Source: [Clostridium] clostridioforme AGR2157
GTDB lineage: Bacteria; Bacillota; Clostridia; Lachnospirales; Lachnospiraceae
Assembly (NCBI RefSeq): GCF_000424325.1
Contig: NZ_AUJR01000011.1
Location: 1-64,000, forward strand
Direction of reading: 5' to 3'
DNA: 64,000 nucleotides
Positions 1 through 64,000 of this stretch are shown piece by piece. The stretch's first letter is position 1; each line of letters opens with the position of its first letter. Both the position numbers and the translations under genes were made by a program. Below the pieces are notes generated by a model. It did not search any database, was not told where the DNA came from, and saw only the letters and a list, made by a program, of their open reading frames with translations.

Positions 1-87
1 ATTTCTTATTTTGTCAAGATACGGATTATTACTTACTTACATTCAATGTGTTGTGCCTTTAATAAAACGAGAGGAATGAATATAAAA

Positions 88-483
88 ATGAGAGAAGTTG
101 AGCAAAAAAATTATACATTTAGTAACGATGATTATCTTTCTGTTTTTGTGGGGGTTTGCAAATCACAAGAACTACTTGATAAATATCTGAAAAAAAATTA
201 TGAATTAATAGAAGATGGTTTCATAGGTTCTGAGTTTGGCGTGGATTTTAATATAAATACTTATGATGAAGATTTTATGGTTTCAGTTGTAAACACTAAG
301 ATGTCAAATGATATAGATGAGATTTTTGCTGAGGCAATGGTTTTTGACATTAATTTACTAAAAAAAGAGTATTCAGATAATTTAGAAGGGCTTTATAATG
401 TTGCTCTCGTTATAGGAAGATTAAAATATGAAGGAGAAGTAAAGGAGATTCATTTGGGTGTATATCCAGAGGAAGAGGATTGA
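88..483 (+). CDS. Imm22-like immunity protein
   Basis: A small acidic cytosolic protein of 131 aa, probably an antitoxin that neutralises a polymorphic (RHS-type) toxin. The middle reads like the Imm22 (DUF4284) family: a V-x-G-x-CKS strand, then L-DKYL, then an SEFG-x-DF-x-I block followed by YDEDF, and a late strand ending in YEGEVKE. The start at 88 is preferred because GAGAGGA lies at 69-75; in-frame ATGs at 46 and 76 have no well-placed ribosome site. The gene is AT-rich compared with the core genes further right. Its cognate toxin would be expected just upstream, outside the window; what follows is RHS debris, as in displaced toxin-immunity cassettes. Family assignment is by motif memory, so the general role is more secure than the exact family. 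Confidence 0.65.
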   Translation: MREVEQKNYTFSNDDYLSVFVGVCKSQELLDKYLKKNYELIEDGFIGSEFGVDFNINTYDEDFMVSVVNTKMSNDIDEIFAEAMVFDINLLKKEYSDNLEGLYNVALVIGRLKYEGEVKEIHLGVYPEEED

Positions 484-540
484 ATATAGCAATGGGGAAC
501 CCAATTTTAGACGTGTCTCTCAAGCTATTGTTAATATAAC

Positions 541-892
541 CAGCTAGCAGTCGGTATACCGGCTACTGGAGTAGTTGCAGGTGCCATCACAGGGGGACTG
601 GGAACAGCCCTGTTAACGCCGACTATGCTCTGGACTTATTGGCTGGCAGCTACAACGGTTGTACATGCTGCGGCAGATAGTTCAGAGGGGCGGGAGGATA
701 TCCAAAAGAGCCGGCAGGCCGATTCCAGCCGGTCCTATAGCTTCCTTCGGGATACGTTATTTTTAGGGAATCAAGCTACATATGTCAAGCTTACAGGAGT
801 TAAAAAAATTCCAATCCTATACTTCAAAAGCCCATATAGAAATTTTGGTGGATAATTCAATTGTGGTCTATGCGGAACGGGAAAAACAATAA
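541..892 (+). pseudogene. RHS/polymorphic-toxin pre-toxin fragment, frameshifted
   Basis: No intact gene is present. From about 541 one frame encodes a glycine/alanine-rich hydrophobic stretch (GVVAGAITGGLGTALL) followed by AAADSSEGREDIQ and RDTLFLGNQ. These resemble the membrane-like pre-toxin segment found near the C-terminal end of RHS proteins. Around 767-782 the coding signal moves to another frame (SSLQELKKFQSY, ILVDNSIVVYAE) and stops at 890-892. There is no ribosome site or plausible start for either piece. I read this as a displaced C-terminal cassette left by recombination at an RHS locus; the exact parent protein cannot be named. Confidence 0.5.
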
Positions 893-1447
893 ATACTGAG
901 AAAAGATGTTAAAGCGAAAGGGGGCCACAGAAAAAACATTAATTATGACGGAAAATCATTGCGGTATGAGGTAGAGGAGGGAGACGGAACCACCTATGAG
1001 TATAACTGGGATAGGAACTGTATCCGTATCCATTATCCGGACGGAGGAACCGAGAGGCGGTTTTATGATGCGGAAAGGAACCTGGTCAAACAGGTCATGC
1101 CTGAGTCGTATGATGGAGCATTGGACGATGGTCCAGGGGTTGTTTATGCCTATGATAAGATGGGACGGCTTGTTACCGTAAAAGACCCGGAAGGGAATGA
1201 AATCCGGCACTATGAATATGATAAACACGGCCAGATCCCCCGTGAAACAGATGGGGAAGGAAAAGAGAAGCTTTACGAGTATAATGGCCTTGGCCAGATA
1301 ACGCGCCAGCGGATCAGTGCCAGATGGGAGGCAGATACCACCTATTACCGTGTTATGAAATATTCGTACGACCAGCAGGGGAATAAGATAGAAGAAGCGT
1401 ACGGGAAGGAAGAGGCAGAGCGGGATGCGGAGCCATCTGAGTGGATG
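893..1447 (+). pseudogene. RHS/YD-repeat protein internal fragment
   Basis: An open stretch with repeated YD-type units: YEVEEGDGTTYEYN, IRIHYPDGGTERRFYD, VVYAYDKMGRLVTVKDPEGN, EYDKHGQ, LYEYNGLGQITRQ and YSYDQQGNKI. These are RHS repeats, which form the beta-cocoon around the toxin in large secreted polymorphic toxins. The frame is open from 893 but has no proper start; the first start-like codon is TTG at 959 without a convincing ribosome site. The intact family is usually well over 1000 aa, so this is an internal piece. After about 1440 the sequence is better explained by an IS66 fragment on the other strand, which marks the break. Confidence 0.75.
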
Positions 1448-1585
1448 GCAGAAGCCGATCCAGGTCTTCCGGCTTCGGGAACGGGTCCATCCGCCGCAGC
1501 TGATCCAGAACGTATGTAAGATAAAGATAGGATTTCACACCATTTAAAAGCGCTGTCTCTGTGATACTGTAAACCACGTACTCAG
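1440..1585 (-). pseudogene. tnpC: IS66-family transposase C-terminal remnant
   Basis: Read on the minus strand, this stretch encodes VYSITETALLNG, then a YLYLTYVLDQL helix, then DLDRLLPST. This is the conserved C-terminal signature of IS66 transposases (Y-S-x-x-ETA-x-x-NG, PY-x-YL-x-x-LL, DLLPW). Only about 45 residues survive of a protein that is normally about 500 aa. No terminal inverted repeats are recognisable. It interrupts the RHS repeat fragment on the left and lies just upstream of the XRE gene promoter on the right, so an old IS66 insertion followed by deletion is likely. Confidence 0.65.
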
Positions 1586-1639
1586 GCGAAATTAATGTGA
1601 TTTGAATTTAAATACAATTAATTAGAGTTATTAAAATTT

Positions 1640-1691
1640 TTGATTAAAGTAAAAGTACCCTCTTTTAATGGTAAAATATAAAAAGAGGGTG
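1640..1691 (+). promoter_or_regulatory. Promoter with RBS-sequestering inverted repeat
   Basis: A perfect inverted repeat ACCCTCTTTT (1657-1666) and AAAAGAGGGT (1681-1690) has a 14-nt loop. The right arm contains the Shine-Dalgarno sequence GAGGGTG (1685-1691) of the downstream XRE gene, so a transcript carrying both arms would mask its ribosome site. A candidate promoter is TTGATT (1640-1645) with TTTAAT (1664-1669), 18 bp apart; this start would fall inside the repeat, which could then also act as a DNA operator. Which role applies cannot be decided from sequence alone. Confidence 0.5.
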
Positions 1692-1696
1692 CCAAT

Positions 1697-2038
1697 ATGG
1701 ATAACAATTTAGAAAAACTGCGGAAATCCGCGCATTTGACACAATGTAAATTAGGAAGACAGTTGGGGCTGTCCCAGCAGGTCATCAGCCGCATTGAGCG
1801 TGATATCAGCACGATTACCTTAGACCATCTGCTCCTCCTGGCAGATTTTTACCATGTATCAATTGACTATCTTCTTGATCGGACAAAGGTAAAAAGGAGC
1901 TGGGAAGAACAGCAGGCTATCAGTGCGGTTTTGGAGGAGCATTATGAACTGGTGCGGGCGATTGATATGCTTGATGAACGTGACACTGGTCTTGTATGGG
2001 CGTTGATAGAAAAGATGCTGAAAGATAATAAGGAGTGA
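1697..2038 (+). CDS. XRE-family helix-turn-helix regulator
   Basis: A 113-aa DNA-binding protein. Residues about 5-60 form a Cro/CI-type domain with the recognition region LGRQLGLSQQVISRIER, followed by the typical L-x-x-LADFY-x-VS-x-DYLLDR end of the fold. The C-terminal half is helical and acidic and may dimerise. The start is fixed by GAGGGTG five bases upstream. It is separated from the LytTR response regulator by only 4 bp and likely forms one transcription unit with it and the sensor kinase. The perfect inverted repeat at its 5' end suggests autoregulation. Target genes are unknown. Confidence 0.85.
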   Translation: MDNNLEKLRKSAHLTQCKLGRQLGLSQQVISRIERDISTITLDHLLLLADFYHVSIDYLLDRTKVKRSWEEQQAISAVLEEHYELVRAIDMLDERDTGLVWALIEKMLKDNKE

Positions 2039-2042
2039 CACG

Positions 2043-2765
2043 ATGCTGGACATTGCTATTTGTGATGACGATAACCGTTTTGCTGGCGGATTGGAAGAGA
2101 CATTATGCCGCATGGGAAAGAATTATGGGTTAAAATTTGAAATTGATGTTTATCAGGATGGGAGCAGCCTGGTAAAGGAGATCAAGAGCGGGAGACGTTA
2201 TGACATTATCTGTCTGGATATCCAGATGCAGGAGATGGACGGGGTGGAAGCGGCCCGTCAGATACGCAAACTGGACCGGGTCGTGGAATTGATTTATGTG
2301 ACATCATATGACAGCTATATGAAAGAGGTGTTTGAGGTAACCCCCAGCGGGTTTATTGTAAAACCCCTGGATCAGAAAGAGTTTGAAAAGACATTTCACC
2401 GCGTTCTGCAGACGGTTATAGGACAGGACGCATATTACCGATTTCGGTATAACAAAGAGGAATATAAGCTTTTGATACGCGATATCCTTTATTTTACAAG
2501 CGATTTGAGAAAAACGTATATCATAGAGGAAGGCGGACGTTATATGGAATACAGGAAGTTAAATGATATCAGCAAGATTCTGGGGCAGGGAAAGGGCATG
2601 TTTGTGAGGATACATAAGTCTTATCTGGTGAACTACCGCCACATCGTGCGGTTTTCGTATGATACTGTTAAGCTGAGCAATGGGGAGGTGCTTCCGGTAA
2701 GCAGCCATCGGAAGCAGGAAGTGGACGAGCAGCTTGCGAGGCTGATGTCACTTCTGTCAAGGTAA
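2043..2765 (+). CDS. LytTR-type response regulator (AgrA-like)
   Basis: A 240-aa two-component output protein. The receiver domain (about 1-120) shows the acidic pocket CDDD near residue 8, the phospho-acceptor Asp59 in CLDIQMQEMDG, the Thr of YVTSYDS and the Lys of IVKPLD. The C-terminal half (about 135-235) is a LytTR DNA-binding domain with IRDILYF, FVRIHKSYLVN and LSNGEVLPVSSHRK. Members such as AgrA and VirR bind direct repeats upstream of peptide, virulence or bacteriocin genes. It is followed after two bases by its likely partner kinase. No agrB- or agrD-like gene is seen nearby, so the signal is unknown. Confidence 0.9.
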   Translation: MLDIAICDDDNRFAGGLEETLCRMGKNYGLKFEIDVYQDGSSLVKEIKSGRRYDIICLDIQMQEMDGVEAARQIRKLDRVVELIYVTSYDSYMKEVFEVTPSGFIVKPLDQKEFEKTFHRVLQTVIGQDAYYRFRYNKEEYKLLIRDILYFTSDLRKTYIIEEGGRYMEYRKLNDISKILGQGKGMFVRIHKSYLVNYRHIVRFSYDTVKLSNGEVLPVSSHRKQEVDEQLARLMSLLSR

Positions 2766-2767
2766 GG

Positions 2768-4057
2768 ATGCTTTATTTTAGTACAATGGCTTTTTGTGTA
2801 GCAATGTCCCTCTTTAGTATCCTGGTATTGAAATTATACTTGGATACGTTCCTGCATAAGCCGAAAGGTATCAGGAGCATTGCTGGGTGGCTGCCGTTTT
2901 TTATATGGCAATGCCTTTCTGAAACAGGGTGTTTTCCGGGAAACATTACTTTGCTTTTTACATTTTCTACGATTGTTATGGTGGGCTTGATTGTATATAC
3001 CGGTCCTTTTTGGAAACGGTGCGTGTTCCCTGCTGTTTATCTGGCAATATGGATGCTCTTAGAAGGTGCGGTGGATTTTGCCCTTCGGTATTTTAGCGGA
3101 ACCGTGGAAACCGAGTTTTTGATGATTTCCGCTCCGTCTAAGATACTCCTGCTCCTGTTAAGCATGGGAATCAGGCAGTTCGCGAAAAAGAAGGGAATCG
3201 GAAAAGAGCCATATGGCGGTGGCATGGTTTTTATGGTCTTGCCTATCATAGGAATGTTACTGTACCATACGTTGTATCAGCTGCTGCAGGCCCTGTATGT
3301 GAACCAATCGGAAATCTGGGTATGGATGCTGTTGGCCGCGATTGCCTTGATTTGTCTGAATCTTTCCTTCTATCCGGTTTATATGCAGTTGGTCAATAAC
3401 CTTCAGATGAAGAAAAATACGCATTTTTATATAAAGCAGATGGAGCTTTTCCGGCAGGAGAAGGCTATGGAAGAAGCAGCGGCGATAGAAATCCGGCAAC
3501 TGCGCCACGATATGAGGCAGCATCTGATTTTCGTAGGGGAGTTGCTTGAAAATGGAACTTTAGAGTCTGCCCAGGACGCACTAATCGAACTGATCGGAGA
3601 AACAAGAAAGCGCGGGAGGCTGGAATCAAGGACGGGCAATATGGTGGTGGATTCTATGGTAAACCATGTATGGAAGACCGCGGTAGAAAACGGTATCATA
3701 TTCCATGCGGATATAGCGCCGCTGCCGGAATTGTCCATAAAAGACGCGGATTTGTGCGTGCTGCTGGGAAATGCCTTTGATAACGCGCTGGAAGCGTCAA
3801 GGTTTGTGGAGGATGGCAGGAAAGAGATATGGGTAGCCTTCCAATATATAAAGGGAAGCCTGTATATTCAGATTAAGAATATCTATGAGGGGGATGTGAA
3901 ATTATCAGCAGATAGGAAAATCTTAAGCCGTAAAGAAGAAAGCGGGCATGGATTTGGTCTGTACTCTATGGAGCGGATAACGGAGAAATATCATGGCAGG
4001 ATGGATATAAAGTCAGGCGGAGGATTATTTACGGTGGAAATATTAATACATTGCTGA
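2768..4057 (+). CDS. GHKL sensor histidine kinase (AgrC-like)
   Basis: A 429-aa membrane sensor. The first ~215 residues hold about six hydrophobic segments with short loops, the layout of AgrC/ComD peptide receptors. A coiled region then leads to the phospho-acceptor motif IRQLRHDMRQH near residue 245. The GHKL ATPase follows, with N-box LLGNAFDNALEAS near 331 and the G-rich box GHGFGLYSMERI near 405. It probably phosphorylates the adjacent LytTR regulator. The ligand may be a peptide, by analogy only. A strong terminator follows directly and closes the three-gene unit. Confidence 0.9.
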   Translation: MLYFSTMAFCVAMSLFSILVLKLYLDTFLHKPKGIRSIAGWLPFFIWQCLSETGCFPGNITLLFTFSTIVMVGLIVYTGPFWKRCVFPAVYLAIWMLLEGAVDFALRYFSGTVETEFLMISAPSKILLLLLSMGIRQFAKKKGIGKEPYGGGMVFMVLPIIGMLLYHTLYQLLQALYVNQSEIWVWMLLAAIALICLNLSFYPVYMQLVNNLQMKKNTHFYIKQMELFRQEKAMEEAAAIEIRQLRHDMRQHLIFVGELLENGTLESAQDALIELIGETRKRGRLESRTGNMVVDSMVNHVWKTAVENGIIFHADIAPLPELSIKDADLCVLLGNAFDNALEASRFVEDGRKEIWVAFQYIKGSLYIQIKNIYEGDVKLSADRKILSRKEESGHGFGLYSMERITEKYHGRMDIKSGGGLFTVEILIHC

Positions 4058-4071
4058 AGCCAGGTAAGGCG

Positions 4072-4113
4072 GCCGCAAACTGAATCAATTTAGATTCAGT
4101 TTGCGGCTTTTTT
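4072..4113 (+). terminator. Rho-independent terminator
   Basis: A perfect 15-bp stem (GCCGCAAACTGAATC at 4072-4086 with its complement at 4093-4107) has a 6-nt loop and is followed by TTTTTT (4108-4113). It ends the XRE-LytTR-kinase unit. Confidence 0.95.
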
Positions 4114-4149
4114 GCTTTTCAGGAAACTTCGCAAATCGGCAAAAATGGT

Positions 4150-4606
4150 GTATAATAGACTTGAAATAAAAAATGGCATAGCAAAAGAGCGAAGATGTAA
4201 CTTCGTCATGACGTTGCCTATGTAGTTTTTTGTTTTTGGTTTAGGCTGCACTATCTGACGGTAGAGAAAGAATAAGGCGTATGAAGCCTGGAAAGATAAC
4301 GCTGCTTCTGAGGGGATATACATAGATTTTTTCCTGTTTATGGTGCTTTGCATAAATCCCATAGCAGCGGAAAAGTGTCTGTCAGGGATATGTACAATCA
4401 GGCGTTTGATAAAGTCAATGGTGGGGATGCATTCGGTCACAGTTTCATGGTCCTCATGGCGCTGATAGTGGAGGTCACAGAAGTCCCATCATAGGCATCA
4501 ATCCTGGAAGTGGCAATGACGGGCCGGCCCGGATATCTGCTGATATATTTAATAGTGATATCAGGGGAGCACGGATTGGGTTTGGCCCTGACATAAAACC
4601 CATCGG
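4150..4606 (-). pseudogene. IS91-family transposase remnant
   Basis: No intact gene remains, but the minus strand reads as the C-terminal half of an IS91-type transposase (PF04986 family) in several frames. From 4606 downward come DGFYVRAKPN, CSPDITIKYISRYPGRPV, ATSRIDAYDGTSVT, then after a frameshift HYQRHEDHETVTECIP, DFIKRLIVHIPDRHF, and after another shift YGIYAKHHKQEK. These match the conserved order of the family: Y-x-GRY-x-R-P-x-A, YDG-x-V-x-F-x-Y-x-RHED, FI-x-RL-x-x-HIP-x-x-HF, R-x-YG-x-YA. The N-terminal part with the catalytic tyrosines is missing. IS91 elements move by rolling-circle transposition and can carry adjacent DNA. The break with the cell-wall-binding fragment is at about 4605. 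Confidence 0.7.
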
Positions 4607-4925
4607 CAGCAGCTCTTCTTCGGGAGGCAGTGGGGGAGGCGGTTCTTCCAGCGACGGCGGTTCCTCCAGCCGTTCATCGACAGGAAGCGCCAAAGAACCA
4701 GGTCAGGAAAGCGGCACCTGGATTCAGGACACAGTGGGGTGGTGGTATAGGAACCAGGATGGGACTTATCCCAAATCCTGCTGGCAGCAGCTTTCCTATA
4801 ATGGTATAGCGGAGTGGTATCATTTTGATGAAAACGGTTATATGCAGACCGGCTGGTATACCGATACGGACGGAAAAACTTATTTCCTCCACGGGACAAG
4901 AGGGGCGTTAATTGTGAAATTGTAA
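4606..4925 (+). pseudogene. Truncated cell-wall-binding (choline-binding-type) protein, C-terminal end
   Basis: An open frame without a start begins in a Ser/Gly-rich linker (SSGGSGGGGSSSDGGSSS) and continues into two cell-wall-binding repeats: GWWYRNQDGTYPKSCWQQL then WYHFDENGYMQTGWYTDTDG, ending in a short TYFLH tail and a stop at 4923-4925. Such W-x-x-x-x-G-WYY/F repeats anchor surface proteins of Firmicutes to the wall. The N-terminal functional domain is missing because the frame runs into an IS91 remnant at about 4605. A GTG at 4734 could start a 63-residue product, but no ribosome site supports that. Confidence 0.7.
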
Positions 4926-4938
4926 AAACGGTCTGTGA

Positions 4939-4967
4939 TTGATTTTCTTTTCAATAAAGGTTATAAT
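4939..4967 (+). promoter_or_regulatory. Sigma-A promoter of toxin-antitoxin pair
   Basis: TTGATT (4939-4944) and TATAAT (4962-4967) are separated by 17 bp. The ribosome site GGAAGGGTG lies near 5000-5008, before the small antitoxin-like gene. Confidence 0.7.
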
Positions 4968-5014
4968 GTTGATAGACAAAATAACAGGCACTTATTTAAG
5001 GAAGGGTGAAAATT

Positions 5015-5176
5015 ATGGCAATCATGACACAGACAGCTGCAGAGCAATCGTTGAGCTATCAGGCTAAAGATGTAATGAAAGAGTTACTTGGCAGGCTGGA
5101 TGAGGCCATTGACGATATGGAACAGGGAAGAGTCCAAACAATAGAGGAAGCATGGGCAGAGATTGACGCGATTTAA
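5015..5176 (+). CDS. Small antitoxin-like protein (ParD/RelB-type position)
   Basis: A 53-aa acidic, helical protein beginning MAIMTQTAAEQ and ending EEAWAEIDAI. It has a strong promoter (4939-4967) and ribosome site. It sits 8 bp upstream of a ParE/RelE-like toxin gene, the usual antitoxin-first order. The sequence is too short to show a clear ribbon-helix-helix or Phd domain, so the antitoxin role comes from position, size and charge rather than from a motif. The N-terminal half may bind DNA and the acidic C-terminal helix may wrap the toxin, as in related pairs. Confidence 0.65.
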   Translation: MAIMTQTAAEQSLSYQAKDVMKELLGRLDEAIDDMEQGRVQTIEEAWAEIDAI

Positions 5177-5184
5177 GGTAGACT

Positions 5185-5520
5185 ATGAAGAAACATTATC
5201 GGGTACAGATTGCCCAAAACGGAAAACAGGATATCAAAGTTATGAAAACGTATATCCTGCGGCAGTTTAAATACCGGGAACTGGCTGAAAATTTTTCAAA
5301 GAAAATAAAGCGTGCGCTGAAAAGCCTGGATACGTTTCCCGATGGACACCAGCATACTGGTTTTATGTATCGGGGATATCAGATTTGCATGAAACCTCGT
5401 GATACATACCTTATCTTTTATGTGGTAGATGAGTCAAAACAGGTTGTGACGGTGCTTAGAATCATGCAGGACGGTATGAATTGGCAATCTATTATTGGGC
5501 GCTGGATTCGTGAAAGTTAG
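5185..5520 (+). CDS. ParE/RelE-superfamily toxin
   Basis: A 111-aa basic protein with the ParE/RelE fold pattern: an N-terminal strand YRVQIAQNGKQDIKVMKTYI, a helix with FSKKIKRALKSLDTFP, then strands with YRGYQICMKPRDTYLIFYVVDESKQVVTVLRIMQDGMNW. The late LIFY-V-x-VLRI-x-x-x-x-x-W block is typical of plasmid-stabilisation toxins. ParE members poison DNA gyrase and RelE members cut mRNA on the ribosome; which applies here cannot be told. It follows the small antitoxin-like gene by 8 bp and probably shares its promoter. No transposon ends are visible, but the surroundings are mobile debris. Confidence 0.75.
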   Translation: MKKHYRVQIAQNGKQDIKVMKTYILRQFKYRELAENFSKKIKRALKSLDTFPDGHQHTGFMYRGYQICMKPRDTYLIFYVVDESKQVVTVLRIMQDGMNWQSIIGRWIRES

Positions 5521-5815
5521 ATGTAAATGAAAAGGGATGCCTTTGTAATCTTGACATACATAATAAACACAACCGCAAGTAACGGAAAAGGCTATCCTCT
5601 ACTGCCAATAGGGGATAGCCTGTAATCCGTAATTTTTTACGCTTTATAAGTTTCCGATTGTACAACCGTCGGACGTGCTAATATCCTTCGGCTTCTAAGA
5701 TGATTATAAACCAACACTGCGTATTTTGCAAGAGGGTTTAGGAAATGGTTTCCTTGTTTGGTTTCATACGGAGAAGGCGAAATGCTGTCCGCTCCTGCTC
5801 GTTTTCTATAAATCA
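5521..5815. other. Intergenic interval between toxin and lacZ
   Basis: No supported gene. It lies between two convergent genes. A hairpin GGCTATCC (5590-5597) with GGATAGCC (5613-5620) is the only clear structure; a T-run occurs 12 bases later, so it is at best a weak terminator for the toxin gene. Confidence 0.4.
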
Positions 5816-8803
5816 TTATGAGAGGACAGGGAGCATGTAAAATGAAAAACGAATATCGTTCTTTCCCTTTATATGGTATGCCTTCTCCACATCGCTTCCC
5901 CAGCTGTCAATGCCGCCGACGCCGCGCAGTGCGCCCAGGATACGGATGACGCTCCGGAAGCTTTCCGGTAATTCTTCCTGATGATAAACCGCCGCGATTT
6001 GATGCTGCGTGTATGGAAGCACGGAGAAATTGAACGGTCTCTCGGACATCAGAAAAATCAATTCTCCCACCTTCATACGGTAGGTGTCTTTGTGATTGCC
6101 GCATTCCTGCGGAACCAGATAGGGCGTCATGCAGGTCGCGCTTTCATAAGAACCAAAGCTCGCCCCCTTATAACGATCCGGATAAGTCTCTCCTGAAAGG
6201 CCGTCCCAGGAATATCCTTCCTGTTTTTCTGCGGTCACAAACTGCAGGCCAAACGCCGGAAGATCCGGAAGACTCTCATTTCCCTTATAATCCAGATATA
6301 CCTTGATCTTTCCGTAAGCATTCACACGGTAAGTAACCGTAACAAAGGTTTTGGGAACCGTTGCGGTCGCAAATATATAACGGATCTCCACTTCACGGAT
6401 GTCTTCTCTTGCAGCTTTTCGTTTCGTAAACTCAAGAGGCACCAGTTCCTCTGAAAAATCATCTCCAAATTCTTCTACTATACATTCTACTGCAGTACTG
6501 TAAAGGTCAGCTCCCGCCCAGGCTGCGCTTCCTGCCGGATAATTGCAGCCCATGTCGTTTTCAGTAGGCGCCCGCCAGAAAGTTGGCTTCGGAGCGCGGT
6601 GTACCTGTTCTTTACCACGAATGATTAAAGAAACCGGTCCGCCCTTATCGAAGGAAAATACATAGTGAAAACCTTTCCCGTATAGTCCGAGGTTACAGTC
6701 GGCATGGATCACCTTTAAATAGGGTCCGACGTTCCTGCCGCTATCTGTCATTCCTTTATCAAAGCTTTCCTGGTTCACAATAGAGGAACCGGCGATTCCC
6801 GCAGGAACTTTATATTTGGGACCGCCCACCGTGCTTAAAGTTACCGGATAATCCGGATATTTCTCCAGCTCTCTGATCACATCCAGCCTGCAGGCCTCTC
6901 TTTTTTCGGCATTTGCAAGGTCATAAGCCAAACGGTCTTCCTTGCTCATATACCAGTAACGCACTTCATCCATGGCCGGTTTCTCCGTTCGATCAGCAAA
7001 CAGCAGCCCATTGGCACAGAAAGCGTAATCGGTGGGGCGTTCTCCGAAATCGCCGCCATAGCGCAGCAGGTCTGTGAAATCCCCATTCTCATCTTTCTGA
7101 TACAGCGCCTGATCGATGAAATCCCACAGGAATCCGCCCTGGAACATGGGGAATTCTTCCCGCAGCTTCATATAGGATTCCAGGCCGCCCATGGAATTGC
7201 CCATGTCATGCATGTATTCACAGAGGCACATAGGCTTTTCCGGTTCATTCTCCAGATATTCCCGTACTGCGTCCGGGTGCGGATACATCCGGCTTTCAAT
7301 ATCCGTGATAAAATCAAAGTCCCTGTCGTAAAAGACGCCTTCATAATGCACCAGGCGATGAGGATCGGATGCATGGAAATACTCGCACATCTTTTGAATG
7401 ACCGTACCAACATGAGATTCATTTCCTGCTGACCACCACAGGATGGACGGGTGGTTTTTATCCCTCTCGTACATGGACACGGCGCGATCCAGACAGCAGC
7501 CAAGCCAGTCCTCGTTGTTGTGCGGAATATTCCAGGAGACTTCTGTGATCCCCATTTTCATGCAGGTGCCGTGGCTTTCCAGATTTGCCTCATCCATGAC
7601 GCAGATGCCTGCCTCGTCACAGAGGCGATACCAAAGGCTCTGATTTGGGTAATGGGAAGTCCTTACGGCGTTGATCCCGTTTTTCTTCATGACCGCAATA
7701 TCCCGACGCATATCCTCTTCAGTTATCGCACGTCCCGTTTTCGCATTCCATTCATGACGATCTACACCGTTGACTAAAAGCCTCTTCCCGTTAAGCTTCA
7801 TGACCTTGTCCTCGATCTCAAAATGCCGGAACCCAATCGAATAGGGAACGATCTCTACCACATTCTTTTCTTCATCCCGGATGCAGATAACAAGTTGGTA
7901 TAAATGAGGTTTCCCTACATCCCAGGGGGTGATATTCTCCAGCTCTACAATTCCAGTCCCGCACAATTCATCAGCAGCTATGCTTCCGTTTGAAATGTTA
8001 TTCGATTTTCCGTCACTCAGATTCCATATGACGCTTTTTGCTGTGCTTCCTGACAGTTTGGCGGTGAAAGAGAAGAGTCCTTTTTTTCCGGAAACATCAT
8101 AATCCGCTATGACTTTGAGGTCTTCCACATGGGCTTCCGGCTTCGCATAGAGGAAAACCTCACGGAAGATTCCGGAAAAGCGGAAGAAATCCTGATCTTC
8201 GATCCATGCCGCAGAGCTTCTTTTATAAAGCTCCACGCATAGCCGGTTGCCTGTTGGCTTCACGAAGTCGGTAATATCAAAGTCGGACGGCGTAAAGGAA
8301 TCTTCTCCATATCCGATGAAGTGACCGTTCAGCCATACATAAATTGCTTCCTCTGCCCCCTGAAAGGAGATGCAGATCCTCTTGCCGATCAGGCTGTCTT
8401 TTAAATCGAATTCTTTCACATAACTGGCGACCGGATTATTTTCCCAGTCAATGTGGGGCGGACGTAAGAAAGCGTGCCCATCCCAGGGATAAGTGGTGTT
8501 CGTATACTGAATCTGTCCATATCCGGCCAGCTCCAGATGCCCCGGTACGCTGATCGTATCAAATCCGGAAATGTCGTACCTTTCTGTCATAAACTCCGTC
8601 GGACGTTCATCTGGCTTTGAACTCCATTTGAGCCTCCACGCACCGTTCAGAGACTGCTTTAGCGTGGCGTCACCCTTTTCCCAGGTAAGCGTGTCCTCGT
8701 AAAATTCATGATCAGAATGAGCCGGAAGACGATTTACCTGAAAAACCTTCTGGTCTTCGAGCCAGTTCAGGTCTGCTTTCGTTATTCTGTTCTTGTTATT
8801 CAT
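5816..8803 (-). CDS. lacZ: Beta-galactosidase (GH2)
   Basis: A 995-aa cytosolic enzyme that hydrolyses terminal beta-galactosides, chiefly lactose to glucose and galactose. Length and order match LacZ: jelly-roll sugar-binding domain (FRFSGIFREVFL, about 205), immunoglobulin-like domain, TIM barrel and C-terminal small-chain domain. The acid/base Glu is in SAGNESH near residue 460 and the nucleophile Glu in CEYMHDMGNSMGG near 528. GVDRHEWN near 345 and VMDEANLESHG near 404 are further signature blocks. The start is set by AGGAGG five bases upstream. It lies 9 bp after the symporter gene in one operon and is divergent from an AraC regulator. Confidence 0.95.
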   Translation of the reverse strand: MNNKNRITKADLNWLEDQKVFQVNRLPAHSDHEFYEDTLTWEKGDATLKQSLNGAWRLKWSSKPDERPTEFMTERYDISGFDTISVPGHLELAGYGQIQYTNTTYPWDGHAFLRPPHIDWENNPVASYVKEFDLKDSLIGKRICISFQGAEEAIYVWLNGHFIGYGEDSFTPSDFDITDFVKPTGNRLCVELYKRSSAAWIEDQDFFRFSGIFREVFLYAKPEAHVEDLKVIADYDVSGKKGLFSFTAKLSGSTAKSVIWNLSDGKSNNISNGSIAADELCGTGIVELENITPWDVGKPHLYQLVICIRDEEKNVVEIVPYSIGFRHFEIEDKVMKLNGKRLLVNGVDRHEWNAKTGRAITEEDMRRDIAVMKKNGINAVRTSHYPNQSLWYRLCDEAGICVMDEANLESHGTCMKMGITEVSWNIPHNNEDWLGCCLDRAVSMYERDKNHPSILWWSAGNESHVGTVIQKMCEYFHASDPHRLVHYEGVFYDRDFDFITDIESRMYPHPDAVREYLENEPEKPMCLCEYMHDMGNSMGGLESYMKLREEFPMFQGGFLWDFIDQALYQKDENGDFTDLLRYGGDFGERPTDYAFCANGLLFADRTEKPAMDEVRYWYMSKEDRLAYDLANAEKREACRLDVIRELEKYPDYPVTLSTVGGPKYKVPAGIAGSSIVNQESFDKGMTDSGRNVGPYLKVIHADCNLGLYGKGFHYVFSFDKGGPVSLIIRGKEQVHRAPKPTFWRAPTENDMGCNYPAGSAAWAGADLYSTAVECIVEEFGDDFSEELVPLEFTKRKAAREDIREVEIRYIFATATVPKTFVTVTYRVNAYGKIKVYLDYKGNESLPDLPAFGLQFVTAEKQEGYSWDGLSGETYPDRYKGASFGSYESATCMTPYLVPQECGNHKDTYRMKVGELIFLMSERPFNFSVLPYTQHQIAAVYHQEELPESFRSVIRILGALRGVGGIDSWGSDVEKAYHIKGKNDIRFSFYMLPVLS

Positions 8804-8812
8804 ATGATCCTC

Positions 8813-10207
8813 CTATTCCTGTCTCTGTATTTCCGGTATCGCTCCGTGTTCTTCATCCCATTTCGCATTTGCCTGTTCCACCTTCAGCATATAGAGAAGA
8901 AGTGTAATCAGAACATTTAAAAGGAACGGCGCCCAAAGGTACATAAAGTTCAGCATGTTAATACAGGACTGAGGCTGCACAGCGGCATTTCTCACATATC
9001 CGCCCGCGGCAAGCAGCCATCCGCCAAGTGCCGTTCCGACACCGCCCCCGATCTTCGTTCCAAGAGAAGTGCAGGAGTACATAGTTCCGTCAATCCGCTT
9101 TCCTTTTGTTCTCCAGGTATATTCGGAGCAGATAGCGATCAGCGCATTCAGATCTCCCTGCAGCGGACTTGTCCCGATATAAGCCAGCGCTGTGAAAGCG
9201 AGCATCAGAGGAACATTGCGCGCAAGTCCGGTTACAATGACCAATGCCCTGAACACGGTTGCCAGCACGTAGCCGGATAAATTTATCTTATAAATCCCTT
9301 TTGCCTTTTTTACGATCGCGGGCGTCAGCAGCAGTCCGATAATGATCGGTGCGTTCATCGCTACGGAAAAACTTCCTAACAGGTTGGCATCCCCCAGCAC
9401 ATAGGTCATGAAATAAATCCCCATTGCAGTCAGGGCGGAAGAGACCTGGCAGCAGATATAAACGCCGCAGATGATCAGATAATACTTATTGGCTATCAGC
9501 AGCTTCAAAGAATCCAGAAGAGAAATTTTTTCGTCCTCTGTTTCGCTTACATCTTCCCCTTCAAGAGCCAGTTCTTCCGGCGGAAGCTCTTTTACAGAGA
9601 ACACAGAGAATGAATTGACCAAAAGACCTATGATCGCGTAGATGATCGCCACCGTTCTCCATCCGGATGCTCCGCCGCCAAAATGGCTGACCAGACCAAC
9701 CGTTACCGACTGAATCAGCACACTTGTACTGAATGCGAAAATGAAACGGATCGAACCTATCTGCACACGTTCATGTCCGTTCTTTGTGATCAGGGCGGTC
9801 AAAGCAGAGTAAGCAATGTTATTGGCTGTGTAGAAAACAGCGTTCAGCATACTGTATGTAATGAAGAACCATGCATACTGTGCGGTTGTACTGATTACGG
9901 ACGGTACAGAATAGATGGCCACCAGGAGTATTGCACATCCGATATAGGCGTACAGCATCCATGGCCTTGCTTTCCCCAGACGGGAATGCGTCTTGTCGAT
10001 CATGGATCCAAAAAAGATGTCTGTGACCCCGTCAAAAATCTTGGAAAACATCATCAGTGTTCCTACGATTCCTGCGTTCATCCCCATCGTGTCGGTCAGA
10101 TAAATCATAACAAAAGCTGAGAGAAAGGCATAAACAACGTTGCCTGCAATGTCCCCTGATCCATATCCGACCTTGTTAAACCAATTCAAATATCGTCTTT
10201 CGCTCAT
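8813..10207 (-). CDS. GPH-family sugar:cation symporter (lactose permease type)
   Basis: A 464-aa inner-membrane transporter with about twelve hydrophobic segments. The N-terminus (NKVGYGSGDIAGNVVYAF, then YLTDTMGMNAG and FDGVTDIFFGSMIDKT) is the glycoside-pentoside-hexuronide:cation symporter signature, the group of MelB, LacS and XylP. It lacks the C-terminal EIIA-like regulatory domain of streptococcal LacS. As first gene of the operon with lacZ it most likely imports lactose or another beta-galactoside with a cation. The ribosome site AGGAGAAGGAG is strong. The substrate is inferred from its neighbour. Confidence 0.88.
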   Translation of the reverse strand: MSERRYLNWFNKVGYGSGDIAGNVVYAFLSAFVMIYLTDTMGMNAGIVGTLMMFSKIFDGVTDIFFGSMIDKTHSRLGKARPWMLYAYIGCAILLVAIYSVPSVISTTAQYAWFFITYSMLNAVFYTANNIAYSALTALITKNGHERVQIGSIRFIFAFSTSVLIQSVTVGLVSHFGGGASGWRTVAIIYAIIGLLVNSFSVFSVKELPPEELALEGEDVSETEDEKISLLDSLKLLIANKYYLIICGVYICCQVSSALTAMGIYFMTYVLGDANLLGSFSVAMNAPIIIGLLLTPAIVKKAKGIYKINLSGYVLATVFRALVIVTGLARNVPLMLAFTALAYIGTSPLQGDLNALIAICSEYTWRTKGKRIDGTMYSCTSLGTKIGGGVGTALGGWLLAAGGYVRNAAVQPQSCINMLNFMYLWAPFLLNVLITLLLYMLKVEQANAKWDEEHGAIPEIQRQE

Positions 10208-10240
10208 AATGGTTTACTCCTTCTCCTGTATTGTGACAAA

Positions 10241-10269
10241 ATTATATTAAAATTTCTTGCATGCAATTC
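10241..10269 (-). promoter_or_regulatory. Symporter-lacZ promoter (weak -35)
   Basis: On the minus strand a perfect -10 TATAAT (10246 to 10241) has a poor -35 GAATTG (10269 to 10264) 17 bp away. A good -10 with a poor -35 suits activation by the divergent AraC-type protein. Confidence 0.5.
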
Positions 10270-10292
10270 GTTTTATGCTATAATAATAGCAT
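10257..10292 (+). promoter_or_regulatory. AraC-gene promoter with overlapping palindrome
   Basis: TTGCAT (10257-10262) and TATAAT (10280-10285) are 17 bp apart. A palindrome ATGCTAT-AATA-ATAGCAT (10275-10292) covers the -10 and likely start point, a position where a bound regulator would repress its own gene. The -35 regions of the two divergent promoters overlap here. Confidence 0.6.
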
Positions 10293-10365
10293 AATTGCAA
10301 TATAAAAGCATATAAACTATATTTTCTGAAATATGGACAAAATGATACTATAAAGGAGGAACGCG

Positions 10366-11280
10366 ATGTATATCAATGTTGCATATCTGGACAATATGCT
10401 GGAAAGCTATCTGACGCCGGTCGATTATGAAGATAAAACCGTTCCTCTGAAAGTTCTGTGCTGCGGTTTTTATCGCATAACGGAAGCGGACTCTGTTGTG
10501 GAAACAGCAAGGCCGAATGGGCGAAAGGATTACCAGCTATTGTATTTCCATTCCGGGCGCGGGCATTTTTCTTTTGATGGGGAGGACGCCGGAAGAGAGC
10601 GCTGCCCGGTCACGGTAACCTCCGGCCAGTTTGTTTTGTTCTGCCCGGGCGACCGGCAGGTATATGAATACTATTCTTCGGACCACACCGAGGTATATTG
10701 GATCCATTTCACGGGGAATGCAGTGGAAGGCATATTGGAGCAATTCGGCTTTTCCGGCAAGGAGCAGATCTACTGGGGAGGTGTGTCCCTAGAATACCAG
10801 AATCTTTTTCGCAAAATGATCAAGGAGCTGCAGCTGTGCAGGAAAAACTATGAGGCGATCATTGCCTGTCAGTTTCAGGAATTGCTGGCACTGGCTGGTC
10901 GGAACCGACACAATCCTTATGTGGCTGGAGGTTCTATGGAATCCATCATCAATGAAGCTCTTGTTTATTTTGATGAAAACTATGCAAAGCCCATCAATGT
11001 AAACGCGTACGCTGCTTCCGTCTATACCAGCCCCTGTTGGTTTATCCGAAGTTTCCGGAACTATATTGGGATGACGCCCTTGCAATACATTATCAATGTG
11101 CGCATATCCAACGCCCGGGAATTATTATTAAATCCGAAATTTTCAATCTCAGATGTTTCCCGGTCTGTCGGCTATGAAGACTCACTTTATTTCAGCCGGT
11201 TTTTTAAGAAAAACGTGGGGATTTCTCCAAAAGACTATAAGAAGGCTCTCCAGAGCAGGCAATCCGGATCTGAAGAATAA
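10366..11280 (+). CDS. AraC-family transcriptional regulator
   Basis: A 304-aa regulator. The N-terminal ~170 residues form a cupin-like sensor domain (FYRITEADSVVE, YQLLYFHSGRGHFSF, VLFCPGDRQVYEYYS, EVYWIHFTG). The C-terminal ~100 residues hold two helix-turn-helix motifs: VNAYAASVYTSPCWFIRSFR and the conserved second motif SISDVSRSVGYEDSLYFSRF, ending in GISPKDYKK. The start has AAAGGAGG nine bases upstream. It is divergent from the symporter-lacZ operon and probably activates it when a galactoside or derived sugar binds the cupin. The inducer is inferred from context. Confidence 0.92.
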   Translation: MYINVAYLDNMLESYLTPVDYEDKTVPLKVLCCGFYRITEADSVVETARPNGRKDYQLLYFHSGRGHFSFDGEDAGRERCPVTVTSGQFVLFCPGDRQVYEYYSSDHTEVYWIHFTGNAVEGILEQFGFSGKEQIYWGGVSLEYQNLFRKMIKELQLCRKNYEAIIACQFQELLALAGRNRHNPYVAGGSMESIINEALVYFDENYAKPINVNAYAASVYTSPCWFIRSFRNYIGMTPLQYIINVRISNARELLLNPKFSISDVSRSVGYEDSLYFSRFFKKNVGISPKDYKKALQSRQSGSEE

Positions 11281-11420
11281 TTTATATCTGAATCCTTATA
11301 ATTTTAATCCGCCGTTCATCATGAGGAAGGCGAGGGACGTCTGCATCTTCTGATGGTGGATGACAGGATTCCTGCGGGAGCAAAGCTGTATTAAAGTTAA
11401 TATAAAGTATTTAGATAATG

Positions 11421-11458
11421 ACCGGGGCGGGATTTGTGAAAATCTTGCCCCGGTTTAT
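11421..11458 (+). terminator. Rho-independent terminator after AraC gene
   Basis: ACCGGGGC (11421-11428) pairs with GCCCCGGT (11447-11454), with inner GATTT/AAATC pairing, followed by TTATT. It lies about 140 bp after the AraC stop codon. Between them (11281-11420) a 23-codon open tail reading VHHEEGEGRLHLLMVDDRIP ends at 11395 and may be a gene remnant I cannot place. Confidence 0.8.
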
Positions 11459-11526
11459 TGCTTGAGCGTGGACACAAACAGTTTGTCACAAACGCACTTT
11501 TTATTAAGACAATCCGGGTTCCTCCT

Positions 11527-11640
11527 GTTATAATGAAATGAACCAGACCAGGAGGTGGCAGAATGAAGAATCAAAAGGATATAGTGAGAAAGGTCATTGA
11601 TACCTTATGTGATATTTGGTTGATATTAGCTGTCCAGTAG
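11527..11640 (+). CDS. Tiny 25-aa reading frame with promoter and RBS, possible gene remnant
   Basis: An ATG at 11563 opens a frame to TAG at 11638-11640 (MKNQKDIVRKVIDTLCDIWL then five residues). An extended -10 promoter TGTTATAAT (11526-11534) and a strong ribosome site AGGAGGTGG (11550-11558) precede it. The good initiation signals on so short a frame suggest the 5' end of a gene whose body was deleted; alternatively it is a real small peptide. I do not recognise the sequence. Confidence 0.35.
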
Positions 11641-11685
11641 TATAAAATAATAATTCATCAACCAATAACTATTGGAGAAAAGAAT

Positions 11686-11940
11686 ATGGACAATTCAGCC
11701 ATTAACCAACCAACTCATGAGCGTATTTCTCAAATAGAGATGGAAAAACGTCTCAAAGAAGCTGGCAAGCAAGAACAATTTTATTCTATTGCTCTATTTG
11801 ATATATTAGGATTCTCTAATTACGTCACCACACACGGTAATCAGACAATTTTAGAATTATATAATAAATTGCGTCAGCCTTTGAGTCCGGCGGCTTTTTC
11901 CAAGTCTTGTAATATACCTTGGGATGTTGTATATTGTTAA
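11686..11940 (+). pseudogene. Truncated nucleotide-cyclase-like gene (5' part only)
   Basis: The gene keeps a start (ATG 11686 after GGAGAAAAG) and an AT-rich 5' end unlike the GC-richer genes around it. Residues about 30-65 read FYSIALFDILGFSNYV, a Gly/Asn-rich turn and ILELYNKL, which resembles the first strand and helix of class III nucleotide cyclase/GGDEF-like catalytic domains (F-D-I-L-G-F-S/T). About residue 65 (near 11880) the sequence changes character and the frame ends in unrelated residues. The complete protein would be several hundred residues, so this is a broken copy. Similar stand-alone cyclase-like genes occur in accessory islands; function here is lost. Confidence 0.5.
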
Positions 11941-11987
11941 TACAATGCCTGAAACAGCCTGACATAAGGCGAACATAGGAGGAATGT

Positions 11988-14168
11988 ATGGAGGAATGTA
12001 TGGAGGAAAAGGGAAAGAAAGCCACCAGCCGCACAGCGGCAGCAACACAGGACAAAAGCGCGGTGAAGGACAGGAAAGCCTTAAGACCGGCCAGTATTGA
12101 CCACCTGGCCCTGCCCGGCACCATTCACCTGGTACCCATGGACTACTTAGGAGGATATGCGGTCAGGCCAGGATTCTATGAGATAAACGGAGCCACCGCC
12201 ATACCGGGGGGAGTCAATTTTACGGTGTATTCCCATGGAGCCACTGCCATTGAGCTGCTCCTGTTTAGGCGGACAGAGGAGGAGCCCTATGCGGTTCTTC
12301 CCTTTCCAAAGCATTACCGCATCGGCAATGTGTACTCCATGATTGTGTTCAAGCTGAACATCGGCGAATTTGAGTATGCGTACCGGGTGGACGGTCCCTA
12401 TGAACCGGAAAAGGGGCTTATATTTGATAAGAACAAGTATCTGCTGGACCCCTATGCCAAGGCGGTTACCGGACAGAGCCGGTGGGGGGACCCGCTGCCG
12501 GGATGCCAGCACTATAAGGCCAGGGTGGTCAAGGATGACTTTGACTGGGCGGATATGGCCCAGCCCCTGACACCCATGGAGGATTTAATCATTTATGAAC
12601 TTCATGTAAGGGGATTTACCATGCACGGCTCCTCGGCCGTACTTCATCCCGGAACCTTTGATGGATTGGTGGAAAAGCTTCCCTATCTGCTGGAGCTGGG
12701 CGTGAACGTGGTGGAGCTGATGCCCATATTTGAATTCGACGAGATGCAGGATTACCGGGAGGTGGACGGCCGGAAGCTTTATAATTACTGGGGATACAAC
12801 ACCGTAAGCTTCTTTGCACCCAACACCAGCTACACTGCCAGTACGGAGTACAACCGAGAGGGCAATGAACTTAAGAACCTCATACGGGTGTTCAACCAGC
12901 ATGGGATTGAGGTCTACCTGGATGTGGTATTCAACCATACGGCGGAAGGAAATGAAAACGGGCCCTTCTTTTCTTTTAAAGGATTTGATAACAATATATA
13001 CTATCTGCTGACTCCTGAGGGATACTACTACAATTTCAGCGGCTGCGGCAATACCTTAAACTGCAATCACCCCATTGTCCAGCAGATGATTCTCAACTGC
13101 CTCCGTTATTGGGTTACGGCCTACCGAATTGACGGGTTCCGCTTTGACCTGGCCTCCATCATGGCGCGCAACGAGGACGGCGCGCCCATGAGCAAGCCTC
13201 CCCTGCTTCAGAGCCTTGCCTTTGACCCCATTCTGGGCGATGTTAAGCTCATAGCCGAGGCGTGGGATGCGGACGGCCTTTATCAGGTGGGGACTTTCCC
13301 GTCCTGGAACCGTTGGGCAGAGTGGAACGGCAGGTACAGGGACGACATGCGCCGCCATATCAAGGGAGACCAGGGCATGGCACAGGCGGCGGCCCTGCGA
13401 ATCGCCGGCTCCAGAGATATATATGCGGACCATGACAGGAAGAACGCATCCGTAAATTTCATTACATGCCATGACGGTTTTACCCTTTACGACCTGTTTT
13501 CCTACAATGTAAAGCACAATGAATCAAACGGATGGAACAATACGGACGGCGCCAATGACAACAACAGCTGGAACTGCGGCGCGGAGGGGGAGACAGACGA
13601 TCCTCAGGTGGAAGCCCTGAGGCGGCGCATGGTGCGCAATGCCTGCGCCCTCCTCATGTGCAGCAGGGGAACACCCATGTTTCTGGCAGGAGATGAGTTC
13701 TGCAACACCCAGTTCGGCAATAACAATGCCTATTGCCAGGACAATGAGATTTCCTGGCTGGATTGGGAACGGCTGGGACAATATAAGGATATATTCCGTT
13801 TCTTCCAGTATATGATACGGTTCCGCAAGACACACCGCCTGGTACGCGCCAATGTGAGCGGCGGGGCCTGCGGCTTCCCGGATGTGAGCTTTCACGGAGT
13901 GATGCCCTGGTGCAGTTCCTTTGCGGAGTATGAGCGCTATGTGGGTGTTATGTTTGCCGGCCGGGAGGAGGGGGAAGACCCCCAGACCGTGTACATTGCA
14001 TCCAATGCATATTGGGAACCCCTTGATGTGGAGCTGCCGGTCCTTCCGGAGGGAATGGAATGGGAACTGGCGGCAGACACGTGGGAGGATGTCCCCTGTC
14101 CGGGCCCCCTGGGGGGAAATGGATTCAGAATTCGTCCAAGAACCGTGATGGTGCTGGTGGGAAAATAG
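11988..14168 (+). CDS. glgX: Glycogen/starch debranching enzyme (isoamylase-type GH13)
   Basis: A 726-aa cytosolic enzyme that cleaves alpha-1,6 branches in glycogen or maltodextrin. After a ~50-residue charged leader comes a CBM48-type domain (NGATAIPGGVNFTVYSHGA), then the GH13 barrel: LDVVFNHTAEGN (about 305), GFRFDLAS with the nucleophile Asp near 386, IAEAWD with the acid/base Glu near 423, and CHDGFTLYDL with the third acidic residue near 495. The long NNSWNCGAEG loop is typical of GlgX/TreX enzymes. The region GGAATGTATGGA repeats at the start, offering ATGs at 11988 and 12000, each with a ribosome site. The gene stands alone; a glg cluster is not present in the window. Confidence 0.92.
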   Translation: MEECMEEKGKKATSRTAAATQDKSAVKDRKALRPASIDHLALPGTIHLVPMDYLGGYAVRPGFYEINGATAIPGGVNFTVYSHGATAIELLLFRRTEEEPYAVLPFPKHYRIGNVYSMIVFKLNIGEFEYAYRVDGPYEPEKGLIFDKNKYLLDPYAKAVTGQSRWGDPLPGCQHYKARVVKDDFDWADMAQPLTPMEDLIIYELHVRGFTMHGSSAVLHPGTFDGLVEKLPYLLELGVNVVELMPIFEFDEMQDYREVDGRKLYNYWGYNTVSFFAPNTSYTASTEYNREGNELKNLIRVFNQHGIEVYLDVVFNHTAEGNENGPFFSFKGFDNNIYYLLTPEGYYYNFSGCGNTLNCNHPIVQQMILNCLRYWVTAYRIDGFRFDLASIMARNEDGAPMSKPPLLQSLAFDPILGDVKLIAEAWDADGLYQVGTFPSWNRWAEWNGRYRDDMRRHIKGDQGMAQAAALRIAGSRDIYADHDRKNASVNFITCHDGFTLYDLFSYNVKHNESNGWNNTDGANDNNSWNCGAEGETDDPQVEALRRRMVRNACALLMCSRGTPMFLAGDEFCNTQFGNNNAYCQDNEISWLDWERLGQYKDIFRFFQYMIRFRKTHRLVRANVSGGACGFPDVSFHGVMPWCSSFAEYERYVGVMFAGREEGEDPQTVYIASNAYWEPLDVELPVLPEGMEWELAADTWEDVPCPGPLGGNGFRIRPRTVMVLVGK

Positions 14169-14227
14169 GGCGGTTTCTTAAGCCAAATTCCAGTTCCTTA
14201 CAAAATCATAAAAATTGATTTATAGTG

Positions 14228-14256
14228 TCGCAAATCTGAAAAAGTTGTGGTATACT
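14228..14256 (+). promoter_or_regulatory. Extended -10 promoter of membrane-protein/cdaA unit
   Basis: TGGTATACT (14248-14256) is an extended -10 element; the -35 at 14228-14233 (TCGCAA) is poor. It lies 39 bp before the first of the two membrane-protein genes. Confidence 0.5.
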
Positions 14257-14294
14257 AAATTGATATGTTATGAAAAAGCGTAAGAGGTACCTGT

Positions 14295-14729
14295 ATGCTG
14301 AACGAAGAAAAGGTCAGATATATGACTGGGCTGGCCATATTTGAAAAGAATGAGGGCAGGAAGATATTTCCCATTAACCGTTATTTTAAAAAGGATTATG
14401 TCGGCGGACAGATGTTCCGCTCCTTTTTCGGTTATACTTTCTGCTACCTGTTGATTCTGCTTCTGTGGATACTCTACAAACTGGACGTGCTGTTGGGCGG
14501 CATGAGCATAGAAGAATTGCTGGAGTGCGGCAGGAACTGGGGAATCCTTTATGCGGGGGGACTGGTATTTTACCTGTTTGTGACCTGGATTGTATATTCC
14601 AGAAGGTACGACTACGCATCACGTTCCCAGACCATGTATGCCTCCAGACTGAGACACCTGGTCAAGAAATATGACAACAAAGACAGGACCGACAGAACCA
14701 AGGACAACAGAGGAGGAAGGGTTCGATGA
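14295..14729 (+). CDS. Small membrane protein, unknown function
   Basis: A 144-aa protein with two clear membrane segments: SFFGYTFCYLLILLLWILYKL (about 41-61) and GGLVFYLFVTWIVY (about 88-101). Both ends are charged and likely cytosolic; the C-terminus is very basic and hydrophilic (DNKDRTDRTKDNRGG). No known domain is recognised. Its stop overlaps the start of the next gene by four bases (ATGA), so the two are translationally coupled and probably act together. The pair leads the cdaA-cdaR run, hinting at a link to cell envelope or c-di-AMP control, but no motif proves it. Confidence 0.75.
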   Translation: MLNEEKVRYMTGLAIFEKNEGRKIFPINRYFKKDYVGGQMFRSFFGYTFCYLLILLLWILYKLDVLLGGMSIEELLECGRNWGILYAGGLVFYLFVTWIVYSRRYDYASRSQTMYASRLRHLVKKYDNKDRTDRTKDNRGGRVR

Positions 14730-15685
14730 CAAGTCTTCTGCTATGGAAAGAACATCTGAAACGATTTTACAACCGCTACAGTTACGGAATACAGCCGGTG
14801 GTGCGCTTCCTGTTTGCGCTCTGCACCGTGGTAAGCCTTAATACGAATATCGGATATATGGCAAAGCTTAAAAGTCCTTTCGTCATCCTTCCGGTCTGTC
14901 TGGTCAGCGCATTCCTGCCCTATGGCGCCATCGTGTTCCTGGCGGGCTGCCTGTTGATTGCCCATGTATATGCGGTTTCTCTGGAGATGGCCCTGATTGC
15001 CATTGTGCTGATAATGATCATTGCCATTCTTTACTACGGATTCAAGCCCGGGGACAGTTATCTGATGGTTCTGACACCCCTTGCCTTCCTGTTTAAAATT
15101 CCCTATGTGGTTCCTTTGCTGGTGGGACTTGGAGGAAGCCTGGCTTCCGTGATCCCCGTTGGATGCGGCGTGTTCCTGTACTATCTGCTCATATATGTGA
15201 AGCAGAACGCAGGCATCCTGGCTGCCAGCGACGGCTCTGTGGACATTGTGCAGAAATACAGCCAGATTCTTAAATCCGTGCTCTTTAACCAGGCCATGAT
15301 AGTCATGATTGCCACCTGCGCGGTGGGCATCATCGTGGTGTACCTCATACGCAGGCTGTCCATGGATTATGCATGGGTGGTTGCCATTGTGGCAGGCTCC
15401 GTGGCGGAGCTTCTGGCCATTTTTGTGGGAGATTTTGTGTTCGGGGTATCTGTTCCCGTGGGACAGATGATTCTGGGACTTGTTTTATCGGCAGCCATAG
15501 CGGCTGTATTCAATTTTTTTGTCCTGTCCGTGGATTATACCCGGACCGAATATGTGCAGTTCGAGGACGATGATTATTATTATTATGTGAAGGCGGTGCC
15601 CAAGATGACCGTGAGCACCCCGGATGTGAAGGTACAGAAAATCAGTACCCATAAACGCGGCACAAGGGAGAGAAATTCTTATTAA
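14726..15685 (+). CDS. Polytopic membrane protein upstream of cdaA, unknown function
   Basis: A 319-aa protein with about eight hydrophobic segments from residue 23 to 275, including paired segments around AIVLIMIIAILYYGF and MILGLVLSAAIAAVFNFF. A cytosolic tail follows, beginning TEYVQFEDDDYYYYVKAVP, with an unusual run of acidic residues and tyrosines, and ending basic. It resembles ABC-2-type or integral scaffold proteins only in layout. It overlaps the preceding small membrane gene by four bases and lies 31 bp before cdaA, so it is probably co-expressed with the c-di-AMP synthase. I cannot assign a function. Confidence 0.8.
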   Translation: MTSLLLWKEHLKRFYNRYSYGIQPVVRFLFALCTVVSLNTNIGYMAKLKSPFVILPVCLVSAFLPYGAIVFLAGCLLIAHVYAVSLEMALIAIVLIMIIAILYYGFKPGDSYLMVLTPLAFLFKIPYVVPLLVGLGGSLASVIPVGCGVFLYYLLIYVKQNAGILAASDGSVDIVQKYSQILKSVLFNQAMIVMIATCAVGIIVVYLIRRLSMDYAWVVAIVAGSVAELLAIFVGDFVFGVSVPVGQMILGLVLSAAIAAVFNFFVLSVDYTRTEYVQFEDDDYYYYVKAVPKMTVSTPDVKVQKISTHKRGTRERNSY

Positions 15686-15716
15686 TGAAAAAAAGTGAAC
15701 GTAAGGAGGTGAGAGT

Positions 15717-16586
15717 ATGGCGGAAATACTGGTAAAAGTGACATCCTGGCTGTCACTGCTTCCAAGGATATCAGTGGGGAATATTCTGGAAATCGTGATT
15801 ATTTCCTTTCTGGTCTATGAACTTCTGGTGTGGATTAAGAACACCAGGGCCTGGAACCTGTTAAAGGGACTTCTGGTTATCCTGGTGTTTGTGCTGTTTG
15901 CCGCCGTGCTTCATCTGACCACCATATTGTGGATTCTGGAGAATACCACTACCATTGCGGTGACGGCCCTTCTGGTCATATTCCAGCCTGAGCTTCGCAA
16001 GGCTCTGGAACAGCTGGGAAGCCGCAATTACATGTCCTATATCTTTTCCTTTGACGAGGGCAAGGATAACCAGGGCTTTAACGACAAGACCATCAACGAG
16101 CTGGTCAGGGCCACCTTTGAGATGGCCAAGGTAAAGACAGGCGCACTGATGGTAATTGAGCGGGGATCTTCCCTGAAGGAGATAGAGAGGACGGGAATCG
16201 AAATTAACGGCCTGGTGACCAGCCAGCTGCTGATTAATATTTTTGAACACAACACACCTCTTCACGACGGCGCAGTGGTTATCAGGGGCAACCGCATCAC
16301 AGCGGCAACCTGTTATCTGCCGCTGACCGATAACATGAGCATCAGCAAGGACCTGGGCACGCGCCACAGGGCGGCTGTGGGTGTAAGTGAATCCACGGAC
16401 AGTATCACCATCGTGGTGTCGGAGGAAACCGGAAGGGTATCGGTAGCAGAAGGAGGAGTGCTGTCCAGGATACCAGATGCAGAAAGCCTCAAAAAGGTAC
16501 TTTCCAACGTGAAAGAGGAGACTGTTTCATTGAACCGATTGAAAATATGGAAGGGAAGGCTGAAGAATGGAAAAAAAGCTGTCTAA
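15717..16586 (+). CDS. cdaA: Diadenylate cyclase CdaA
   Basis: A 289-aa membrane enzyme that makes c-di-AMP from two ATP. The N-terminus has about three membrane segments (ILEIVIISFLVYELLVWI, LLKGLLVILVFVLFAAVLHL, TIAVTALLVIFQPEL). The DAC domain follows with the catalytic DGA motif in LHDGAVVIRGNRI near residue 183 and the RHR motif in GTRHRAAVGVSE near 215. This is the CdaA/DacA type, controlled by CdaR. The ribosome site AAGGAGG is strong. It overlaps cdaR by 20 bp. c-di-AMP governs potassium and osmolyte uptake and wall homeostasis; the usual third gene glmM is not next in line. Confidence 0.96.
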   Translation: MAEILVKVTSWLSLLPRISVGNILEIVIISFLVYELLVWIKNTRAWNLLKGLLVILVFVLFAAVLHLTTILWILENTTTIAVTALLVIFQPELRKALEQLGSRNYMSYIFSFDEGKDNQGFNDKTINELVRATFEMAKVKTGALMVIERGSSLKEIERTGIEINGLVTSQLLINIFEHNTPLHDGAVVIRGNRITAATCYLPLTDNMSISKDLGTRHRAAVGVSESTDSITIVVSEETGRVSVAEGGVLSRIPDAESLKKVLSNVKEETVSLNRLKIWKGRLKNGKKAV

Positions 16587-17910
16587 TAATCTTGGGCTTA
16601 AAGTACTTTCTGTCTTCCTGGCATTTTTTGTTTGGCTGGCAGTGGTGAACATCAATAACCCGGAGGACTCGGATTCAAAGGAGGTTCCGCTGGATATTGT
16701 CAATGAAGGAATCCTGACGTCCAACGGCAAGACATATGAGCTGCTGACGGATAAGGATACTGTTACGGTCAGCTACCGTGTAAGGACACTGGATAAGGCA
16801 GGCATCAGCGCCTCGGATTTCAGGGCCTATATAGATTTGGCCGATATCTATGAACCCACGGGCGCAGTGCCGGTGAAGATAGAGGTTAAGAACAACAAAC
16901 GTCTTTTGGACACTCCGGTGGCAAAGCCGGGGGTCATCCGCGTCAAGACAGAGGATCTGCAGCGCAAGTCCTTTGAGATCAGGGCCAAGGTGATAGGGGA
17001 AGCTGCCGAAGGATACGATAAAGGAACACCTTCAGTTTCGCCCAACTATATAAATGTCAGCGGCCCCATGTCCGTGGTGGGCCAGATCAGCGCGGTGGGA
17101 ATTGTGATCAACGTGGACGGCGCAGATTCCAACCTGGCAGACAGCGCTCCGGTGGTGTGCTTTGACGCCAATGAAAATGAAATACCTACTGACGAGCGCA
17201 TCACATTCAGCCGCTCCAGTGTGGATTATACAATGCCGATTCTCAAGCGCAAGAGCCTGGTGCTGAACTTTGAGCCGGAAGGCAGGGTGGCAGACGGATA
17301 CCGGTATACGGGGATAGAGAGCAGCCGTCCTTCTGTGGCTGTCAACGGGCTGAAATCCGATTTGGCCAATATTAATTCCATTACCATCCCAAGCTCTGAG
17401 CTGAATATGGACGGAGCCACAGGGGATAAGGAAGTCACCCTTGATATCAGCCAGTATCTGCCGGAGGGAGTTTACCTTTCGGACGAGTATTCCAAAGAGG
17501 TGAAGGTTGTCATTAAGGTGGAGGCTTTGGAGAGCAGGACATTTGAGCTTAGGACCAGCCAGATTAAGCGGGTGGGAGCCCACAGCGATTATGAATATCA
17601 GTATGACAGGGATTCTGTGAACGTAGTCATAAGAGGTCTGAAGGAAGATCTGGACCAGCTTTCGGCTGCCGCGCTGGGCGCTGAGATGGATGTGGAGGAT
17701 ATGGTGCCGGGAGAGAACAGCGGGGAGATTAAGTTCCAGCTGGGCGATGCCTATGAACTGGTGAGCTACGACCATATCCAGGTGACGGTGACAGAAAAAG
17801 GACCGTCAACTGGCAGTACAGCGGCCAGCCCGGATGAGAGCCGGGAGAGGACAGAAAGTGAGACATCAGAAGGTCCTGCCAGCACGTCTAAGGCAGAGCC
17901 CGGTCAGTAA
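16567..17910 (+). CDS. cdaR: CdaA regulator CdaR (YbbR-domain protein)
   Basis: A 447-aa protein with one N-terminal membrane anchor (LGLKVLSVFLAFFVWLAVVN, about 8-27), the characteristic LGLK-x-LS-x-x-x-A-x-x-LW-x-x-V start of YbbR proteins. The outside part carries about four YbbR repeats of some 80 residues each (for example SFEIRAKVIGEAAEGY, NVSGPMSVVGQI, VNGLKSDLANI, VVIRGLKEDLDQL). The C-terminal ~40 residues are a Ser/Thr/Glu-rich tail. CdaR binds CdaA across the membrane and tunes c-di-AMP output. The start lies inside cdaA, showing coupling. It is followed after 23 bp by ptsH. Confidence 0.93.
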   Translation: MEKKLSNNLGLKVLSVFLAFFVWLAVVNINNPEDSDSKEVPLDIVNEGILTSNGKTYELLTDKDTVTVSYRVRTLDKAGISASDFRAYIDLADIYEPTGAVPVKIEVKNNKRLLDTPVAKPGVIRVKTEDLQRKSFEIRAKVIGEAAEGYDKGTPSVSPNYINVSGPMSVVGQISAVGIVINVDGADSNLADSAPVVCFDANENEIPTDERITFSRSSVDYTMPILKRKSLVLNFEPEGRVADGYRYTGIESSRPSVAVNGLKSDLANINSITIPSSELNMDGATGDKEVTLDISQYLPEGVYLSDEYSKEVKVVIKVEALESRTFELRTSQIKRVGAHSDYEYQYDRDSVNVVIRGLKEDLDQLSAAALGAEMDVEDMVPGENSGEIKFQLGDAYELVSYDHIQVTVTEKGPSTGSTAASPDESRERTESETSEGPASTSKAEPGQ

Positions 17911-17933
17911 CAAAAAGCAAGGAGAGAGGTATA

Positions 17934-18197
17934 ATGGTAAGCAAAACAACTGTAATCAAGAATCCGTCCGGTCTGCACCTGCGGCCGGCGGGAGTCCTCT
18001 GCAAGGAGGCACTGCGCTATAAATCAAAAATATCCTTCAAGGTGCGCACCACCACGGCCAATGCCAAGAGTGTATTAAGCGTCCTTGGGGCTTGCGTGAA
18101 ATCTGGAGACGAGATTGAATTCGTCTGTGAGGGGCCAGATGAGAAGGAAGCACTGGAAGCCATGGTTGGTATCGTGGAGGCCGGGTTAGGCGAGTAG
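17934..18197 (+). CDS. ptsH: PTS phosphocarrier HPr
   Basis: An 87-aa cytosolic phosphocarrier that passes phosphate from EI to sugar EIIA domains. The active His15 is in GLHLRPA and the regulatory Ser46 is in NAKSVLSVLG, the site phosphorylated by HPr kinase to allow CcpA co-repression. The N-terminal MVSKTTVIKNPSG and the C-terminal EALEAMVGIVEAGLGE helix complete the fold. The ribosome site GGAGAGAGG precedes the start. It lies 59 bp upstream of ptsI, the canonical order, but is unusual in following cdaR closely. A second HPr paralogue occurs at 22947. Confidence 0.95.
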   Translation: MVSKTTVIKNPSGLHLRPAGVLCKEALRYKSKISFKVRTTTANAKSVLSVLGACVKSGDEIEFVCEGPDEKEALEAMVGIVEAGLGE

Positions 18198-18256
18198 ATT
18201 GACGGCAACCAAAGGTTGTGAGTATAAATGAATTTTTAATAAGGAGGTACAAGAGG

Positions 18257-19978
18257 ATGTACAAGGGAACAAGCGCTTCTGCAGGAATTGGAATTGGAAA
18301 GGCAGTGATTGTGGAGGAAGTCCGGCTGGTGATTACCAGGCAGGCGGTAAAGGATGTGGAAGAGGAGGTGCAGCGTTTTAAGGGAGCGCTGGACGAGACC
18401 ATCAAGGCCACAGAGAAATTGGCAGAGGACCTGGCAACCAGGGTGGGAGAGAAGGAAGCGGAAATCATGCAGGGACATATGATGCTTCTGGCAGACCCCA
18501 TGCTGACAGGGGAGATTGAGAACTCTATCAGGAATGACAGCGTAAACAGTGAATACGCCATTGAGAATGTGTGCAACATGTATGCGGATATGTTTGCCTC
18601 CATGGGAGACGAACTGATGCAGCAGAGAGCCACGGACATGCGCGACATCAAGACCCGTATGCAGCAGATGCTTATGGGAATCCGGTCCGTGGACATCTCC
18701 TCCCTGCCGGTAGGCAGCATCATCGTGGCAAAGGATCTGACTCCGTCCATGACAGCGGGAATCAATCCGTCCAATGTGACCGGTATTGTCACGGAGCTGG
18801 GCGGCAAGACCTCTCACAGCGCCATCCTGGCAAGGGCCCTGGAGATTCCGGCTGTGGTAGCTGTCACAGGCTTCATGGACGGCGTAAAGAACGGGGACCA
18901 GGTGGTACTGGACGGGAGCACCGGCGAGGTGTATGTGAACCCGGACCAGGCTGTGATGGCTGATTATGAGGAGAAGAGAAAGCAGTTTCTGGTGGAAAAG
19001 AAGGAGCTGGAGCAGTATATTGGCAAGCCTTCTGTCACAAAGGACGGTGTGCAGGTAGAAATCGTGGCTAACATCGGAAAGCCCGAGGACGTGGATAAGG
19101 TGCTCCAGTATGACGGAGAGGGCATCGGACTGTTCCGCACCGAGTTTTTGTTTATGGACAGGAATGCCCTGCCTACAGAGGAAGAGCAGTTCGAGGCGTA
19201 TAAGAAGGTGGCTGCTGCCATGAACGGCAAGCCGGTCATCATCCGCACCCTGGATATCGGAGGCGACAAGGAGATTCCGTACATGGGCCTGGAGAAGGAC
19301 GAGAATCCATTCCTGGGCTATCGGGCAATCCGTTTCTGCCTGGACCGCAGGGAGGATGTGTATAAGCCTCAGCTGAGGGCGCTTTTAAGGGCAAGTGCAT
19401 TCGGCAACATCCGTATCATGGTTCCTTTAGTAACATGCATTGAAGAGTACCGTCAGGCAAAGGCACTTGTGGGGGAAATTAAGAAGGAGCTGGATGAAAA
19501 GGGCATTGCATACAACAAGGACATACAGGTGGGCATCATGGTGGAGACAGCCGCAGCTTCCCTGATCGCAGATATCTTTGCAAAGGAAGTGGATTTCTTC
19601 AGTATCGGCACCAATGATTTGACCCAGTACACCATGTCTGTAGACAGGGGCAATAAAAAGGTATCCTATCTGTATTCCACCTTTAACCCGGCTGTGCTCA
19701 GAAGCATTAAGCATATCATCGCCTGCGGCCGTGAGGCAGGCATCATGGTAGGCATGTGCGGCGAAGCTGCAAGCGACCCAATGATGATTCCGCTGCTTCT
19801 GGCATTTGGACTCAACGAATTCAGCATGAGCGCATCCGCCATTCTGAAGGCCAGGAAGATGGTCACCCAGTACAGCGTGGAGGAACTTCAGGCAGTGGCT
19901 GACAAGGCCATGAGCTTTGCCACTGCGGCAGAAATAGAACAATACATGAGAGATTTTGTGAAGAAGGTTACGGATTAA
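18257..19978 (+). CDS. ptsI: PTS enzyme I (phosphoenolpyruvate-protein phosphotransferase)
   Basis: A 573-aa cytosolic enzyme that takes phosphate from PEP and gives it to HPr. The N-terminal HPr-binding domain has the active His187 in GGKTSHSAILAR, preceded by the swivel motif. The C-terminal PEP-binding barrel shows GIGLFRTEFLFMDR, the conserved RTLDIGGDKE, FSIGTNDLTQY and the catalytic Cys in MVGMCGEAASD. The start at 18257 is chosen because AAGGAGG lies at 18241-18247; an in-frame ATG at 18218 would put that site inside the gene. The stop overlaps the next start by one base (TAATG). Confidence 0.96.
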   Translation: MYKGTSASAGIGIGKAVIVEEVRLVITRQAVKDVEEEVQRFKGALDETIKATEKLAEDLATRVGEKEAEIMQGHMMLLADPMLTGEIENSIRNDSVNSEYAIENVCNMYADMFASMGDELMQQRATDMRDIKTRMQQMLMGIRSVDISSLPVGSIIVAKDLTPSMTAGINPSNVTGIVTELGGKTSHSAILARALEIPAVVAVTGFMDGVKNGDQVVLDGSTGEVYVNPDQAVMADYEEKRKQFLVEKKELEQYIGKPSVTKDGVQVEIVANIGKPEDVDKVLQYDGEGIGLFRTEFLFMDRNALPTEEEQFEAYKKVAAAMNGKPVIIRTLDIGGDKEIPYMGLEKDENPFLGYRAIRFCLDRREDVYKPQLRALLRASAFGNIRIMVPLVTCIEEYRQAKALVGEIKKELDEKGIAYNKDIQVGIMVETAAASLIADIFAKEVDFFSIGTNDLTQYTMSVDRGNKKVSYLYSTFNPAVLRSIKHIIACGREAGIMVGMCGEAASDPMMIPLLLAFGLNEFSMSASAILKARKMVTQYSVEELQAVADKAMSFATAAEIEQYMRDFVKKVTD

Positions 19979-21285
19979 TGGCAGTTTATCTGGTTTGTTA
20001 TATCATAAGCTTCATATTGGCCCGGCAGCATTTTTATATGCTGTCTGGGCTGGTTTTAATTACAGCAGCCTTGTGGCTGTATATAAAGGATTACAGGGAG
20101 ACAGGCAACCTGATTCACCTGCGGGGGCTTTTCTGCCTCTTTTTTGTGGGCGGGCAGGGAATATCCTGCTTTAAGCTAAGCCGCCTTCAGACGGATTGGA
20201 GCACCCAGACATGGGTCTGCCTGGGACTGGCGGTGCTCACCTTCTTTATTGTGTTTGAGGTGCTGCACAGGATATATGACGGCTGGAGCGCGGCGGACAT
20301 GCAGTCCGTATACCGTTTTTATGCCTCGGCTGAATCCCCTTTGCAGGCAAAGAGACTGCTTCATTCCATGGCAGCTCTGGTGGCCGTATCCTACCTCGCC
20401 TTTTTCTTTGAGGCGTGGAAGCTGGGATTTGTGCCATTGTTTTCCTACGGGGTGCCCCATGCCTATTCCTATTTTCATGTCAGCGGAGTCCATTATTTTA
20501 CGGTCTCCTGTGTGCTGGTGCCCAGTCTGTTCGTGGTGTACAGCCTTATGATTTCCCGCAGGGGAAGAGGACTGACCAGGGACCAGGGATTCTGGCTGGG
20601 ACTGCTTATGGTTGTGCTGTCCCTGGCCGTGCCGGTGCTGTGCGTGTCCAGGTTCCAGCTGATTCTGGCAGTGGGCATGGCCGCGTTTACCTATATTTCC
20701 ATGAGCGGTACCTTCAGCCTGGTCTATGTGGGCGTGCTGATGGCCTGCATGATTCCGGCCTATCTGGTCTTGACTGTCATGCGCAGCCACAGCGTGGAAT
20801 ACCTGAACGGAATATTTGAGATGAAGAACAGCCATATGCCAATATTCATCACACAGCCTTATATGTATATTGCCAATAACTACGATAATTTCAACTGCCT
20901 GGTGGAGCAGCTGGGATCCCACAGCTTTGGGCTTCGCATGCTGTTTCCGGTGTGGGCTCTTACTGGACTTAAATTCCTGTTCCCGGTCCTGGTGAGCTTT
21001 CCTCTCTTTGTGACCAAGAAGGAGCTTACCACCCTTACCCTGTTCTACGATGCCTACTATGATTTCGGCATCTTTGGAATGGTGCTTTTGGGCGGGCTCT
21101 TGGGAGCGGCATGCTACTCTCTGGTAAGGCGAAGGCGGAAGATGTCATGTCCGGCAGGCCATGTGATCTATGCCCAGTTTGCCATGTATATGATGCTGTC
21201 TTTTTTCACCACCTGGTTTTCCAATCCGGCCACCTGGTTTTATCTGGCTGTCACAGGTATTATTTACATGTATGTCAAGTCCTGA
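19978..21285 (+). CDS. Polytopic membrane protein, oligosaccharide repeat-unit polymerase-like
   Basis: A 435-aa protein with about eleven to twelve membrane segments and a large loop in the second half (SHSVEYLNGIFEMKNSHMPI, then YMYIANNYDNFNCLV). This layout, with the loop NYDNF-x-x-LVEQ and a late FYDAYYDFGIFGMVLLGGLLG segment, resembles O-antigen/EPS repeat-unit polymerases (Wzy, EpsG-like). The start codon overlaps the ptsI stop by one base and there is no clear ribosome site of its own, which implies translational coupling. No other glycan genes are nearby, so the substrate is unknown and the assignment is by topology and short motifs only. Confidence 0.65.
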   Translation: MAVYLVCYIISFILARQHFYMLSGLVLITAALWLYIKDYRETGNLIHLRGLFCLFFVGGQGISCFKLSRLQTDWSTQTWVCLGLAVLTFFIVFEVLHRIYDGWSAADMQSVYRFYASAESPLQAKRLLHSMAALVAVSYLAFFFEAWKLGFVPLFSYGVPHAYSYFHVSGVHYFTVSCVLVPSLFVVYSLMISRRGRGLTRDQGFWLGLLMVVLSLAVPVLCVSRFQLILAVGMAAFTYISMSGTFSLVYVGVLMACMIPAYLVLTVMRSHSVEYLNGIFEMKNSHMPIFITQPYMYIANNYDNFNCLVEQLGSHSFGLRMLFPVWALTGLKFLFPVLVSFPLFVTKKELTTLTLFYDAYYDFGIFGMVLLGGLLGAACYSLVRRRRKMSCPAGHVIYAQFAMYMMLSFFTTWFSNPATWFYLAVTGIIYMYVKS

Positions 21286-21351
21286 CAAGAGCTGTGTTGG
21301 GAATTCTGACAACAGGAGTGGGGGCAAATATAAAAATTATATAAAATATTG

Positions 21352-21380
21352 TTGACTTTTATCTTAAGATTTGCTATGAT
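21352..21380 (+). promoter_or_regulatory. Sigma-A promoter of PTS cassette
   Basis: TTGACT (21352-21357) and TATGAT (21375-21380) are exactly 17 bp apart. Transcription would start near 21387 and run through the RAT and terminator before licT. Confidence 0.85.
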
Positions 21381-21435
21381 GCTGTTAGTGAAGCAAATCT
21401 TTGAAGTTATAATTAAATAATTAAATAATTAATAA

Positions 21436-21463
21436 GGATTGTTACTGTTCGGCAGGCAAAACC
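21436..21463 (+). promoter_or_regulatory. RAT (ribonucleic antiterminator) for LicT/BglG-type protein
   Basis: The half-sites GGATTGTTACTG (21436-21447) and GCAGGCAAAACC (21452-21463) match the RAT sequence bound by LicT/SacY/BglG proteins. The 3' end of the RAT overlaps the left arm of the terminator that follows, so antiterminator binding and terminator folding are mutually exclusive. Confidence 0.9.
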
Positions 21464-21537
21464 AGGTTTGTTAAGGAGATGATGTGTACCCGTGCGTATG
21501 CGCACATGGATCTCTTTAACAAAGTTGGTTTTTTTGT
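21460..21537 (+). terminator. Conditional terminator in licT leader
   Basis: A long imperfect stem pairs the region 21460-21480 (AACCAGGTTTGTTAAGGAGA) with 21510-21530 (TCTCTTTAACAAAGTTGGTT) and is followed by a run of T (21529-21535). It would stop transcription unless the RAT is bound. Confidence 0.9.
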
Positions 21538-21554
21538 TTTCATCAGGAGCAATT

Positions 21555-22385
21555 ATGAAAATAACGAAAATAATCAATAATAATGTAGTGAGTACCTGCG
21601 ATGAAGAGGGCAGGGAAATCATCATTATGGGAAGAGGCGTTGGCTTCAAAGCAAAGGAAGGCAGTATCATTGACGAGGAGAAGGTGGAGAAGATATTCCG
21701 CCTGGAGAGTCAGAACACCATGGATAAGTTCAAGGAACTGCTTGTGAACCTTCCCATGGAGCATGTACAGATTTCGGCAGAAATCATCAGTTATGCCAAA
21801 GAGGTCCTTAACAGGCCTATTAACCCAAATGTGTATATTACCCTTACGGACCACATAAACTTTGCGCTGGAACGATACAAACAGAAGATGATGTTTTCCA
21901 ATCCGTTAATCAGGGAGGTTCGCAGCTTTTACCACGCGGAATATCTCATTGGCGAATATGCCATTGCCATGATTGAAAGGGACCTGGGAGTGAAGCTCCC
22001 GGTGGACGAGGCAGCTTCCATTGCCCTTCACATTGTCAATGCGGAGTATGACGCACCTATGGGTGATACAATTAAGATCACCAATCTGATACAGCAGGTA
22101 TTGGAGGTGGTCAGGGAGTATTTTAGCATAGAGCTGGATGAGCAGTCCCTCAGCTATGAGAGGTTTATCACTCATCTGCGCTTTCTGGCCCAGCGGGTAT
22201 TTACAGGGGAGCATATGAATCTGGATAACCTGGAATTCCAGGAGGTCATTGACCGTCTGTATCCTGAGGAATATGCCTGCAGCCAGAAAATACAGGCGCT
22301 CATCAAGCTGCAGTACAGGCATCAGGTAACAGAGGAAGAAGTGGCTTACCTGGCCCTGCACATCAAACGTATCAGGACTAAATAA
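21555..22385 (+). CDS. licT: BglG/LicT-family transcriptional antiterminator
   Basis: A 276-aa RNA-binding regulator. The first ~55 residues are the CAT domain (MKITKIINNNVVSTCDEEGR, then IIMGRGVGFKAKEG). Two PRD domains follow (about 65-170 and 171-276) with conserved His residues in LTDHINFALER, ALHIVNAEY, ERFITHLRFL and ALHIKRI, targets of HPr- and EII-dependent phosphorylation. It would bind the RAT just upstream of its own gene and let transcription reach the PTS genes when its sugar is present. ATG 21555 is chosen because AGGAG lies at 21545-21549 and the terminator occupies the earlier in-frame codons. Confidence 0.95.
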   Translation: MKITKIINNNVVSTCDEEGREIIIMGRGVGFKAKEGSIIDEEKVEKIFRLESQNTMDKFKELLVNLPMEHVQISAEIISYAKEVLNRPINPNVYITLTDHINFALERYKQKMMFSNPLIREVRSFYHAEYLIGEYAIAMIERDLGVKLPVDEAASIALHIVNAEYDAPMGDTIKITNLIQQVLEVVREYFSIELDEQSLSYERFITHLRFLAQRVFTGEHMNLDNLEFQEVIDRLYPEEYACSQKIQALIKLQYRHQVTEEEVAYLALHIKRIRTK

Positions 22386-22431
22386 TTATTTTGGGCAGGT
22401 CCTTCGGGGACATGAAAGGAGAGCAGTAAGG

Positions 22432-22926
22432 ATGTTTGGATCACTTAAGAAGCTATTTGGGGGAGAAGAAAAGGAAGAAAAGATAATCGTAGCGCCGGTG
22501 AGCGGAACAGCCATTCCCATGAGCCAGGTAAGCGACCCCACTTTCAGCCAGGAGATTCTGGGCAAGGGAACAGCAGTCATACCGTCGGACGGCAGGGTAG
22601 CTGCACCGGCGGACGGACTGGTGACCATGGTATTTGACACAAAGCATGCCATCAGCATGCAGACAGACAATGGCGCGGAGCTGATTATCCACATCGGACT
22701 GGACACGGTACAGCTTAAGGGGCAGTACTTTGAGGCTTATGTGGCTGCTGGGGATAAGGTAAAGAAGGGCGACCTCCTTCTGGACTTTGATATAGATAAG
22801 ATTAAGGAAGCCGGTTACGATGTGACCACGCCGGTCATTATCTGCAACACGTCCCAGTTCCCGAAGATGGAATGTATGACCGGAATGGAAGTAAAGGCAG
22901 GGGAGACAGCCATCATCAGACTATAA
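22432..22926 (+). CDS. crr: PTS EIIA, glucose family
   Basis: A 164-aa cytosolic EIIA domain of the glucose family. It has VSGTAIPMSQVSDPTFSQ, then KGTAVIPSDGRVAAPADG, the paired His in DTKHAISM (about 72) and the phospho-acceptor His in ELIIHIGLDTVQLKG (about 87), and GDLLLDFD. It accepts phosphate from HPr and passes it to EIIB. As a separate protein it matches the adjacent EIICB, which lacks its own EIIA. It may also take part in inducer exclusion by contacting transporters, as known for glucose EIIA in enteric bacteria, but that is not shown here. The ribosome site AGGAGAG precedes it. Confidence 0.93.
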   Translation: MFGSLKKLFGGEEKEEKIIVAPVSGTAIPMSQVSDPTFSQEILGKGTAVIPSDGRVAAPADGLVTMVFDTKHAISMQTDNGAELIIHIGLDTVQLKGQYFEAYVAAGDKVKKGDLLLDFDIDKIKEAGYDVTTPVIICNTSQFPKMECMTGMEVKAGETAIIRL

Positions 22927-22946
22927 GGAACAAAGGTGGTGATGAG

Positions 22947-23204
22947 TTGATAGAGCGGAGCTTTATCTTAAAAGACGAAATGGGGCTTCACGCAAGGCCG
23001 GCAGCCATGCTTATGGCTAGGATGCTTCATGTAAGCTCCTGCGTGGAAATCATCTGCGGGGACCGCAGGGCGGACGGGAAGGATGTTATGAGCATCATGG
23101 CCATGAACACCATGGCAGGAGATGAGGTCATCTTCCGCATAGACGGACCCGATGAAGAGGCTGCCATGAAAGAAGTGGAGTCTGTCCTGGCCGCCGATGC
23201 CTGA
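22947..23204 (+). CDS. HPr paralogue with Asp at position 46
   Basis: An 85-aa HPr-family protein inside the licT-EIIA-EIICB cassette. It keeps the phospho-acceptor His15 and Arg17 in MGLHARPA, so it can carry phosphate. At the position of regulatory Ser46 it has Asp46 (DGKDVMSIMAM), where the ptsH-encoded HPr at 17934 has Ser46. An acidic residue there mimics the Ser-phosphorylated state. It also has several Cys residues (CVEIICG). The start is TTG at 22947 with AAAGGTGG seven bases upstream; ATG at 22942 meets a stop at once. It could be a dedicated carrier for this PTS, or a permanently CcpA-competent form. Confidence 0.88.
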   Translation: MIERSFILKDEMGLHARPAAMLMARMLHVSSCVEIICGDRRADGKDVMSIMAMNTMAGDEVIFRIDGPDEEAAMKEVESVLAADA

Positions 23205-23368
23205 TACATTGGCATGGTCCGGCAGGCAGGTCCTAAAAATATACGGAAAACAGTAACAGTGATTTAAACCTGGAAACAGGTTTGAATAGATTATTTACCT
23301 GCAATTCAGAGTACTCCTACGGGAAAAGTGTAGAAGGAGGCTCTAAAAAAAGAAAGGGGATTTATGTT

Positions 23369-24823
23369 ATGATGAAGTATTTGCAGAAACTAGGTAAGGC
23401 CATCATGCTTCCTGTTGCCGTTCTGCCGGTTGCAGCTATTATGATGGGTATCGGCTATGCCATGTGTCCTTCCACCATGCAGGGCGGTGACGTAACCGGT
23501 ATCATCCAGGTAATTGGTTTTGCGCTGGTAAAGATTGGAAGCGCCGTAATCGACAAGCTGCCCATGCTGTTTGCAGTTGGTGTGGCAATCGGTTTATCAA
23601 AGGATCAGCACGGCGCGGCAGGTCTTGCAGGTCTGGTTGCATTCCTGACTGTTACCACTGTACTTAACAGCGGCGTTGTTGCCACCATGATGGGCGTAGA
23701 GGAAGCTCCTCTGGCCTTCTCCAAGATTGACAACGCATTTATCGGTATCATTTCCGGTATCACAGCATCTGTTTGCTACAATAAGTTCAGCAGCGCAAAG
23801 CTGCCCACCGCACTGGCTTTCTTCTCAGGAAAGCGCTGCGTGCCCATCGTTACATCCTTTGTAATGGTTGCAGAGTCCGCCATCCTGTACTTTGTATGGC
23901 CGGCACTGTTCAATGCCCTTATATGGGTTGGCGAGCACATCATGGGACTTGGCCCTGTAGGCGCAGGTATTTATGCATTTGCAAACCGTCTCCTGATTCC
24001 CACCGGACTGCATCACGCACTGAACGCAGTATTCTGGTTTGACATTGCCGGCATTGCCGACATCAACAAGTTCTGGGGCTTCGCAGAAGGCGGAATCAAG
24101 GGCGTAACCGGTATGTACCAGGCAGGTTTCTTCCCGGTAATGATGTTCGGCCTTCCGGCAGCAGCATTTGCCATGTATCAGACAGCAAAGCCAGAGAAGA
24201 AGCAGTATGCGGCAGGTATCCTGATTGCAGGAGCAGTAGCATCCTTCGTATCCGGCGTTACCGAGCCTCTGGAATTCTCCTTCATGTTCCTGGCTCCCGG
24301 ACTGTACCTTGTACACGCCGTCCTGACCGGTATCTCCGTAGCAGTAGCAGCCGCATTTCACTGGACCGCAGGCTTTTGCTTCAGCGCAGGTGTTACGGAC
24401 TTCATCTTCAGCTGCAGGCTGCCAATGGCCAACCAGCCATTCATGCTGTTAGCACAGGGTGTTGTATTCGCAGTTATCTACTACGTAGTATTCCGCGCCG
24501 TCATCACCAAATTTGACCTTCCGACACCAGGACGTGAGAAAGAAGATTTAGAGGCAGAAATGGCAGCCGTATTAGCAAACGACGATTTCACCAAGGTAGC
24601 AGCTATTGTATTAGAAGGATTAGGCGGCAAGGAAAATGTAGTATCATTAGACAACTGCATTACAAGGCTGAGATTAGAGATAAAAGATTACACATTAGTA
24701 GACGAGAAAAAGATAAAATCCGCAGGCGTGGCCGGAGTCATGAGGCCAAGCAAGACATCTGTACAGGTAATAGTAGGAACCAAGGTACAATTTGTAGCAG
24801 ACGAGATGCAAAAGATGTTATAG
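23369..24823 (+). CDS. nagE: PTS EIICB, N-acetylglucosamine/glucose type
   Basis: A 484-aa membrane permease and phosphotransferase. The EIIC part (about 1-385) has ten or so hydrophobic segments, the loop LIPTGLHHALNAVFWFDIAG and the substrate-binding GVTEPLEFSFMF. The motif GLHHALN with the following Phe/Asp residues is more NagE-like than PtsG-like, so GlcNAc is the favoured sugar. The EIIB domain (about 405-484) carries phospho-Cys430 in LDNCITRLR. EIIA is supplied by the separate protein at 22432. ATG 23369 has AAGGGGA eight bases upstream. The EIIB part is rich in TTA and GTA codons, unlike the EIIC part. Confidence 0.88.
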   Translation: MMKYLQKLGKAIMLPVAVLPVAAIMMGIGYAMCPSTMQGGDVTGIIQVIGFALVKIGSAVIDKLPMLFAVGVAIGLSKDQHGAAGLAGLVAFLTVTTVLNSGVVATMMGVEEAPLAFSKIDNAFIGIISGITASVCYNKFSSAKLPTALAFFSGKRCVPIVTSFVMVAESAILYFVWPALFNALIWVGEHIMGLGPVGAGIYAFANRLLIPTGLHHALNAVFWFDIAGIADINKFWGFAEGGIKGVTGMYQAGFFPVMMFGLPAAAFAMYQTAKPEKKQYAAGILIAGAVASFVSGVTEPLEFSFMFLAPGLYLVHAVLTGISVAVAAAFHWTAGFCFSAGVTDFIFSCRLPMANQPFMLLAQGVVFAVIYYVVFRAVITKFDLPTPGREKEDLEAEMAAVLANDDFTKVAAIVLEGLGGKENVVSLDNCITRLRLEIKDYTLVDEKKIKSAGVAGVMRPSKTSVQVIVGTKVQFVADEMQKML

Positions 24824-24836
24824 CAATGAGCCGGGC

Positions 24837-24906
24837 AAAAATACGGACGGAAAGCCCCAGGGAAGAGAGCTTGCTCTTTTACCTGGGGCTTTCCGTCCGT
24901 ATTTTT
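24837..24906 (+). terminator. Very long rho-independent terminator
   Basis: A nearly perfect hairpin: AAAAATACGGACGGAAAG (from 24837) pairs with CTTTCCGTCCGTATTTTT (to 24906), with inner GCCCCAGG/CCTGGGGC and a short GAGC-TTGC-TC top. The A-run before and T-run after make it usable from both strands. It closes the PTS cassette. Confidence 0.95.
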
Positions 24907-24908
24907 AT

Positions 24909-24957
24909 GGGGCGAACGCCCCACAGCCCTGGGAACGCCGGGGCGTTTCCAGGGCTG
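24909..24957. repeat. Tandem GC-rich palindromes
   Basis: Two more hairpins follow the terminator at once: GGGGCG-AA-CGCCCC (24909-24922) and CAGCCCTGG (24924-24932) with CCAGGGCTG (24949-24957) plus inner AACGCC/GGCGTT. They lack a T-run. This resembles an extragenic palindromic repeat; the remaining bases to 25071 hold no gene I can see. Confidence 0.6.
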
Positions 24958-25071
24958 CCGCCCGGCGGACCCGCTCCCTCCCATACCTAACACCACCCCA
25001 AGCGCCCCTGGGATTGCGGATGTTACAGATACTTGATGTGAAGAATCAGGCAGTGAGGAGGTCAATGTTTT

Positions 25072-25362
25072 ATGAAATTGTTTAATAAGCAGCGTATTAT
25101 AACCAGATGCCTCAGAGGCATGCTGGCCGTGATTATCCTGTCCGCCATGCTGGGTCTGGCGGCATGCGGCGCGGATACAGGGAGCCCTGAAAATGAAGCC
25201 AGGGCGGGTACGGAAAAAGATGGTATACAGGATAACTCCCATGCATTGGGCAGCTCCGGCATACAGGAAGGTTCCGTCAATACCGCAGATGCCTTTGACA
25301 CAGGCGTGTTTAATGAATATGAGAAGGCCAATCTGAAGCTGGCGGTTGAAATGGAAAAATAA
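25072..25362 (+). CDS. Small putative lipoprotein, unknown function
   Basis: A 96-aa protein with a basic start, a hydrophobic stretch (GMLAVIILSAMLGLAACG) and a lipobox LAAC with Cys32, so it is probably exported and lipid-anchored. The mature part is short, hydrophilic, rich in Ser, Glu and Gly, and ends EKANLKLAVEMEK. No domain is recognised. The ribosome site GAGGAGG near 25057 is good. It lies alone between the PTS terminator and the SdpR/SdpI-like operon. Real expression is likely but the role is unknown. Confidence 0.65.
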   Translation: MKLFNKQRIITRCLRGMLAVIILSAMLGLAACGADTGSPENEARAGTEKDGIQDNSHALGSSGIQEGSVNTADAFDTGVFNEYEKANLKLAVEMEK

Positions 25363-25434
25363 GCGGAGAAATAGTGTGAGAAGCAGTTTGGTGAGAGCGG
25401 CATCCATAGGGTGCCAGGCTGCTGCGGATTATGT

Positions 25435-25490
25435 GGGAGGAAAGACATATGCCCGGGATATTTGCCTGGAAGGCATCATGTCTTCCTCCC
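25435..25490 (+). terminator. Inverted repeat, probable terminator of lipoprotein gene
   Basis: GGGAGGAA-GACAT-ATGCC-like sequence (25435-25453) pairs with GGCATCATGTCTTCCTCCC (25472-25490). Only TCTT follows, so termination may be weak. The next promoter begins three bases later. Confidence 0.5.
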
Positions 25491-25492
25491 TC

Positions 25493-25521
25493 TTGACATA
25501 TGTCGGGAGTTTTGGTAAAAT
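25493..25521 (+). promoter_or_regulatory. Consensus promoter of SdpR/SdpI-like operon
   Basis: TTGACA (25493-25498), a 17-bp spacer and TAAAAT (25516-25521). The expected start point near 25528 lies inside the palindrome at 25524-25551. Confidence 0.9.
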
Positions 25522-25523
25522 AC

Positions 25524-25551
25524 ATTTAGATATTTTGATAAATATCTAAAT
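25524..25551 (+). promoter_or_regulatory. ArsR-type operator palindrome
   Basis: ATTTAGATATTT (25524-25535) and AAATATCTAAAT (25540-25551) form a perfect 12-bp inverted repeat with a 4-bp centre. Its AT-rich 12-n-12 form and its place over the transcription start are typical of ArsR/SmtB-family autorepressor operators. Confidence 0.85.
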
Positions 25552-25571
25552 GAAGGAGAGCTGGTTTCGTA

Positions 25572-25700
25572 GTTGGACCATACAGTTAGTTTACATGGCT
25601 GGTTTGCACAGTCGGTTTGCATAGTTGGTCTGCACAGTTGGTCCACAAAGCCGGTCCATATGCCGAACCAAACAGTCGGCCTGCACGTCTGTCCGGTACC
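25572..25700 (+). repeat. 13-bp degenerate tandem repeat array in operon leader
   Basis: Consecutive 13-bp units with consensus GTYGGTYYRCAYA start at 25572, 25585, 25598, 25611, 25624, 25637 and 25650; a 12-bp degenerate unit (25663) and two further units (25675, 25688) follow. Examples are GCTGGTTTGCACA, GTCGGTTTGCATA and GTTGGTCTGCACA. The array fills the transcribed leader between the operator and the ribosome site of the ArsR-type gene. The period is not a multiple of three and no frame is convincing as a protein. Confidence 0.85.
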
Positions 25701-25762
25701 TGCACCGTCCACTATAAAAAACCACATAAAAATCAGGCAAAGTGAAAGGAGGCATTCCGTCC

Positions 25763-26044
25763 ATGTCCTTCGGTGATACATTTAAAGCCCTGTCCGACCC
25801 CACCCGCCGCGAGATACTCAACCTGTTAAAGCAGACAAGCATGACCGCGGGACAGATTGTGGAGCATTTTGACACAACGGGAGCAACCATTTCCCATCAC
25901 CTGAACATACTCAGGCAGGCGGGGCTCATAGAGGACCGGAAATCAGGCAAATATATTTATTATGAGCTGAATACCACTGTATTCCAGGAAGTTCTTTCCT
26001 GGCTGCATTCATTAATGGAGGAAGACAAGCATGAAAAAAAATAA
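25763..26044 (+). CDS. ArsR-family repressor (SdpR-like)
   Basis: A 93-aa winged-helix regulator. It has FKALSDPTRREILNLLKQ, the recognition helix in TTGATISHHLNILRQAGL and the wing RKSGKYIYYELN. There is no metal-binding Cys motif (ELCVCDL is absent), so it is the non-metal SdpR type rather than an ArsR metal sensor. ATG 25763 is chosen with AGGAGG at 25747-25752; a GTG at 25742 is upstream of that site. It overlaps the SdpI-like gene by 14 bp. In Bacillus, SdpR and membrane protein SdpI work together: SdpI sequesters SdpR when the SdpC toxin is present. The operator at 25524-25551 suggests autorepression. Confidence 0.92.
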   Translation: MSFGDTFKALSDPTRREILNLLKQTSMTAGQIVEHFDTTGATISHHLNILRQAGLIEDRKSGKYIYYELNTTVFQEVLSWLHSLMEEDKHEKK

Positions 26045-26687
26045 CAGGAAGATATCCAAGTGGGATGTATTGTACTGGATTCTGGCTCTTGTGCCATTTA
26101 TCATTTCCATATGTTTTTATAACCGCCTGCCGGAGCAGGTTCCAACCCACTGGGGATCAGACAATGTGGTAAATGGTTATTCCAGCCGCAACATGGCAGC
26201 ATTTGGCATACCTGCCTTTATGTTTCTCATGGCAGTGATGGTAAATGTGTTTTACCGGATTGACCCCAAATGTGAAAACATCAGCCGATCCAGGGAACTG
26301 AAGCAGATTACACGGTGGTTCGTGGTCCTGCTGGCAGTTATGGTCCAGTGTGTGATTGTCCTGTCAGGAATCGGTATGGACATCAACGTGGGAAGCATGG
26401 TAAGCATCCCCATTGCATTAATGTTCGTGGCAGCAGGCAATTACCTGCCCAAATGCAGACAGAATTATACCATGGGAATCAAGCTTCCGTGGACCCTGGC
26501 AGATGAGGATAACTGGAACAGGACCCACCGCATGGCGGGTTATGTATGGACGGCAGGGGGCATGCTGATGCTGATTATGGGATTTTTTCATCTGGCATCC
26601 CTGTTCTTCCTGGTTTTCATGGCAATGGTCCTGATTCCAAGTGTGTATTCCTATCTGATTTACCGAAAGAAGCTGAAAGGAATTTAA
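26031..26687 (+). CDS. SdpI/DUF1648 immunity-type membrane protein
   Basis: A 218-aa membrane protein with about six hydrophobic segments. The first part is a DUF1648-like unit (YWILALVPFIISICFYNRLP, EQVPTHWGSDNVVNGYSS), and the second an SdpI-like unit (PIALMFVAAGNYLPKCRQNY, GIKLPWTLADEDNWNRTHR). The last block, G-I-K-x-PWTL-x-x-x-x-x-W-x-x-TH, is the SdpI signature. In Bacillus SdpI gives immunity to the SdpC peptide and relays its presence to SdpR. No sdpC-like toxin gene is present here, so it may protect against an outside peptide. It overlaps the repressor gene by 14 bp. Confidence 0.9.
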   Translation: MKKNNRKISKWDVLYWILALVPFIISICFYNRLPEQVPTHWGSDNVVNGYSSRNMAAFGIPAFMFLMAVMVNVFYRIDPKCENISRSRELKQITRWFVVLLAVMVQCVIVLSGIGMDINVGSMVSIPIALMFVAAGNYLPKCRQNYTMGIKLPWTLADEDNWNRTHRMAGYVWTAGGMLMLIMGFFHLASLFFLVFMAMVLIPSVYSYLIYRKKLKGI

Positions 26688-26804
26688 CCGGTTCCACTTT
26701 TTCTGTTGTGCGGATGATTTATGATGCCATGGTGAAACCTGTACGAAAATCCCGCGAAAAAAATCTCCCGAAAAAATTTGGTGCCGCTGTCCTCACATAC
26801 AGGA

Positions 26805-26833
26805 TTGAATAAATGCAGGGTTTGAAGTATAAT
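26805..26833 (+). promoter_or_regulatory. Promoter of DUF362 gene
   Basis: TTGAAT (26805-26810), 17-bp spacer, TATAAT (26828-26833). The ribosome site AAGGAGG is at 26853-26859. Confidence 0.85.
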
Positions 26834-26864
26834 AAACGGGATAATGATTCAGAAGGAGGACACT

Positions 26865-27968
26865 ATGGCAGTATCAAACGTATACTACACCAACATGAGG
26901 ACTACACTTACGGAAAATCTCCTGCAGAAGCTGGAGAGGCTGGTAAAAAAGGCAGGCATGATGGATATTGACTTTAACAACAAATACACTGCAATTAAGA
27001 TTCACTTTGGTGAGCCAGGAAATCTGGCCTATCTGCGTGCCAACTACTCCAAGGTACTGGTGGATTTAATCCGGTCCCAAAGCGGCAGGGTATTCCTGAC
27101 CGACTGCAACACCCTCTATGTGGGACGGAGGAAGAATGCATTGGACCATCTGGACGCTGCTTATGAGAATGGTTATAACCCCTTTACCACGGGATGTCAT
27201 ATCATAATTGCCGACGGCCTTAAGGGAACGGATGAAGCCCTGGTGCCTATTGACGGAGAGTATGTGAAGGAGGCAAAGATTGGCCGGGCCATCATGGATG
27301 CGGACATCGTCATTTCCCTTACCCACTTTAAGGGACATGAGGCAACCGGTTTTGGAGGCACCCTTAAGAACCTGGGCATGGGCAGCGGCTCCAGGGCCGG
27401 CAAGATGGAGATGCACAATGCCGGTAAGCCTTTTGTACATACGAATAAGTGTGTTGGATGCGGCGCCTGTCAGAGAAACTGCGCCCACAGCGCCATCACG
27501 GTCCTTGAACGCAAAGCCTCCATTGATACAAACAAGTGTGTTGGATGCGGCCGCTGTATCGGTGCCTGTCCCGTGGATGCGGTAGACTCCATGTACGACG
27601 AGGCCAATGATATCCTGAACCGGAAGATTGCCGAGTATACCCTGGCAGTGCTGAAGGGACGCCCGAATTTCCATGTGAGCCTTGTGGTGGACGTGTCCCC
27701 CAACTGTGACTGCCATTCGGAGAATGACGCCCCCATTGTGCCTAACGTGGGCATGTTTGCCTCATTTGACCCCGTAGCCTTGGACATGGCCTGTGTGGAT
27801 GCGGTAAACCGCCAGCCCGTGCTTGCCGGAAGCTTTCTGGCAGAGCAGGATCATCACAGCCATGACCATTTCATCAATACACATCCGGAAACCAACTGGG
27901 AGACCTGTATTGACCATGCTGTGAAGCTGGGCCTTGGCAATAAGGAATATAATCTCATCACCATTTAG
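26865..27968 (+). CDS. DUF362-domain 4Fe-4S protein
   Basis: A 367-aa cytosolic protein. The N-terminal DUF362 part (about 1-190) has KLERLVKKAGMMDIDFN, IKIHFGEPGNLAYLR and the histidine/glycine-rich HFKGHEATGFGGTLKNLGMG. A two-cluster ferredoxin domain follows near 194-236: CVGCGACQRNCAHSAI and CVGCGRCIGACPVDAV, eight Cys for two 4Fe-4S clusters. DUF362 resumes in the C-terminal part (DVSPNCDCHSENDAPI). The family is widespread in anaerobes and its reaction is unknown; redox or metal-related roles have been suggested. ATG 26865 has the better-placed ribosome site than an in-frame ATG at 26844. metY follows after 29 bp. Confidence 0.88.
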   Translation: MAVSNVYYTNMRTTLTENLLQKLERLVKKAGMMDIDFNNKYTAIKIHFGEPGNLAYLRANYSKVLVDLIRSQSGRVFLTDCNTLYVGRRKNALDHLDAAYENGYNPFTTGCHIIIADGLKGTDEALVPIDGEYVKEAKIGRAIMDADIVISLTHFKGHEATGFGGTLKNLGMGSGSRAGKMEMHNAGKPFVHTNKCVGCGACQRNCAHSAITVLERKASIDTNKCVGCGRCIGACPVDAVDSMYDEANDILNRKIAEYTLAVLKGRPNFHVSLVVDVSPNCDCHSENDAPIVPNVGMFASFDPVALDMACVDAVNRQPVLAGSFLAEQDHHSHDHFINTHPETNWETCIDHAVKLGLGNKEYNLITI

Positions 27969-27997
27969 AACCTGACCATTAGGAGGACACAGGAAAC

Positions 27998-29275
27998 ATG
28001 AGCAAACAATCATTAGACACAATCTGCATACAGGGAGGATGGGAGCCGAAAAACGGCGAGCCCAGACAGCTTCCCATATACCAGAGCACTACCTTTAAAT
28101 ATACCACCAGTGAGCAGATGGGCCGGCTTTTTGACCTGGAGGAGAACGGTTATTTTTATACCAGGCTGGCGAACCCGACCAATGACGCAGTGGCATCAAA
28201 AATCTGCCGGCTGGAGGGCGGCGTGGGGGCCATGCTCACTTCTTCCGGACAGGCAGCTACCTTTTATGCTGTTTTGAACATCTGCCAGGCAGGAGACCAT
28301 GTAATCAGTTCCTCCACCATATACGGCGGTTCCACCAACCTGTTTACCGTTACCTTCCCCAAGATGGGAGTGGAGTGCACCCTGGTGAATCCGGATGCAG
28401 ACGAGGAGGAACTGGCAAAGGCATTCAGGCCAAATACTAAAGTGGTATTTGCGGAGAGCATTGCCAATCCTGCCCTGACAGTACTGGATTTTGAGAAGTT
28501 TGCCCGTCTGGCTCACAGCCATGGTGTTCCTCTGATTGTGGACAATACCTTTGCAACCCCCATTAACTGCCGTCCCTTTGAGTGGGGCGCAGATATTGTG
28601 ACACACAGCACGACAAAATATATGGACGGCCATGCGGCCACGGTAGGCGGATGCATCGTGGACAGCGGAAACTTTGACTGGGAGTCCCATCATGACAAAT
28701 TTAAGGGTCTGACAGAGCCTGATGAGTCCTATCACGGCATTGTATATACCCAGAAATTTGGCAGGCTGGCTTATATCCAGAAGGCCACAGCCCAGCTTAT
28801 GAGGGATTTAGGTTCCATCCAGTCCCCTCAGAATGCATTCCTGATTAATATTGGCCTGGAAACCCTTCATTTAAGGGTGCCGAGACACTGTGAGAGTGCC
28901 TTTAAGGTGGCCTCCTACCTTCAGTCCAGGGATGATGTGGCCTGGGTGAAATATCCGGGACTTCCAGGGGATAAGTATTATGTGCTGGCTCAGAAATACA
29001 TGCCAAAGGGTACCTGCGGCGTTATTTCCTTTGGTTTAAAGGGTGGGCGTCAGGCTGCTTCCGTGTTCATGGATAAGCTGAAGCTGTGCTCCATTGAAAC
29101 CCATGTGGCTGATTCTAGGACAGCCGTCCTTCATCCGGCCAGCCATACCCACCGTCAGCTCACGGACGAACAGCTGGTGGAGGCAGGCGTGGATCCGTCC
29201 ATGATTCGTTTCAGCGTTGGACTGGAGTCTGCCGATGATATTATTGAGGATATCCGCCAGGCGTTAGAAGATTAA
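27998..29275 (+). CDS. metY: O-acetylhomoserine sulfhydrylase (PLP enzyme)
   Basis: A 425-aa cytosolic PLP enzyme of the Cys/Met metabolism family that joins sulfide (or methanethiol) to O-acetylhomoserine to give homocysteine or methionine. It shows TICIQGGWEP, the GGVGAMLTSSGQAA phosphate-binding block, TLVNPD, IVDNTFATP and the PLP lysine in THSTTKYMDGH near residue 206. HPASHTHRQL and SVGLESADDIIEDI lie near the end. The length matches MetY (about 425) rather than MetB/MetC (about 380). It probably shares the promoter of the DUF362 gene; a strong terminator follows. No S-box or T-box leader is seen before it. Confidence 0.93.
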   Translation: MSKQSLDTICIQGGWEPKNGEPRQLPIYQSTTFKYTTSEQMGRLFDLEENGYFYTRLANPTNDAVASKICRLEGGVGAMLTSSGQAATFYAVLNICQAGDHVISSSTIYGGSTNLFTVTFPKMGVECTLVNPDADEEELAKAFRPNTKVVFAESIANPALTVLDFEKFARLAHSHGVPLIVDNTFATPINCRPFEWGADIVTHSTTKYMDGHAATVGGCIVDSGNFDWESHHDKFKGLTEPDESYHGIVYTQKFGRLAYIQKATAQLMRDLGSIQSPQNAFLINIGLETLHLRVPRHCESAFKVASYLQSRDDVAWVKYPGLPGDKYYVLAQKYMPKGTCGVISFGLKGGRQAASVFMDKLKLCSIETHVADSRTAVLHPASHTHRQLTDEQLVEAGVDPSMIRFSVGLESADDIIEDIRQALED

Positions 29276-29334
29276 GAGGTTTAGTCCGGAAGGGGTCAGA
29301 GTCTTATAAGGCTTACGATTTTGACAAATTGAAA

Positions 29335-29388
29335 AAAGGGAGCCGCCCGCTTACGATTAATATGTAAGTGGACCGGCTCCTTTTGTAT
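29335..29388 (+). terminator. Rho-independent terminator after metY
   Basis: AAAGGGAGCCG (29335-29345) pairs with CGGCTCCTTTT (29374-29384), with inner GCTTAC/GTAAG pairing, then TTTTGTATTT. Confidence 0.9.
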
Positions 29389-29523
29389 TTACAAATGATT
29401 AGTCCCAGGCGGCCCCGGGAGAAAACGGCCGGGAAGGTCAGTCATCAGGAGCTGCCGGAGAAGCAGCGGGAAATGCGCCGGCGCAGGCAAACCCGGAGCA
29501 AAGCCAGGGAATTAAAAAATAAG

Positions 29524-29551
29524 TGCATTTTTCTGAAAAAAATGGTATGAT
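29524..29551 (+). promoter_or_regulatory. Extended -10 promoter of Rrf2 gene
   Basis: TGGTATGAT (29543-29551) is an extended -10; the -35 (TGCATT at 29524) is poor. The start codon is about 50 bases downstream. Confidence 0.5.
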
Positions 29552-29603
29552 TTAATGAAAGACAGAAGCAGGCTGTTACAGGTAGGAAAGGGGAATCGAA
29601 AAA

Positions 29604-30041
29604 GTGACAAGTGAATTTACCATTGCGGTGCATGCGCTGGTTTTTTTGAATCACAAGGGGACGGTGTATTCCAGCGAAGGTCTTGCGGCGAATGTCTGTA
29701 CCAATGCCGCCAGGATACGGAAGGTCATGGCAAAGCTTAAAAAAGCGGATCTTGTGAAAACAAAGGAAGGTATGGACGGCGGTTATCTGTTCCACCGTGA
29801 CAGCAGGGACGTGAACCTGTCCATGGTGGCTGAGGCTCTGGATACCCCCTTTGTGGCTGCCGCCTGGAAAAGCGGCAATCCGCATATGGACTGTCTCATA
29901 TCGTCAGGCATGGCGGGAATCATGGACGAGCTCTATGGAGAGCTGAACCAGTGCTGCCAGGCATATTTAGAGAAAGTGACCATTGCGGATTTGGACAGCA
30001 AAATCTTCACTGGTGCCGCAAAGGCTGTAACAGCCATATAA
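29604..30041 (+). CDS. Rrf2-family transcriptional regulator
   Basis: A 145-aa winged-helix regulator. The N-terminus (SEFTIAVHALVFLNHKGTVY) and the helix-turn-helix (SEGLAANVCTNAARIRKVMAKL) with the wing KEGMDGGYLFHRDS are typical of Rrf2 proteins. The C-terminal part has scattered Cys residues (HMDCLISS, NQCCQAY) but not the three closely spaced Cys of IscR-type Fe-S sensors, so redox or metabolite sensing is unclear. The start is GTG with AAAGGGG about 10 bases upstream. It stands alone between terminators; its targets are unknown. Confidence 0.88.
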   Translation: MTSEFTIAVHALVFLNHKGTVYSSEGLAANVCTNAARIRKVMAKLKKADLVKTKEGMDGGYLFHRDSRDVNLSMVAEALDTPFVAAAWKSGNPHMDCLISSGMAGIMDELYGELNQCCQAYLEKVTIADLDSKIFTGAAKAVTAI

Positions 30042-30055
30042 AGACAGAGAATTAA

Positions 30056-30103
30056 CCCTGGTGAATCAGGTCGGCGGATGCCGGTTTTTCACCAGGGATT
30101 TTT
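30056..30103 (+). terminator. Rho-independent terminator after Rrf2 gene
   Basis: CCCTGGTGAA (30056-30065) pairs with TTCACCAGGG (30088-30097), with inner CGGCGGATGCCG pairing, followed by ATTTTT. Confidence 0.9.
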
Positions 30104-30144
30104 GAGCTGCATGATGAGTTACATGAGAGGAGACAAGGGACAGG

Positions 30145-31695
30145 ATGAAGAAAATGAGAGGATTATTCCGGATTATATTTGGAAGGACGGCCTTTGTGGT
30201 GCTGTTTATGGCCATACAGGTGGGAATCCTGTTTGGCGCCTTCCGGTGGCTGGAAGAGTACATGCACATTGTATACGCCATATCTATCCTTTTGAGCGCG
30301 GCAGTCATCATTTATATTTTCAATGAACCCATCAATTCCAGCTTTAAGATGGCCTGGATTGTACCGGTCCTGGTGATTCCGGTGTTCGGAGTCCTGCTGT
30401 ACATATTTGTGCAGATGCAGTTCCAGACAAAGCTTTTGGCCCGGCGCCTGAAGAAAAACATAGGCGACACAGCTCCCTATCTCAAGCAGGACCAGGAGGT
30501 ACAGGAGCGAATCAGGGAAGCCAGCAGGAGAAGCAGCCACCTGATTGATTACATGAAGGACCACGCGGGGTATCCCGCCTACGGCAACACCCATGTGGAA
30601 TACTTCCCGCTGGGGGAGGACAAGTTTGAGGCTCTCATGAGGGAGCTTAAGGCGGCCCGGCATTTCATTTTCATGGAATACTTTATCGTGGAGCGGGGAT
30701 ACATGTGGGACAGTATCCTGAAGGTGCTGGAGGAGAAGGTGAAGGAGGGCGTGGAGGTTAGAGTTATGTATGACGGCATGTGCTGCCTCATGCTTCTTCC
30801 GTACCATTATCCCAGGGTGTTGGAGAAAAAAGGAATTCGCTGCAAGATGTTTTCGCCTATCAAGCCAACCCTGTCCACCTATCAGAATAACAGGGACCAC
30901 AGGAAGATTGTGGTCATAGACGGCCATACGGCCTTTACCGGAGGTGTGAATCTGGCGGACGAGTACATTAACCGCAAGGTGCGCTTTGGCCACTGGAAGG
31001 ATACGGCCATCATGCTGAAGGGAGACGCGGTCCAGAGCTTTACCATGATGTTCCTGCAAATGTGGAATGTGACGGAGAGACAGCCGGAGGACTACGGGAA
31101 GTACGCGGTCCCTAAAGACTATGAGCATCCCCTGGCCGCGGACCATTCCGGTTTCGTCCTGCCCTATGGGGACAGCCCTATGGACAGGGAGCAGGTGGGG
31201 GAGCGCGTATATCTGGATATAATGAACCAGGCCAGGAACTACGTCCATATTATGACGCCCTATCTGATTCTGGACGACGAGATGGTCAATGCACTGAGTT
31301 ATGCTGCCAAGCGTGGGATTGACGTAAAGCTCATCATGCCTCACATTCCGGATAAAAAGTATGCCTACATGCTGGCCAGAACCTTTTATCCGGAGCTGAC
31401 AAGGGCAGGCGTGAAAATCTACGAATACACGCCGGGCTTTGTCCATGCCAAGGTTTTTGTCAGCGACGACGAAAAGGCTGTGGTGGGCACCATTAATTTG
31501 GATTTCCGCAGCCTGTACCTGCATTTTGAATGCGCGGCCTACATTTACCGCAACCCGGTGGTCTTTGACGTGGAGCGTGATTTTGAGGAAACCCTTAAGA
31601 AATGCAGTCTTATCACTATGGAGGACTGTAAAAATTACAGCTGGATGGGAAAGAAGCTGGGACGGCTCATGCGCCTCATTGCCCCTTTGATGTAA
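30145..31695 (+). CDS. cls: Cardiolipin synthase
   Basis: A 516-aa membrane enzyme that condenses two phosphatidylglycerol molecules to cardiolipin. Two N-terminal membrane segments and a third nearby (VLFMAIQVGILFGAF, IVYAISILLSAAVIIYIF, IVPVLVIPVFGVLLYIF) precede two phospholipase-D domains. The HKD motifs are HRKIVVIDGHTAFTGGVN near residue 252 and HAKVFVSDDEKAVVGTIN near 433. Length and order match ClsA. The ribosome site GAGGAGACAAGGG precedes ATG 30145. It is flanked by terminators on both sides and so is monocistronic. Confidence 0.94.
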   Translation: MKKMRGLFRIIFGRTAFVVLFMAIQVGILFGAFRWLEEYMHIVYAISILLSAAVIIYIFNEPINSSFKMAWIVPVLVIPVFGVLLYIFVQMQFQTKLLARRLKKNIGDTAPYLKQDQEVQERIREASRRSSHLIDYMKDHAGYPAYGNTHVEYFPLGEDKFEALMRELKAARHFIFMEYFIVERGYMWDSILKVLEEKVKEGVEVRVMYDGMCCLMLLPYHYPRVLEKKGIRCKMFSPIKPTLSTYQNNRDHRKIVVIDGHTAFTGGVNLADEYINRKVRFGHWKDTAIMLKGDAVQSFTMMFLQMWNVTERQPEDYGKYAVPKDYEHPLAADHSGFVLPYGDSPMDREQVGERVYLDIMNQARNYVHIMTPYLILDDEMVNALSYAAKRGIDVKLIMPHIPDKKYAYMLARTFYPELTRAGVKIYEYTPGFVHAKVFVSDDEKAVVGTINLDFRSLYLHFECAAYIYRNPVVFDVERDFEETLKKCSLITMEDCKNYSWMGKKLGRLMRLIAPLM

Positions 31696-31704
31696 TAGGA
31701 GATG

Positions 31705-31740
31705 AACAGCTGCCGGCTCTGACTCCGGAGGCTGTTTTTT
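31705..31740 (+). terminator. Rho-independent terminator after cls
   Basis: AACAGC (31705-31710) pairs with GCTGTT (31731-31736) and CCGG with CCGG inside, followed by a T-run to 31740. Confidence 0.85.
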
Positions 31741-31770
31741 GTACTATATTGGAAACATGGCGGAAAACAA

Positions 31771-31799
31771 TTGATATGGGTCCATCCTTTCGCTATAGT
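31771..31799 (+). promoter_or_regulatory. Promoter of SulP gene
   Basis: TTGATA (31771-31776), 17-bp spacer, TATAGT (31794-31799). Its place rules out the in-frame start at 31749 and supports ATG 31845. Confidence 0.8.
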
Positions 31800-31844
31800 A
31801 AAAAAGTATTAACATTTTATAAACACGAAAAGGATAAAGTTAAA

Positions 31845-33509
31845 ATGAAGACGCTCACACCCCAGCTGTTTCTGTCCATGAAACAGTACACAAAGGAACA
31901 ATTCACAAAGGACGTGGTATCTGGAATTATTGTGGCCATCATTGCCCTGCCCCTGTCCATTGCACTGGCACTGGCCTCCGGAGTCACACCGGAACAGGGA
32001 CTTTATACGGCCATCATAGCCGGATTCGTCATTTCCTTCTTAGGCGGCAGCAAGGTGCAGATAGCAGGCCCCACGGCGGCCTTTGCCACCATTGTGGCAG
32101 GAATCGTCATGAAGAACGGAATGGAGGGACTGGCCACGGCCGCCATCCTGGCCGGCCTCATTCTTGTCATCATGGGCTTTCTGCGCCTGGGCGGCCTGAT
32201 CCGGTTCATTCCCTATACCATTACAACCGGCTTTACAACCGGTATCGCGGTGACCATTTTTATCGGCCAGATTAAGGATTTCCTGGGACTTACCTTCAGG
32301 GAATCACCGGTGGAGACCATGGAGAAGCTGGGGCAGGTTATCACCTGCATAGATACCCTGAACCTTCAGGCCCTGGCAGTGGGAGCCGTTTCACTGGCCA
32401 TTCTCATCCTGTGGCCCAGGTTCTTTAAAAAGGTGCCGCCTTCTTTGATTGCCGTTGCGGGGGCCGCGGTGCTGGTAAAGGGACTGGACCTGAAGGTCAA
32501 TACCATAGGGGATTTGTATACCATATCCTCCGGCCTTCCCGCGTTCCATCTGCCGGCTATCAGCTTCAGCCTGGTGCAGAAGGTGATGCCGGACGCCATT
32601 ACCATAGCTGTGCTGGCTGCCATTGAGTCCCTGCTTTCCTGTGTGGTGGCAGACGGCATGATAGGCGGAAAGCACAACTCCAACATGGAGCTGGTGGCAC
32701 AGGGAGCGGGCAACGCGGCCTCAGCGCTTTTCGGAGGCATTCCGGCCACAGGCGCCATCGCAAGGACGGCTGCCAACATAAAGAACGGCGGGCGCAGCCC
32801 GGTGGCCGGTATGGTCCATGCGGTGGTGCTTCTGCTGATTCTGGTATTTCTCATGCCCTATGCCGCCCTGATTCCCATGCCCGCCATAGCGGCCATCCTG
32901 TTCATGGTGGCCTATAATATGAGTGAGTGGCGTTCCTTTGCCGATGTGGTGCGGACAGCTCCAAAAAGCGACACAGCAGTGCTGGTGCTGACCTTTTTAC
33001 TCACAGTGGTGTTCGACCTGGTCATGGCCATCGGCGTGGGACTGGCCCTGGCCTGTCTGCTGTTCATGAAGCGCATGGCGGATGTGTCTGATATTTACGG
33101 ATGGAAATATGCAGAGGATTACGAGGAGAGCACGGACAGGGAGCGCATTGACCTAAAACCGGTTCCCAGGCAGGTCATGGTGTTTGAGGTGAACGGTCCC
33201 ATGTTCTTTGGCGCGGCGGATAAGATTGGACAGATTCCCCTGGATTCGGACAAGAAGGTGATGATTCTGCGGATGAGAAGCGTTCCTGCCATGGATGCAA
33301 CCGCCCTGAACAGCCTTAAGAAGCTGAACGCAAGGTGCCGCAAGGCCCGCATCACCATGATTCTTTCCCATGTAAACGAGCAGCCCTTGTCTGTGATGGA
33401 GAAGGCGGGATTTGACAAGGAGATAGGAAGGGAAAACATAGCGCCCCGCATCGACGATGCAATCTGCCGTGCAGGGGAAATCCTCTCAGGGGCAAATCCT
33501 GACGATTGA
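31845..33509 (+). CDS. SulP-family anion transporter with STAS domain
   Basis: A 554-aa membrane transporter. The core has 10-14 hydrophobic segments with SulP signatures: DVVSGIIVAIIALPLSIALA, AGFVISFLGGSKVQIAGPTA, TTGFTTGIAVTIFIGQI, GMIGGKHNSNMELVAQGAGN and IPATGAIARTA. The C-terminal ~100 residues are a STAS domain (VMVFEVNGPMFFGAADKI, then ILRMRSVPAMDATALNSLKK). Bacterial SulP proteins import sulfate, bicarbonate or dicarboxylates; the substrate cannot be told. AAAAGGA lies ten bases before the chosen start. It has its own promoter. Confidence 0.92.
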   Translation: MKTLTPQLFLSMKQYTKEQFTKDVVSGIIVAIIALPLSIALALASGVTPEQGLYTAIIAGFVISFLGGSKVQIAGPTAAFATIVAGIVMKNGMEGLATAAILAGLILVIMGFLRLGGLIRFIPYTITTGFTTGIAVTIFIGQIKDFLGLTFRESPVETMEKLGQVITCIDTLNLQALAVGAVSLAILILWPRFFKKVPPSLIAVAGAAVLVKGLDLKVNTIGDLYTISSGLPAFHLPAISFSLVQKVMPDAITIAVLAAIESLLSCVVADGMIGGKHNSNMELVAQGAGNAASALFGGIPATGAIARTAANIKNGGRSPVAGMVHAVVLLLILVFLMPYAALIPMPAIAAILFMVAYNMSEWRSFADVVRTAPKSDTAVLVLTFLLTVVFDLVMAIGVGLALACLLFMKRMADVSDIYGWKYAEDYEESTDRERIDLKPVPRQVMVFEVNGPMFFGAADKIGQIPLDSDKKVMILRMRSVPAMDATALNSLKKLNARCRKARITMILSHVNEQPLSVMEKAGFDKEIGRENIAPRIDDAICRAGEILSGANPDD

Positions 33510-33618
33510 CGGAAACAGGCAATCAGTATAGACTGGAACATAGTACTGACTGACAGAATATTTCCGGTTATCCGGGAATAAATTGGGAATACCAGAGAAC
33601 AGGAAAGAGGACAGGGAT

Positions 33619-34614
33619 ATGAAGGTTGTGGATATGCACTGCGATACCATTGCGGAAATCTATAAAGACCATAAGGAGGGAGGCAGGCAGTCTATCCTTG
33701 AGAACCGGCTGATGCTGGATTTGAGGAAGATGCAGGCAGGGGATTACGGACTGCAGAATTTTGCCCTGTATGTCAATCTGGAACAGGCCAAGGGAAGGCC
33801 CTTTGAAGCCTGTATGGAACTTCTGGACACCTTTTACCAGGAGATGGAGGCCCATGAGGATATCATAGGAATCGTCAGATCCTACGGGGATATCCGCAGA
33901 AACTGGGAGCAGGGCAGGATGTCAGCCCTTCTCACAGTGGAGGAAGGCGGGACCTGTCAGGGAAAAACGGCGTTCCTGCGGGATTTCTACCGGCTGGGTG
34001 TACGCATGATGACCCTGACCTGGAACTTTCCCAACGAGCTGGCATTTCCCAATGCCAGGATTACTGAGGAGGACGGTACCTTCAGAATGGCGCCTGATAC
34101 GGAGCATGGGCTTACGGATACCGGAATTGCCTTTGTGCAGGAGATGGAGCGCCTGGGAATGATTATCGATATTTCCCACCTGAATGACGCGGGCATATGG
34201 GATGTGTTCCGGTATACCAGAAAACCTTTTGTGGCCAGCCATTCCAACGCAAGGGCCATGGCCTCCCATCCAAGGAACCTGACAGATGATATGATACGCG
34301 CCCTGGCCGGGCGGGGCGGCGTCATGGGCATCAATTACTGCACCGCCTTCCTGCGGGATTTCGGACCGGGGGAAGAGCAGTTAAGCCGCATATCCGACAT
34401 GGTGGAGCACATGAAGCATATTCGGAAGGTTGGCGGCATCGGCTGTATCGGGCTGGGCTCTGACTTCGACGGAATCAGCGGGAACCTGGAGATGGGGGAT
34501 GCAGGCAAGCTCCCCATGCTGGCGGACGCCATGGAACGGGAAGGCTTTACCGCCTCGGAGATAGAGGCTGTATTCTATAAAAATGTGCTGCGGGTGTATA
34601 AGGACGTCCTGTAA
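33619..34614 (+). CDS. M19 family dipeptidase (renal dipeptidase type)
   Basis: A 331-aa cytosolic zinc peptidase. It opens with the metal motif VVDMHCDTIAE (His and Asp at residues 6-8), has the bridging Glu in TVEEGG near 115, and a GMIIDISHLND block with a ligand His near 190 followed by VASHSNARAMASHPRNL near 212. The end carries GLGSDFDGI and the SEIEAVFYKNVLRVYKDVL helix typical of M19. It hydrolyses dipeptides, often with a D-residue or beta-lactam-like substrates. ATG 33619 is chosen after AGAGGACAGGG; a TTG at 33583 has no site. It stands alone. Confidence 0.9.
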   Translation: MKVVDMHCDTIAEIYKDHKEGGRQSILENRLMLDLRKMQAGDYGLQNFALYVNLEQAKGRPFEACMELLDTFYQEMEAHEDIIGIVRSYGDIRRNWEQGRMSALLTVEEGGTCQGKTAFLRDFYRLGVRMMTLTWNFPNELAFPNARITEEDGTFRMAPDTEHGLTDTGIAFVQEMERLGMIIDISHLNDAGIWDVFRYTRKPFVASHSNARAMASHPRNLTDDMIRALAGRGGVMGINYCTAFLRDFGPGEEQLSRISDMVEHMKHIRKVGGIGCIGLGSDFDGISGNLEMGDAGKLPMLADAMEREGFTASEIEAVFYKNVLRVYKDVL

Positions 34615-34719
34615 CGGGAAAAACTTTACACAAGTTTTGCATTCCCATGAGGTGGATTTTACTTCTGTTTGGTATGCTGTTTACATAGGCTGTATGCAGG
34701 GAAAGGCGGTAGTTGGAAA

Positions 34720-35397
34720 ATGGAACGGATTTATATTATAGAGGATGATGAAAACATCAGGAATCTGTTAAAAATTGCCCTGGAGGGCTTTGGGTACGCG
34801 GCGGAAGGGTTTGAGACCGCAGAGGAAGGCCTGGCCAGGATGCGGGAGGAAAAGCCGGACCTGGTAATCTTTGACTGGATGCTTCCGGGGATGGACGGGA
34901 CAGAGGCCATCAAGGAGATAAGGAATACGGAGCAGTTAAAATATGTGCCCGTCATGCTCCTGACTGCCAAGGAAAAGGAGCTTGACAAGGTGGTTGGGCT
35001 GGACTGCGGGGCAGACGATTACATGGTAAAGCCCTTTGGGGTGCTGGAGCTGTCGGCCCGCATCCGCAGCCTGCTTCGCAGGACCAAACGGGAGGAGGAA
35101 AGGGATGTACTGTCCTACCAGGACATCCAGGTCAACCGCAAGACCAGGGAGGTGTCAAGCGGCGGCCGGCTGGTGGAGCTTACACTGAAGGAATTTGAAC
35201 TGCTGGCCTATCTGCTGGAGAATCAGTCCAGGGTGGTGACCAGGGATGAACTGCTCAACCGTATCTGGGGATATGAGTATGATGGAGAGACCAGAACCCT
35301 TGATATGCACATCCGGACCCTTCGCCAGAAGCTGGGAGAAGAGGGCGGTGCATGCATTAAGACGGTCCGGGGCGTGGGCTACCGCATGGTGAGATAA
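34720..35397 (+). CDS. OmpR/PhoB-family response regulator
   Basis: A 225-aa two-component output protein. The receiver has IIEDDENIRN, phospho-acceptor Asp52 in LVIFDWMLPGMDG, LLTAKEKE and the Lys in MVKPFG. The C-terminal winged helix (about 130-225) has LTLKEFELLAYLLENQ, VVTRDELLNRIWGYEYDGETR and the VRGVGYRM end. ATG 34720 is preferred; GGCGG lies upstream near 34704. It is 26 bp before its kinase. A tandem direct repeat just after the kinase gene, the kind of site OmpR-type proteins bind, suggests that it controls the ABC importer that follows. Confidence 0.92.
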   Translation: MERIYIIEDDENIRNLLKIALEGFGYAAEGFETAEEGLARMREEKPDLVIFDWMLPGMDGTEAIKEIRNTEQLKYVPVMLLTAKEKELDKVVGLDCGADDYMVKPFGVLELSARIRSLLRRTKREEERDVLSYQDIQVNRKTREVSSGGRLVELTLKEFELLAYLLENQSRVVTRDELLNRIWGYEYDGETRTLDMHIRTLRQKLGEEGGACIKTVRGVGYRMVR

Positions 35398-35423
35398 CAT
35401 GACAGGAAACCAAGGAGGAAGAT

Positions 35424-36821
35424 ATGCGTAAGGCATTATTGGAACGTTTTATCCTGGTACTTTTGGCGGCGCTGTGTATTAACAGCGTCATCTTTTATAT
35501 TGCCAGCAGCAAAATGATGTTAAAAAACTCCAAAGATGACATGACCTACACCATCAAGGCCGTGGACAGCATCCTGGATTATGACAGGGACTTAATGGAG
35601 CAGATGGAGCGCCTGGAGGCGTTTACGGACCAGGATTCCAGCAGGGTGACCCTCATAAAGTCAGACGGTACCGTTGTGACGGATTCGGACGCGGACGCGG
35701 AGTATCTGGACAACCATCTGGGACGAGAGGAGATACGGGCAGCCATGGAGCACGGGGAGGGATATGCCAGGCGCTATTCCAAAACACTGGGCAAGACCAT
35801 GCTCTATGTGGCCTGCCGCTCCGAGTATTCGGACATGGTGCTCCGCCTGGCCGTACCCTATTCCGGCATACAGGAATACCTTCCCATGCTGTTTCCGGCA
35901 GCCATCTTAAGCTTCCTTATGGCCATGGTATGCTCCGTGGTGACCACCAGACGTTTTGTGTCATCGGTCACCAGACCCCTGCGCGACATCTCAAAAGCCG
36001 TGATGAAGGTAAAGGGGGATTACACGGAACTCCAGTTTGAAAGCTGCCAGTACTCTGAAATAAACGTCATTGCCGAGACTATCATGAATATGTCAAAGGA
36101 TGTAAAGGAATACTTAAGCCAGATAGAAAAGGAAAAGCAGATACGCCAGGAATTCTTCAGCAACGCGTCCCATGAGCTTAAGACCCCCATCACCTCCATC
36201 CAGGGCTACGCGGAGCTGCTGGAGAGCGGCATGATTCAGGATGACGGCATGAAGCTGGATTTCGCAAAGAGAATCAAGAAGGAGGCCGCCGGAATGACCG
36301 GGCTCATCAACGACATCCTGATGATATCCCGCCTGGAATCCATGGATGCCGAGGTGATTTTCTCCGATGTGAGAATCAGTGTGCTTCTCCAGGAAATCAT
36401 GGACAGCTTAAAGCCTCTGGCTGCCTCCTGCCGGGTATTTCTCCATGTGGACGTGAAGCCGCTGTGCGTCCGGGCAAACCTGCAGCAGATGAAGGAGCTG
36501 TTTACCAATCTGGCCACCAATGCCATCAAGTACAACCGGCCCGGAGGCCAGGTGTGGATTACGGTTGGTGAACAGGGGGATGACATGCTGGTAAAGGTAA
36601 AGGACAACGGCGTGGGAATCCCAAAGGAGAGCCTGGACCGCATATTCGAGCGTTTCTACCGGGTGGATAAGGGCCGCAGCCGCAAACAGGGCGGTACGGG
36701 ACTGGGGCTGTCCATTGTGAAACACATCGTGAACTTTTACCATGGAACTATCCATGTGACCTCTGAAGTGGACAAGGGTACGGAGTTTACTGTCACCCTT
36801 CCTCTTGACATGCATAAATAA
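35424..36821 (+). CDS. Membrane sensor histidine kinase (PhoR-like)
   Basis: A 465-aa kinase. An N-terminal membrane segment (FILVLLAALCINSVIFYIA), an outside sensor of ~125 residues with a small PAS/Cache-like look (RVTLIKSDGTVVTDSDADAE), and a second segment (LPMLFPAAILSFLMAMVC) are followed by a HAMP-like linker. The dimerisation helix has His250 in NASHELKTPITSIQGY. The ATPase has NLATNAIKYN, VKDNGVGIPKES, the F-box IFERFYRVDKGRSR and GGTGLGLSIVKHI. It pairs with the regulator upstream. The domain order matches PhoR/WalK-type kinases; the signal is unknown. Confidence 0.93.
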   Translation: MRKALLERFILVLLAALCINSVIFYIASSKMMLKNSKDDMTYTIKAVDSILDYDRDLMEQMERLEAFTDQDSSRVTLIKSDGTVVTDSDADAEYLDNHLGREEIRAAMEHGEGYARRYSKTLGKTMLYVACRSEYSDMVLRLAVPYSGIQEYLPMLFPAAILSFLMAMVCSVVTTRRFVSSVTRPLRDISKAVMKVKGDYTELQFESCQYSEINVIAETIMNMSKDVKEYLSQIEKEKQIRQEFFSNASHELKTPITSIQGYAELLESGMIQDDGMKLDFAKRIKKEAAGMTGLINDILMISRLESMDAEVIFSDVRISVLLQEIMDSLKPLAASCRVFLHVDVKPLCVRANLQQMKELFTNLATNAIKYNRPGGQVWITVGEQGDDMLVKVKDNGVGIPKESLDRIFERFYRVDKGRSRKQGGTGLGLSIVKHIVNFYHGTIHVTSEVDKGTEFTVTLPLDMHK

Positions 36822-36847
36822 TTATGGAAATATCTTATGGAAATATC
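36822..36847 (+). repeat. Perfect 13-bp tandem direct repeat, candidate regulator site
   Basis: TTATGGAAATATC occurs twice in a row (36822-36834 and 36835-36847), starting directly after the kinase stop codon and 60-90 bp before the importer promoter. Tandem half-sites of this kind are typical for OmpR-type regulators. Confidence 0.7.
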
Positions 36848-36870
36848 TGCAAAAAACAGCGGTTTTTCGC

Positions 36871-36908
36871 TTTATTACTTTAAAATCACAGAAATTTAAA
36901 GTAATAAA
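36871..36908 (+). promoter_or_regulatory. Perfect AT-rich palindrome upstream of importer promoter
   Basis: TTTATTACTTTAAA (36871-36884) and TTTAAAGTAATAAA (36895-36908) are exact complements around a 10-base centre. The right arm ends two bases before the -35 box. It may be a repressor/activator operator, or the terminator stem of the kinase transcript, though no T-run follows. Confidence 0.7.
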
Positions 36909-36909
36909 A

Positions 36910-36938
36910 TTGACGGCGCAATTTTTTTGTAGTATGAT
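36910..36938 (+). promoter_or_regulatory. Promoter of TrpXYZ-like ABC importer
   Basis: TTGACG (36910-36915), 17-bp spacer with an AT-tract, TATGAT (36933-36938). Confidence 0.85.
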
Positions 36939-36989
36939 AGGAAAAGTCCTGATAGAGGACGAATTCTTAAGTGGAAGGGAGATAGTATT

Positions 36990-38057
36990 ATGAAAAAGAT
37001 ATCAAAAATCATGTCCCTGGTTGTAGCCGGCGTCATGGTTCTGTCCATGACTGCCTGCGGAGGCAATGCGGCTGAAACCACGGCAGCTGTCACCGAGGCA
37101 CAGAAGGAGACAGCAGCTGATACGGCAGCAAAGGCTGAAGAGACAACTGAGGGAGAGGCCTCAGAGAGTGAGACTGCTGCGAAAGCAGAGGGAACCACCT
37201 ATAAGATTGGCGTACTCCAGCTGGTGCAGCACACCGCCCTGGACGCTGCCAATGACGGTTTCATCGCTGCCCTGGATGATGCTGGAATCGCCTACGAGGT
37301 TGACCAGCAGAATGCTTCCGGCGAACAGTCGGCATGCCAGACAGTGGCATCCAAGTTCGCCAATGAGAAGAAGGATTTGATTCTGGCCATCGCCACACCG
37401 GCTGCACAGGCCATGGTGGGCGCGGTGGAGGATACTCCTGTTTTGATTACCGCAGTGACAGATCCGGCTGAATCCGGTCTGGTTGACACCAATGAAAAGC
37501 CGGGAGCAAATGTAACAGGAACCTCTGACCTGACTCCTGTAAAGGAGCAGATTGACCTGCTTAAGCAGCTGGTTCCGGATGCCAGGACCGTTGGCGTGCT
37601 GTACTGCTCCGCAGAGTCCAACTCCAAGATTCAGGCTGATATGGCCAAGGAAGCCATTGCGGCGGCAGGCATGGAGAGCAAGGAGTATACGGTTTCCGGT
37701 TCCAATGAGATTCAGACCGTGGTACAGTCCATGGTAGGTGCCGTGGACGCAGTGTATGCTCCTACGGATAATGTAATCGCAGCAGGCATGGCCACAGTCG
37801 GAATGGTGGCAGGAGACAACAAGCTGCCGGTTATCTGCGGCGAGGCAGGTATGGTACAGAACGGCGGACTGGCTACATACGGCATTGATTATTACCAGCT
37901 GGGATACATGACCGGCCAGCAGGCCGTGAAAATCCTCACCGAGGGGGCATCACCGGCCGATATGCCGATTGAGTACCTGCCGGCTGAGAAGTGCGAGCTG
38001 ACAGTGAACGAGGAAACAGCCCAGACTCTTGGGATTGATGTGTCCGGATTAAAATAA
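36990..38057 (+). CDS. ABC importer substrate-binding lipoprotein (TrpX-like)
   Basis: A 355-aa exported lipoprotein. The signal peptide ends in the lipobox SMTAC with Cys23. A ~45-residue Thr/Ala/Glu-rich linker follows, then the PF04392-type binding domain: YKIGVLQLVQHTALDAANDG, QNASGEQSACQTVA, ILAIATPAAQAM, LITAVTDPAESGLV, NVTGTSDL, GVLYCSAESNS and GEAGMVQNGGLATYGIDYYQLG. In streptococci such proteins (TrpX) feed a tryptophan or aromatic amino-acid importer. It has its own strong promoter and is the first gene of the importer set. Binding of tryptophan here is an inference from the family. Confidence 0.92.
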   Translation: MKKISKIMSLVVAGVMVLSMTACGGNAAETTAAVTEAQKETAADTAAKAEETTEGEASESETAAKAEGTTYKIGVLQLVQHTALDAANDGFIAALDDAGIAYEVDQQNASGEQSACQTVASKFANEKKDLILAIATPAAQAMVGAVEDTPVLITAVTDPAESGLVDTNEKPGANVTGTSDLTPVKEQIDLLKQLVPDARTVGVLYCSAESNSKIQADMAKEAIAAAGMESKEYTVSGSNEIQTVVQSMVGAVDAVYAPTDNVIAAGMATVGMVAGDNKLPVICGEAGMVQNGGLATYGIDYYQLGYMTGQQAVKILTEGASPADMPIEYLPAEKCELTVNEETAQTLGIDVSGLK

Positions 38058-38086
38058 ACAGTCAGGCAGCTCAGGATGATACAGGC

Positions 38087-38140
38087 GGTGCTGCGGGGCA
38101 GAGACGGTGCAAACCGCTTTGGCCTGCGGCACCCTCTTTT
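38087..38140 (+). terminator. Hairpin between binding-protein and permease genes (attenuator)
   Basis: GGTGCTGCGGG (38087-38097) pairs with CCTGCGGCACC (38123-38133), followed by CTCTTTT. The permease starts 146 bp later. A partial terminator here would give more binding protein than membrane parts. The interval to 38285 holds nothing else I can support. Confidence 0.65.
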
Positions 38141-38285
38141 CGGTCATTGGATAAAATGGATCCGGCAGGAAGGGTAGATGGTTTGCTCAAGCTGTAAGGC
38201 CCGCAGGAACGGCGGTTTGGGCAAGCTATTTACATAATCAAATGATACAAAGGGACAGAGACAGGAACGGAGGTAAGTATAGGAT

Positions 38286-39221
38286 ATGAATTTTGCGAAT
38301 CTGATGCAGGGCATGGGCCCCAATCTGTTGGATGCAGTGGGACAGGGAGTGCTCTGGGGAATCATGGTGCTGGGGGTGTACATCACCTTCAAGCTCCTGG
38401 ACATTGCTGATTTGACCGTGGACGGAAGTTTTGCCCTGGGGGGCTGCGTCTGTGCCACGCTGATTGTGGGCAGGGGAATGAATCCGGTGGCAGCCCTGGC
38501 CATAGCCACACTGGCGGGAATGGCGGCTGGTTTTGTGACAGGCATCCTTCACACGGTATTTGAGATACCTTCCATACTGGCCGGAATTCTGACCCAGATA
38601 TCCCTGTGGTCCATCAACCTGTGGATTATGGGAGGCAGCAGCAACATACCCCTTCTCAAGTCCAAGTCTATTGTGACAATGGTTTCTTCCGCCACCGGCT
38701 TTAACCAGGCCCAGGCGTCCCAGGTCATCGGCATCGCGGCAGCCATACTGATGGTTGCTGTGATGTACTGGTTCTTCGGCACGGAGATAGGCAGCACCCT
38801 GAGGGCAACGGGAAACAATGAGGATATGATACGCGCCCTGGGGGTCAACACCAAGTGGACCAAGCTGCTGGCCCTGATGCTCAGCAATGGTCTGGTGGGC
38901 ATGTCCGGCGCCCTGGTATGCCAGGGCCAGAAATACGCGGATATCCAGATGGGTACCGGAGCCATTGTCATTGGCCTGGCAGCCATTGTCATCGGGGAAG
39001 TGCTCTTTGGCTGGTTCCGCAACTTTGCCCTTAAGCTGTCGGCGGCAGTCATCGGTTCCGTGATCTACTTTGTCATCCGGGCCTTTGTCATCAAGCTGGG
39101 CATGAATCCAAACTACATGAAGCTTTTATCCGCTATTGTGGTTACCCTGGCTCTCTGCATCCCGGTAGCTGCCAATAAGTGGAGGACCAGCAGGGAATAC
39201 TCGGAAGGAGGAAATGCATAA
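38286..39221 (+). CDS. ABC importer permease (TrpY-like)
   Basis: A 311-aa membrane protein with eight to nine hydrophobic segments of the branched-chain/ribose permease group. Markers are GVLWGIMVLGVYITFKLLDI, ADLTVDGSFALGG (the conserved D-L-T-V-x-G-S-F block), LHTVFEIPSILAGILTQI, GSTLRATGNNEDMIRALGVN and GAIVIGLAAIVIGEVLFG. The LRATG-N-x-x-M-x-R-x-x-G loop contacts the ATPase. It is co-transcribed with the next gene, their stop and start overlapping in TAATG. It builds the membrane channel for the ligand of the TrpX-like protein. Confidence 0.92.
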   Translation: MNFANLMQGMGPNLLDAVGQGVLWGIMVLGVYITFKLLDIADLTVDGSFALGGCVCATLIVGRGMNPVAALAIATLAGMAAGFVTGILHTVFEIPSILAGILTQISLWSINLWIMGGSSNIPLLKSKSIVTMVSSATGFNQAQASQVIGIAAAILMVAVMYWFFGTEIGSTLRATGNNEDMIRALGVNTKWTKLLALMLSNGLVGMSGALVCQGQKYADIQMGTGAIVIGLAAIVIGEVLFGWFRNFALKLSAAVIGSVIYFVIRAFVIKLGMNPNYMKLLSAIVVTLALCIPVAANKWRTSREYSEGGNA

Positions 39222-40018
39222 TGCTGATCATGACCAATGTGCGCAAAACATTCAACAAAGGCACCATCAATGAGAAGAAGGCGTTAAACGGCATTGATCT
39301 GACCCTGAACGACGGGGATTTTGTGACGGTCATCGGAGGAAACGGCGCGGGCAAGTCCACCATGCTCAACATGATAGCCGGCGTGTATCCCATTGATTCA
39401 GGAAAGATCGAGATTGACGGTGTGAATATATCCAGGCAGCCGGAATACAAGCGGGCCAAATACATTGGCCGGGTGTTCCAGGACCCCATGAAGGGAACGG
39501 CAGCCGGCATGGAAATACAGGAAAATATGGCCCTGGCATTCAGAAGAGGCCAGAGAAGAGGACTGGGCTGGGGAATCAGGGCCAATGAGAAGGACTATTA
39601 CCACGACCTGCTGACCAGGCTGGGACTGGGCCTCCAGAACCGCATGAGCAGTAAGGTGGGACTGCTGTCAGGCGGCCAGAGACAGGCCCTTACCCTTCTC
39701 ATGGCAACCTTGCAAAAGCCGAAGCTTCTCTTGCTGGATGAGCACACGGCAGCCCTGGACCCCCAGACGGCCAGAAAGGTGCTGGACCTGACAAACGAGA
39801 TGGTGACGGAGCAGAACCTGACAGCCCTCATGGTGACCCATAACATGAAGGACGCCATCCAGATAGGAAACCGGCTTATCATGATGAATGACGGGCGGAT
39901 TATCTATGACGTGTCCGGCAGAGAAAAACAGAACCTGACCGTAGATGACCTTCTGGCCAAGTTTGAAGAGGCCAGCGGAGGGCAGTTTGCCAATGACCGC
40001 ATGCTGCTCTCAAATTAA
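39221..40018 (+). CDS. ABC importer ATPase (TrpZ-like)
   Basis: A 265-aa cytosolic ATPase. Walker A is in IGGNGAGKSTMLNMIAG near residue 45, the Q-loop in GRVFQDPMKG, the signature in LLSGGQRQALTLLMA, Walker B in LLLLDEHTAALDP and the switch His in MVTHNMKDAI. The signature SGGQRQ confirms the ABC fold. Start ATG 39221 overlaps the permease stop and is preceded by GGAGGAAA. It powers import with the two genes upstream. The Walker B line has E-H rather than E-P, which is common in this subgroup. Confidence 0.93.
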   Translation: MLIMTNVRKTFNKGTINEKKALNGIDLTLNDGDFVTVIGGNGAGKSTMLNMIAGVYPIDSGKIEIDGVNISRQPEYKRAKYIGRVFQDPMKGTAAGMEIQENMALAFRRGQRRGLGWGIRANEKDYYHDLLTRLGLGLQNRMSSKVGLLSGGQRQALTLLMATLQKPKLLLLDEHTAALDPQTARKVLDLTNEMVTEQNLTALMVTHNMKDAIQIGNRLIMMNDGRIIYDVSGREKQNLTVDDLLAKFEEASGGQFANDRMLLSN

Positions 40019-40036
40019 TCCATATCAGCCGCTAAA

Positions 40037-40085
40037 ATTGCCGGTTTCCGGGGCATTTCATGTAAATACTTCGGGGACCGGCAAA
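40037..40085 (+). terminator. GC hairpin after importer operon
   Basis: TTGCCGGT (40038-40045) pairs with ACCGGCAA (40077-40084), with inner CCGGGG-type pairing. The tail is AAACTTAAG rather than a T-run, so its strength is uncertain. Confidence 0.55.
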
Positions 40086-40098
40086 ACTTAAGAAATTT

Positions 40099-40126
40099 TT
40101 CACATTTTCGAGTCTGTTTTTATGAT
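40099..40126 (+). promoter_or_regulatory. Candidate promoter of SH3/NlpC gene
   Basis: TTCACA (40099-40104), 16-bp spacer, TATGAT (40121-40126); a TATACT at 40126 is an alternative -10. Confidence 0.4.
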
Positions 40127-40150
40127 ATACTTTACGCTATATGAGTTTTT

Positions 40151-41806
40151 ATGGCGAAAAATGAGTTGGAGATTGTAAGAATTATGCTTGAACATAAGGA
40201 TTATCTATCGAGCCTGAATAAGGCCAGAAAAAAACGGAATCAACGGCTGGATCCCAGATACCTGGTGCTCCTGCTGGCTGCTATCGCGGCAGTGGGAATC
40301 ATCGTGCTGGGGGTAAAGGCAGTCAAGAAGCCGGTATCCGGCAAAGCAGCGGGACCGGCCCCCTCGGGACAGGTGCGAAACGCCACCCCGGCCCAGGCAG
40401 CTCCGGCCAGTGTTTCACCGGAGGAGGTAGCAGCCCAGAAGAAAGCCCAGGAGATTGACAATGTAATCAGCTCCTACAGCAATCTGGGAATCGTGCAGGT
40501 GTCCGGCTACCTCAACATAAGGGAGACTCCAAGCACCGACGGCAAGATCATAGGTAAGCTGTCAGGGGACGGAGCCTGCGAGATTCTGGCAACGGAAGGG
40601 GACTGGTCCCACATCACTTCCGGCGGAGTGGAGGGCTACATCAGCAATCAGTACCTTCTGACCGGAGACGAAGCCAGGGAAAAGGCAAAGGAGCTTGTTA
40701 AGCTGCGCGCCACGGTAACGGCTGACAACCTGAACATCCGCCAGGCACCTGCTCTGGATCCGGGAAATGTCATCGGACAGGCCTTAAAGGGAGAGCGCTA
40801 CGTGGTCAAGGGACTGGAGGACGGCTGGATTCAGATTGAGGAGGGATACATTTCCTCTGAATATGCTGAGGTGGTCTATTCCCTGAACGAAGGACGTAAA
40901 ATGGACATGAAGGCCATGGCCATCAACCAGTATGACAATCTGGTCATATCCAAGGTGAACAACTACCTGAATGTGCGCCAGGAGCCAAAGTCAGACGGCA
41001 AGATTATCGGTAAGATGACCAGCAAGGCGGCAGGCGAGATCCTGGAGACCCTGGACGGCTGGTATAAGATTAAGTCAGGCCCCATCATTGGTTATATCTC
41101 AGCAGACCCCCAGTACACGGCCACGGGTCAGGAGGCAAAGGATATAGCCATGCAGAACGCCACTCTAAAGGCGGTTATCAACACAGACGTGCTGAATGTG
41201 CGCACGGAGCCCAACACGGACTCCAAGATTTGGACCCAGATTGTAAAGGACGAGCGTTATCCGGTTGTGGCGCAGTTAGACGGCTGGGTGGAGATTGAGC
41301 TGGATTCCGTGGATGAAGAGGACGGAAGCAAGGTGGATAAGGCATTTATTTCCACCAGGGATAACAACGTGGAGGTGCGGTACGCACTGAACGAGGCCAT
41401 CAAGTTCTCACCTGCCGAGGTGGCAGCCAACAATGCGGCATCCAGGCGTTCCAAGGTGGTGAATTACGCCCTTCAGTTTGTGGGCAACCCGTATGTATGG
41501 GGCGGAACCAGCCTGACAAAGGGCGTGGACTGTTCCGGATTCACCATGCAGGTCATGAAACAGTTCGGTGTATCCCTGCCGCATTATTCCGGATCCCAGG
41601 CCAAAATGGGCAAGGCAGTTACCTCCGGCAACATGCGTCCGGGCGATTTGATATTCTACGCAGGCAGCGGCGGCCAGGTAAACCATGTAGCCATCTACAT
41701 CGGCAACGGCCAGGTAGTCCATGCAGCCAGCCGTAAGAGCGGTATCAAGATTTCCACCTGGAACTACAGGTCGCCTGTGGCTATCAGGAATGTGTTAGGC
41801 GACTAG
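40151..41806 (+). CDS. Membrane-anchored SH3b/NlpC-P60 peptidoglycan hydrolase
   Basis: A 551-aa envelope protein. A short basic start and a membrane segment (YLVLLLAAIAAVGIIVLGV, about 38-56) anchor it; a Pro/Ala-rich linker follows. Four SH3b units recur with NIRETPSTDGKIIGKLSG, NIRQAPALDPGNVIGQAL, NVRQEPKSDGKIIGKMTS and NVRTEPNTDSKIWTQIVK. The C-terminal NlpC/P60 domain (about 430-551) has the catalytic Cys460 in KGVDCSGFTMQ, His near 512 in QVNHVAIYIG and a third residue in VVHAASRKSG. It cuts stem peptides of peptidoglycan. ATG 40151 has no clear ribosome site; an in-frame ATG at 40184 has GGAG upstream. Confidence 0.93.
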   Translation: MAKNELEIVRIMLEHKDYLSSLNKARKKRNQRLDPRYLVLLLAAIAAVGIIVLGVKAVKKPVSGKAAGPAPSGQVRNATPAQAAPASVSPEEVAAQKKAQEIDNVISSYSNLGIVQVSGYLNIRETPSTDGKIIGKLSGDGACEILATEGDWSHITSGGVEGYISNQYLLTGDEAREKAKELVKLRATVTADNLNIRQAPALDPGNVIGQALKGERYVVKGLEDGWIQIEEGYISSEYAEVVYSLNEGRKMDMKAMAINQYDNLVISKVNNYLNVRQEPKSDGKIIGKMTSKAAGEILETLDGWYKIKSGPIIGYISADPQYTATGQEAKDIAMQNATLKAVINTDVLNVRTEPNTDSKIWTQIVKDERYPVVAQLDGWVEIELDSVDEEDGSKVDKAFISTRDNNVEVRYALNEAIKFSPAEVAANNAASRRSKVVNYALQFVGNPYVWGGTSLTKGVDCSGFTMQVMKQFGVSLPHYSGSQAKMGKAVTSGNMRPGDLIFYAGSGGQVNHVAIYIGNGQVVHAASRKSGIKISTWNYRSPVAIRNVLGD

Positions 41807-41834
41807 GCCAAAAACATTGTATTTTATTCAGAAA

Positions 41835-41867
41835 GCCGGTCGGCAGTCTCTGCTGGCCGGCAATTTT
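41835..41867 (+). terminator. Rho-independent terminator after NlpC gene
   Basis: GCCGGTCGGCAG (41835-41846) pairs with CTGCTGGCCGGC (41850-41861), followed by AATTTTT. Confidence 0.9.
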
Positions 41868-41960
41868 TGGGTGAAACTGTGTGAAAGGCAGCGCATATTT
41901 TATGGTTCACGGTGCAGACTATCCTTAATTGATGAATGTTCACGAAAGGGTGGTCTGATT

Positions 41961-42737
41961 ATGGGACAAGGAAAAAACAACAGGAAAAAAAGAGACAATC
42001 AGGTGGAAAACGGAAACGGACAGGTACGCCAGCAGGACGATGAAACCAAAAAGCTTGAGAAGGAAATAGAGGAAAAAGAAGACAGTAAGCTGGAGGAGTA
42101 TGGCCAGGTCATTCTGGAGGACAACCGCAAACAGAGGAAAATCCATCTCATCACCATCATTGGGGAGGTGGAGGGACACGAGAATTCCTCGGGAAGCAGC
42201 AAAACCACGAAATACGACCATATACTGCCGAAGCTGGCTGAAATAGAGGACGACGACAGTGTGGACGGACTTCTGGTGCTGCTCAATACATCGGGAGGGG
42301 ATGTGGACGCGGGCCTTGCCATTGCGGAAATGATTGCATCCCTCAGCCTTCCCACCGTATCCCTGGTATTAGGCGGAAGCCATTCCATCGGGGTTCCCCT
42401 TGCTGTGTCCACCAATTATTCCTTCATCGTGCCCTCAGGCACTATGATGATTCATCCGGTTCGGATGACGGGGATGGTTATAGGTACGTCGCAGACCTAC
42501 GAGTATTTTGAGATGATACAGGATCGCATACTGACATTTGTATCAAACCATGCCGATATTGCCTATGACCAGCTGAGGGAGCTGATGCATAATACAAAGA
42601 TGCTCACCAGAGACCTGGGCACTGTCCTGGTCGGGGCCCAGGCCGTGGAGGCAGGGCTTATAAACCAGGTGGGCGGTATCAAGGAAGCGCTTGGAAAGCT
42701 TTATGCCATGATTGATGATCGGGAACGCAGGCGGTAG
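41961..42737 (+). CDS. tepA: ClpP/TepA-family protease
   Basis: A 258-aa cytosolic serine protease of the ClpP/crotonase fold. After a ~45-residue charged lysine/glutamate-rich leader come IHLITIIGEVEGHE, VDGLLVLLNTSGGDVDAGLA, the nucleophile Ser in LGGSHSIGVPLAVS near 142, the catalytic His in TMMIHPVRMTG near 165 and RDLGTVLVGAQAVEAGLINQ. This matches TepA (YmfB) of Bacillus, said to aid protein export and degrade spore proteins. ATG 41961 follows GAAAGGGTGG. In Bacillus the gene also lies close to spoIIIE/ftsK, as here. Confidence 0.9.
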   Translation: MGQGKNNRKKRDNQVENGNGQVRQQDDETKKLEKEIEEKEDSKLEEYGQVILEDNRKQRKIHLITIIGEVEGHENSSGSSKTTKYDHILPKLAEIEDDDSVDGLLVLLNTSGGDVDAGLAIAEMIASLSLPTVSLVLGGSHSIGVPLAVSTNYSFIVPSGTMMIHPVRMTGMVIGTSQTYEYFEMIQDRILTFVSNHADIAYDQLRELMHNTKMLTRDLGTVLVGAQAVEAGLINQVGGIKEALGKLYAMIDDRERRR

Positions 42738-42774
42738 ATTCCGTCTTAAGATTCCGTCTTTTGAAACAATCCAC

Positions 42775-42803
42775 TTGAATTTTAACCTCAAATATAGCAT
42801 AAT
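42775..42803 (+). promoter_or_regulatory. Promoter of ftsK
   Basis: TTGAAT (42775-42780), 17-bp spacer, CATAAT (42798-42803). A short direct repeat AGATTCCGTCTT precedes it. Confidence 0.7.
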
Positions 42804-42897
42804 ATAAGTTAACTGTATAAATGAGACAGCCTGCTGTGGGAATGGGAGGCTGATGCGGTATGATAACTTGTAAGAGAATGACAGGAGGCTGTATCAA

Positions 42898-45800
42898 GTG
42901 GCTGAAACAACAAAACGACAGCAGAGTGGGAACAGAAAACCGGGAAGGCCAAAGGCAAGCACGTCCAAGAAGACAAGCACTTCCTCCAAGAGCCGGGGGA
43001 CAACCGGGAAAAAGGCCTATGAACAGGATAATACGGAATTCATGAGAGCAGAAGTGGTCATCATCTGCTCTTTTGCTGTTGCCATTCTTTTATTTCTGAG
43101 CAATTTCAAGCTGTGCGGCGTGGTGGGCGATGTGCTGCGGGGCGTGCAGCTGGGAATATTTGGGATAGTGGGATATTTATTCCCCATCCTGATATTCGTG
43201 GGCACCTGTTTTCATCTGTCCAACCAGGGAAACATCCATGCTGCCATGAAGCTGGCAGCCGTGGCGGGGGCTGTGATTACGGTCTGCGGAATGCTGCAGC
43301 TGGCCTTCGGTACGGTTCCGGCCGGTGCGAAGTGGATGGAATATTATAAGCAGTCCACCCTGACCGGTACGGGCGGCGGATGGCTGGGAGGCGTCCTTAC
43401 CTCCTTCCTTACCATCGGACTGGGGAAGCCGGGAACCTTTCTGGTTCTGGTGGTCCTGTTCATCATCTGCATGGTATGCATCACGGAGCGTTCCTTTGTG
43501 TCTGCTGTGAAGCGGGGAGGGGACAAGGCCTACCAGTATGCCAGGGAGGATATGGACCGGCGCAGGGAGCTTCATGCCATACGGGAGGAGGAACGCAGGC
43601 GCATTCGTGAGGAACAGAGGGTGCGGGGCGTTAACCTGAATGCAACCAGGCTGATGACGCCTGAGGAAGAGGATTACGACGAGGAGGCATTTGACCGTGA
43701 GTTTGGAGCGGATCTGGAGGAAATGCCGGATATGCCCGATACATACGAGGAGGACTGGGGACCGGCCCGGACAGCCGGCGCAAAGGACCGCCTGCCGCCG
43801 GATGAGTTTGTGGGCAGGTTTGATCCGCCTTTGGAGACTGAGACCGATGGCGGGGATTCCTATGACACAGATGACCTGGGAGCCCTGGCCAGGTCCATAG
43901 AGGGCCACAGCCGCACCGGACACAGGGGTGAAGCACCGGTGGTCACCGGCATCCGGGTGGAGGACGAGTATGGGACACACGATGCGGATGATTATGACAC
44001 CATCCATGTTAAAAAGGATTTGAAGACACTGGATGAGATGGAGTTCAATGTCAGGTCCTCCACGGACAGGAATGAGGGCGCTGTCCGCGGCTATGGCCAT
44101 GATAAAGGCCGTGAGGATAAGGTTCCCTGGGAAGAAGAGTATGGGACGTCTGAGGATATGGCAGAAGAGGATGCCATGTCTTCTGAAGCAGGAATTCCTG
44201 AAACGGTTGACCATGAGACAGATATCTACGAGACAGACGCGTCAGAGCAGGGGATCAATTATGACAGCGTATTTGTGCCGGAGGAGCCCAAGCGGGTGGT
44301 TACGGCTTCAGGCAAGGTCATAGAGACCGAGACAGAGCTTCTCCAGAAGAAGATTGAGAAGAAGCGGGAGGAGGCCAAACAGCCAGATTCAAATATGGCC
44401 GTGGCCCAGGAAATCAAGGAAAAGGAAGAGGCGGTAAAGAAGGAATATGTGTTCCCGCCCACTACCCTGCTTAAGAAGGGGGCTAAGAATGCCGGTTCCT
44501 TCTCGGGGGAGGAGTATAAGGCTACGGCCATTAAGCTGCAGCAGACCCTCCATAACTTCGGGGTAGGGGTGACGGTTACAAATATCAGCTGCGGCCCTGC
44601 CGTGACCCGGTATGAGCTTTTGCCGGAACAGGGCGTGAAGGTCAGCAAGATAGTGGGACTGACCGATGACATCAAGCTGAGCCTGGCTGCGGCGGATATC
44701 CGCATCGAAGCGCCCATTCCCGGCAAGTCGGCGGTGGGAATCGAGGTGCCCAACAAAGAGAATAATATGGTGTACCTGAGGGATTTGCTGGAGGCAGAGT
44801 CATTTAAGAACCACAAGTCACGTCTGGCCTTTGCCGTGGGCAAGGATATAGGCGGACAGGTGGTGGTGACGGATATAGGAAAGATGCCCCATCTGCTCAT
44901 TGCAGGCGCCACTGGTTCCGGTAAGTCGGTGTGTATCAACACCCTGATTATGAGCATCATTTTCAAGTCCAAACCAGAGGACGTGAAGATGATTATGGTG
45001 GACCCCAAGGTGGTGGAGCTCAGTGTCTATAACGGAATCCCCCATCTGCTCATCCCTGTGGTGACAGACCCCAAGAAGGCTTCAGGGGCTCTTAACTGGG
45101 CAGTGGCAGAGATGACGGACCGCTATAAGAAGTTCGCGGAGTGCAATGTCAGGGATTTAAAGGGCTACAATGAAAGAGTTGAAAAGATAAAGGATATTGA
45201 GGATGACAAGAAGCCGGTGAAGATGCCTCAGATTGTCATTATCATCGACGAGCTGGCAGACCTTATGATGGTGGCTCCGGGAGAGGTGGAGGATGCCATC
45301 TGCCGCCTGGCCCAGCTGGCCCGTGCGGCGGGAATCCATCTGGTCATTGCCACCCAGAGGCCGTCGGTCAATGTCATCACAGGACTGATTAAGGCAAATG
45401 TGCCGTCCAGGATTGCCTTTGCCGTGTCATCGGGTGTGGATTCCAGGACCATCATTGATATGAACGGGGCTGAGAAGCTGCTGGGAAAGGGCGACATGCT
45501 CTTTTATCCGGCAGGATTGCCCAAACCCCAGCGTGTACAGGGCGCCTTTGTGTCCGATGAGGAAGTGGGCCGGGTGGTGGAGTTCCTGACAGAACAGGGC
45601 ATGATGGCGGAATATAATCCGCAAGTGGAGAGCTGTGTCTCCTCCCCGTCCATGGACGGAGGCGGCGGGGCTTCTGAACGGGATGAATACTTCGTCCAGG
45701 CAGGCAGGTTTATCATTGAAAAGGAAAAGGCATCCATCGGAATGCTCCAGAGGATGTTTAAGATTGGCTTCAACCGGGCTGCCCGGATTATGGACCAGCT

Positions 45801-45900
45801 GGCGGAAGCAGGTGTAGTGGGCGAGGAAGAAGGTACCAAGCCCAGAAAAGTGCTCATGAGCATGGAAGAATTCGAGGAATTGCTGGAGCAGGGGTATTAA
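42898..45900 (+). CDS. ftsK: DNA translocase FtsK/SpoIIIE
   Basis: A 1000-aa membrane-bound motor that pumps chromosomal DNA through the septum at division or sporulation. Four membrane segments lie in about 50-200. A long acidic linker (about 230-500, many Asp/Glu/Tyr) follows. The motor has Walker A GATGSGKSVCIN near 670, Walker B IVIIIDELADLMM near 782 and ARAAGIHLVIATQRPSVNVI. The C-terminal gamma domain (about 935-1000) is the winged helix that reads polar DNA sequences (AGRFIIEKEKASIGMLQR, FNRAARIMDQLAEAGVVG). The start is GTG with AGGAGG nine bases upstream. The linker is longer than in Bacillus SpoIIIE (787 aa). Confidence 0.96.
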   Translation: MAETTKRQQSGNRKPGRPKASTSKKTSTSSKSRGTTGKKAYEQDNTEFMRAEVVIICSFAVAILLFLSNFKLCGVVGDVLRGVQLGIFGIVGYLFPILIFVGTCFHLSNQGNIHAAMKLAAVAGAVITVCGMLQLAFGTVPAGAKWMEYYKQSTLTGTGGGWLGGVLTSFLTIGLGKPGTFLVLVVLFIICMVCITERSFVSAVKRGGDKAYQYAREDMDRRRELHAIREEERRRIREEQRVRGVNLNATRLMTPEEEDYDEEAFDREFGADLEEMPDMPDTYEEDWGPARTAGAKDRLPPDEFVGRFDPPLETETDGGDSYDTDDLGALARSIEGHSRTGHRGEAPVVTGIRVEDEYGTHDADDYDTIHVKKDLKTLDEMEFNVRSSTDRNEGAVRGYGHDKGREDKVPWEEEYGTSEDMAEEDAMSSEAGIPETVDHETDIYETDASEQGINYDSVFVPEEPKRVVTASGKVIETETELLQKKIEKKREEAKQPDSNMAVAQEIKEKEEAVKKEYVFPPTTLLKKGAKNAGSFSGEEYKATAIKLQQTLHNFGVGVTVTNISCGPAVTRYELLPEQGVKVSKIVGLTDDIKLSLAAADIRIEAPIPGKSAVGIEVPNKENNMVYLRDLLEAESFKNHKSRLAFAVGKDIGGQVVVTDIGKMPHLLIAGATGSGKSVCINTLIMSIIFKSKPEDVKMIMVDPKVVELSVYNGIPHLLIPVVTDPKKASGALNWAVAEMTDRYKKFAECNVRDLKGYNERVEKIKDIEDDKKPVKMPQIVIIIDELADLMMVAPGEVEDAICRLAQLARAAGIHLVIATQRPSVNVITGLIKANVPSRIAFAVSSGVDSRTIIDMNGAEKLLGKGDMLFYPAGLPKPQRVQGAFVSDEEVGRVVEFLTEQGMMAEYNPQVESCVSSPSMDGGGGASERDEYFVQAGRFIIEKEKASIGMLQRMFKIGFNRAARIMDQLAEAGVVGEEEGTKPRKVLMSMEEFEELLEQGY

Positions 45901-45989
45901 AGCCTGGTCCCTGAGACTTTTGAATAAAACGTTGACGGACCTGCAAAGGCAGGAAACCGGGGAGCGTAATATAAGAGGAGGTACAAATC

Positions 45990-47660
45990 ATGAAATCAGA
46001 TATTGAGATTGCACAGGAGGCCGTGATGCAGCCCATCAAAGAAGTGGCTGCTGCTTACGGAATCGGGGAGGATGACCTGGAGCTTTACGGTAAATACAAA
46101 GCAAAGCTGACGGACCAACTCTGGGAGCAGGTAAAGGACCGTCCCGATGGAAAACTGGTGCTGGTAACAGCCATTAACCCAACACCGGCAGGAGAAGGAA
46201 AGACCACTACCACGGTTGGTCTGGGCGAGGCATTTGGAAAGATGGGCAAAAAGGCCATCATAGCACTCAGAGAGCCGTCCCTGGGCCCCTGCTTTGGCGT
46301 TAAGGGCGGGGCAGCCGGCGGCGGTTATGCCCAGGTTGTGCCCATGGAGGATTTAAACCTGCACTTTACAGGTGATTTCCATGCCATCACATCCGCCAAT
46401 AATCTGTTGGCAGCGCTCTTAGACAACCATATCCAGCAGGGAAACGCCCTGGGTATTGACCCAAGGCAGATCCAGTGGAAGCGCTGCGTGGACATGAATG
46501 ACCGCGTCCTGCGCAACATTGTGGTAGGCCTGGGAGCAAAGGGAGACGGCATGGTAAGGGAGGACCACTTTGTCATCACAGTGGCTTCCGAAATCATGGC
46601 AATCCTGTGCCTGGCTGACAACATGGAGGATTTGAAGAACCGTCTGGGCAAGATTATCGTGGCCTACAATTTTGCAGGAGAGCCGGTGACCGCTGAGCAG
46701 CTCCATGCGGTAGGCTCCATGGCAGCCCTTCTGAAGGATGCCTTAAAGCCCAACCTGATTCAGACCCTGGAGCACACAGGCGCCCTGGTACACGGCGGCC
46801 CGTTTGCCAACATTGCCCATGGATGCAACAGCGTAAGGGCCACTAAGACAGCCCTGAAGCTGGCTGACGTGGTGGTGACAGAGGCTGGCTTCGGCGCTGA
46901 CCTGGGAGCTGAGAAGTTCCTTGACATCAAGTGCCGCAAGGCAGGACTGAAGCCTGACGCAGTGGTTCTGGTGGCAACGGTCAGGGCCCTTAAGTACAAC
47001 GGCGGAGTGCCGAAGGACCAGCTGTCAGCTGAGAATCCGGAAGCCCTAAAAAAGGGCATTGTCAATCTGGAGAAGCACATTGAGAACCTCCAGAAGTTTG
47101 GCGTACCCGTGGTGGTTACACTCAATTCCTTCATATCAGACACCGAAGCAGAATATGCATATATCAGGAAGTTCTGCGAGGACAGGGGCTGCGAGTTCGC
47201 TTTGTCCGAGGTATGGGCAAAGGGCGGCGAGGGCGGTATTGCACTGGCTGAAAAGGTAATGGAGACACTGGAGAACAAGCCGACCCAGTACCATGTACTC
47301 TATCCGGATGAGATGAGCCTTAAGGATAAGATTAACACCATTGCCAGAGAGATTTACGGGGCGGACGGCGCGTCCTTTGCACCGGCCGCTGCCAAGGCAT
47401 TAAAGCGCATTGAGGATATGGGCTTTGGAAACCTGCCGGTGTGTATGGCCAAGACACAGTATTCACTGTCGGATGACCAGACCAAGTTAGGACGGCCCGC
47501 CGGCTTTACCATCAATGTAAGGGATGCCTATGTATCAGCAGGCGCAGGCTTCGTGGTGGCGCTTACAGGTTCCATCATGACTATGCCGGGACTTCCAAAG
47601 AAACCGGCAGCAGACAGCATTGATGTGGACGAGAACGGTAAGATTACAGGACTTTTCTAG
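45990..47660 (+). CDS. fhs: Formate-tetrahydrofolate ligase
   Basis: A 556-aa cytosolic enzyme that makes 10-formyl-tetrahydrofolate from formate, ATP and THF. It shows the P-loop [20 protein letters not shown] near residue 63-82, [57 protein letters not shown] and [20 protein letters not shown]. The length fits the family (about 556). It is part of the one-carbon and acetogenic methyl branch in anaerobes; no other genes of that branch are next to it. The ribosome site AGGAGG is at 45974-45979. A strong terminator follows. Confidence 0.97.
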
Positions 47661-47668
47661 GAAATGGG

Positions 47669-47716
47669 CCTGGCCCGGTGCATCCAAGAAAGGAGCGCCG
47701 GGCCAGGATATATTTT
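47669..47716 (+). terminator. Rho-independent terminator after fhs
   Basis: CCTGGCCCGG (47669-47678) pairs with CCGGGCCAGG (47698-47707), followed by ATATATTTT. Confidence 0.85.
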
Positions 47717-47757
47717 GGCATAATATGAGTTGCACGAAAAAGAAATGAGGTATTCAG

Positions 47758-49293
47758 ATGATACTTAGAACCTGGTTAGATGAGCTGGATTATGAACTTG
47801 TCAGGGGAAGCCTGGATGTGGAGGTCACAGAGGTGGTCTATGACTCCAGAAAGGCAGTGCCCGGCGCTGTGTTTGTGTGTATGGCGGGGACCCGCGTGGA
47901 TTCCCACCGTTTTGTCCCGGATGTGCTGCGCGCAGGTGTCCGTGTGCTTGTGACGGAGCGGGACATTGAGGAGGAACTGGCTGCCTCAGGACTTACGGAG
48001 GATGAGATGGGCCGGGTGACAATACTTAAGACAGCGGAGGGCAGGAGAAGCCTGGCTCTTCTCTCAGCAGCCAGGTTCGGCTATCCTGCGTCAAGGATGA
48101 TTACCATTGGCGTGACGGGAACAAAGGGAAAGACCACCACCACCCATATGATAAAAGCCATTCTTGAGGCGGCAGGAAAAAAGGTGGGGATGATAGGCAC
48201 CACAGGCACGGTGATCAATGGCCAGGTGACCCCTACCATGAACACCACGCCGGAATCCTATGAACTGCACCAGTCCTTCGCGAAAATGGCGGAGGCAGGC
48301 TGCCAGTATATGATTATGGAGGTGTCGTCCCAGGGAATCAAGATGCACCGGGTGGACGGCATCGCCTTTGACTACGGCATTTTCACTAATATATCCCCGG
48401 ACCACATAGGGCCGGATGAGCACGCTGATTTTGCGGAATATCTTTACTGCAAATCACGTCTTTTGAGCATGTGCAGGATAGGGCTGGTGAACTTAAACGA
48501 CGGGCATTTTAAAGAAATCGTGAAGGATGCGTCCTGCAGGCTTTATACGTACCGTGTAAAGGAAGACGAGGAGACGAAGGCTGACTTTGAGGCCTCCAAC
48601 ATCCGGTATGTGTCCCGGCCGGACTTTGTGGGCACGGAGTTTGACGTCACAGGAAGCCTGGACATGGACGTCCGCCTGGGAATCCCCGGCCTGTTCAACG
48701 TGGACAATGCCCTGGCAGCCCTGTGCGTATGCGCCTTTCTGGGACTTCCAAAAGAGAGGATTGTCCACGCCCTGGAGCACATACGTGTCAATGGACGCAT
48801 GGAAATCGTCCACACCTCATCCAGGTGCACGGTCCTGGTGGACTATGCCCACAACGCGGTGAGCATGGAGAGCCTTCTTACCACTCTGCGCCGGTATCAT
48901 CCCAAACGGCTGGTGGTTGTATTTGGATGCGGCGGCAACCGTTCCAAGGACAGACGCTACTCCATGGGCGAGATCGGAGGAAGACTGGCCGATCTGAGCA
49001 TCATCACGGCAGACAACTCCAGGTATGAAAAGGTGGAGGACATCATGGCGGATATCCGGGGAAGCATAGAGAAAACAGGCGGGGATTTCCTTGAGATTCC
49101 TGACAGAAGGGACGCAATCCGCCACAGTATCCTTTACGCGCAGCCGGGGGATATGATAGCTGTCATCGGCAAGGGACACGAGGACTATCAGGAAATCAAC
49201 GGTGTGCGCCATCACTTCCTGGACAGGGAAGTCATTGAAGAAACCATAAAAGAGTTGGGAGACGAGACACAGTATGACAGGAATAACGGTTAA
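47758..49293 (+). CDS. murE: UDP-MurNAc-tripeptide synthetase
   Basis: A 511-aa cytosolic ligase that adds the third residue to the peptidoglycan stem. The N-terminal domain has VTEVVYDSRKAVPGAVFVCM; the P-loop is GVTGTKGKTTTTHM near 118; then NTTPESYELHQSFA, FTNISPDHIG with catalytic His, VNGRMEIV and VLVDYAHNAVSMES. The C-terminal part has GCGGNRSKDRRYSMGEI and the GKGHEDYQ block seen in diaminopimelate-adding enzymes. The residue-selecting motif, usually DNPR for diaminopimelate, reads DNSR here (near 418). The gene overlaps murF by 20 bp. Confidence 0.94.
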   Translation: MILRTWLDELDYELVRGSLDVEVTEVVYDSRKAVPGAVFVCMAGTRVDSHRFVPDVLRAGVRVLVTERDIEEELAASGLTEDEMGRVTILKTAEGRRSLALLSAARFGYPASRMITIGVTGTKGKTTTTHMIKAILEAAGKKVGMIGTTGTVINGQVTPTMNTTPESYELHQSFAKMAEAGCQYMIMEVSSQGIKMHRVDGIAFDYGIFTNISPDHIGPDEHADFAEYLYCKSRLLSMCRIGLVNLNDGHFKEIVKDASCRLYTYRVKEDEETKADFEASNIRYVSRPDFVGTEFDVTGSLDMDVRLGIPGLFNVDNALAALCVCAFLGLPKERIVHALEHIRVNGRMEIVHTSSRCTVLVDYAHNAVSMESLLTTLRRYHPKRLVVVFGCGGNRSKDRRYSMGEIGGRLADLSIITADNSRYEKVEDIMADIRGSIEKTGGDFLEIPDRRDAIRHSILYAQPGDMIAVIGKGHEDYQEINGVRHHFLDREVIEETIKELGDETQYDRNNG

Positions 49294-50710
49294 GGAACTG
49301 CTTGAGGCCACAGGAGGAAACCTTCTGCGGGGGCAGGAGGATCAGCATGCGGGACACATCAGCCTGGATTCCAGAAAAATGGAGGGGGATGACCTATTTG
49401 TGCCCATTGTGGGTGAACGGGTGGACGCCCACCGCTTTCTCTGCCAGGCAATTGCCAGCGGGGCGGCAGTGGTATTTACCAGTGAACATCACTGCGGGGA
49501 GGATGTTAAAGCCTCTGTCCGGGAACAGTGCGGGGGAGACAGGGAGCAGGAGAAGAAAGCCCTTGATGCCGCGTGGATTGAGGTGCTTGACACGAAGAAG
49601 GCCCTTCAGGACTTGGGAAGCTTTTGCAGGAAACGCCTTACCCTGCCTCTGGTGGGAATCACGGGAAGCGTGGGAAAGACCACTACCAGGGAAATGATAG
49701 CGGCTGCCCTGAGCGCCGGATTCCTGGTGTATAAGACTCCGGGCAACAGCAACAGCCAGGTGGGAGTGCCCATTACCATAGCGGAGATCCCGCAGTCTGC
49801 GGAGATTGGCGTCATTGAGCTGGGAATGAGCGAACCGGGAGAGATGGAGCGCATTGCCAGGGTTGCCAGGGTGGACTGTGCCGTCATGACCAACATAGGG
49901 GTGGCCCACATCGAACAGCTGGGCTCCCAGGAACACATCCTGGAGGAAAAGCTGCATATCCAGGACGGGATGCCGGCAGAGGGCGCATTGTTCTTAAACG
50001 GCGACGACCCCCTTCTGGCCTCAGTGGTTCCGAAGGGGGGCAGAAAGAGGGTACTGTACGGACTGAGCCGGGACTGTGACTACAGGGCAGAGGATTTGCA
50101 CCTGGAAGAAGGTTATCCCGTGTTCACGGCGGTTCACGGGGACAGCAGGGTCCGGGTGCGTCTCCAGGTTATGGGAAGCCACATGGTGAGCAATGCCATG
50201 GCAGCCCTGGCAGTGGCGGATACATACGGGCTTTCCATGGAGAAGGCGGCCCTTGCCCTGGGACGGTTTAAGGGCTATAAGGGACGCCAGCAGATATTTG
50301 AGTGGGGCGGTGTCACTGTCATTGACGACAGCTACAATGCCAGTCCGGTGTCCATGAAGGCCGGGCTGGAGGTGCTGGCCAGCGTGAAGGGAGAAGGACG
50401 AAGGATAGCGGTCTTAGCCGATATGAAGGAGCTGGGCCCGGATACGGTCAGGTTCCATGAGGAAATAGGCGCCTGTATAGGAGAACATCCCCTGGACATG
50501 GTCCTTTTGCTGGGAGAGCTGGCAGCCTGCATTGGCAGCGGAATGGATGCCGCCCACGCAGTGACGCCTCATTTTGAAATGGACAGTTTGGCCCAGGTAG
50601 AAGTGTGGCTGGATGAGAACATCAAGGAGGGCGACTGCATTCTTTTTAAAGGCTCCAACAGCATGAAGCTGTCCGAGGCAGTGAGGCATCTGAAGGAAGC
50701 CAGGGCATGA
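49274..50710 (+). CDS. murF: UDP-MurNAc-tripeptide:D-Ala-D-Ala ligase
   Basis: A 478-aa cytosolic ligase that adds D-Ala-D-Ala to the UDP-MurNAc-tripeptide, completing the wall precursor. It has the N-terminal TVKELLEATGGNLLRG and ISLDSRKMEGDDLFVP, the P-loop GITGSVGKTTTREMIAAAL near 128, TPGNSNSQVGVPITI, ELGMSEPGEMERIA, TNIGVAHIEQLGS, the FKGYKGRQQIFE block and IDDSYNASPVSMKAGLEVL. The length is near the family's 450-460. It starts inside the end of murE, so the two are translationally coupled. There is no mraY or murD nearby, so the usual dcw cluster is split. Confidence 0.95.
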   Translation: MTGITVKELLEATGGNLLRGQEDQHAGHISLDSRKMEGDDLFVPIVGERVDAHRFLCQAIASGAAVVFTSEHHCGEDVKASVREQCGGDREQEKKALDAAWIEVLDTKKALQDLGSFCRKRLTLPLVGITGSVGKTTTREMIAAALSAGFLVYKTPGNSNSQVGVPITIAEIPQSAEIGVIELGMSEPGEMERIARVARVDCAVMTNIGVAHIEQLGSQEHILEEKLHIQDGMPAEGALFLNGDDPLLASVVPKGGRKRVLYGLSRDCDYRAEDLHLEEGYPVFTAVHGDSRVRVRLQVMGSHMVSNAMAALAVADTYGLSMEKAALALGRFKGYKGRQQIFEWGGVTVIDDSYNASPVSMKAGLEVLASVKGEGRRIAVLADMKELGPDTVRFHEEIGACIGEHPLDMVLLLGELAACIGSGMDAAHAVTPHFEMDSLAQVEVWLDENIKEGDCILFKGSNSMKLSEAVRHLKEARA

Positions 50711-50815
50711 TTCTAACTGAATACTCATATCTTTCCCTCATTTTGGGAAGAATTATAATATGGACAGAAATGTCACAGACAGTACATTCTAAATAAGATA
50801 AGGAGAAACATTGTG

Positions 50816-52225
50816 ATGCAGCAGAAAAAAGATGATAAGAAGATTCTCTGGCATACCCTGGCTTTTATGGCCTTTTCAACGGTCTGGGGATTTGGGAATG
50901 TGATAAACGGATTCTCGGAGTACGGCGGATTAAAGGCCATTGTATCCTGGATTCTTATATTTGCCATTTATTTTGTGCCCTATGCCCTGATGGTGGGAGA
51001 GCTGGGCTCCACCTTCAAGCATGCCGGAGGCGGTGTCAGCTCCTGGATTCATGAGACCATAGGGCCTAAGATGGCTTACTACGCGGGCTGGACCTATTGG
51101 GTGGTCCACATGCCTTATATCTCCCAGAAACCAAATTCCACGGTAATTGCAGCCAGCTGGGCCCTGTTTCAGGACAAGAGGGCCAGCGGCATGAACACCA
51201 CGGTGATGCAGATTCTATGCCTGGTCATTTTTCTGTTTGCCATGTATCTGTCCGGCAAGGGAATAGGTGTATTAAAGAGGCTTGCCACATTGGCAGGCTC
51301 TGCCATGTTCATTATGTCCATGCTGTTCATTGCCATGATGGTGGCTGCTCCGGCCCTGACAGACGGTGCCTTCTTAGCCGTTGACTGGTCCCCCTCATCC
51401 TTCATACCGGACTTTAACGCCAACTTTTTCCTGAGCCTTTCCATCCTGGTTTTTGCGGTGGGAGGATGTGAGAAGATTTCCCCCTATGTAAATAAGATGA
51501 AGGATCCTTCCAGGGATTTTGCAAAGGGCATGGTGGCCCTGGCAGCCATGGTGGCCGTGACCGCCATCCTGGGCACCATTGCCCTGGGCATGATGTTTGA
51601 CTCCAACCATATTCCCCAGGACCTGATGACCAACGGCGCCTACTACGCGTTCCAGAAGCTGGGAGAATATTATCATGTGGGGAATTTCTTCGTGGTGGTA
51701 TACGCGCTGACCAATCTGATTGGACAGTTTTCCGTTATGGTCCTGTCCGTGGACGCGCCCCTCAGGATGCTCTTAGACAGCGCGGATTCCCGTTTCATCC
51801 CCAGCAGGATGTTTGAGAAAAATGAACACGGTACCTATGTGAACGGACACAGGCTTGTGATGCTCATTGTCTGTGTGCTGATTGTGGTCCCTGCCTTTGG
51901 CATCAGGAACGTGGACGTTCTGGTGCGCTGGCTGGTCAAGGTAAACTCTGTGTGCATGCCCCTGCGCTATCTGTGGGTCTTTGTGGCATACATTGCCTTA
52001 AAACGGGCCGGGGATGCATTCTGCGGCGAGTACAGGTTTGTAAAGGGGAAAACAGCAGGTATCCTGGTGGGCGGCTGGTGTTTTATATTCACGGCCTTCG
52101 CGTGTCTGACAGGCATTTACTCAGAGGACCCGTTCCAGCTGGCTCTGAATATCGTAACTCCCTTTGTGCTGGTAGGACTTGGGTTCATTATGCCATGGAT
52201 GGCAGCAAAGGAGAAAAAAAGTTAA
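50816..52225 (+). CDS. APC-superfamily amino-acid permease
   Basis: A 469-aa membrane transporter with about twelve hydrophobic segments. The first reads TLAFMAFSTVWGFGNVINGF, followed by VPYALMVGELGSTFKHAGGGVSSWI and YYAGWTYWVVHMPYISQ, which resemble amino-acid permeases of the glutamate/GABA antiporter and YjeM type. FAVGGCEKISPYVNKMKDPSRDF is the conserved inner block (G-x-E-x-x-x-x-x-V-x-x-x-x-x-P). The substrate is unknown. ATG 50816 is preferred over the GTG at 50813, with AGGAGAAA 8-10 bases upstream. It stands between murF and an aminopeptidase, which may hint at peptide-derived amino acids. Confidence 0.87.
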   Translation: MQQKKDDKKILWHTLAFMAFSTVWGFGNVINGFSEYGGLKAIVSWILIFAIYFVPYALMVGELGSTFKHAGGGVSSWIHETIGPKMAYYAGWTYWVVHMPYISQKPNSTVIAASWALFQDKRASGMNTTVMQILCLVIFLFAMYLSGKGIGVLKRLATLAGSAMFIMSMLFIAMMVAAPALTDGAFLAVDWSPSSFIPDFNANFFLSLSILVFAVGGCEKISPYVNKMKDPSRDFAKGMVALAAMVAVTAILGTIALGMMFDSNHIPQDLMTNGAYYAFQKLGEYYHVGNFFVVVYALTNLIGQFSVMVLSVDAPLRMLLDSADSRFIPSRMFEKNEHGTYVNGHRLVMLIVCVLIVVPAFGIRNVDVLVRWLVKVNSVCMPLRYLWVFVAYIALKRAGDAFCGEYRFVKGKTAGILVGGWCFIFTAFACLTGIYSEDPFQLALNIVTPFVLVGLGFIMPWMAAKEKKS

Positions 52226-52297
52226 GCTTCCCGCATTGCCGTGGAGGTTTCTTTATGGTACAGTAGAGGAGAAATAAAGAGACAAAGGAGATATTAT

Positions 52298-53623
52298 ATG
52301 AATATAGACAGAGAAGACTGCTTAAGCACAGCCAAAGAACTCATCGGTTTTCTTGAAAAAAGCCCCACCTGCTTCCACGCGGTACAGTCCATTGCAGACT
52401 GTCTTCTGGAGGCGGGCTTCACACAGCTTCATGAGGGAGAGAAGTGGGTGCTCACAGAGGGAGGTTCCTACTATGTTACCAGGAACGGTTCATCCATAGT
52501 GTCCTTTAAGGTGCCGGGAAAAGCATTTTCCAGTTTCCAGATCATGGCCAGCCACAGTGATTCCCCCTCCTTTAAAATCAAGGAAAATCCGGAGATGGAG
52601 GCGGAGAACCACTATGTGAAGCTGAACGTGGAGAAATACGGCGGTATGCTGTGCGCTCCCTGGTTTGACCGCCCCCTTTCCGTGGCAGGCCGTCTGGCTG
52701 TGAAGGAGGGAAACCGCATTGCCACAAAGCTGGTAAAGGTGGACCGGGACCTGCTTATGATACCGAACCTGGCCATCCATTTTAATCGTGAGGTCAATGA
52801 GGGCTATAAGTATAATGCCCAGGTGGACATGCTGCCCTTGTACGGCGGCCCGGACGCAAAGGGAACCTTTATGGAGACTGTGGCTGAGAGCGCAGGGGTC
52901 AAAAAGGAGGATATCCTGGGACACGATCTCTATCTCTACAACCGTGTGCCGGGAAGCATCTGGGGGGCTGGCGGGGAGTTCCTGTCCTGCGGCCATTTAG
53001 ACGACCTGCAGTGCGCGTTTTCCACCATGAAGGGATTTCTGGAGGGCGGCCATCCGGACTGTGTGAGCGTTCACGCGGTATTTGACAATGAAGAGATAGG
53101 AAGCATGACCAAGCAGGGGGCTGACTCCACCTTTTTGGAGGATGTGCTGAGACGGATTAACAGCGCCATGGGAAGGAGCGAGGAGGAGTACCTGATGGCT
53201 ATTGCCTCCAGCTTCATGGTTTCCGCTGACAATGCCCATGCAGCCCACCCCAACCATGGAGACAAATCAGACCCTGTAAACCGTCCCTACATGAATGAGG
53301 GTATCGTCATCAAATACAGCACAAAGTACGCCACAGACGGACTTTCAGCCGCCGTGTTCAGGGTATTATGCCAGGAAGAGGGAATACCCTGCCAGACATT
53401 TACCAACCGTTCCGACAAGGCAGGCGGTTCCACCCTGGGCAACATTTCCAACAGCCATGTGGCCCTGAACACAGTGGACATCGGACTGCCCCAGCTGTCC
53501 ATGCACTCCCCCTACGAGACAGTGGGAATCAAGGATACCTGTTATCTGATTCGGGCCGCAAAGAGGTTCTACAGCACCTCCATGAAGGCCATGGGGTCCG
53601 GGAGCTGCGAAGTGCGGCAATAG
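52298..53623 (+). CDS. apeB: M18 family aminopeptidase
   Basis: A 441-aa cytosolic zinc aminopeptidase that removes N-terminal, often acidic or hydrophobic, residues. It has the start LIGFLEKSPTCFHAVQSI, the first metal-ligand His in IMASHSDSPSFKIKE near 86, WFDRPLSVAGRL, the ligand Asp in SCGHLDDLQCAFS near 232, FDNEEIGSMTKQGADS with the catalytic Glu near 265, ADNAHAAHPNH, and the last ligand His in LSMHSPYETVGIKD near 408. Members usually form dodecamers. ATG 52298 is selected after AAAGGAG; it begins 72 bp after the permease. A terminator follows. Confidence 0.93.
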   Translation: MNIDREDCLSTAKELIGFLEKSPTCFHAVQSIADCLLEAGFTQLHEGEKWVLTEGGSYYVTRNGSSIVSFKVPGKAFSSFQIMASHSDSPSFKIKENPEMEAENHYVKLNVEKYGGMLCAPWFDRPLSVAGRLAVKEGNRIATKLVKVDRDLLMIPNLAIHFNREVNEGYKYNAQVDMLPLYGGPDAKGTFMETVAESAGVKKEDILGHDLYLYNRVPGSIWGAGGEFLSCGHLDDLQCAFSTMKGFLEGGHPDCVSVHAVFDNEEIGSMTKQGADSTFLEDVLRRINSAMGRSEEEYLMAIASSFMVSADNAHAAHPNHGDKSDPVNRPYMNEGIVIKYSTKYATDGLSAAVFRVLCQEEGIPCQTFTNRSDKAGGSTLGNISNSHVALNTVDIGLPQLSMHSPYETVGIKDTCYLIRAAKRFYSTSMKAMGSGSCEVRQ

Positions 53624-53640
53624 ATATGCGGTAACAGATG

Positions 53641-53697
53641 CCCAGCCATAGCCCTGAGAGGAAGAAACGCCTCCGGGAATCATGGCTGGGTATTTAT
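53641..53697 (+). terminator. Rho-independent terminator after M18 gene
   Basis: CCCAGCCAT (53641-53649) pairs with ATGGCTGGG (53682-53690), followed by TATTTATT. Confidence 0.8.
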
Positions 53698-53728
53698 TGG
53701 AACTATGAGAGAAAGAGGAAGGTAAGAT

Positions 53729-55051
53729 ATGTTTTCCAGAAAACAAGTGATAAAGCTCCTGGCTCCCCTTATTGCGGAACAAATCATGGCGGTGCTGGTG
53801 GGAATGGTGGACGTGATGATGGTGGCCGCAGCAGGGGAATCCGCGGTGTCCGGCGTTTCCCTGGTGGATTCCATCAGTGTTTTAATCATACAAATCATGG
53901 GAGCCCTGGCTACCGGAGGAGCCGTCATATCGGCCCAGTACCTGGGCAAGGAGCAGCCCAGGGATGCCAGGAAGGCAGCCGGACAGCTGGTTCTGGTGAC
54001 CATGCTTCTGTCTGTCATCATTGCCGGGACAGCTCTTGCAGGGGGACGCCATCTGCTGGGAGGAATATTTGGAAAAGTGGAACAGGACGTAATGGACAAC
54101 GCCCAGACCTATTTCTGGATCACAGCCCTGTCATACCCCTTCATCGGACTTTACAATGCCTGCGCAGCCCTGTTCCGTTCCATGGGCAACTCAAAGGTAT
54201 CCATGATGACCTCCTTTGTCATGAATATGGTTAACATTATAGGAAATGCAATCTGCGTATTCGGCCTTAAAATGGGTGTGGCGGGTGTGGCGTGGCCTAC
54301 CCTTATAAGCCGTGTGACAGCTGCCTTTATGATGTTCGTCCTCATACGGAACAGGAACAATTCCATCTGTCTCAACAGCTGGAAGTTCCTGATTCCGGAC
54401 CGTCATATGATAAAGCACATCCTGTCCATCGGAATTCCCAACGGGCTGGAAAACGGCATGTTTCAGTTCGGCAAGATATTCCTTCAGAGCCTGGTTTCCT
54501 CCCTGGGCACGGTATCCATAGCCAGCTTTGCCGTGGCCAGCAACCTGGTGACGGTTCTCTATCTTCCGGGAAATGCCATTGGCTTAGGTCTGGTAACCAT
54601 AGTGGGCCAATGCGTCGGAGCAGGCCGTCTGAAGGAAGCCAAGAACAACACAAAATCCCTTATTCTGGTGGTTTATGGAATCCTGGCCGTATTCAGCACT
54701 GCCATGGTTATCTGGTCCGGCCCGCTGGTAGGAATCTATCATCTGTCCCCTCAGGCTGCTGTCATGGCGCGTGAGCTGATCCTGATCCACAGTATAGCCA
54801 TGATTATATGGCCTCTGGCCTTCACCATCCCCCACGCCCTGAGGGCCTCCTTAGACGCTAAGTTTACCATGGCTGTATCCGTATTCTCCATGTGGGTATT
54901 CCGAATCGGATTTGCATACCTCTTCGTATACATATTTGACCTGGGACTTTCCGGGGTATGGTACGGCATGTTCATTGACTGGATATTCCGGGCATTGGTG
55001 TTTTCGGCAAGGTTTAAGGGGTTTGAGAGGAGGGCGGGGGTTGTGGAGTGA
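53729..55051 (+). CDS. MATE-family efflux transporter
   Basis: A 440-aa membrane exporter with about twelve segments in two similar halves. The N-half has LLAPLIAEQIMAVLVGMVDV and the MMVAAAGESAVSGVSLVDSI loop; further along lie ATGGAVISAQYLGKEQPRDA, PFIGLYNACAALFRSMGNSK, then PNGLENGMFQFGKIFLQSLV in the C-half and IGLGLVTIVGQCVGAGRLKE. MATE transporters export cationic drugs or metabolites with Na+ or H+. The substrate is unknown. The ribosome site GAGGAAGG is good. It is the last intact gene before a decayed interval. Confidence 0.92.
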   Translation: MFSRKQVIKLLAPLIAEQIMAVLVGMVDVMMVAAAGESAVSGVSLVDSISVLIIQIMGALATGGAVISAQYLGKEQPRDARKAAGQLVLVTMLLSVIIAGTALAGGRHLLGGIFGKVEQDVMDNAQTYFWITALSYPFIGLYNACAALFRSMGNSKVSMMTSFVMNMVNIIGNAICVFGLKMGVAGVAWPTLISRVTAAFMMFVLIRNRNNSICLNSWKFLIPDRHMIKHILSIGIPNGLENGMFQFGKIFLQSLVSSLGTVSIASFAVASNLVTVLYLPGNAIGLGLVTIVGQCVGAGRLKEAKNNTKSLILVVYGILAVFSTAMVIWSGPLVGIYHLSPQAAVMARELILIHSIAMIIWPLAFTIPHALRASLDAKFTMAVSVFSMWVFRIGFAYLFVYIFDLGLSGVWYGMFIDWIFRALVFSARFKGFERRAGVVE

Positions 55052-55065
55052 GAGGTGAGAGGCGC

Positions 55066-55115
55066 GGGGGGTTAGGGGGTCGCGTTCGTGGGAGCAAGGG
55101 GGAAGGAACCTGGGG
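55066..55115 (+). other. G-run cluster, possible G-quadruplex
   Basis: Five G-runs lie just after the MATE stop codon on the plus strand: 55066-55071, 55075-55079, 55090-55092, 55098-55102 and 55112-55115. The spacing (3, 10, 5, 9) permits a quadruplex in DNA or mRNA. No gene is seen between 55052 and 55163. Confidence 0.45.
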
Positions 55116-55163
55116 ATACGGCTGCGGGACAAGTCCGGTCTAAGGACAATCGGGAAAAAGTAA

Positions 55164-55394
55164 ATGGCTGGCTGGGGGAATGTCGAGGATTACAGCAGTT
55201 CTGAAAACATAAATCCATGTCTGGTTCTGCCGGTTTCGTACATTGAGTTTGCGAAAGAAGAGACACATCTTTTCAGGCTGTTATTCATAAACCATATGGA
55301 TCTGAGCATGGAAGAGCCAAAGGATTTCTATAAGGAGGCAGGCAATGAAAAGAGGGAAAAGATATTTTCGGATGCCATTGGAATCGAGTCTTAG
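55164..55394 (+). pseudogene. TetR-family regulator C-terminal remnant
   Basis: An open stretch encodes LVLPVSYIEFAKEETHLFRL then LFINHMDLSMEEPKDFYKEA. The SYI-EFAKEE-x-LFRLLF helix is typical of the ligand-binding C-terminal domain of TetR/AcrR regulators. The DNA-binding half is missing, the first ~25 codons look unrelated, and the frame stops at 55392-55394. A possible start ATG 55164 has no good ribosome site. It is a decayed fragment. Confidence 0.55.
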
Positions 55395-55614
55395 CAGCGG
55401 CGCAAAAAATAACATTAGACAGGAACCGTATAGAAAAAATGGCTGCAAACATGCTGACACCGCGACAGATGGCTGTGCGCTGCTCATTCGGGAAGCAATC
55501 GACAAAATGGACGATGAAACATTCAAATTATATTTAAAATATCACTACGCCACCTGTGAACGGAAAGACTTAACAGGAATTACCAGCCATGCAATTGACA
55601 TATTCCAAAAATAA
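55395..55614 (+). pseudogene. SAM-methyltransferase C-terminal remnant
   Basis: From about 55405 a frame encodes NIRQEPYRKNGCK, LLIREAIDKMDDETFKLYLK and YHYATCERKDLTGITSHAID, ending IFQK at 55612-55614. The helix-YLKYH-x-ATCER-x-D-x-x-G-x-x-x-H-x-x-DI-F-x-K pattern resembles the C-terminal end of small class I SAM-dependent methyltransferases. The N-terminal Rossmann part is absent. The frame overlaps the TetR remnant in another frame, so both appear as debris of a former gene pair. Confidence 0.5.
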
Positions 55615-55692
55615 ATCCCCCCATAAAAAGCAACCCCCATAACAACCAACCCAGCCAGTCATTTTTCTTTCCCCTGGGCGTGGAAGAACCAG

Positions 55693-55979
55693 CAAACGTG
55701 GAAAGCGTAGTGGGTGAGAGGGAGGCGGGCGGGGCCGGGAGTGAATTTGGAGCGATTCGCAGGGACTTAGGAGGCGGGGCGGGCCGGAGGGGAGGTTGCG
55801 CAGGGCGCTCAACGCCCGGAGCAAAGTGAACACGGAGCAGAACTCATCAAGAGTTCTGCGTAGTTTTCGCGATCCTCCCCTCCGGCCCGCCCCGGCGCCT
55901 TAGTCCCTGCCATCGCGGAAACATCACTCCCGGCCCCGCCCGCCTCCCTCTCACGGACGGAATCCCCCGCCACGTTTGC
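55693..55979. repeat. Long GC-rich near-palindrome (about 287 bp)
   Basis: Nested inverted repeats share one centre near 55836-55848. The outer arms are GCAAACGTGG (55693-55702) and CCACGTTTGC (55970-55979). The next arms, 55715-55744 and 55924-55953, are exact complements over 30 bases. The next, 55759-55795 and 55874-55910, match at 34 of 37. The top holds hairpins GGGCG-CTCAA-CGCCC (55803-55817) and GCAGAACTC-ATCAA-GAGTTCTGC (55837-55859). The left arm is almost all purine on the plus strand. There is no supported reading frame. The flanks 55615-55692 and 55980-56004 hold no gene. Confidence 0.9.
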
Positions 55980-56004
55980 GTACCCTTCCATCCCCCCACC
56001 CCAT

Positions 56005-56033
56005 TTGCATTTTACTCAATTCTCATGTATAAT
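56005..56033 (+). promoter_or_regulatory. Promoter of priA
   Basis: TTGCAT (56005-56010), 17-bp spacer, TATAAT (56028-56033), 25 bases after the long palindrome. It probably drives the priA-def-fmt run. Confidence 0.85.
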
Positions 56034-56072
56034 AACCAAAGTACAAAATAACAAGACAGACAGGTGACGTAA

Positions 56073-58382
56073 GTGGCGCATAGATATGCCAGTATTATCA
56101 TAGATATTTCCCATGAAAATGTGGACAGGACATTCCAGTACAGGATACCGGAGGAGCTCCAGGGAAAGATTCAGGTGGGGCAGCAGGTCCGCATACCCTT
56201 TGGGCAGGGAAACAGACAGCGTAAGGGGTATGTGGTGGATCTGACTGACCAGGCTCAGATAGATGTCCATAAACTAAAAGATGTGGCTGGGATTGTGCAG
56301 GGAAGCGTGGCTGCAGAGTCCCAGCTTATTTGGCTGGCCTGGTGGATGAAGGAGCGGTATGGCTCCACCATGAATCAGGCATTAAAAACAGTACTGCCTG
56401 TGAAACAGAAGGTCAGGCAGGCCCCCAAACGGAGAATCCGTACTCTGGTGGGCAGGGGTGTGCTTGAAGAACTGGCGGAGGAAGCCGGGAGAAAAAAACA
56501 TAAGGCTAAGCTGCGGCTTTTAGAGGCGCTGCTTCAGACCGGCACCATTCCCTATGAGGAGGCCATGAACCGGCTGAGCCTTACGCCGGCAGCCATTAAG
56601 CCTCTTCTGGAGGCCGGAATTATTGCCGTGGAGGTGGTGGAGAAGTACCGGAATCCTCTGGAGGAGATGAAGCTGCTTATGGGCAGCCAGGAGAATCAGG
56701 CAGTTTCGAATGGTCAGAGGGCAGCAGGCTTGTGGGGCGCGCCGCCTGAGCTGAATCCTTTTCAGCGGGAGATAGCAGATGCTGTCATAGGTGAATATGA
56801 CCGGGGAATCCGGCGGACCTACCTGCTTCACGGGGTGACGGGAAGCGGTAAGACGGAAGTTTACATGGAGCTGATTGCCCATGTGCTGTCGGCGGGACGT
56901 CAGGTAATTGTGCTGATTCCGGAGATTTCTCTTACCTGGCAGACCGTCATGCGGTTTTACAGCCGCTTTGGCAACCGGGTGTCGGTGATGAATTCCCGTA
57001 TGTCTGCCGGGGAACGGTACGATCAGTATGAACGGGCCAGAACCGGCGATATTGACATCGTCATTGGTCCGCGTTCCGCCCTTTTTGCTCCTTTTGAAAA
57101 CCTGGGGCTTATCATTATTGACGAGGAGCATGAAAATGCTTATAAGAGCGAACTGTCCCCGCGTTATGATGCCAGGGAGGCGGCGGCAAAGCGGGCTCAG
57201 ATGAATGAAGCCTCCCTTGTACTGGGGTCAGCCACCCCTTCTCTGGAGTCCTACACAAGGGCTTTAAGGGGAGAGTACGGGCTTTTTACCCTGAAGGAGA
57301 GGGCAAAGGAGGATGCATGCCTTCCCCAGGTTGAAATCGTGGATTTGCGGGAAGAATTAAAGGAGGGGAACCGCTCCATTTTCAGCAGGCGCCTTAAGGC
57401 GCTGATAGAGGAACGGCTGGAAAAGAGGGAGCAGGTCATGCTGTTTATCAACCGCAGGGGCTATGCCAATTTTGTGTCCTGCCGTTCCTGCGGCGAGGCT
57501 GTCAGATGCCCTCACTGCGATGTGACTCTGACACTGCACCGGGATGGGCGCATGATGTGCCATTACTGCGGGTACTCCATTCCACAGCCAAAGAAATGTC
57601 CTGTCTGCGGCTCCCCGTACATTGCGCCTTTTGGTACCGGAACCCAGAAAATTGAAGCCATGGCAGCAGAGCTTTTTCCTAAGGCCAGGATTCTCAGGAT
57701 GGATTTGGATACCACCTCCAAAAAAGGCGGTCATCAGGAGATACTTTCCTCCTTTGCCCGGGGAGAGGCGGATATACTCATAGGCACCCAGATGATTGTC
57801 AAGGGCCATGATTTTTCAAAGGTGACCCTGGTGGGGGCTCTGGCAGCGGATCTATCCCTCTATGCCTCGGATTACAGGTGCGGGGAACAGACTTTTGCCC
57901 TTTTGACCCAGGCAGCCGGGCGGGCGGGAAGAGGGCAGCTGGCTGGAAATGTGGTGATACAGACCTATCAGCCGGATCATTACAGCATACGCACGGCGGC
58001 CACCCAGGATTATGAGAGCTTTTACAGCCAGGAGATGGCCTACAGAAGACTGCTGGGATATCCTCCGGCAGTGGCCCTGCTGACCGTACAGATGGCGTGT
58101 CCGGCAGAAGGGACCCTGGCCCGTACAGCGGATCTGGCAGCAGGGTGGGTGCAGCAGTGGGCGGATCGCATGGAGCAGGAAAAAGTACAGGGATACAAGT
58201 CCTTCCGGCTCATAGGACCGGTCAATGCAGCGGTATACAAAGTTAATGATATTTATAGAAAAATTTTATATATAAAGCATGAAAATTATGATATACTGAT
58301 ACAGATTAGGAAAATGACGGAAGAGGGCCTGAAGGGGTTAGAAGGCCGTGATGGACTGACTGTGCAGTACGATTTAACATGA
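56073..58382 (+). CDS. priA: Primosomal replication-restart helicase PriA
   Basis: A 769-aa DNA helicase that reloads the replisome at stalled forks. The N-terminal DNA-binding part begins RYASIIIDISHENVDRTFQY and has VRIPFGQGNRQRKGYVVD. The helicase has Walker A HGVTGSGKTEVYMELI near 255, IIIDEEHENAYKSE (DEEH box) near 348, GSATPSLESY, then an eight-Cys zinc region near 470-512 (CRSCGEAVRCPHCDV, CHYCGYS, CPVCGSPY), IGTQMIVKGHDF and QAAGRAGRG. The start is GTG with AGGTGA nearby. It is the first gene of a run with def and fmt, the common order in Firmicutes. Confidence 0.95.
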   Translation: MAHRYASIIIDISHENVDRTFQYRIPEELQGKIQVGQQVRIPFGQGNRQRKGYVVDLTDQAQIDVHKLKDVAGIVQGSVAAESQLIWLAWWMKERYGSTMNQALKTVLPVKQKVRQAPKRRIRTLVGRGVLEELAEEAGRKKHKAKLRLLEALLQTGTIPYEEAMNRLSLTPAAIKPLLEAGIIAVEVVEKYRNPLEEMKLLMGSQENQAVSNGQRAAGLWGAPPELNPFQREIADAVIGEYDRGIRRTYLLHGVTGSGKTEVYMELIAHVLSAGRQVIVLIPEISLTWQTVMRFYSRFGNRVSVMNSRMSAGERYDQYERARTGDIDIVIGPRSALFAPFENLGLIIIDEEHENAYKSELSPRYDAREAAAKRAQMNEASLVLGSATPSLESYTRALRGEYGLFTLKERAKEDACLPQVEIVDLREELKEGNRSIFSRRLKALIEERLEKREQVMLFINRRGYANFVSCRSCGEAVRCPHCDVTLTLHRDGRMMCHYCGYSIPQPKKCPVCGSPYIAPFGTGTQKIEAMAAELFPKARILRMDLDTTSKKGGHQEILSSFARGEADILIGTQMIVKGHDFSKVTLVGALAADLSLYASDYRCGEQTFALLTQAAGRAGRGQLAGNVVIQTYQPDHYSIRTAATQDYESFYSQEMAYRRLLGYPPAVALLTVQMACPAEGTLARTADLAAGWVQQWADRMEQEKVQGYKSFRLIGPVNAAVYKVNDIYRKILYIKHENYDILIQIRKMTEEGLKGLEGRDGLTVQYDLT

Positions 58383-58401
58383 TGAAGGAGATTGAAAAGA
58401 G

Positions 58402-58887
58402 ATGGCAGTTCGGCAGATAAGAATTATGGGAGACGAAATTTTGACAAAGAAGTGTAAGCCCGTGAAGGCGATGAATGAGCGCACCATGGAGCTGATTGAA
58501 GATATGTTTGATACCATGTACCGGGCCAATGGCTGCGGCCTGGCCGCCCCCCAGGTGGGAGTGCTAAAGCAGATTGTAACCATTGATGTGGATGACGGGA
58601 ACCAGTATGTCCTGATTAACCCTGAAATTACAGCCACCGACGGCAGCCAGACAGGCTACGAGGGATGCTTAAGCCTGCCGGGCAAGTCCGGCATCGTTAC
58701 CCGCCCAAACTACGTAAAGGTGAAGGCGCTTAATGAAAATATGGAGCCCTATGAGCTGGAAGGCGAGGGGCTGCTGGCCAGGGCCATCTGTCATGAATGC
58801 GCCCACCTGGAAGGCCAGATGTATGTGGAGCTGGCGGAAGGTGAACTGGTGGATACAGCTGCCGACGAGGAAGAAATCACAGAATAG
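58402..58887 (+). CDS. def: Peptide deformylase
   Basis: A 161-aa metalloenzyme that removes the formyl group from new proteins. The three motifs are present: GCGLAAPQVG (about 48), EGCLSLPG with the metal Cys (about 92) and HECAHLEGQ with two metal His and the catalytic Glu (about 131). The usual HEIDHL is here HECAHL; the metal ligands are unchanged. It lies 19 bp after priA and 11 bp before fmt, which adds the formyl group this enzyme removes. The ribosome site GAAGGAG is at 58383-58389. Confidence 0.95.
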   Translation: MAVRQIRIMGDEILTKKCKPVKAMNERTMELIEDMFDTMYRANGCGLAAPQVGVLKQIVTIDVDDGNQYVLINPEITATDGSQTGYEGCLSLPGKSGIVTRPNYVKVKALNENMEPYELEGEGLLARAICHECAHLEGQMYVELAEGELVDTAADEEEITE

Positions 58888-58898
58888 GAGTGTAATTT

Positions 58899-59885
58899 AT
58901 GCGCATTGTATTTATGGGAACACCGGATTTCTCCGTGCCTGCGCTTAAGGCGCTGGTGGAAGCCGGTCATCAGGTAATTGCAGTGGTCACCCAGCCCGAT
59001 AAGCCCAGGGGCAGGGGGAAGGAAGTCCAGATGACACCTGTGAAAATACAGGCCATGGAATACGGCATTCCGGTGTATCAGCCGGCGAAGGTGCGGGAAG
59101 CCTCCTTTGTGGAGGTCCTTCAGGGACTGGAGGCGGATGTATACGTGGTCATAGCCTTTGGCCAGCTTCTTCCGAAAGCAGTGCTGGAGCTTCCAAAGTA
59201 CGGCTGCATCAACATCCATGCGTCCCTGCTTCCGAAGTACCGGGGCGCTGCACCCATTCAGTGGTGTGTCATAGACGGCGAAAGGGAGACAGGCATCACC
59301 ACCATGATGATGGACGTGGGCCTGGATTCAGGGGACATGCTGGAAAAGGCGGTAATCCCCATAGAGGAAAAGGAGACAGGCGGCAGCCTGCATGACAAGC
59401 TTTCCCTGGCAGGCGGAGATTTGATTTTATCCACCCTTAAGAAGCTGGAGGAAGGCACGCTGGTTCGTACGCCACAGACAGATGAGGGCACCTGCTATGC
59501 CAGGATGCTGACAAAGTCCCTTGGGGACATTGACTGGAATCAGAGCGCGGTGTCCATAGAACGCCTGATTCGCGGATTAAATCCATGGCCCAGTGCATAT
59601 ACCCTGTGGAATGGGAAGACAATAAAGATATGGTCGGCAGATGTGATTACAGGCCGGGAGACGGCAGTTCTTCTGTCCGAATCAGGTGTTCCCTCAGAAA
59701 CAGGGATTACTCCCGGCACTGTGGTGTGTTCGGATAAGCACGGCCTTGTGGTCTGCACTGGCGACGGCCTGCTGTCCATCAGGGAGCTTCAGATGGAAGG
59801 AAAGAAACGCATGGATACTCCAGCATTTCTCCGCGGATATCCCATCCCGGAGGGGGATGTGTTTGTAAAGAAAGAGAGTGATTGA
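58899..59885 (+). CDS. fmt: Methionyl-tRNA formyltransferase
   Basis: A 328-aa cytosolic enzyme that formylates initiator Met-tRNA with 10-formyl-THF. It opens MRIVFMGTPDFSVPALKALV, has QPDKPRGRGKEVQMTPVK and the catalytic NIHASLLPKYRGAAPIQW (Asn, His near 105-107), then TMMMDVGLDSGDML, and a C-terminal tRNA-binding domain (RLIRGLNPWPSAYTLWNG). The ribosome site TAGGAGTG is near the start. The stop overlaps the next gene (TGATG). Confidence 0.96.
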   Translation: MRIVFMGTPDFSVPALKALVEAGHQVIAVVTQPDKPRGRGKEVQMTPVKIQAMEYGIPVYQPAKVREASFVEVLQGLEADVYVVIAFGQLLPKAVLELPKYGCINIHASLLPKYRGAAPIQWCVIDGERETGITTMMMDVGLDSGDMLEKAVIPIEEKETGGSLHDKLSLAGGDLILSTLKKLEEGTLVRTPQTDEGTCYARMLTKSLGDIDWNQSAVSIERLIRGLNPWPSAYTLWNGKTIKIWSADVITGRETAVLLSESGVPSETGITPGTVVCSDKHGLVVCTGDGLLSIRELQMEGKKRMDTPAFLRGYPIPEGDVFVKKESD

Positions 59886-60589
59886 TGATGTTTTACCCTA
59901 TGTTTTATTTTGACCCAACCTATGTGCTGATATTGATTGGCGTAGTCATATCCATGGCAGCCTCCGCCAAGCTTAACTCCACGTATCAGCGCTACAGCGC
60001 TGTCAGGAGCATGTGTGGCATGACGGGTGCGGATGCAGCCAAAAGGCTCCTTGCAAATCAGGGAATCTATGACGTGACCGTGCGCCGCGTACCGGGCAAC
60101 CTGACAGACCATTACGACCCCAGGAGCAAGACCGTGAACCTGTCCGACGCAGTGTATAATTCCACATCCATTGCAGCCATCGGAGTGGCGGCGCACGAGT
60201 GCGGCCATGCCATGCAGGACGCCAATGATTATTCCCCCTTAAGGATACGTGCAGCCCTGGTGCCGGCGGCTAATCTGGGATCCCAGCTGTGCTGGCCTCT
60301 GATTATCATTGGACTTTTACTGGGAGGAAGCTCTGTCCTGTTGAATCTGGGCATCCTTCTGTTTTGCCTGGCAGTGCTGTTCCAGCTGGTGACCCTGCCT
60401 GTGGAGTATGATGCCTCCCACAGGGCAGTGACCCTTTTAGATTCCACCGGCATCCTGGCGGGACAGGAAGTGGGACAGACCAGAAAGGTACTGAACGCGG
60501 CAGCCCTTACCTACGTGGCGGCAGCGGCTGCTTCCATCCTTCAGCTTCTCCGCCTGCTGATATTATTCGGCAACCGCAGGAATGATTAA
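59885..60589 (+). CDS. YugP-family membrane zinc metallopeptidase
   Basis: A 234-aa membrane protein. The N-terminus has a membrane segment (PTYVLILIGVVISMAAS). The zinc motif HECGHAMQDA (HExxH) is near residue 103, preceded by VTVRRVPGNLTDHYDPRSK and NLSDAVYNSTSIAAIGVAA. Two more membrane segments follow (SQLCWPLIIIGLLLGG, LNLGILLFCLAVLFQLV), with the conserved LPVEYDASHRAV and an end with TYVAAAAASILQLLRLL. This is the PF04298 family (YugP in Bacillus); its substrate is not known. ATG 59885 overlaps the fmt stop; ATG 59888 is an alternative. It sits in a translation/RNA-modification run. Confidence 0.9.
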   Translation: MMFYPMFYFDPTYVLILIGVVISMAASAKLNSTYQRYSAVRSMCGMTGADAAKRLLANQGIYDVTVRRVPGNLTDHYDPRSKTVNLSDAVYNSTSIAAIGVAAHECGHAMQDANDYSPLRIRAALVPAANLGSQLCWPLIIIGLLLGGSSVLLNLGILLFCLAVLFQLVTLPVEYDASHRAVTLLDSTGILAGQEVGQTRKVLNAAALTYVAAAAASILQLLRLLILFGNRRND

Positions 60590-60655
60590 GGTGCCGGGTA
60601 CAGAAGATTTTATGGGAATTCATATTCAGACAGGCCCTGAGAGGAGAAGATTCAG

Positions 60656-62023
60656 ATGGCAAAGACCTTAGACAGAGGGCTGGAAAACCGGGAGATTGTC
60701 CTGGACATATTGACAGAGGTGCTGGAACAGGGGGCTTTTGTCCACCTTGTACTGAACCGGGCCCTGCAGAAGTACCAGTACCTGGGCAAGGCGGACCGTT
60801 CCTTCATCACACGCGCCGTGGAAGGAACACTGGAATACCTGATACAGATTGACGAGGTTATAAACCGGTATTCCAAAACAAGGATAAACAAGATGAAGCC
60901 GTTCATCCGCAGTCTTCTGCGGATGAGTGTGTATCAGATATTATATATGGACCGCGTGCCTGATTCCGCTGTCTGCAATGAGGCGGTGAAGCTGGCGGTG
61001 AAGCGTCATTTTTCCGGGCTTAAGGGTTTTGTGAACGGCGTGCTGCGGACCGTTTCCAGGGAAAAGGAGAATCTGACCTTTGACACTCCCTCCCTGCGAT
61101 ACAGTATTCCCCAATGGATGTACGCCATGTGGGAAAAGGAGTTTGGGAAAGAGAAGGCGGAGAAGATTGCCGCCTCTTTTCTTGAGGATAAGCCCGCCTG
61201 GGTCAGGTGCAACCTGCACCGGGCAGACAGGGAGAGTATCCTGGCCTCCCTTAAGGCACAGGGGACATTGGTTAGGGAGCTGCCTTTCATGGAGTCCATG
61301 ATAGCCATTGACGGGTACGATTATCTGGAGGGGCTGGATGCTTTCAGGAAGGGCTGGATACAGGTGCAGGATGTGACCTCTGCCCTTGTGGGGGAGATTG
61401 CGTCCCCGGAGAAAGGCAGTTATATCATAGATGTGTGCGCTGCCCCCGGAGGAAAGAGCCTCCATCTGGCGGATAAGCTGGAGGGCACCGGGATGGTGGA
61501 GGCCAGAGACCTTACATACCAGAAGACAGCTTTGATTGAGGAAAATATGGCCCGCTGTAGCGTGACCAACATGAAGACCCTGGTGTGGGACGCCCTGGAA
61601 CCGGATCCGGCAGCCATCAGAAAGGCGGACATTGTCATCGCGGACCTGCCCTGTTCCGGGCTGGGAATCATAGGGAGAAAACCGGACATCAAGTACAATA
61701 TGACGCCTGAGAAGCTTGAGGAGCTGGCAGGGCTTCAGCGGGAGATTCTGTCTGTTGTCTGGCAGTATGTGAAGCCGGGCGGCCTTCTCTGTTACAGCAC
61801 CTGTACCATTGACAGGCTGGAAAACCAGGACAATGCCGCCTGGTTAAGGGAGCAGTTCCCGCTTGTACCGGTAGATTTGACGGACCGGTTCGGCGGACTG
61901 CCCCAGGAGCCCTCATTAAAGGACGGATGGATTCAGTTCCTGCCGGGAGTGCATCCCTATGACGGATTTTTCATCAGCGTATTCAGACGTGCGGACGGTG
62001 AATCAGGCCCGGATGGGATTTAG
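60656..62023 (+). CDS. rsmB: 16S rRNA m5C967 methyltransferase RsmB
   Basis: A 455-aa cytosolic enzyme that methylates C967 of 16S rRNA. The N-terminal NusB-like domain (about 1-140) has AFVHLVLNRALQKYQYLGKA and FIRSLLRMSVYQILYMD. The SAM domain shows IDVCAAPGGKSLHLADKL near 258, the first active Cys in IADLPCSGLGIIGRKPD near 331 and the second in GGLLCYSTCTIDRLENQ near 379. The C-terminal end reads VHPYDGFFISVFR. The ribosome site GAGAGGAG is about 8-10 bases before ATG 60656. It is followed by rlmN after 23 bp. Confidence 0.94.
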   Translation: MAKTLDRGLENREIVLDILTEVLEQGAFVHLVLNRALQKYQYLGKADRSFITRAVEGTLEYLIQIDEVINRYSKTRINKMKPFIRSLLRMSVYQILYMDRVPDSAVCNEAVKLAVKRHFSGLKGFVNGVLRTVSREKENLTFDTPSLRYSIPQWMYAMWEKEFGKEKAEKIAASFLEDKPAWVRCNLHRADRESILASLKAQGTLVRELPFMESMIAIDGYDYLEGLDAFRKGWIQVQDVTSALVGEIASPEKGSYIIDVCAAPGGKSLHLADKLEGTGMVEARDLTYQKTALIEENMARCSVTNMKTLVWDALEPDPAAIRKADIVIADLPCSGLGIIGRKPDIKYNMTPEKLEELAGLQREILSVVWQYVKPGGLLCYSTCTIDRLENQDNAAWLREQFPLVPVDLTDRFGGLPQEPSLKDGWIQFLPGVHPYDGFFISVFRRADGESGPDGI

Positions 62024-62046
62024 AGCGTGTTTTGGAAGGAGTTTTT

Positions 62047-63135
62047 ATGCTGGATTTATTGGACTGCAACGGAAAGAAAGATATAAAATCCATGACACTG
62101 GAAGAAGTGACAGCACAGATGGCGGCCCTGGGAGAGAAATCTTTCAGGGCAAAACAGCTTTATGACTGGATGCATGTGAAGCTGGCAGAAGGATTTGACG
62201 ATATGAGCAGCCTGTCTAAGGATTTGAGGCAGAAGCTTAAGGAGAATTACAGCCTTACCTGTCTGAAGATGGTGGATGAGCGCATTTCCCAGGTGGACGG
62301 CACCAGGAAGTATTTGTTCGGCCTGGAGGACGGCCATGTGATTGAGAGCGTGTGGATGCAGTACCACCACGGCAATTCTGTTTGCATCTCCTCCCAGGTG
62401 GGCTGCCGCATGGGCTGCCGGTTCTGCGCTTCCACCCTGGAAGGCCTGGAACGGAACCTGCGTCCTTCAGAGATGCTGGAACAGATATACAGGATTCAGT
62501 CCATTACAGGGGAACGTGTTTCCAATGTGGTGGTCATGGGTTCAGGAGAGCCTATGGATAACTATGACAATGTCATCCGCTTCCTGCGGCTTATTTCCCA
62601 TGACAAGGGACTGAATATCAGCCAGCGGAGTCTTACCATCTCCACCTGCGGAATTGTTCCGGGCATCCGGAAATTTGCACAGGAGGGCCTGGCAGTGACC
62701 CTGGCGCTTTCCCTTCATGCGCCCAATGACGAGGTGAGGAAAACCCTTATGCCCATAGCGGGCACCTATAAACTGCAGGATGTGCTGGAGGCCTGCCATT
62801 ACTATTATGAGAAGACAGGCCGCCGTCTTACCTTTGAGTACAGCCTGGTGCGGGGGGTCAACGACAATCTGGATGAGGCCAGGGCTTTGGCAAAGCTTAT
62901 AAAGGACCAGCACGGCCATGTGAACCTGATTCCGGTAAACCCCATCAAAGAGCGGGATTACGTCCAGTCCGGCCAGAAGGCCATACAGGATTTCAAAAAT
63001 CTTCTTGAAAAAAACGGTATAAATGTTACTATTAGAAGAGAAATGGGCCGGGATATAGGCGGAGCCTGCGGCCAGCTGCGCAGAAGCTATAAGGAAGCTT
63101 CGGCGGCACCCCAATGCACGGAAGGAGAGGGATGA
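62047..63135 (+). CDS. rlmN: 23S rRNA/tRNA A2503 methyltransferase RlmN (radical SAM)
   Basis: A 362-aa radical SAM enzyme that methylates C2 of A2503 in 23S rRNA and A37 in some tRNAs. The start LDLLDCNGKKDIKSMTLEEV and KSFRAKQLYDWMHVKL are typical. The iron-sulfur motif CRMGCRFCAS is near 119-127, VVVMGSGEPMDNYDNVIRFL near 162 and ISTCGIVPGIRKFA further on. The second methyl-carrier Cys is in GGACGQLRRSY near 341. ATG 62047 has GAAGGAG at 62034-62040, better than a TTG at 62032. The stop overlaps the neighbourhood of the PP2C start. Confidence 0.95.
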   Translation: MLDLLDCNGKKDIKSMTLEEVTAQMAALGEKSFRAKQLYDWMHVKLAEGFDDMSSLSKDLRQKLKENYSLTCLKMVDERISQVDGTRKYLFGLEDGHVIESVWMQYHHGNSVCISSQVGCRMGCRFCASTLEGLERNLRPSEMLEQIYRIQSITGERVSNVVVMGSGEPMDNYDNVIRFLRLISHDKGLNISQRSLTISTCGIVPGIRKFAQEGLAVTLALSLHAPNDEVRKTLMPIAGTYKLQDVLEACHYYYEKTGRRLTFEYSLVRGVNDNLDEARALAKLIKDQHGHVNLIPVNPIKERDYVQSGQKAIQDFKNLLEKNGINVTIRREMGRDIGGACGQLRRSYKEASAAPQCTEGEG

Positions 63136-63137
63136 CC

Positions 63138-63884
63138 ATGGAAGCATATGCTTTGACAGACATTGGCCGGGTCAGGACCATGAATCAGGACTATATTTAT
63201 TCCTCACCGGAAAAGGTGGGCTCCCTGCCCAACCTGTTTCTGGTGGCAGACGGCATGGGCGGCCACAGGGCCGGCGATTATGCCTCACGGTTCGCGGTGG
63301 AGAACCTGGTGATATACATAAACAGGGCAGGGGACGGCTCTCCTGTAATGCAGCTGAAAAAGGGCATCGAGGCAGTTAATGGGATGCTGTATGAAGAATC
63401 ATTAAAAAGGGAAGAACTGAAAGGGATGGGATGCACCCTGGTGGCCGGCGTGGTGGAGGACAACATCCTCTATGTGGCCAATGTGGGCGACAGCCGTCTC
63501 TATCTCATAAACGGTGATTCCATACGGCAGGTCACCAGGGACCACTCCTATGTGGAAGAGATGGTGGCCATCGGACAGATGAGAAGGGGAAGCGCGGATT
63601 ATAACAGGCGCAAGAACATCATCACCAGGGCCCTGGGAATCGGCAGGGAAGTGGAGCCGGATTTCTTTGAGGTGGATCTGGAGGACGGGGATTATATCCT
63701 GCTCTGTTCCGACGGTCTCAGCAACATGCTGGAGGACCAGTCCATGTATGAAATCATCACAGGAGAGGGAAACCTTAAGGAAAAGGCAGCCCTTCTTATA
63801 GAGGAAGCCAACCGTCAGGGAGGCATTGACAACATTGCGGTGGTACTTGTAAATCCGTCAGGAAGGGAGGCAGGCGTATGTTAA
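63138..63884 (+). CDS. prpC: PP2C-type Ser/Thr protein phosphatase (Stp/PrpC)
   Basis: A 248-aa cytosolic phosphatase that reverses phosphorylation by the PrkC kinase. It shows the PP2C motifs: [34 protein letters not shown] with metal Asp residues, [69 protein letters not shown] and [14 protein letters not shown] 63138 is preferred with AAGGAGAGG eight bases upstream; ATG 63132 overlaps the rlmN stop but is too close to that site. The kinase gene starts inside its last codons. Confidence 0.94.
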
Positions 63885-64000
63885 CTCCCGGAACATATCT
63901 CCAGAACCGGTATGAGATTCTGGAACGGATTGGCTCAGGCGGCATGTCCGTGGTGTATAAGGCACGGTGCCATACTCTGGACCGCCTGGTTGCCATCAAG
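63878..64000 (+). CDS. prkC: PrkC/Stk1 Ser/Thr kinase, N-terminal part (cut by window end)
   Basis: The first 41 codons of an eukaryotic-type Ser/Thr kinase. The glycine-rich loop [15 protein letters not shown] and the catalytic lysine in LVAIK are present at the end of the window. ATG 63878 has AAGGGAGG seven bases upstream and overlaps the PP2C gene by seven bases. The order PP2C-PrkC is the canonical pair that senses muropeptides through outside PASTA repeats and controls wall growth and dormancy exit; the PASTA part lies beyond the window, so its presence is inferred. Confidence 0.93.

What the first reader, a model, noticed from the sequence alone, without database searches (positions are those of the whole stretch)
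55693..55979. 287-bp nested GC-rich near-palindrome upstream of priA
Three sets of inverted arms (10, 30 and 37 bases; the 30-base arms are exact and the 37-base arms match at 34) share one centre topped by two small hairpins with CTCAA and ATCAA loops. Each strand is strongly purine/pyrimidine biased, no frame looks coding, and the element ends 25 bp before the priA promoter. It is far longer than a terminator or REP unit. Possibilities are a structured ncRNA, a dsRNA source, a MITE-like or palindromic mobile element, or a replication/condensin-type site. Conservation of complementarity despite mismatches would imply selection on the fold.
Basis: seen in the sequence. Interest (0 to 1): 0.75.

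Follow-up and report, generated by a model that had tools for sequence, protein, structure and literature searches.

The report
Dispersed giant-hairpin RNA element family
The long palindrome is one copy of a previously unclassified, repeated RNA-folding element scattered between genes of some gut Lachnospiraceae bacteria, often as back-to-back pairs near transcription stop signals; its fold has been preserved while its letters changed, but what it does is unknown.

Summary
The palindrome is real and far beyond chance. It is one copy of a family: a covariance model of its inner 147 nt hits 6 of 17 Enterocloster genomes and three other Lachnospiraceae genera; a sister hairpin, beta, hits 8 of 20 genomes. 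In 14 copies 98.0% of cells pair and 53 of 89 pairs change on both sides; 0 of 500 shuffles match this. Wobble pairs exceed their mirror mismatch (G.U 26, A.C 0; 68 to 11), so the fold seems kept as RNA, window + strand. Paralogues align over about 320-430 bp: single hairpins spread, not pairs. Close neighbours point apart in 19 of 19 pairs. Units favour convergent gene ends (23 of 54 against 5 of 66 gaps); T-runs and terminator-like hairpins are commoner on the 5' side. Sister species show sites with ordinary terminators instead. The priA position is incidental. Best reading: a non-autonomous dispersed structured-RNA element docking near terminators. Rfam, Y1 transposases and promoter words do not explain it. 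Transcription, mobility enzyme and function are unproven.

The parts
55662..55666 (+). T-run 41-45 nt before the GTAG foot; a position favoured in the family
   Evidence: sequence; family histogram: of 91 copies 49 have TTTTT in the 200 nt on the 5' side, 20 of these at 20-40 nt before the hairpin edge used there
55692..55979 (+). whole alpha hairpin of the window, inferred RNA sense = + strand
   Evidence: sense strand
55692..55701 (+). outer stem P1, 5' arm (pairs with 55970-55979)
   Evidence: fold
55970..55979 (+). outer stem P1, 3' arm
   Evidence: fold
55707..55718 (+). 5' foot GTAGTGGGTGAG, conserved in type-A alpha and beta copies
55714..55744 (+). stem P2, 5' arm, 31 nt exact complement of 55924-55954
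   Evidence: covariation
55924..55954 (+). stem P2, 3' arm; followed by conserved GGACG (55955-55959)
55759..55795 (+). stem P3, 5' arm, holds CTTAG (55766-55770)
55874..55910 (+). stem P3, 3' arm, holds CTTAG (55899-55903)
55803..55817 (+). tip hairpin 1, GGGCG-CTCAA-CGCCC
55837..55859 (+). tip hairpin 2, GCAGAACTC-ATCAA-GAGTTCTGC; most of its stem is replaced in other copies while the loop is mostly kept
55762..55907 (+). stretch matched by covariance model R1 (151.4 bits; the window copy is one of the 13 rows the model was built from)
55081..55145 (-). relic (3' arm only) of a beta hairpin behind the MATE gene; intact in the orthologous G004 locus (L106 2653-2805)
   Evidence: read by eye against L106; L106 hit; no R2 hit in the window itself

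Best explanation
The window holds one copy of a family of about 320-nt structured-RNA elements ('alpha'; sister family 'beta'). Shown: copies occur in a patchy set of Lachnospiraceae; paralogues are alike over one hairpin with its leader and not beyond; stems are rewritten between copies while pairing, CUUAG motifs and UCAA-type loops mostly stay; wobble pairs are tolerated on one strand and their mirror mismatches rarely, so the fold looks kept as RNA, read from the inner foot outwards. Shown statistically, on partly related copies: they favour gene ends, have a T-run or terminator-like hairpin more often on the 5' side, and close pairs point away from each other. Inferred: the element is non-autonomous and spreads through recognition of its folded RNA (or, less likely, its single-stranded DNA hairpin) by an enzyme encoded elsewhere, entering beside terminators, where it does little harm; because a bidirectional terminator offers two such sides, pairs facing away from each other arise. 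Individual copies are dispensable.
For: Copies. Fold and covariation: (98.0% of cells paired, 53 of 89 pairs with two-sided change, 0 of 500 shuffles; slid controls 40-50% paired). RNA strand: 14 motif-oriented copies G.U 26, A.C 0; 64 copies, isolated mismatches with 3 flanking pairs 68 to 11 (141 to 69, 94 to 22 and 46 to 7 with 1, 2 and 4 flanking pairs), 53 to 11 after collapsing identical contexts, beta 17 to 0 in 8 copies with 2 flanking pairs; sense strand folds better in 56 of 64. Single-unit spread: same-genome alignments among the best 45 run 319-427 bp, six between-genome pairs taken as orthologues run 607-948 bp into their flanks. Divergent pairs: 16 of 16 within 1.2 kb plus 3 of 3 in other genera. 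Gene ends: convergent 23 of 54 units, 5 of 66 background gaps, Fisher 7.5e-6. Terminator side: 34 of 91 on the 5' side, 17 of 91 on the 3' side, discordant 28 to 11, p 0.009; T-run clustering. Sites with ordinary terminators in sister species. No transposase among 28 of 40 neighbouring proteins of 20 units that were scanned; 2 of the 28 matched no family.
Against: No promoter signal before the hairpins (extended -10 word in 13 of 88 on the 5' side in sense, 8-18 of 88 in the three controls). No transcript data. No target duplication could be read. Single copies between genes of one direction show no clear sense preference (11 to 6). By eye, the G000/G004 orthologues at the C18 site differ at three stem positions, none compensated; those at the C1 site show one compensated position among several uncompensated ones. 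The G.U excess could in part come from strand-biased mutation. Copies in the counts include orthologues and partners of one spacer, so they are not independent. No mobility enzyme was identified.
Confidence: 0.6

Rival explanations
1. Giant REPIN-like DNA repeat: paired palindromes with a GTAG foot mobilised as single-stranded DNA by a Y1 (RAYT) transposase; pairing kept for DNA hairpin recognition.
For: GTAG foot in type-A and beta copies, pairing of units around a spacer, position at gene 3' ends and multi-copy dispersal resemble REP dimers (PMC3733652).
Against: PF01797 was not found in the single-contig genome G014, which has the most alpha matches. G.U but rarely A.C is tolerated, which DNA pairing does not predict. 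REPs are 20-40 bp. G007 alpha copies that I read show no GTAG at the foot (by eye).
Confidence: 0.1
2. Bidirectional end-of-gene insulator: the folded RNAs act in cis on read-through transcripts, halting or trimming transcripts that pass the central terminator; each hairpin of a pair guards the opposite gene.
For: Convergent gene ends enriched; in a divergent pair, read-through from either side meets the far hairpin in its sense orientation (19 of 19 pairs diverge); ordinary terminators sit at the same place in some species without the element.
Against: 40 of 54 units have no recognised partner, and single ones between genes of one direction show no sense preference (11 to 6); copies are lost between sister species; terminator-like hairpins are present beside many copies anyway.
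Confidence: 0.15
3. Trans-acting small RNA genes, expressed outwards from the shared spacer.
For: Outward RNA sense, conserved loops and AT-rich spacers in the pairs printed.
Against: No promoter word enrichment; copy number varies from genome to genome; the neighbours scanned have no common theme.
Confidence: 0.1
4. Arms are kept alike by DNA template switching or arm conversion in a neutral palindrome, not by selection on a fold.
For: Few G.U cells (26 of 1220) beside 183 cells with two-sided change; a beta loop is inverted between G000 and G004 (by eye), a DNA-level event.
Against: Conserved asymmetric internal loops persist between rewritten stems, and the strand-specific G.U excess is not predicted.
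Confidence: 0.1

Closest known systems
REP / BIME / REPIN repeats (GTAG- and CGTC-tagged, RAYT-associated)
   Same: Dispersed intergenic palindromes, often in inverted pairs with a spacer, mostly behind genes and between convergent or co-directional genes; a GTAG foot in type-A and beta copies (PMC3733652: abstract, passages and section 15 seen).
   Different: REPs are 20-40 bp hairpins; here each unit is about 320 nt with a branched tip, internal loops and one-strand wobble tolerance; no Y1 transposase found in G014; in the 19 close pairs the 5' feet always face inwards, while most REP families prefer the other arrangement.
Group IIC introns (retroelements that insert after intrinsic terminators)
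   Same: An RNA-level element whose 5' end tends to lie behind T-runs and terminator-like hairpins (terminator recognition seen in passages and reference titles of PMC7161350).
   Different: No group II model of Rfam matches the window or nine carrier loci, while group II introns in these genomes are found by the same library; no reverse transcriptase inside the hairpins or the short spacers printed.
[quoted passage not shown]
   Same: Short, non-coding, multi-copy, patchy, absent from orthologous sites in some sister species.
   Different: No readable target duplication, and a branched RNA-like fold with stem-wide covariation; a parent insertion sequence was not searched for beyond PF01797.
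Large structured bacterial ncRNAs in Rfam
   Same: Big, GC-rich, strongly covarying intergenic structure.
   Different: No Rfam family reaches its gathering score in the window or nine carrier loci.

Membership tests
REP/REPIN-RAYT | Y1 transposase (PF01797) encoded in the carrier genome | tested here: not met
   0 matches in single-contig genome G014 (most alpha matches), although 10 of 17 genus genomes have one, other carriers among them
REP/REPIN-RAYT | 20-40 bp simple palindromic unit | tested here: not met
   unit about 320 nt with branched tip
REP/REPIN-RAYT | GTRG-type tag at the hairpin foot | tested here: inconclusive
   a search for GTAGTGGGTGAG with up to 2 changes beside a hairpin lists 42 places, 8 of them antisense look-alikes; G007 alpha copies read by eye lack it
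REP/REPIN-RAYT | inverted pairs behind genes | tested here: met
Group II intron | match to Rfam group II models | tested here: not met
   none in the window or in 9 carrier loci; positive control
Group II intron | insertion after intrinsic terminators (class C) | tested here: inconclusive
   terminator-like on the 5' side in 34 of 91 copies, 3' side 17 of 91; on the sense strand 18 and 5
MITE | target-site duplication | tested here: inconclusive
   sites without the element are too diverged at the junctions
Rfam-listed ncRNA family | score above gathering threshold | tested here: not met
   the 16 sub-threshold hits in the window are mostly long-hairpin microRNA models on both strands, taken as shape only
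Conserved structured RNA | covariation beyond shuffled and slid controls | tested here: met
   (the structure was derived from the same alignment)
Conserved structured RNA | transcript observed | not testable with these tools
   no RNA-seq on hand

The most novel reading that the evidence does not exclude
A bacterial counterpart of SINEs: short, branched, non-coding RNAs copied into DNA by a reverse transcriptase encoded elsewhere (for example by resident group II introns) and inserted behind intrinsic terminators, so that convergent genes gather two copies pointing away from each other.
Probability: 0.15. Interest if true: 0.92.

Novelty: new variant of a known kind. Interest (0 to 1): 0.72.

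Why it matters
A dispersed bacterial repeat whose unit is a large branched RNA, with wobble tolerance on one strand and a back-to-back arrangement around gene ends, does not fit REP, group II intron or Rfam families as tested. If it moves through RNA it would be a new class of non-autonomous retroelement; if it acts on read-through it would be an unknown kind of gene-end control in gut bacteria. Covariation this strong (53 of 89 pairs) in a family without an Rfam match makes it directly testable.

Tried and rejected
priA control element: rejected. The hairpin is half deleted in G004 and absent in G015, and priA keeps its promoter.

Cargo transposon: at the priA site I first read beta-TetR-methyltransferase-alpha as a unit with cargo. 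G015 has MATE, TetR and methyltransferase before priA without either hairpin, so the genes are probably not cargo.

RAYT partner: rejected for G014. Reverse transcriptase as a marker: PF00078 is in 16 of 17 genus genomes, so uninformative.

Phage or plasmid origin: no match in phages or plasmids at DNA level and no pattern match in viral contigs; these reach close relatives only.

Promoters in the spacer: a TATAAA-like word before some beta copies looked promising by eye, but extended -10 words are not enriched.

One search gave terminator counts that included two copies with faulty flanks; one search repeats it without them (91 of 93 copies), and only one search is quoted. A second site chosen for an empty-site comparison (L111) gave nothing readable.

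Literature: searches listed no paper on such an element in Lachnospiraceae; only the top 20 of 172, 15 of 1,465, 15 of 650, 6 of 16, 6 of 6 and 8 of 5,053 papers were listed, in one open-access library. PMC3733652 was seen as abstract, passages and section 15; PMC7161350 and PMC2267715 as passages; the other papers as listings.

Full report
Observation. The palindrome at 55692-55979 is present as described, with small corrections: the outer 10-nt arms begin one base earlier and the exact middle arms are 31 nt. As RNA it folds at -231.5 kcal/mol on + and -227.1 on -, against shuffle means near -133 (z -18.0 and -19.05).

It is one of a family. In the window's own genome a DNA search finds paralogous stretches on contigs C18 and C24 (73% identity, most of the length) and shorter ones on C1 and C47 (76-82%). 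A DNA search of 61 genomes finds it in 6, all in the genus (one of the six, G003, by a 27-nt match that I do not count), and in 0 of 44 genomes outside. A covariance model of the inner 147 nt (R1, 13 copies) hits 6 of 17 genus genomes at E <= 0.01, 4 of 150 family genomes including the window's own at E <= 1e-4, and 1 of 392 order genomes, the window's own; the last two used stricter filters that lose weak matches.

Structure. In 14 type-A copies that I oriented by sequence motif, the fold is an outer stem, a conserved asymmetric internal loop, a second stem with CUUAG on both arms, and a branched tip with two hairpins whose stems change while the CUCAA-like and AUCAA-like loops mostly stay. 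One of the 14 has an internal deletion (L025). Of 1220 cells 98.0% pair; 53 of 89 pairs have two-sided changes; 0 of 500 shuffles reach any of the five measures; slid partners pair in 40-50%. The structure was derived from this alignment, so the slid control is generous.

Which strand. A hairpin kept as RNA should tolerate G.U but not A.C; a hairpin kept as DNA should treat them alike. The 14 motif-oriented copies have 26 G.U cells and no A.C. With arms aligned by a scoring blind to G.U, isolated mismatches flanked by three Watson-Crick pairs in 64 copies are 68 G.U and 11 A.C; with 1, 2 and 4 flanking pairs the counts are 141 to 69, 94 to 22 and 46 to 7. Collapsing identical contexts leaves 53 to 11. 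The 64 were left of 93 model matches after dropping antisense matches and duplicates; their strand was chosen by model score, by a wide margin where both strands are listed. A second hairpin family, beta, gives 17 to 0 in 8 copies with two flanking pairs, some shared by descent. The favoured strand runs from the inner foot outwards. In the window it is +. Strand-biased mutation is not excluded.

Beta. Beta hairpins share the GTAGNGGGTGAG foot, the CTTAG motifs and the CTCACGGACG end but have a different interior. A beta model (R2, 7 copies) hits 8 of 20 genomes searched at E <= 0.001. In the window a beta relic lies behind the MATE gene (55081-55145, by eye against L106).

Arrangement. In the fetched loci, 16 of 16 neighbouring hairpins within 1.2 kb point away from each other (in five loci where both models matched I chose alpha or beta by hand); three further pairs in other genera do too (L115, L119, L126). 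One wider neighbour pair, 2.1 kb apart in L086, has both hairpins in one direction. Pairs are alpha-alpha, alpha-beta or beta-beta. Yet same-genome paralogues resemble each other over 319-427 bp, a single hairpin with its leader, while six between-genome pairs that I take as orthologues align over 607-948 bp into their flanks (68 copies of five genomes compared within type, flanks of 400 bp, best 45 alignments listed). So single hairpins appear to disperse and pairs to arise afterwards.

Place. Counting open frames of at least 150 aa as genes (crude), 23 of 54 units lie between convergent genes against 5 of 66 other gaps (Fisher 7.5e-6); some units are orthologues of each other. Of 40 neighbouring proteins of 20 units I scanned 28: ordinary genes of many kinds, no transposase, 2 without any family (where MATE and PriA were scanned as well). 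Of 91 copies, 34 have a terminator-like hairpin within 200 nt on the 5' side and 17 on the 3' side (discordant 28 to 11, p 0.009); on the sense strand 18 against 5, shuffles 0-5; T-runs cluster 20-40 nt before the hairpin edge (20 of the 49 copies that have one). Partners of a pair share a spacer, so these are not independent.

Sites without the element. At the C24 site G000 and G004 carry a unit, whereas G015, G009 and G014 have an ordinary hairpin terminator behind the same gene; G013 shows neither; for five more genomes the print showed the wrong side. At a G015 site on C33, G004 and G012 have a plain terminator right after the stop codon, while in G015 the alpha hairpin lies between the stop codon and a terminator-like hairpin; the G000 locus lacks the hairpin but is rearranged. 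No target duplication could be read.

priA. In G004 the orthologous copy has lost its left half and centre; in G015 the hairpin is absent and only a doubtful end fragment may remain. The association with priA is incidental.

Mechanism. I take the element to be a dispersed, non-autonomous structured RNA that docks beside terminators. Shown: family, fold, one-strand wobble tolerance, single-unit similarity, gene-end bias, divergent pairing. Inferred: mobility through recognition of the RNA, and harmless docking as the reason for its place. The enzyme is unknown: PF01797 was not found in G014, and reverse transcriptases are in 16 of 17 genomes. Group II introns in these genomes are recognised by Rfam, but the window and nine carrier loci give no Rfam match at gathering. 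Promoter words are not enriched.

Results against. Old copies drift: the C18 orthologues of G000 and G004 differ at three stem positions, none compensated (by eye), and the C1 orthologues show one compensated position among uncompensated ones (by eye). Copies are truncated or lost, single copies between genes of one direction show no clear sense preference (11 to 6), and a beta loop inversion between G000 and G004 (by eye) shows that DNA-level palindrome events also occur.

Known relatives. REP repeats share inverted pairing, gene-end position and, for type-A and beta copies, the GTAG tag (PMC3733652) but are 20-40 bp and tied to RAYT enzymes. Group IIC introns share terminator docking (PMC7161350, passages) but not the fold. 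I file it under neither.

Noticed in passing
L065 4312-4339 (Gemmatimonadetes MAG contig JADGQX010000316.1): One exact match to the 22-base alpha tip pattern in a Gemmatimonadetes MAG, close to the contig end; chance, contamination or a distant relative.
   Followed up: no
window 55164-55614: Decayed TetR-like and methyltransferase-like genes, longer in the G004 and G015 orthologous loci, between MATE and priA; named by eye from translations, not by a family search.
   Followed up: partly
L149 and L011 (C24 site): The centre of a beta hairpin is inverted between G004 and G000, as if the palindrome had flipped its loop (by eye).
   Followed up: partly
G004 contigs C1 and C2; G014 C1: Bursts of reverse-transcriptase genes: 80 PF00078 matches in G004 (possibly a cap) and 15 in G014, many with identical scores; the four loci of G014, G007 and G004 given to Rfam all match group II intron models.
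   Followed up: partly
G000, many contigs: 21 PF01797 (Y1 transposase) matches in the window's genome, many at contig ends, suggesting many near-identical copies that break the assembly.
   Followed up: no
beta outer ends, e.g. L013, L096, L246: Several copies continue after the 3' stem with GGACGGATGCACCTCC, which resembles the 3' end of 16S rRNA (recalled); possibly chance.
   Followed up: no
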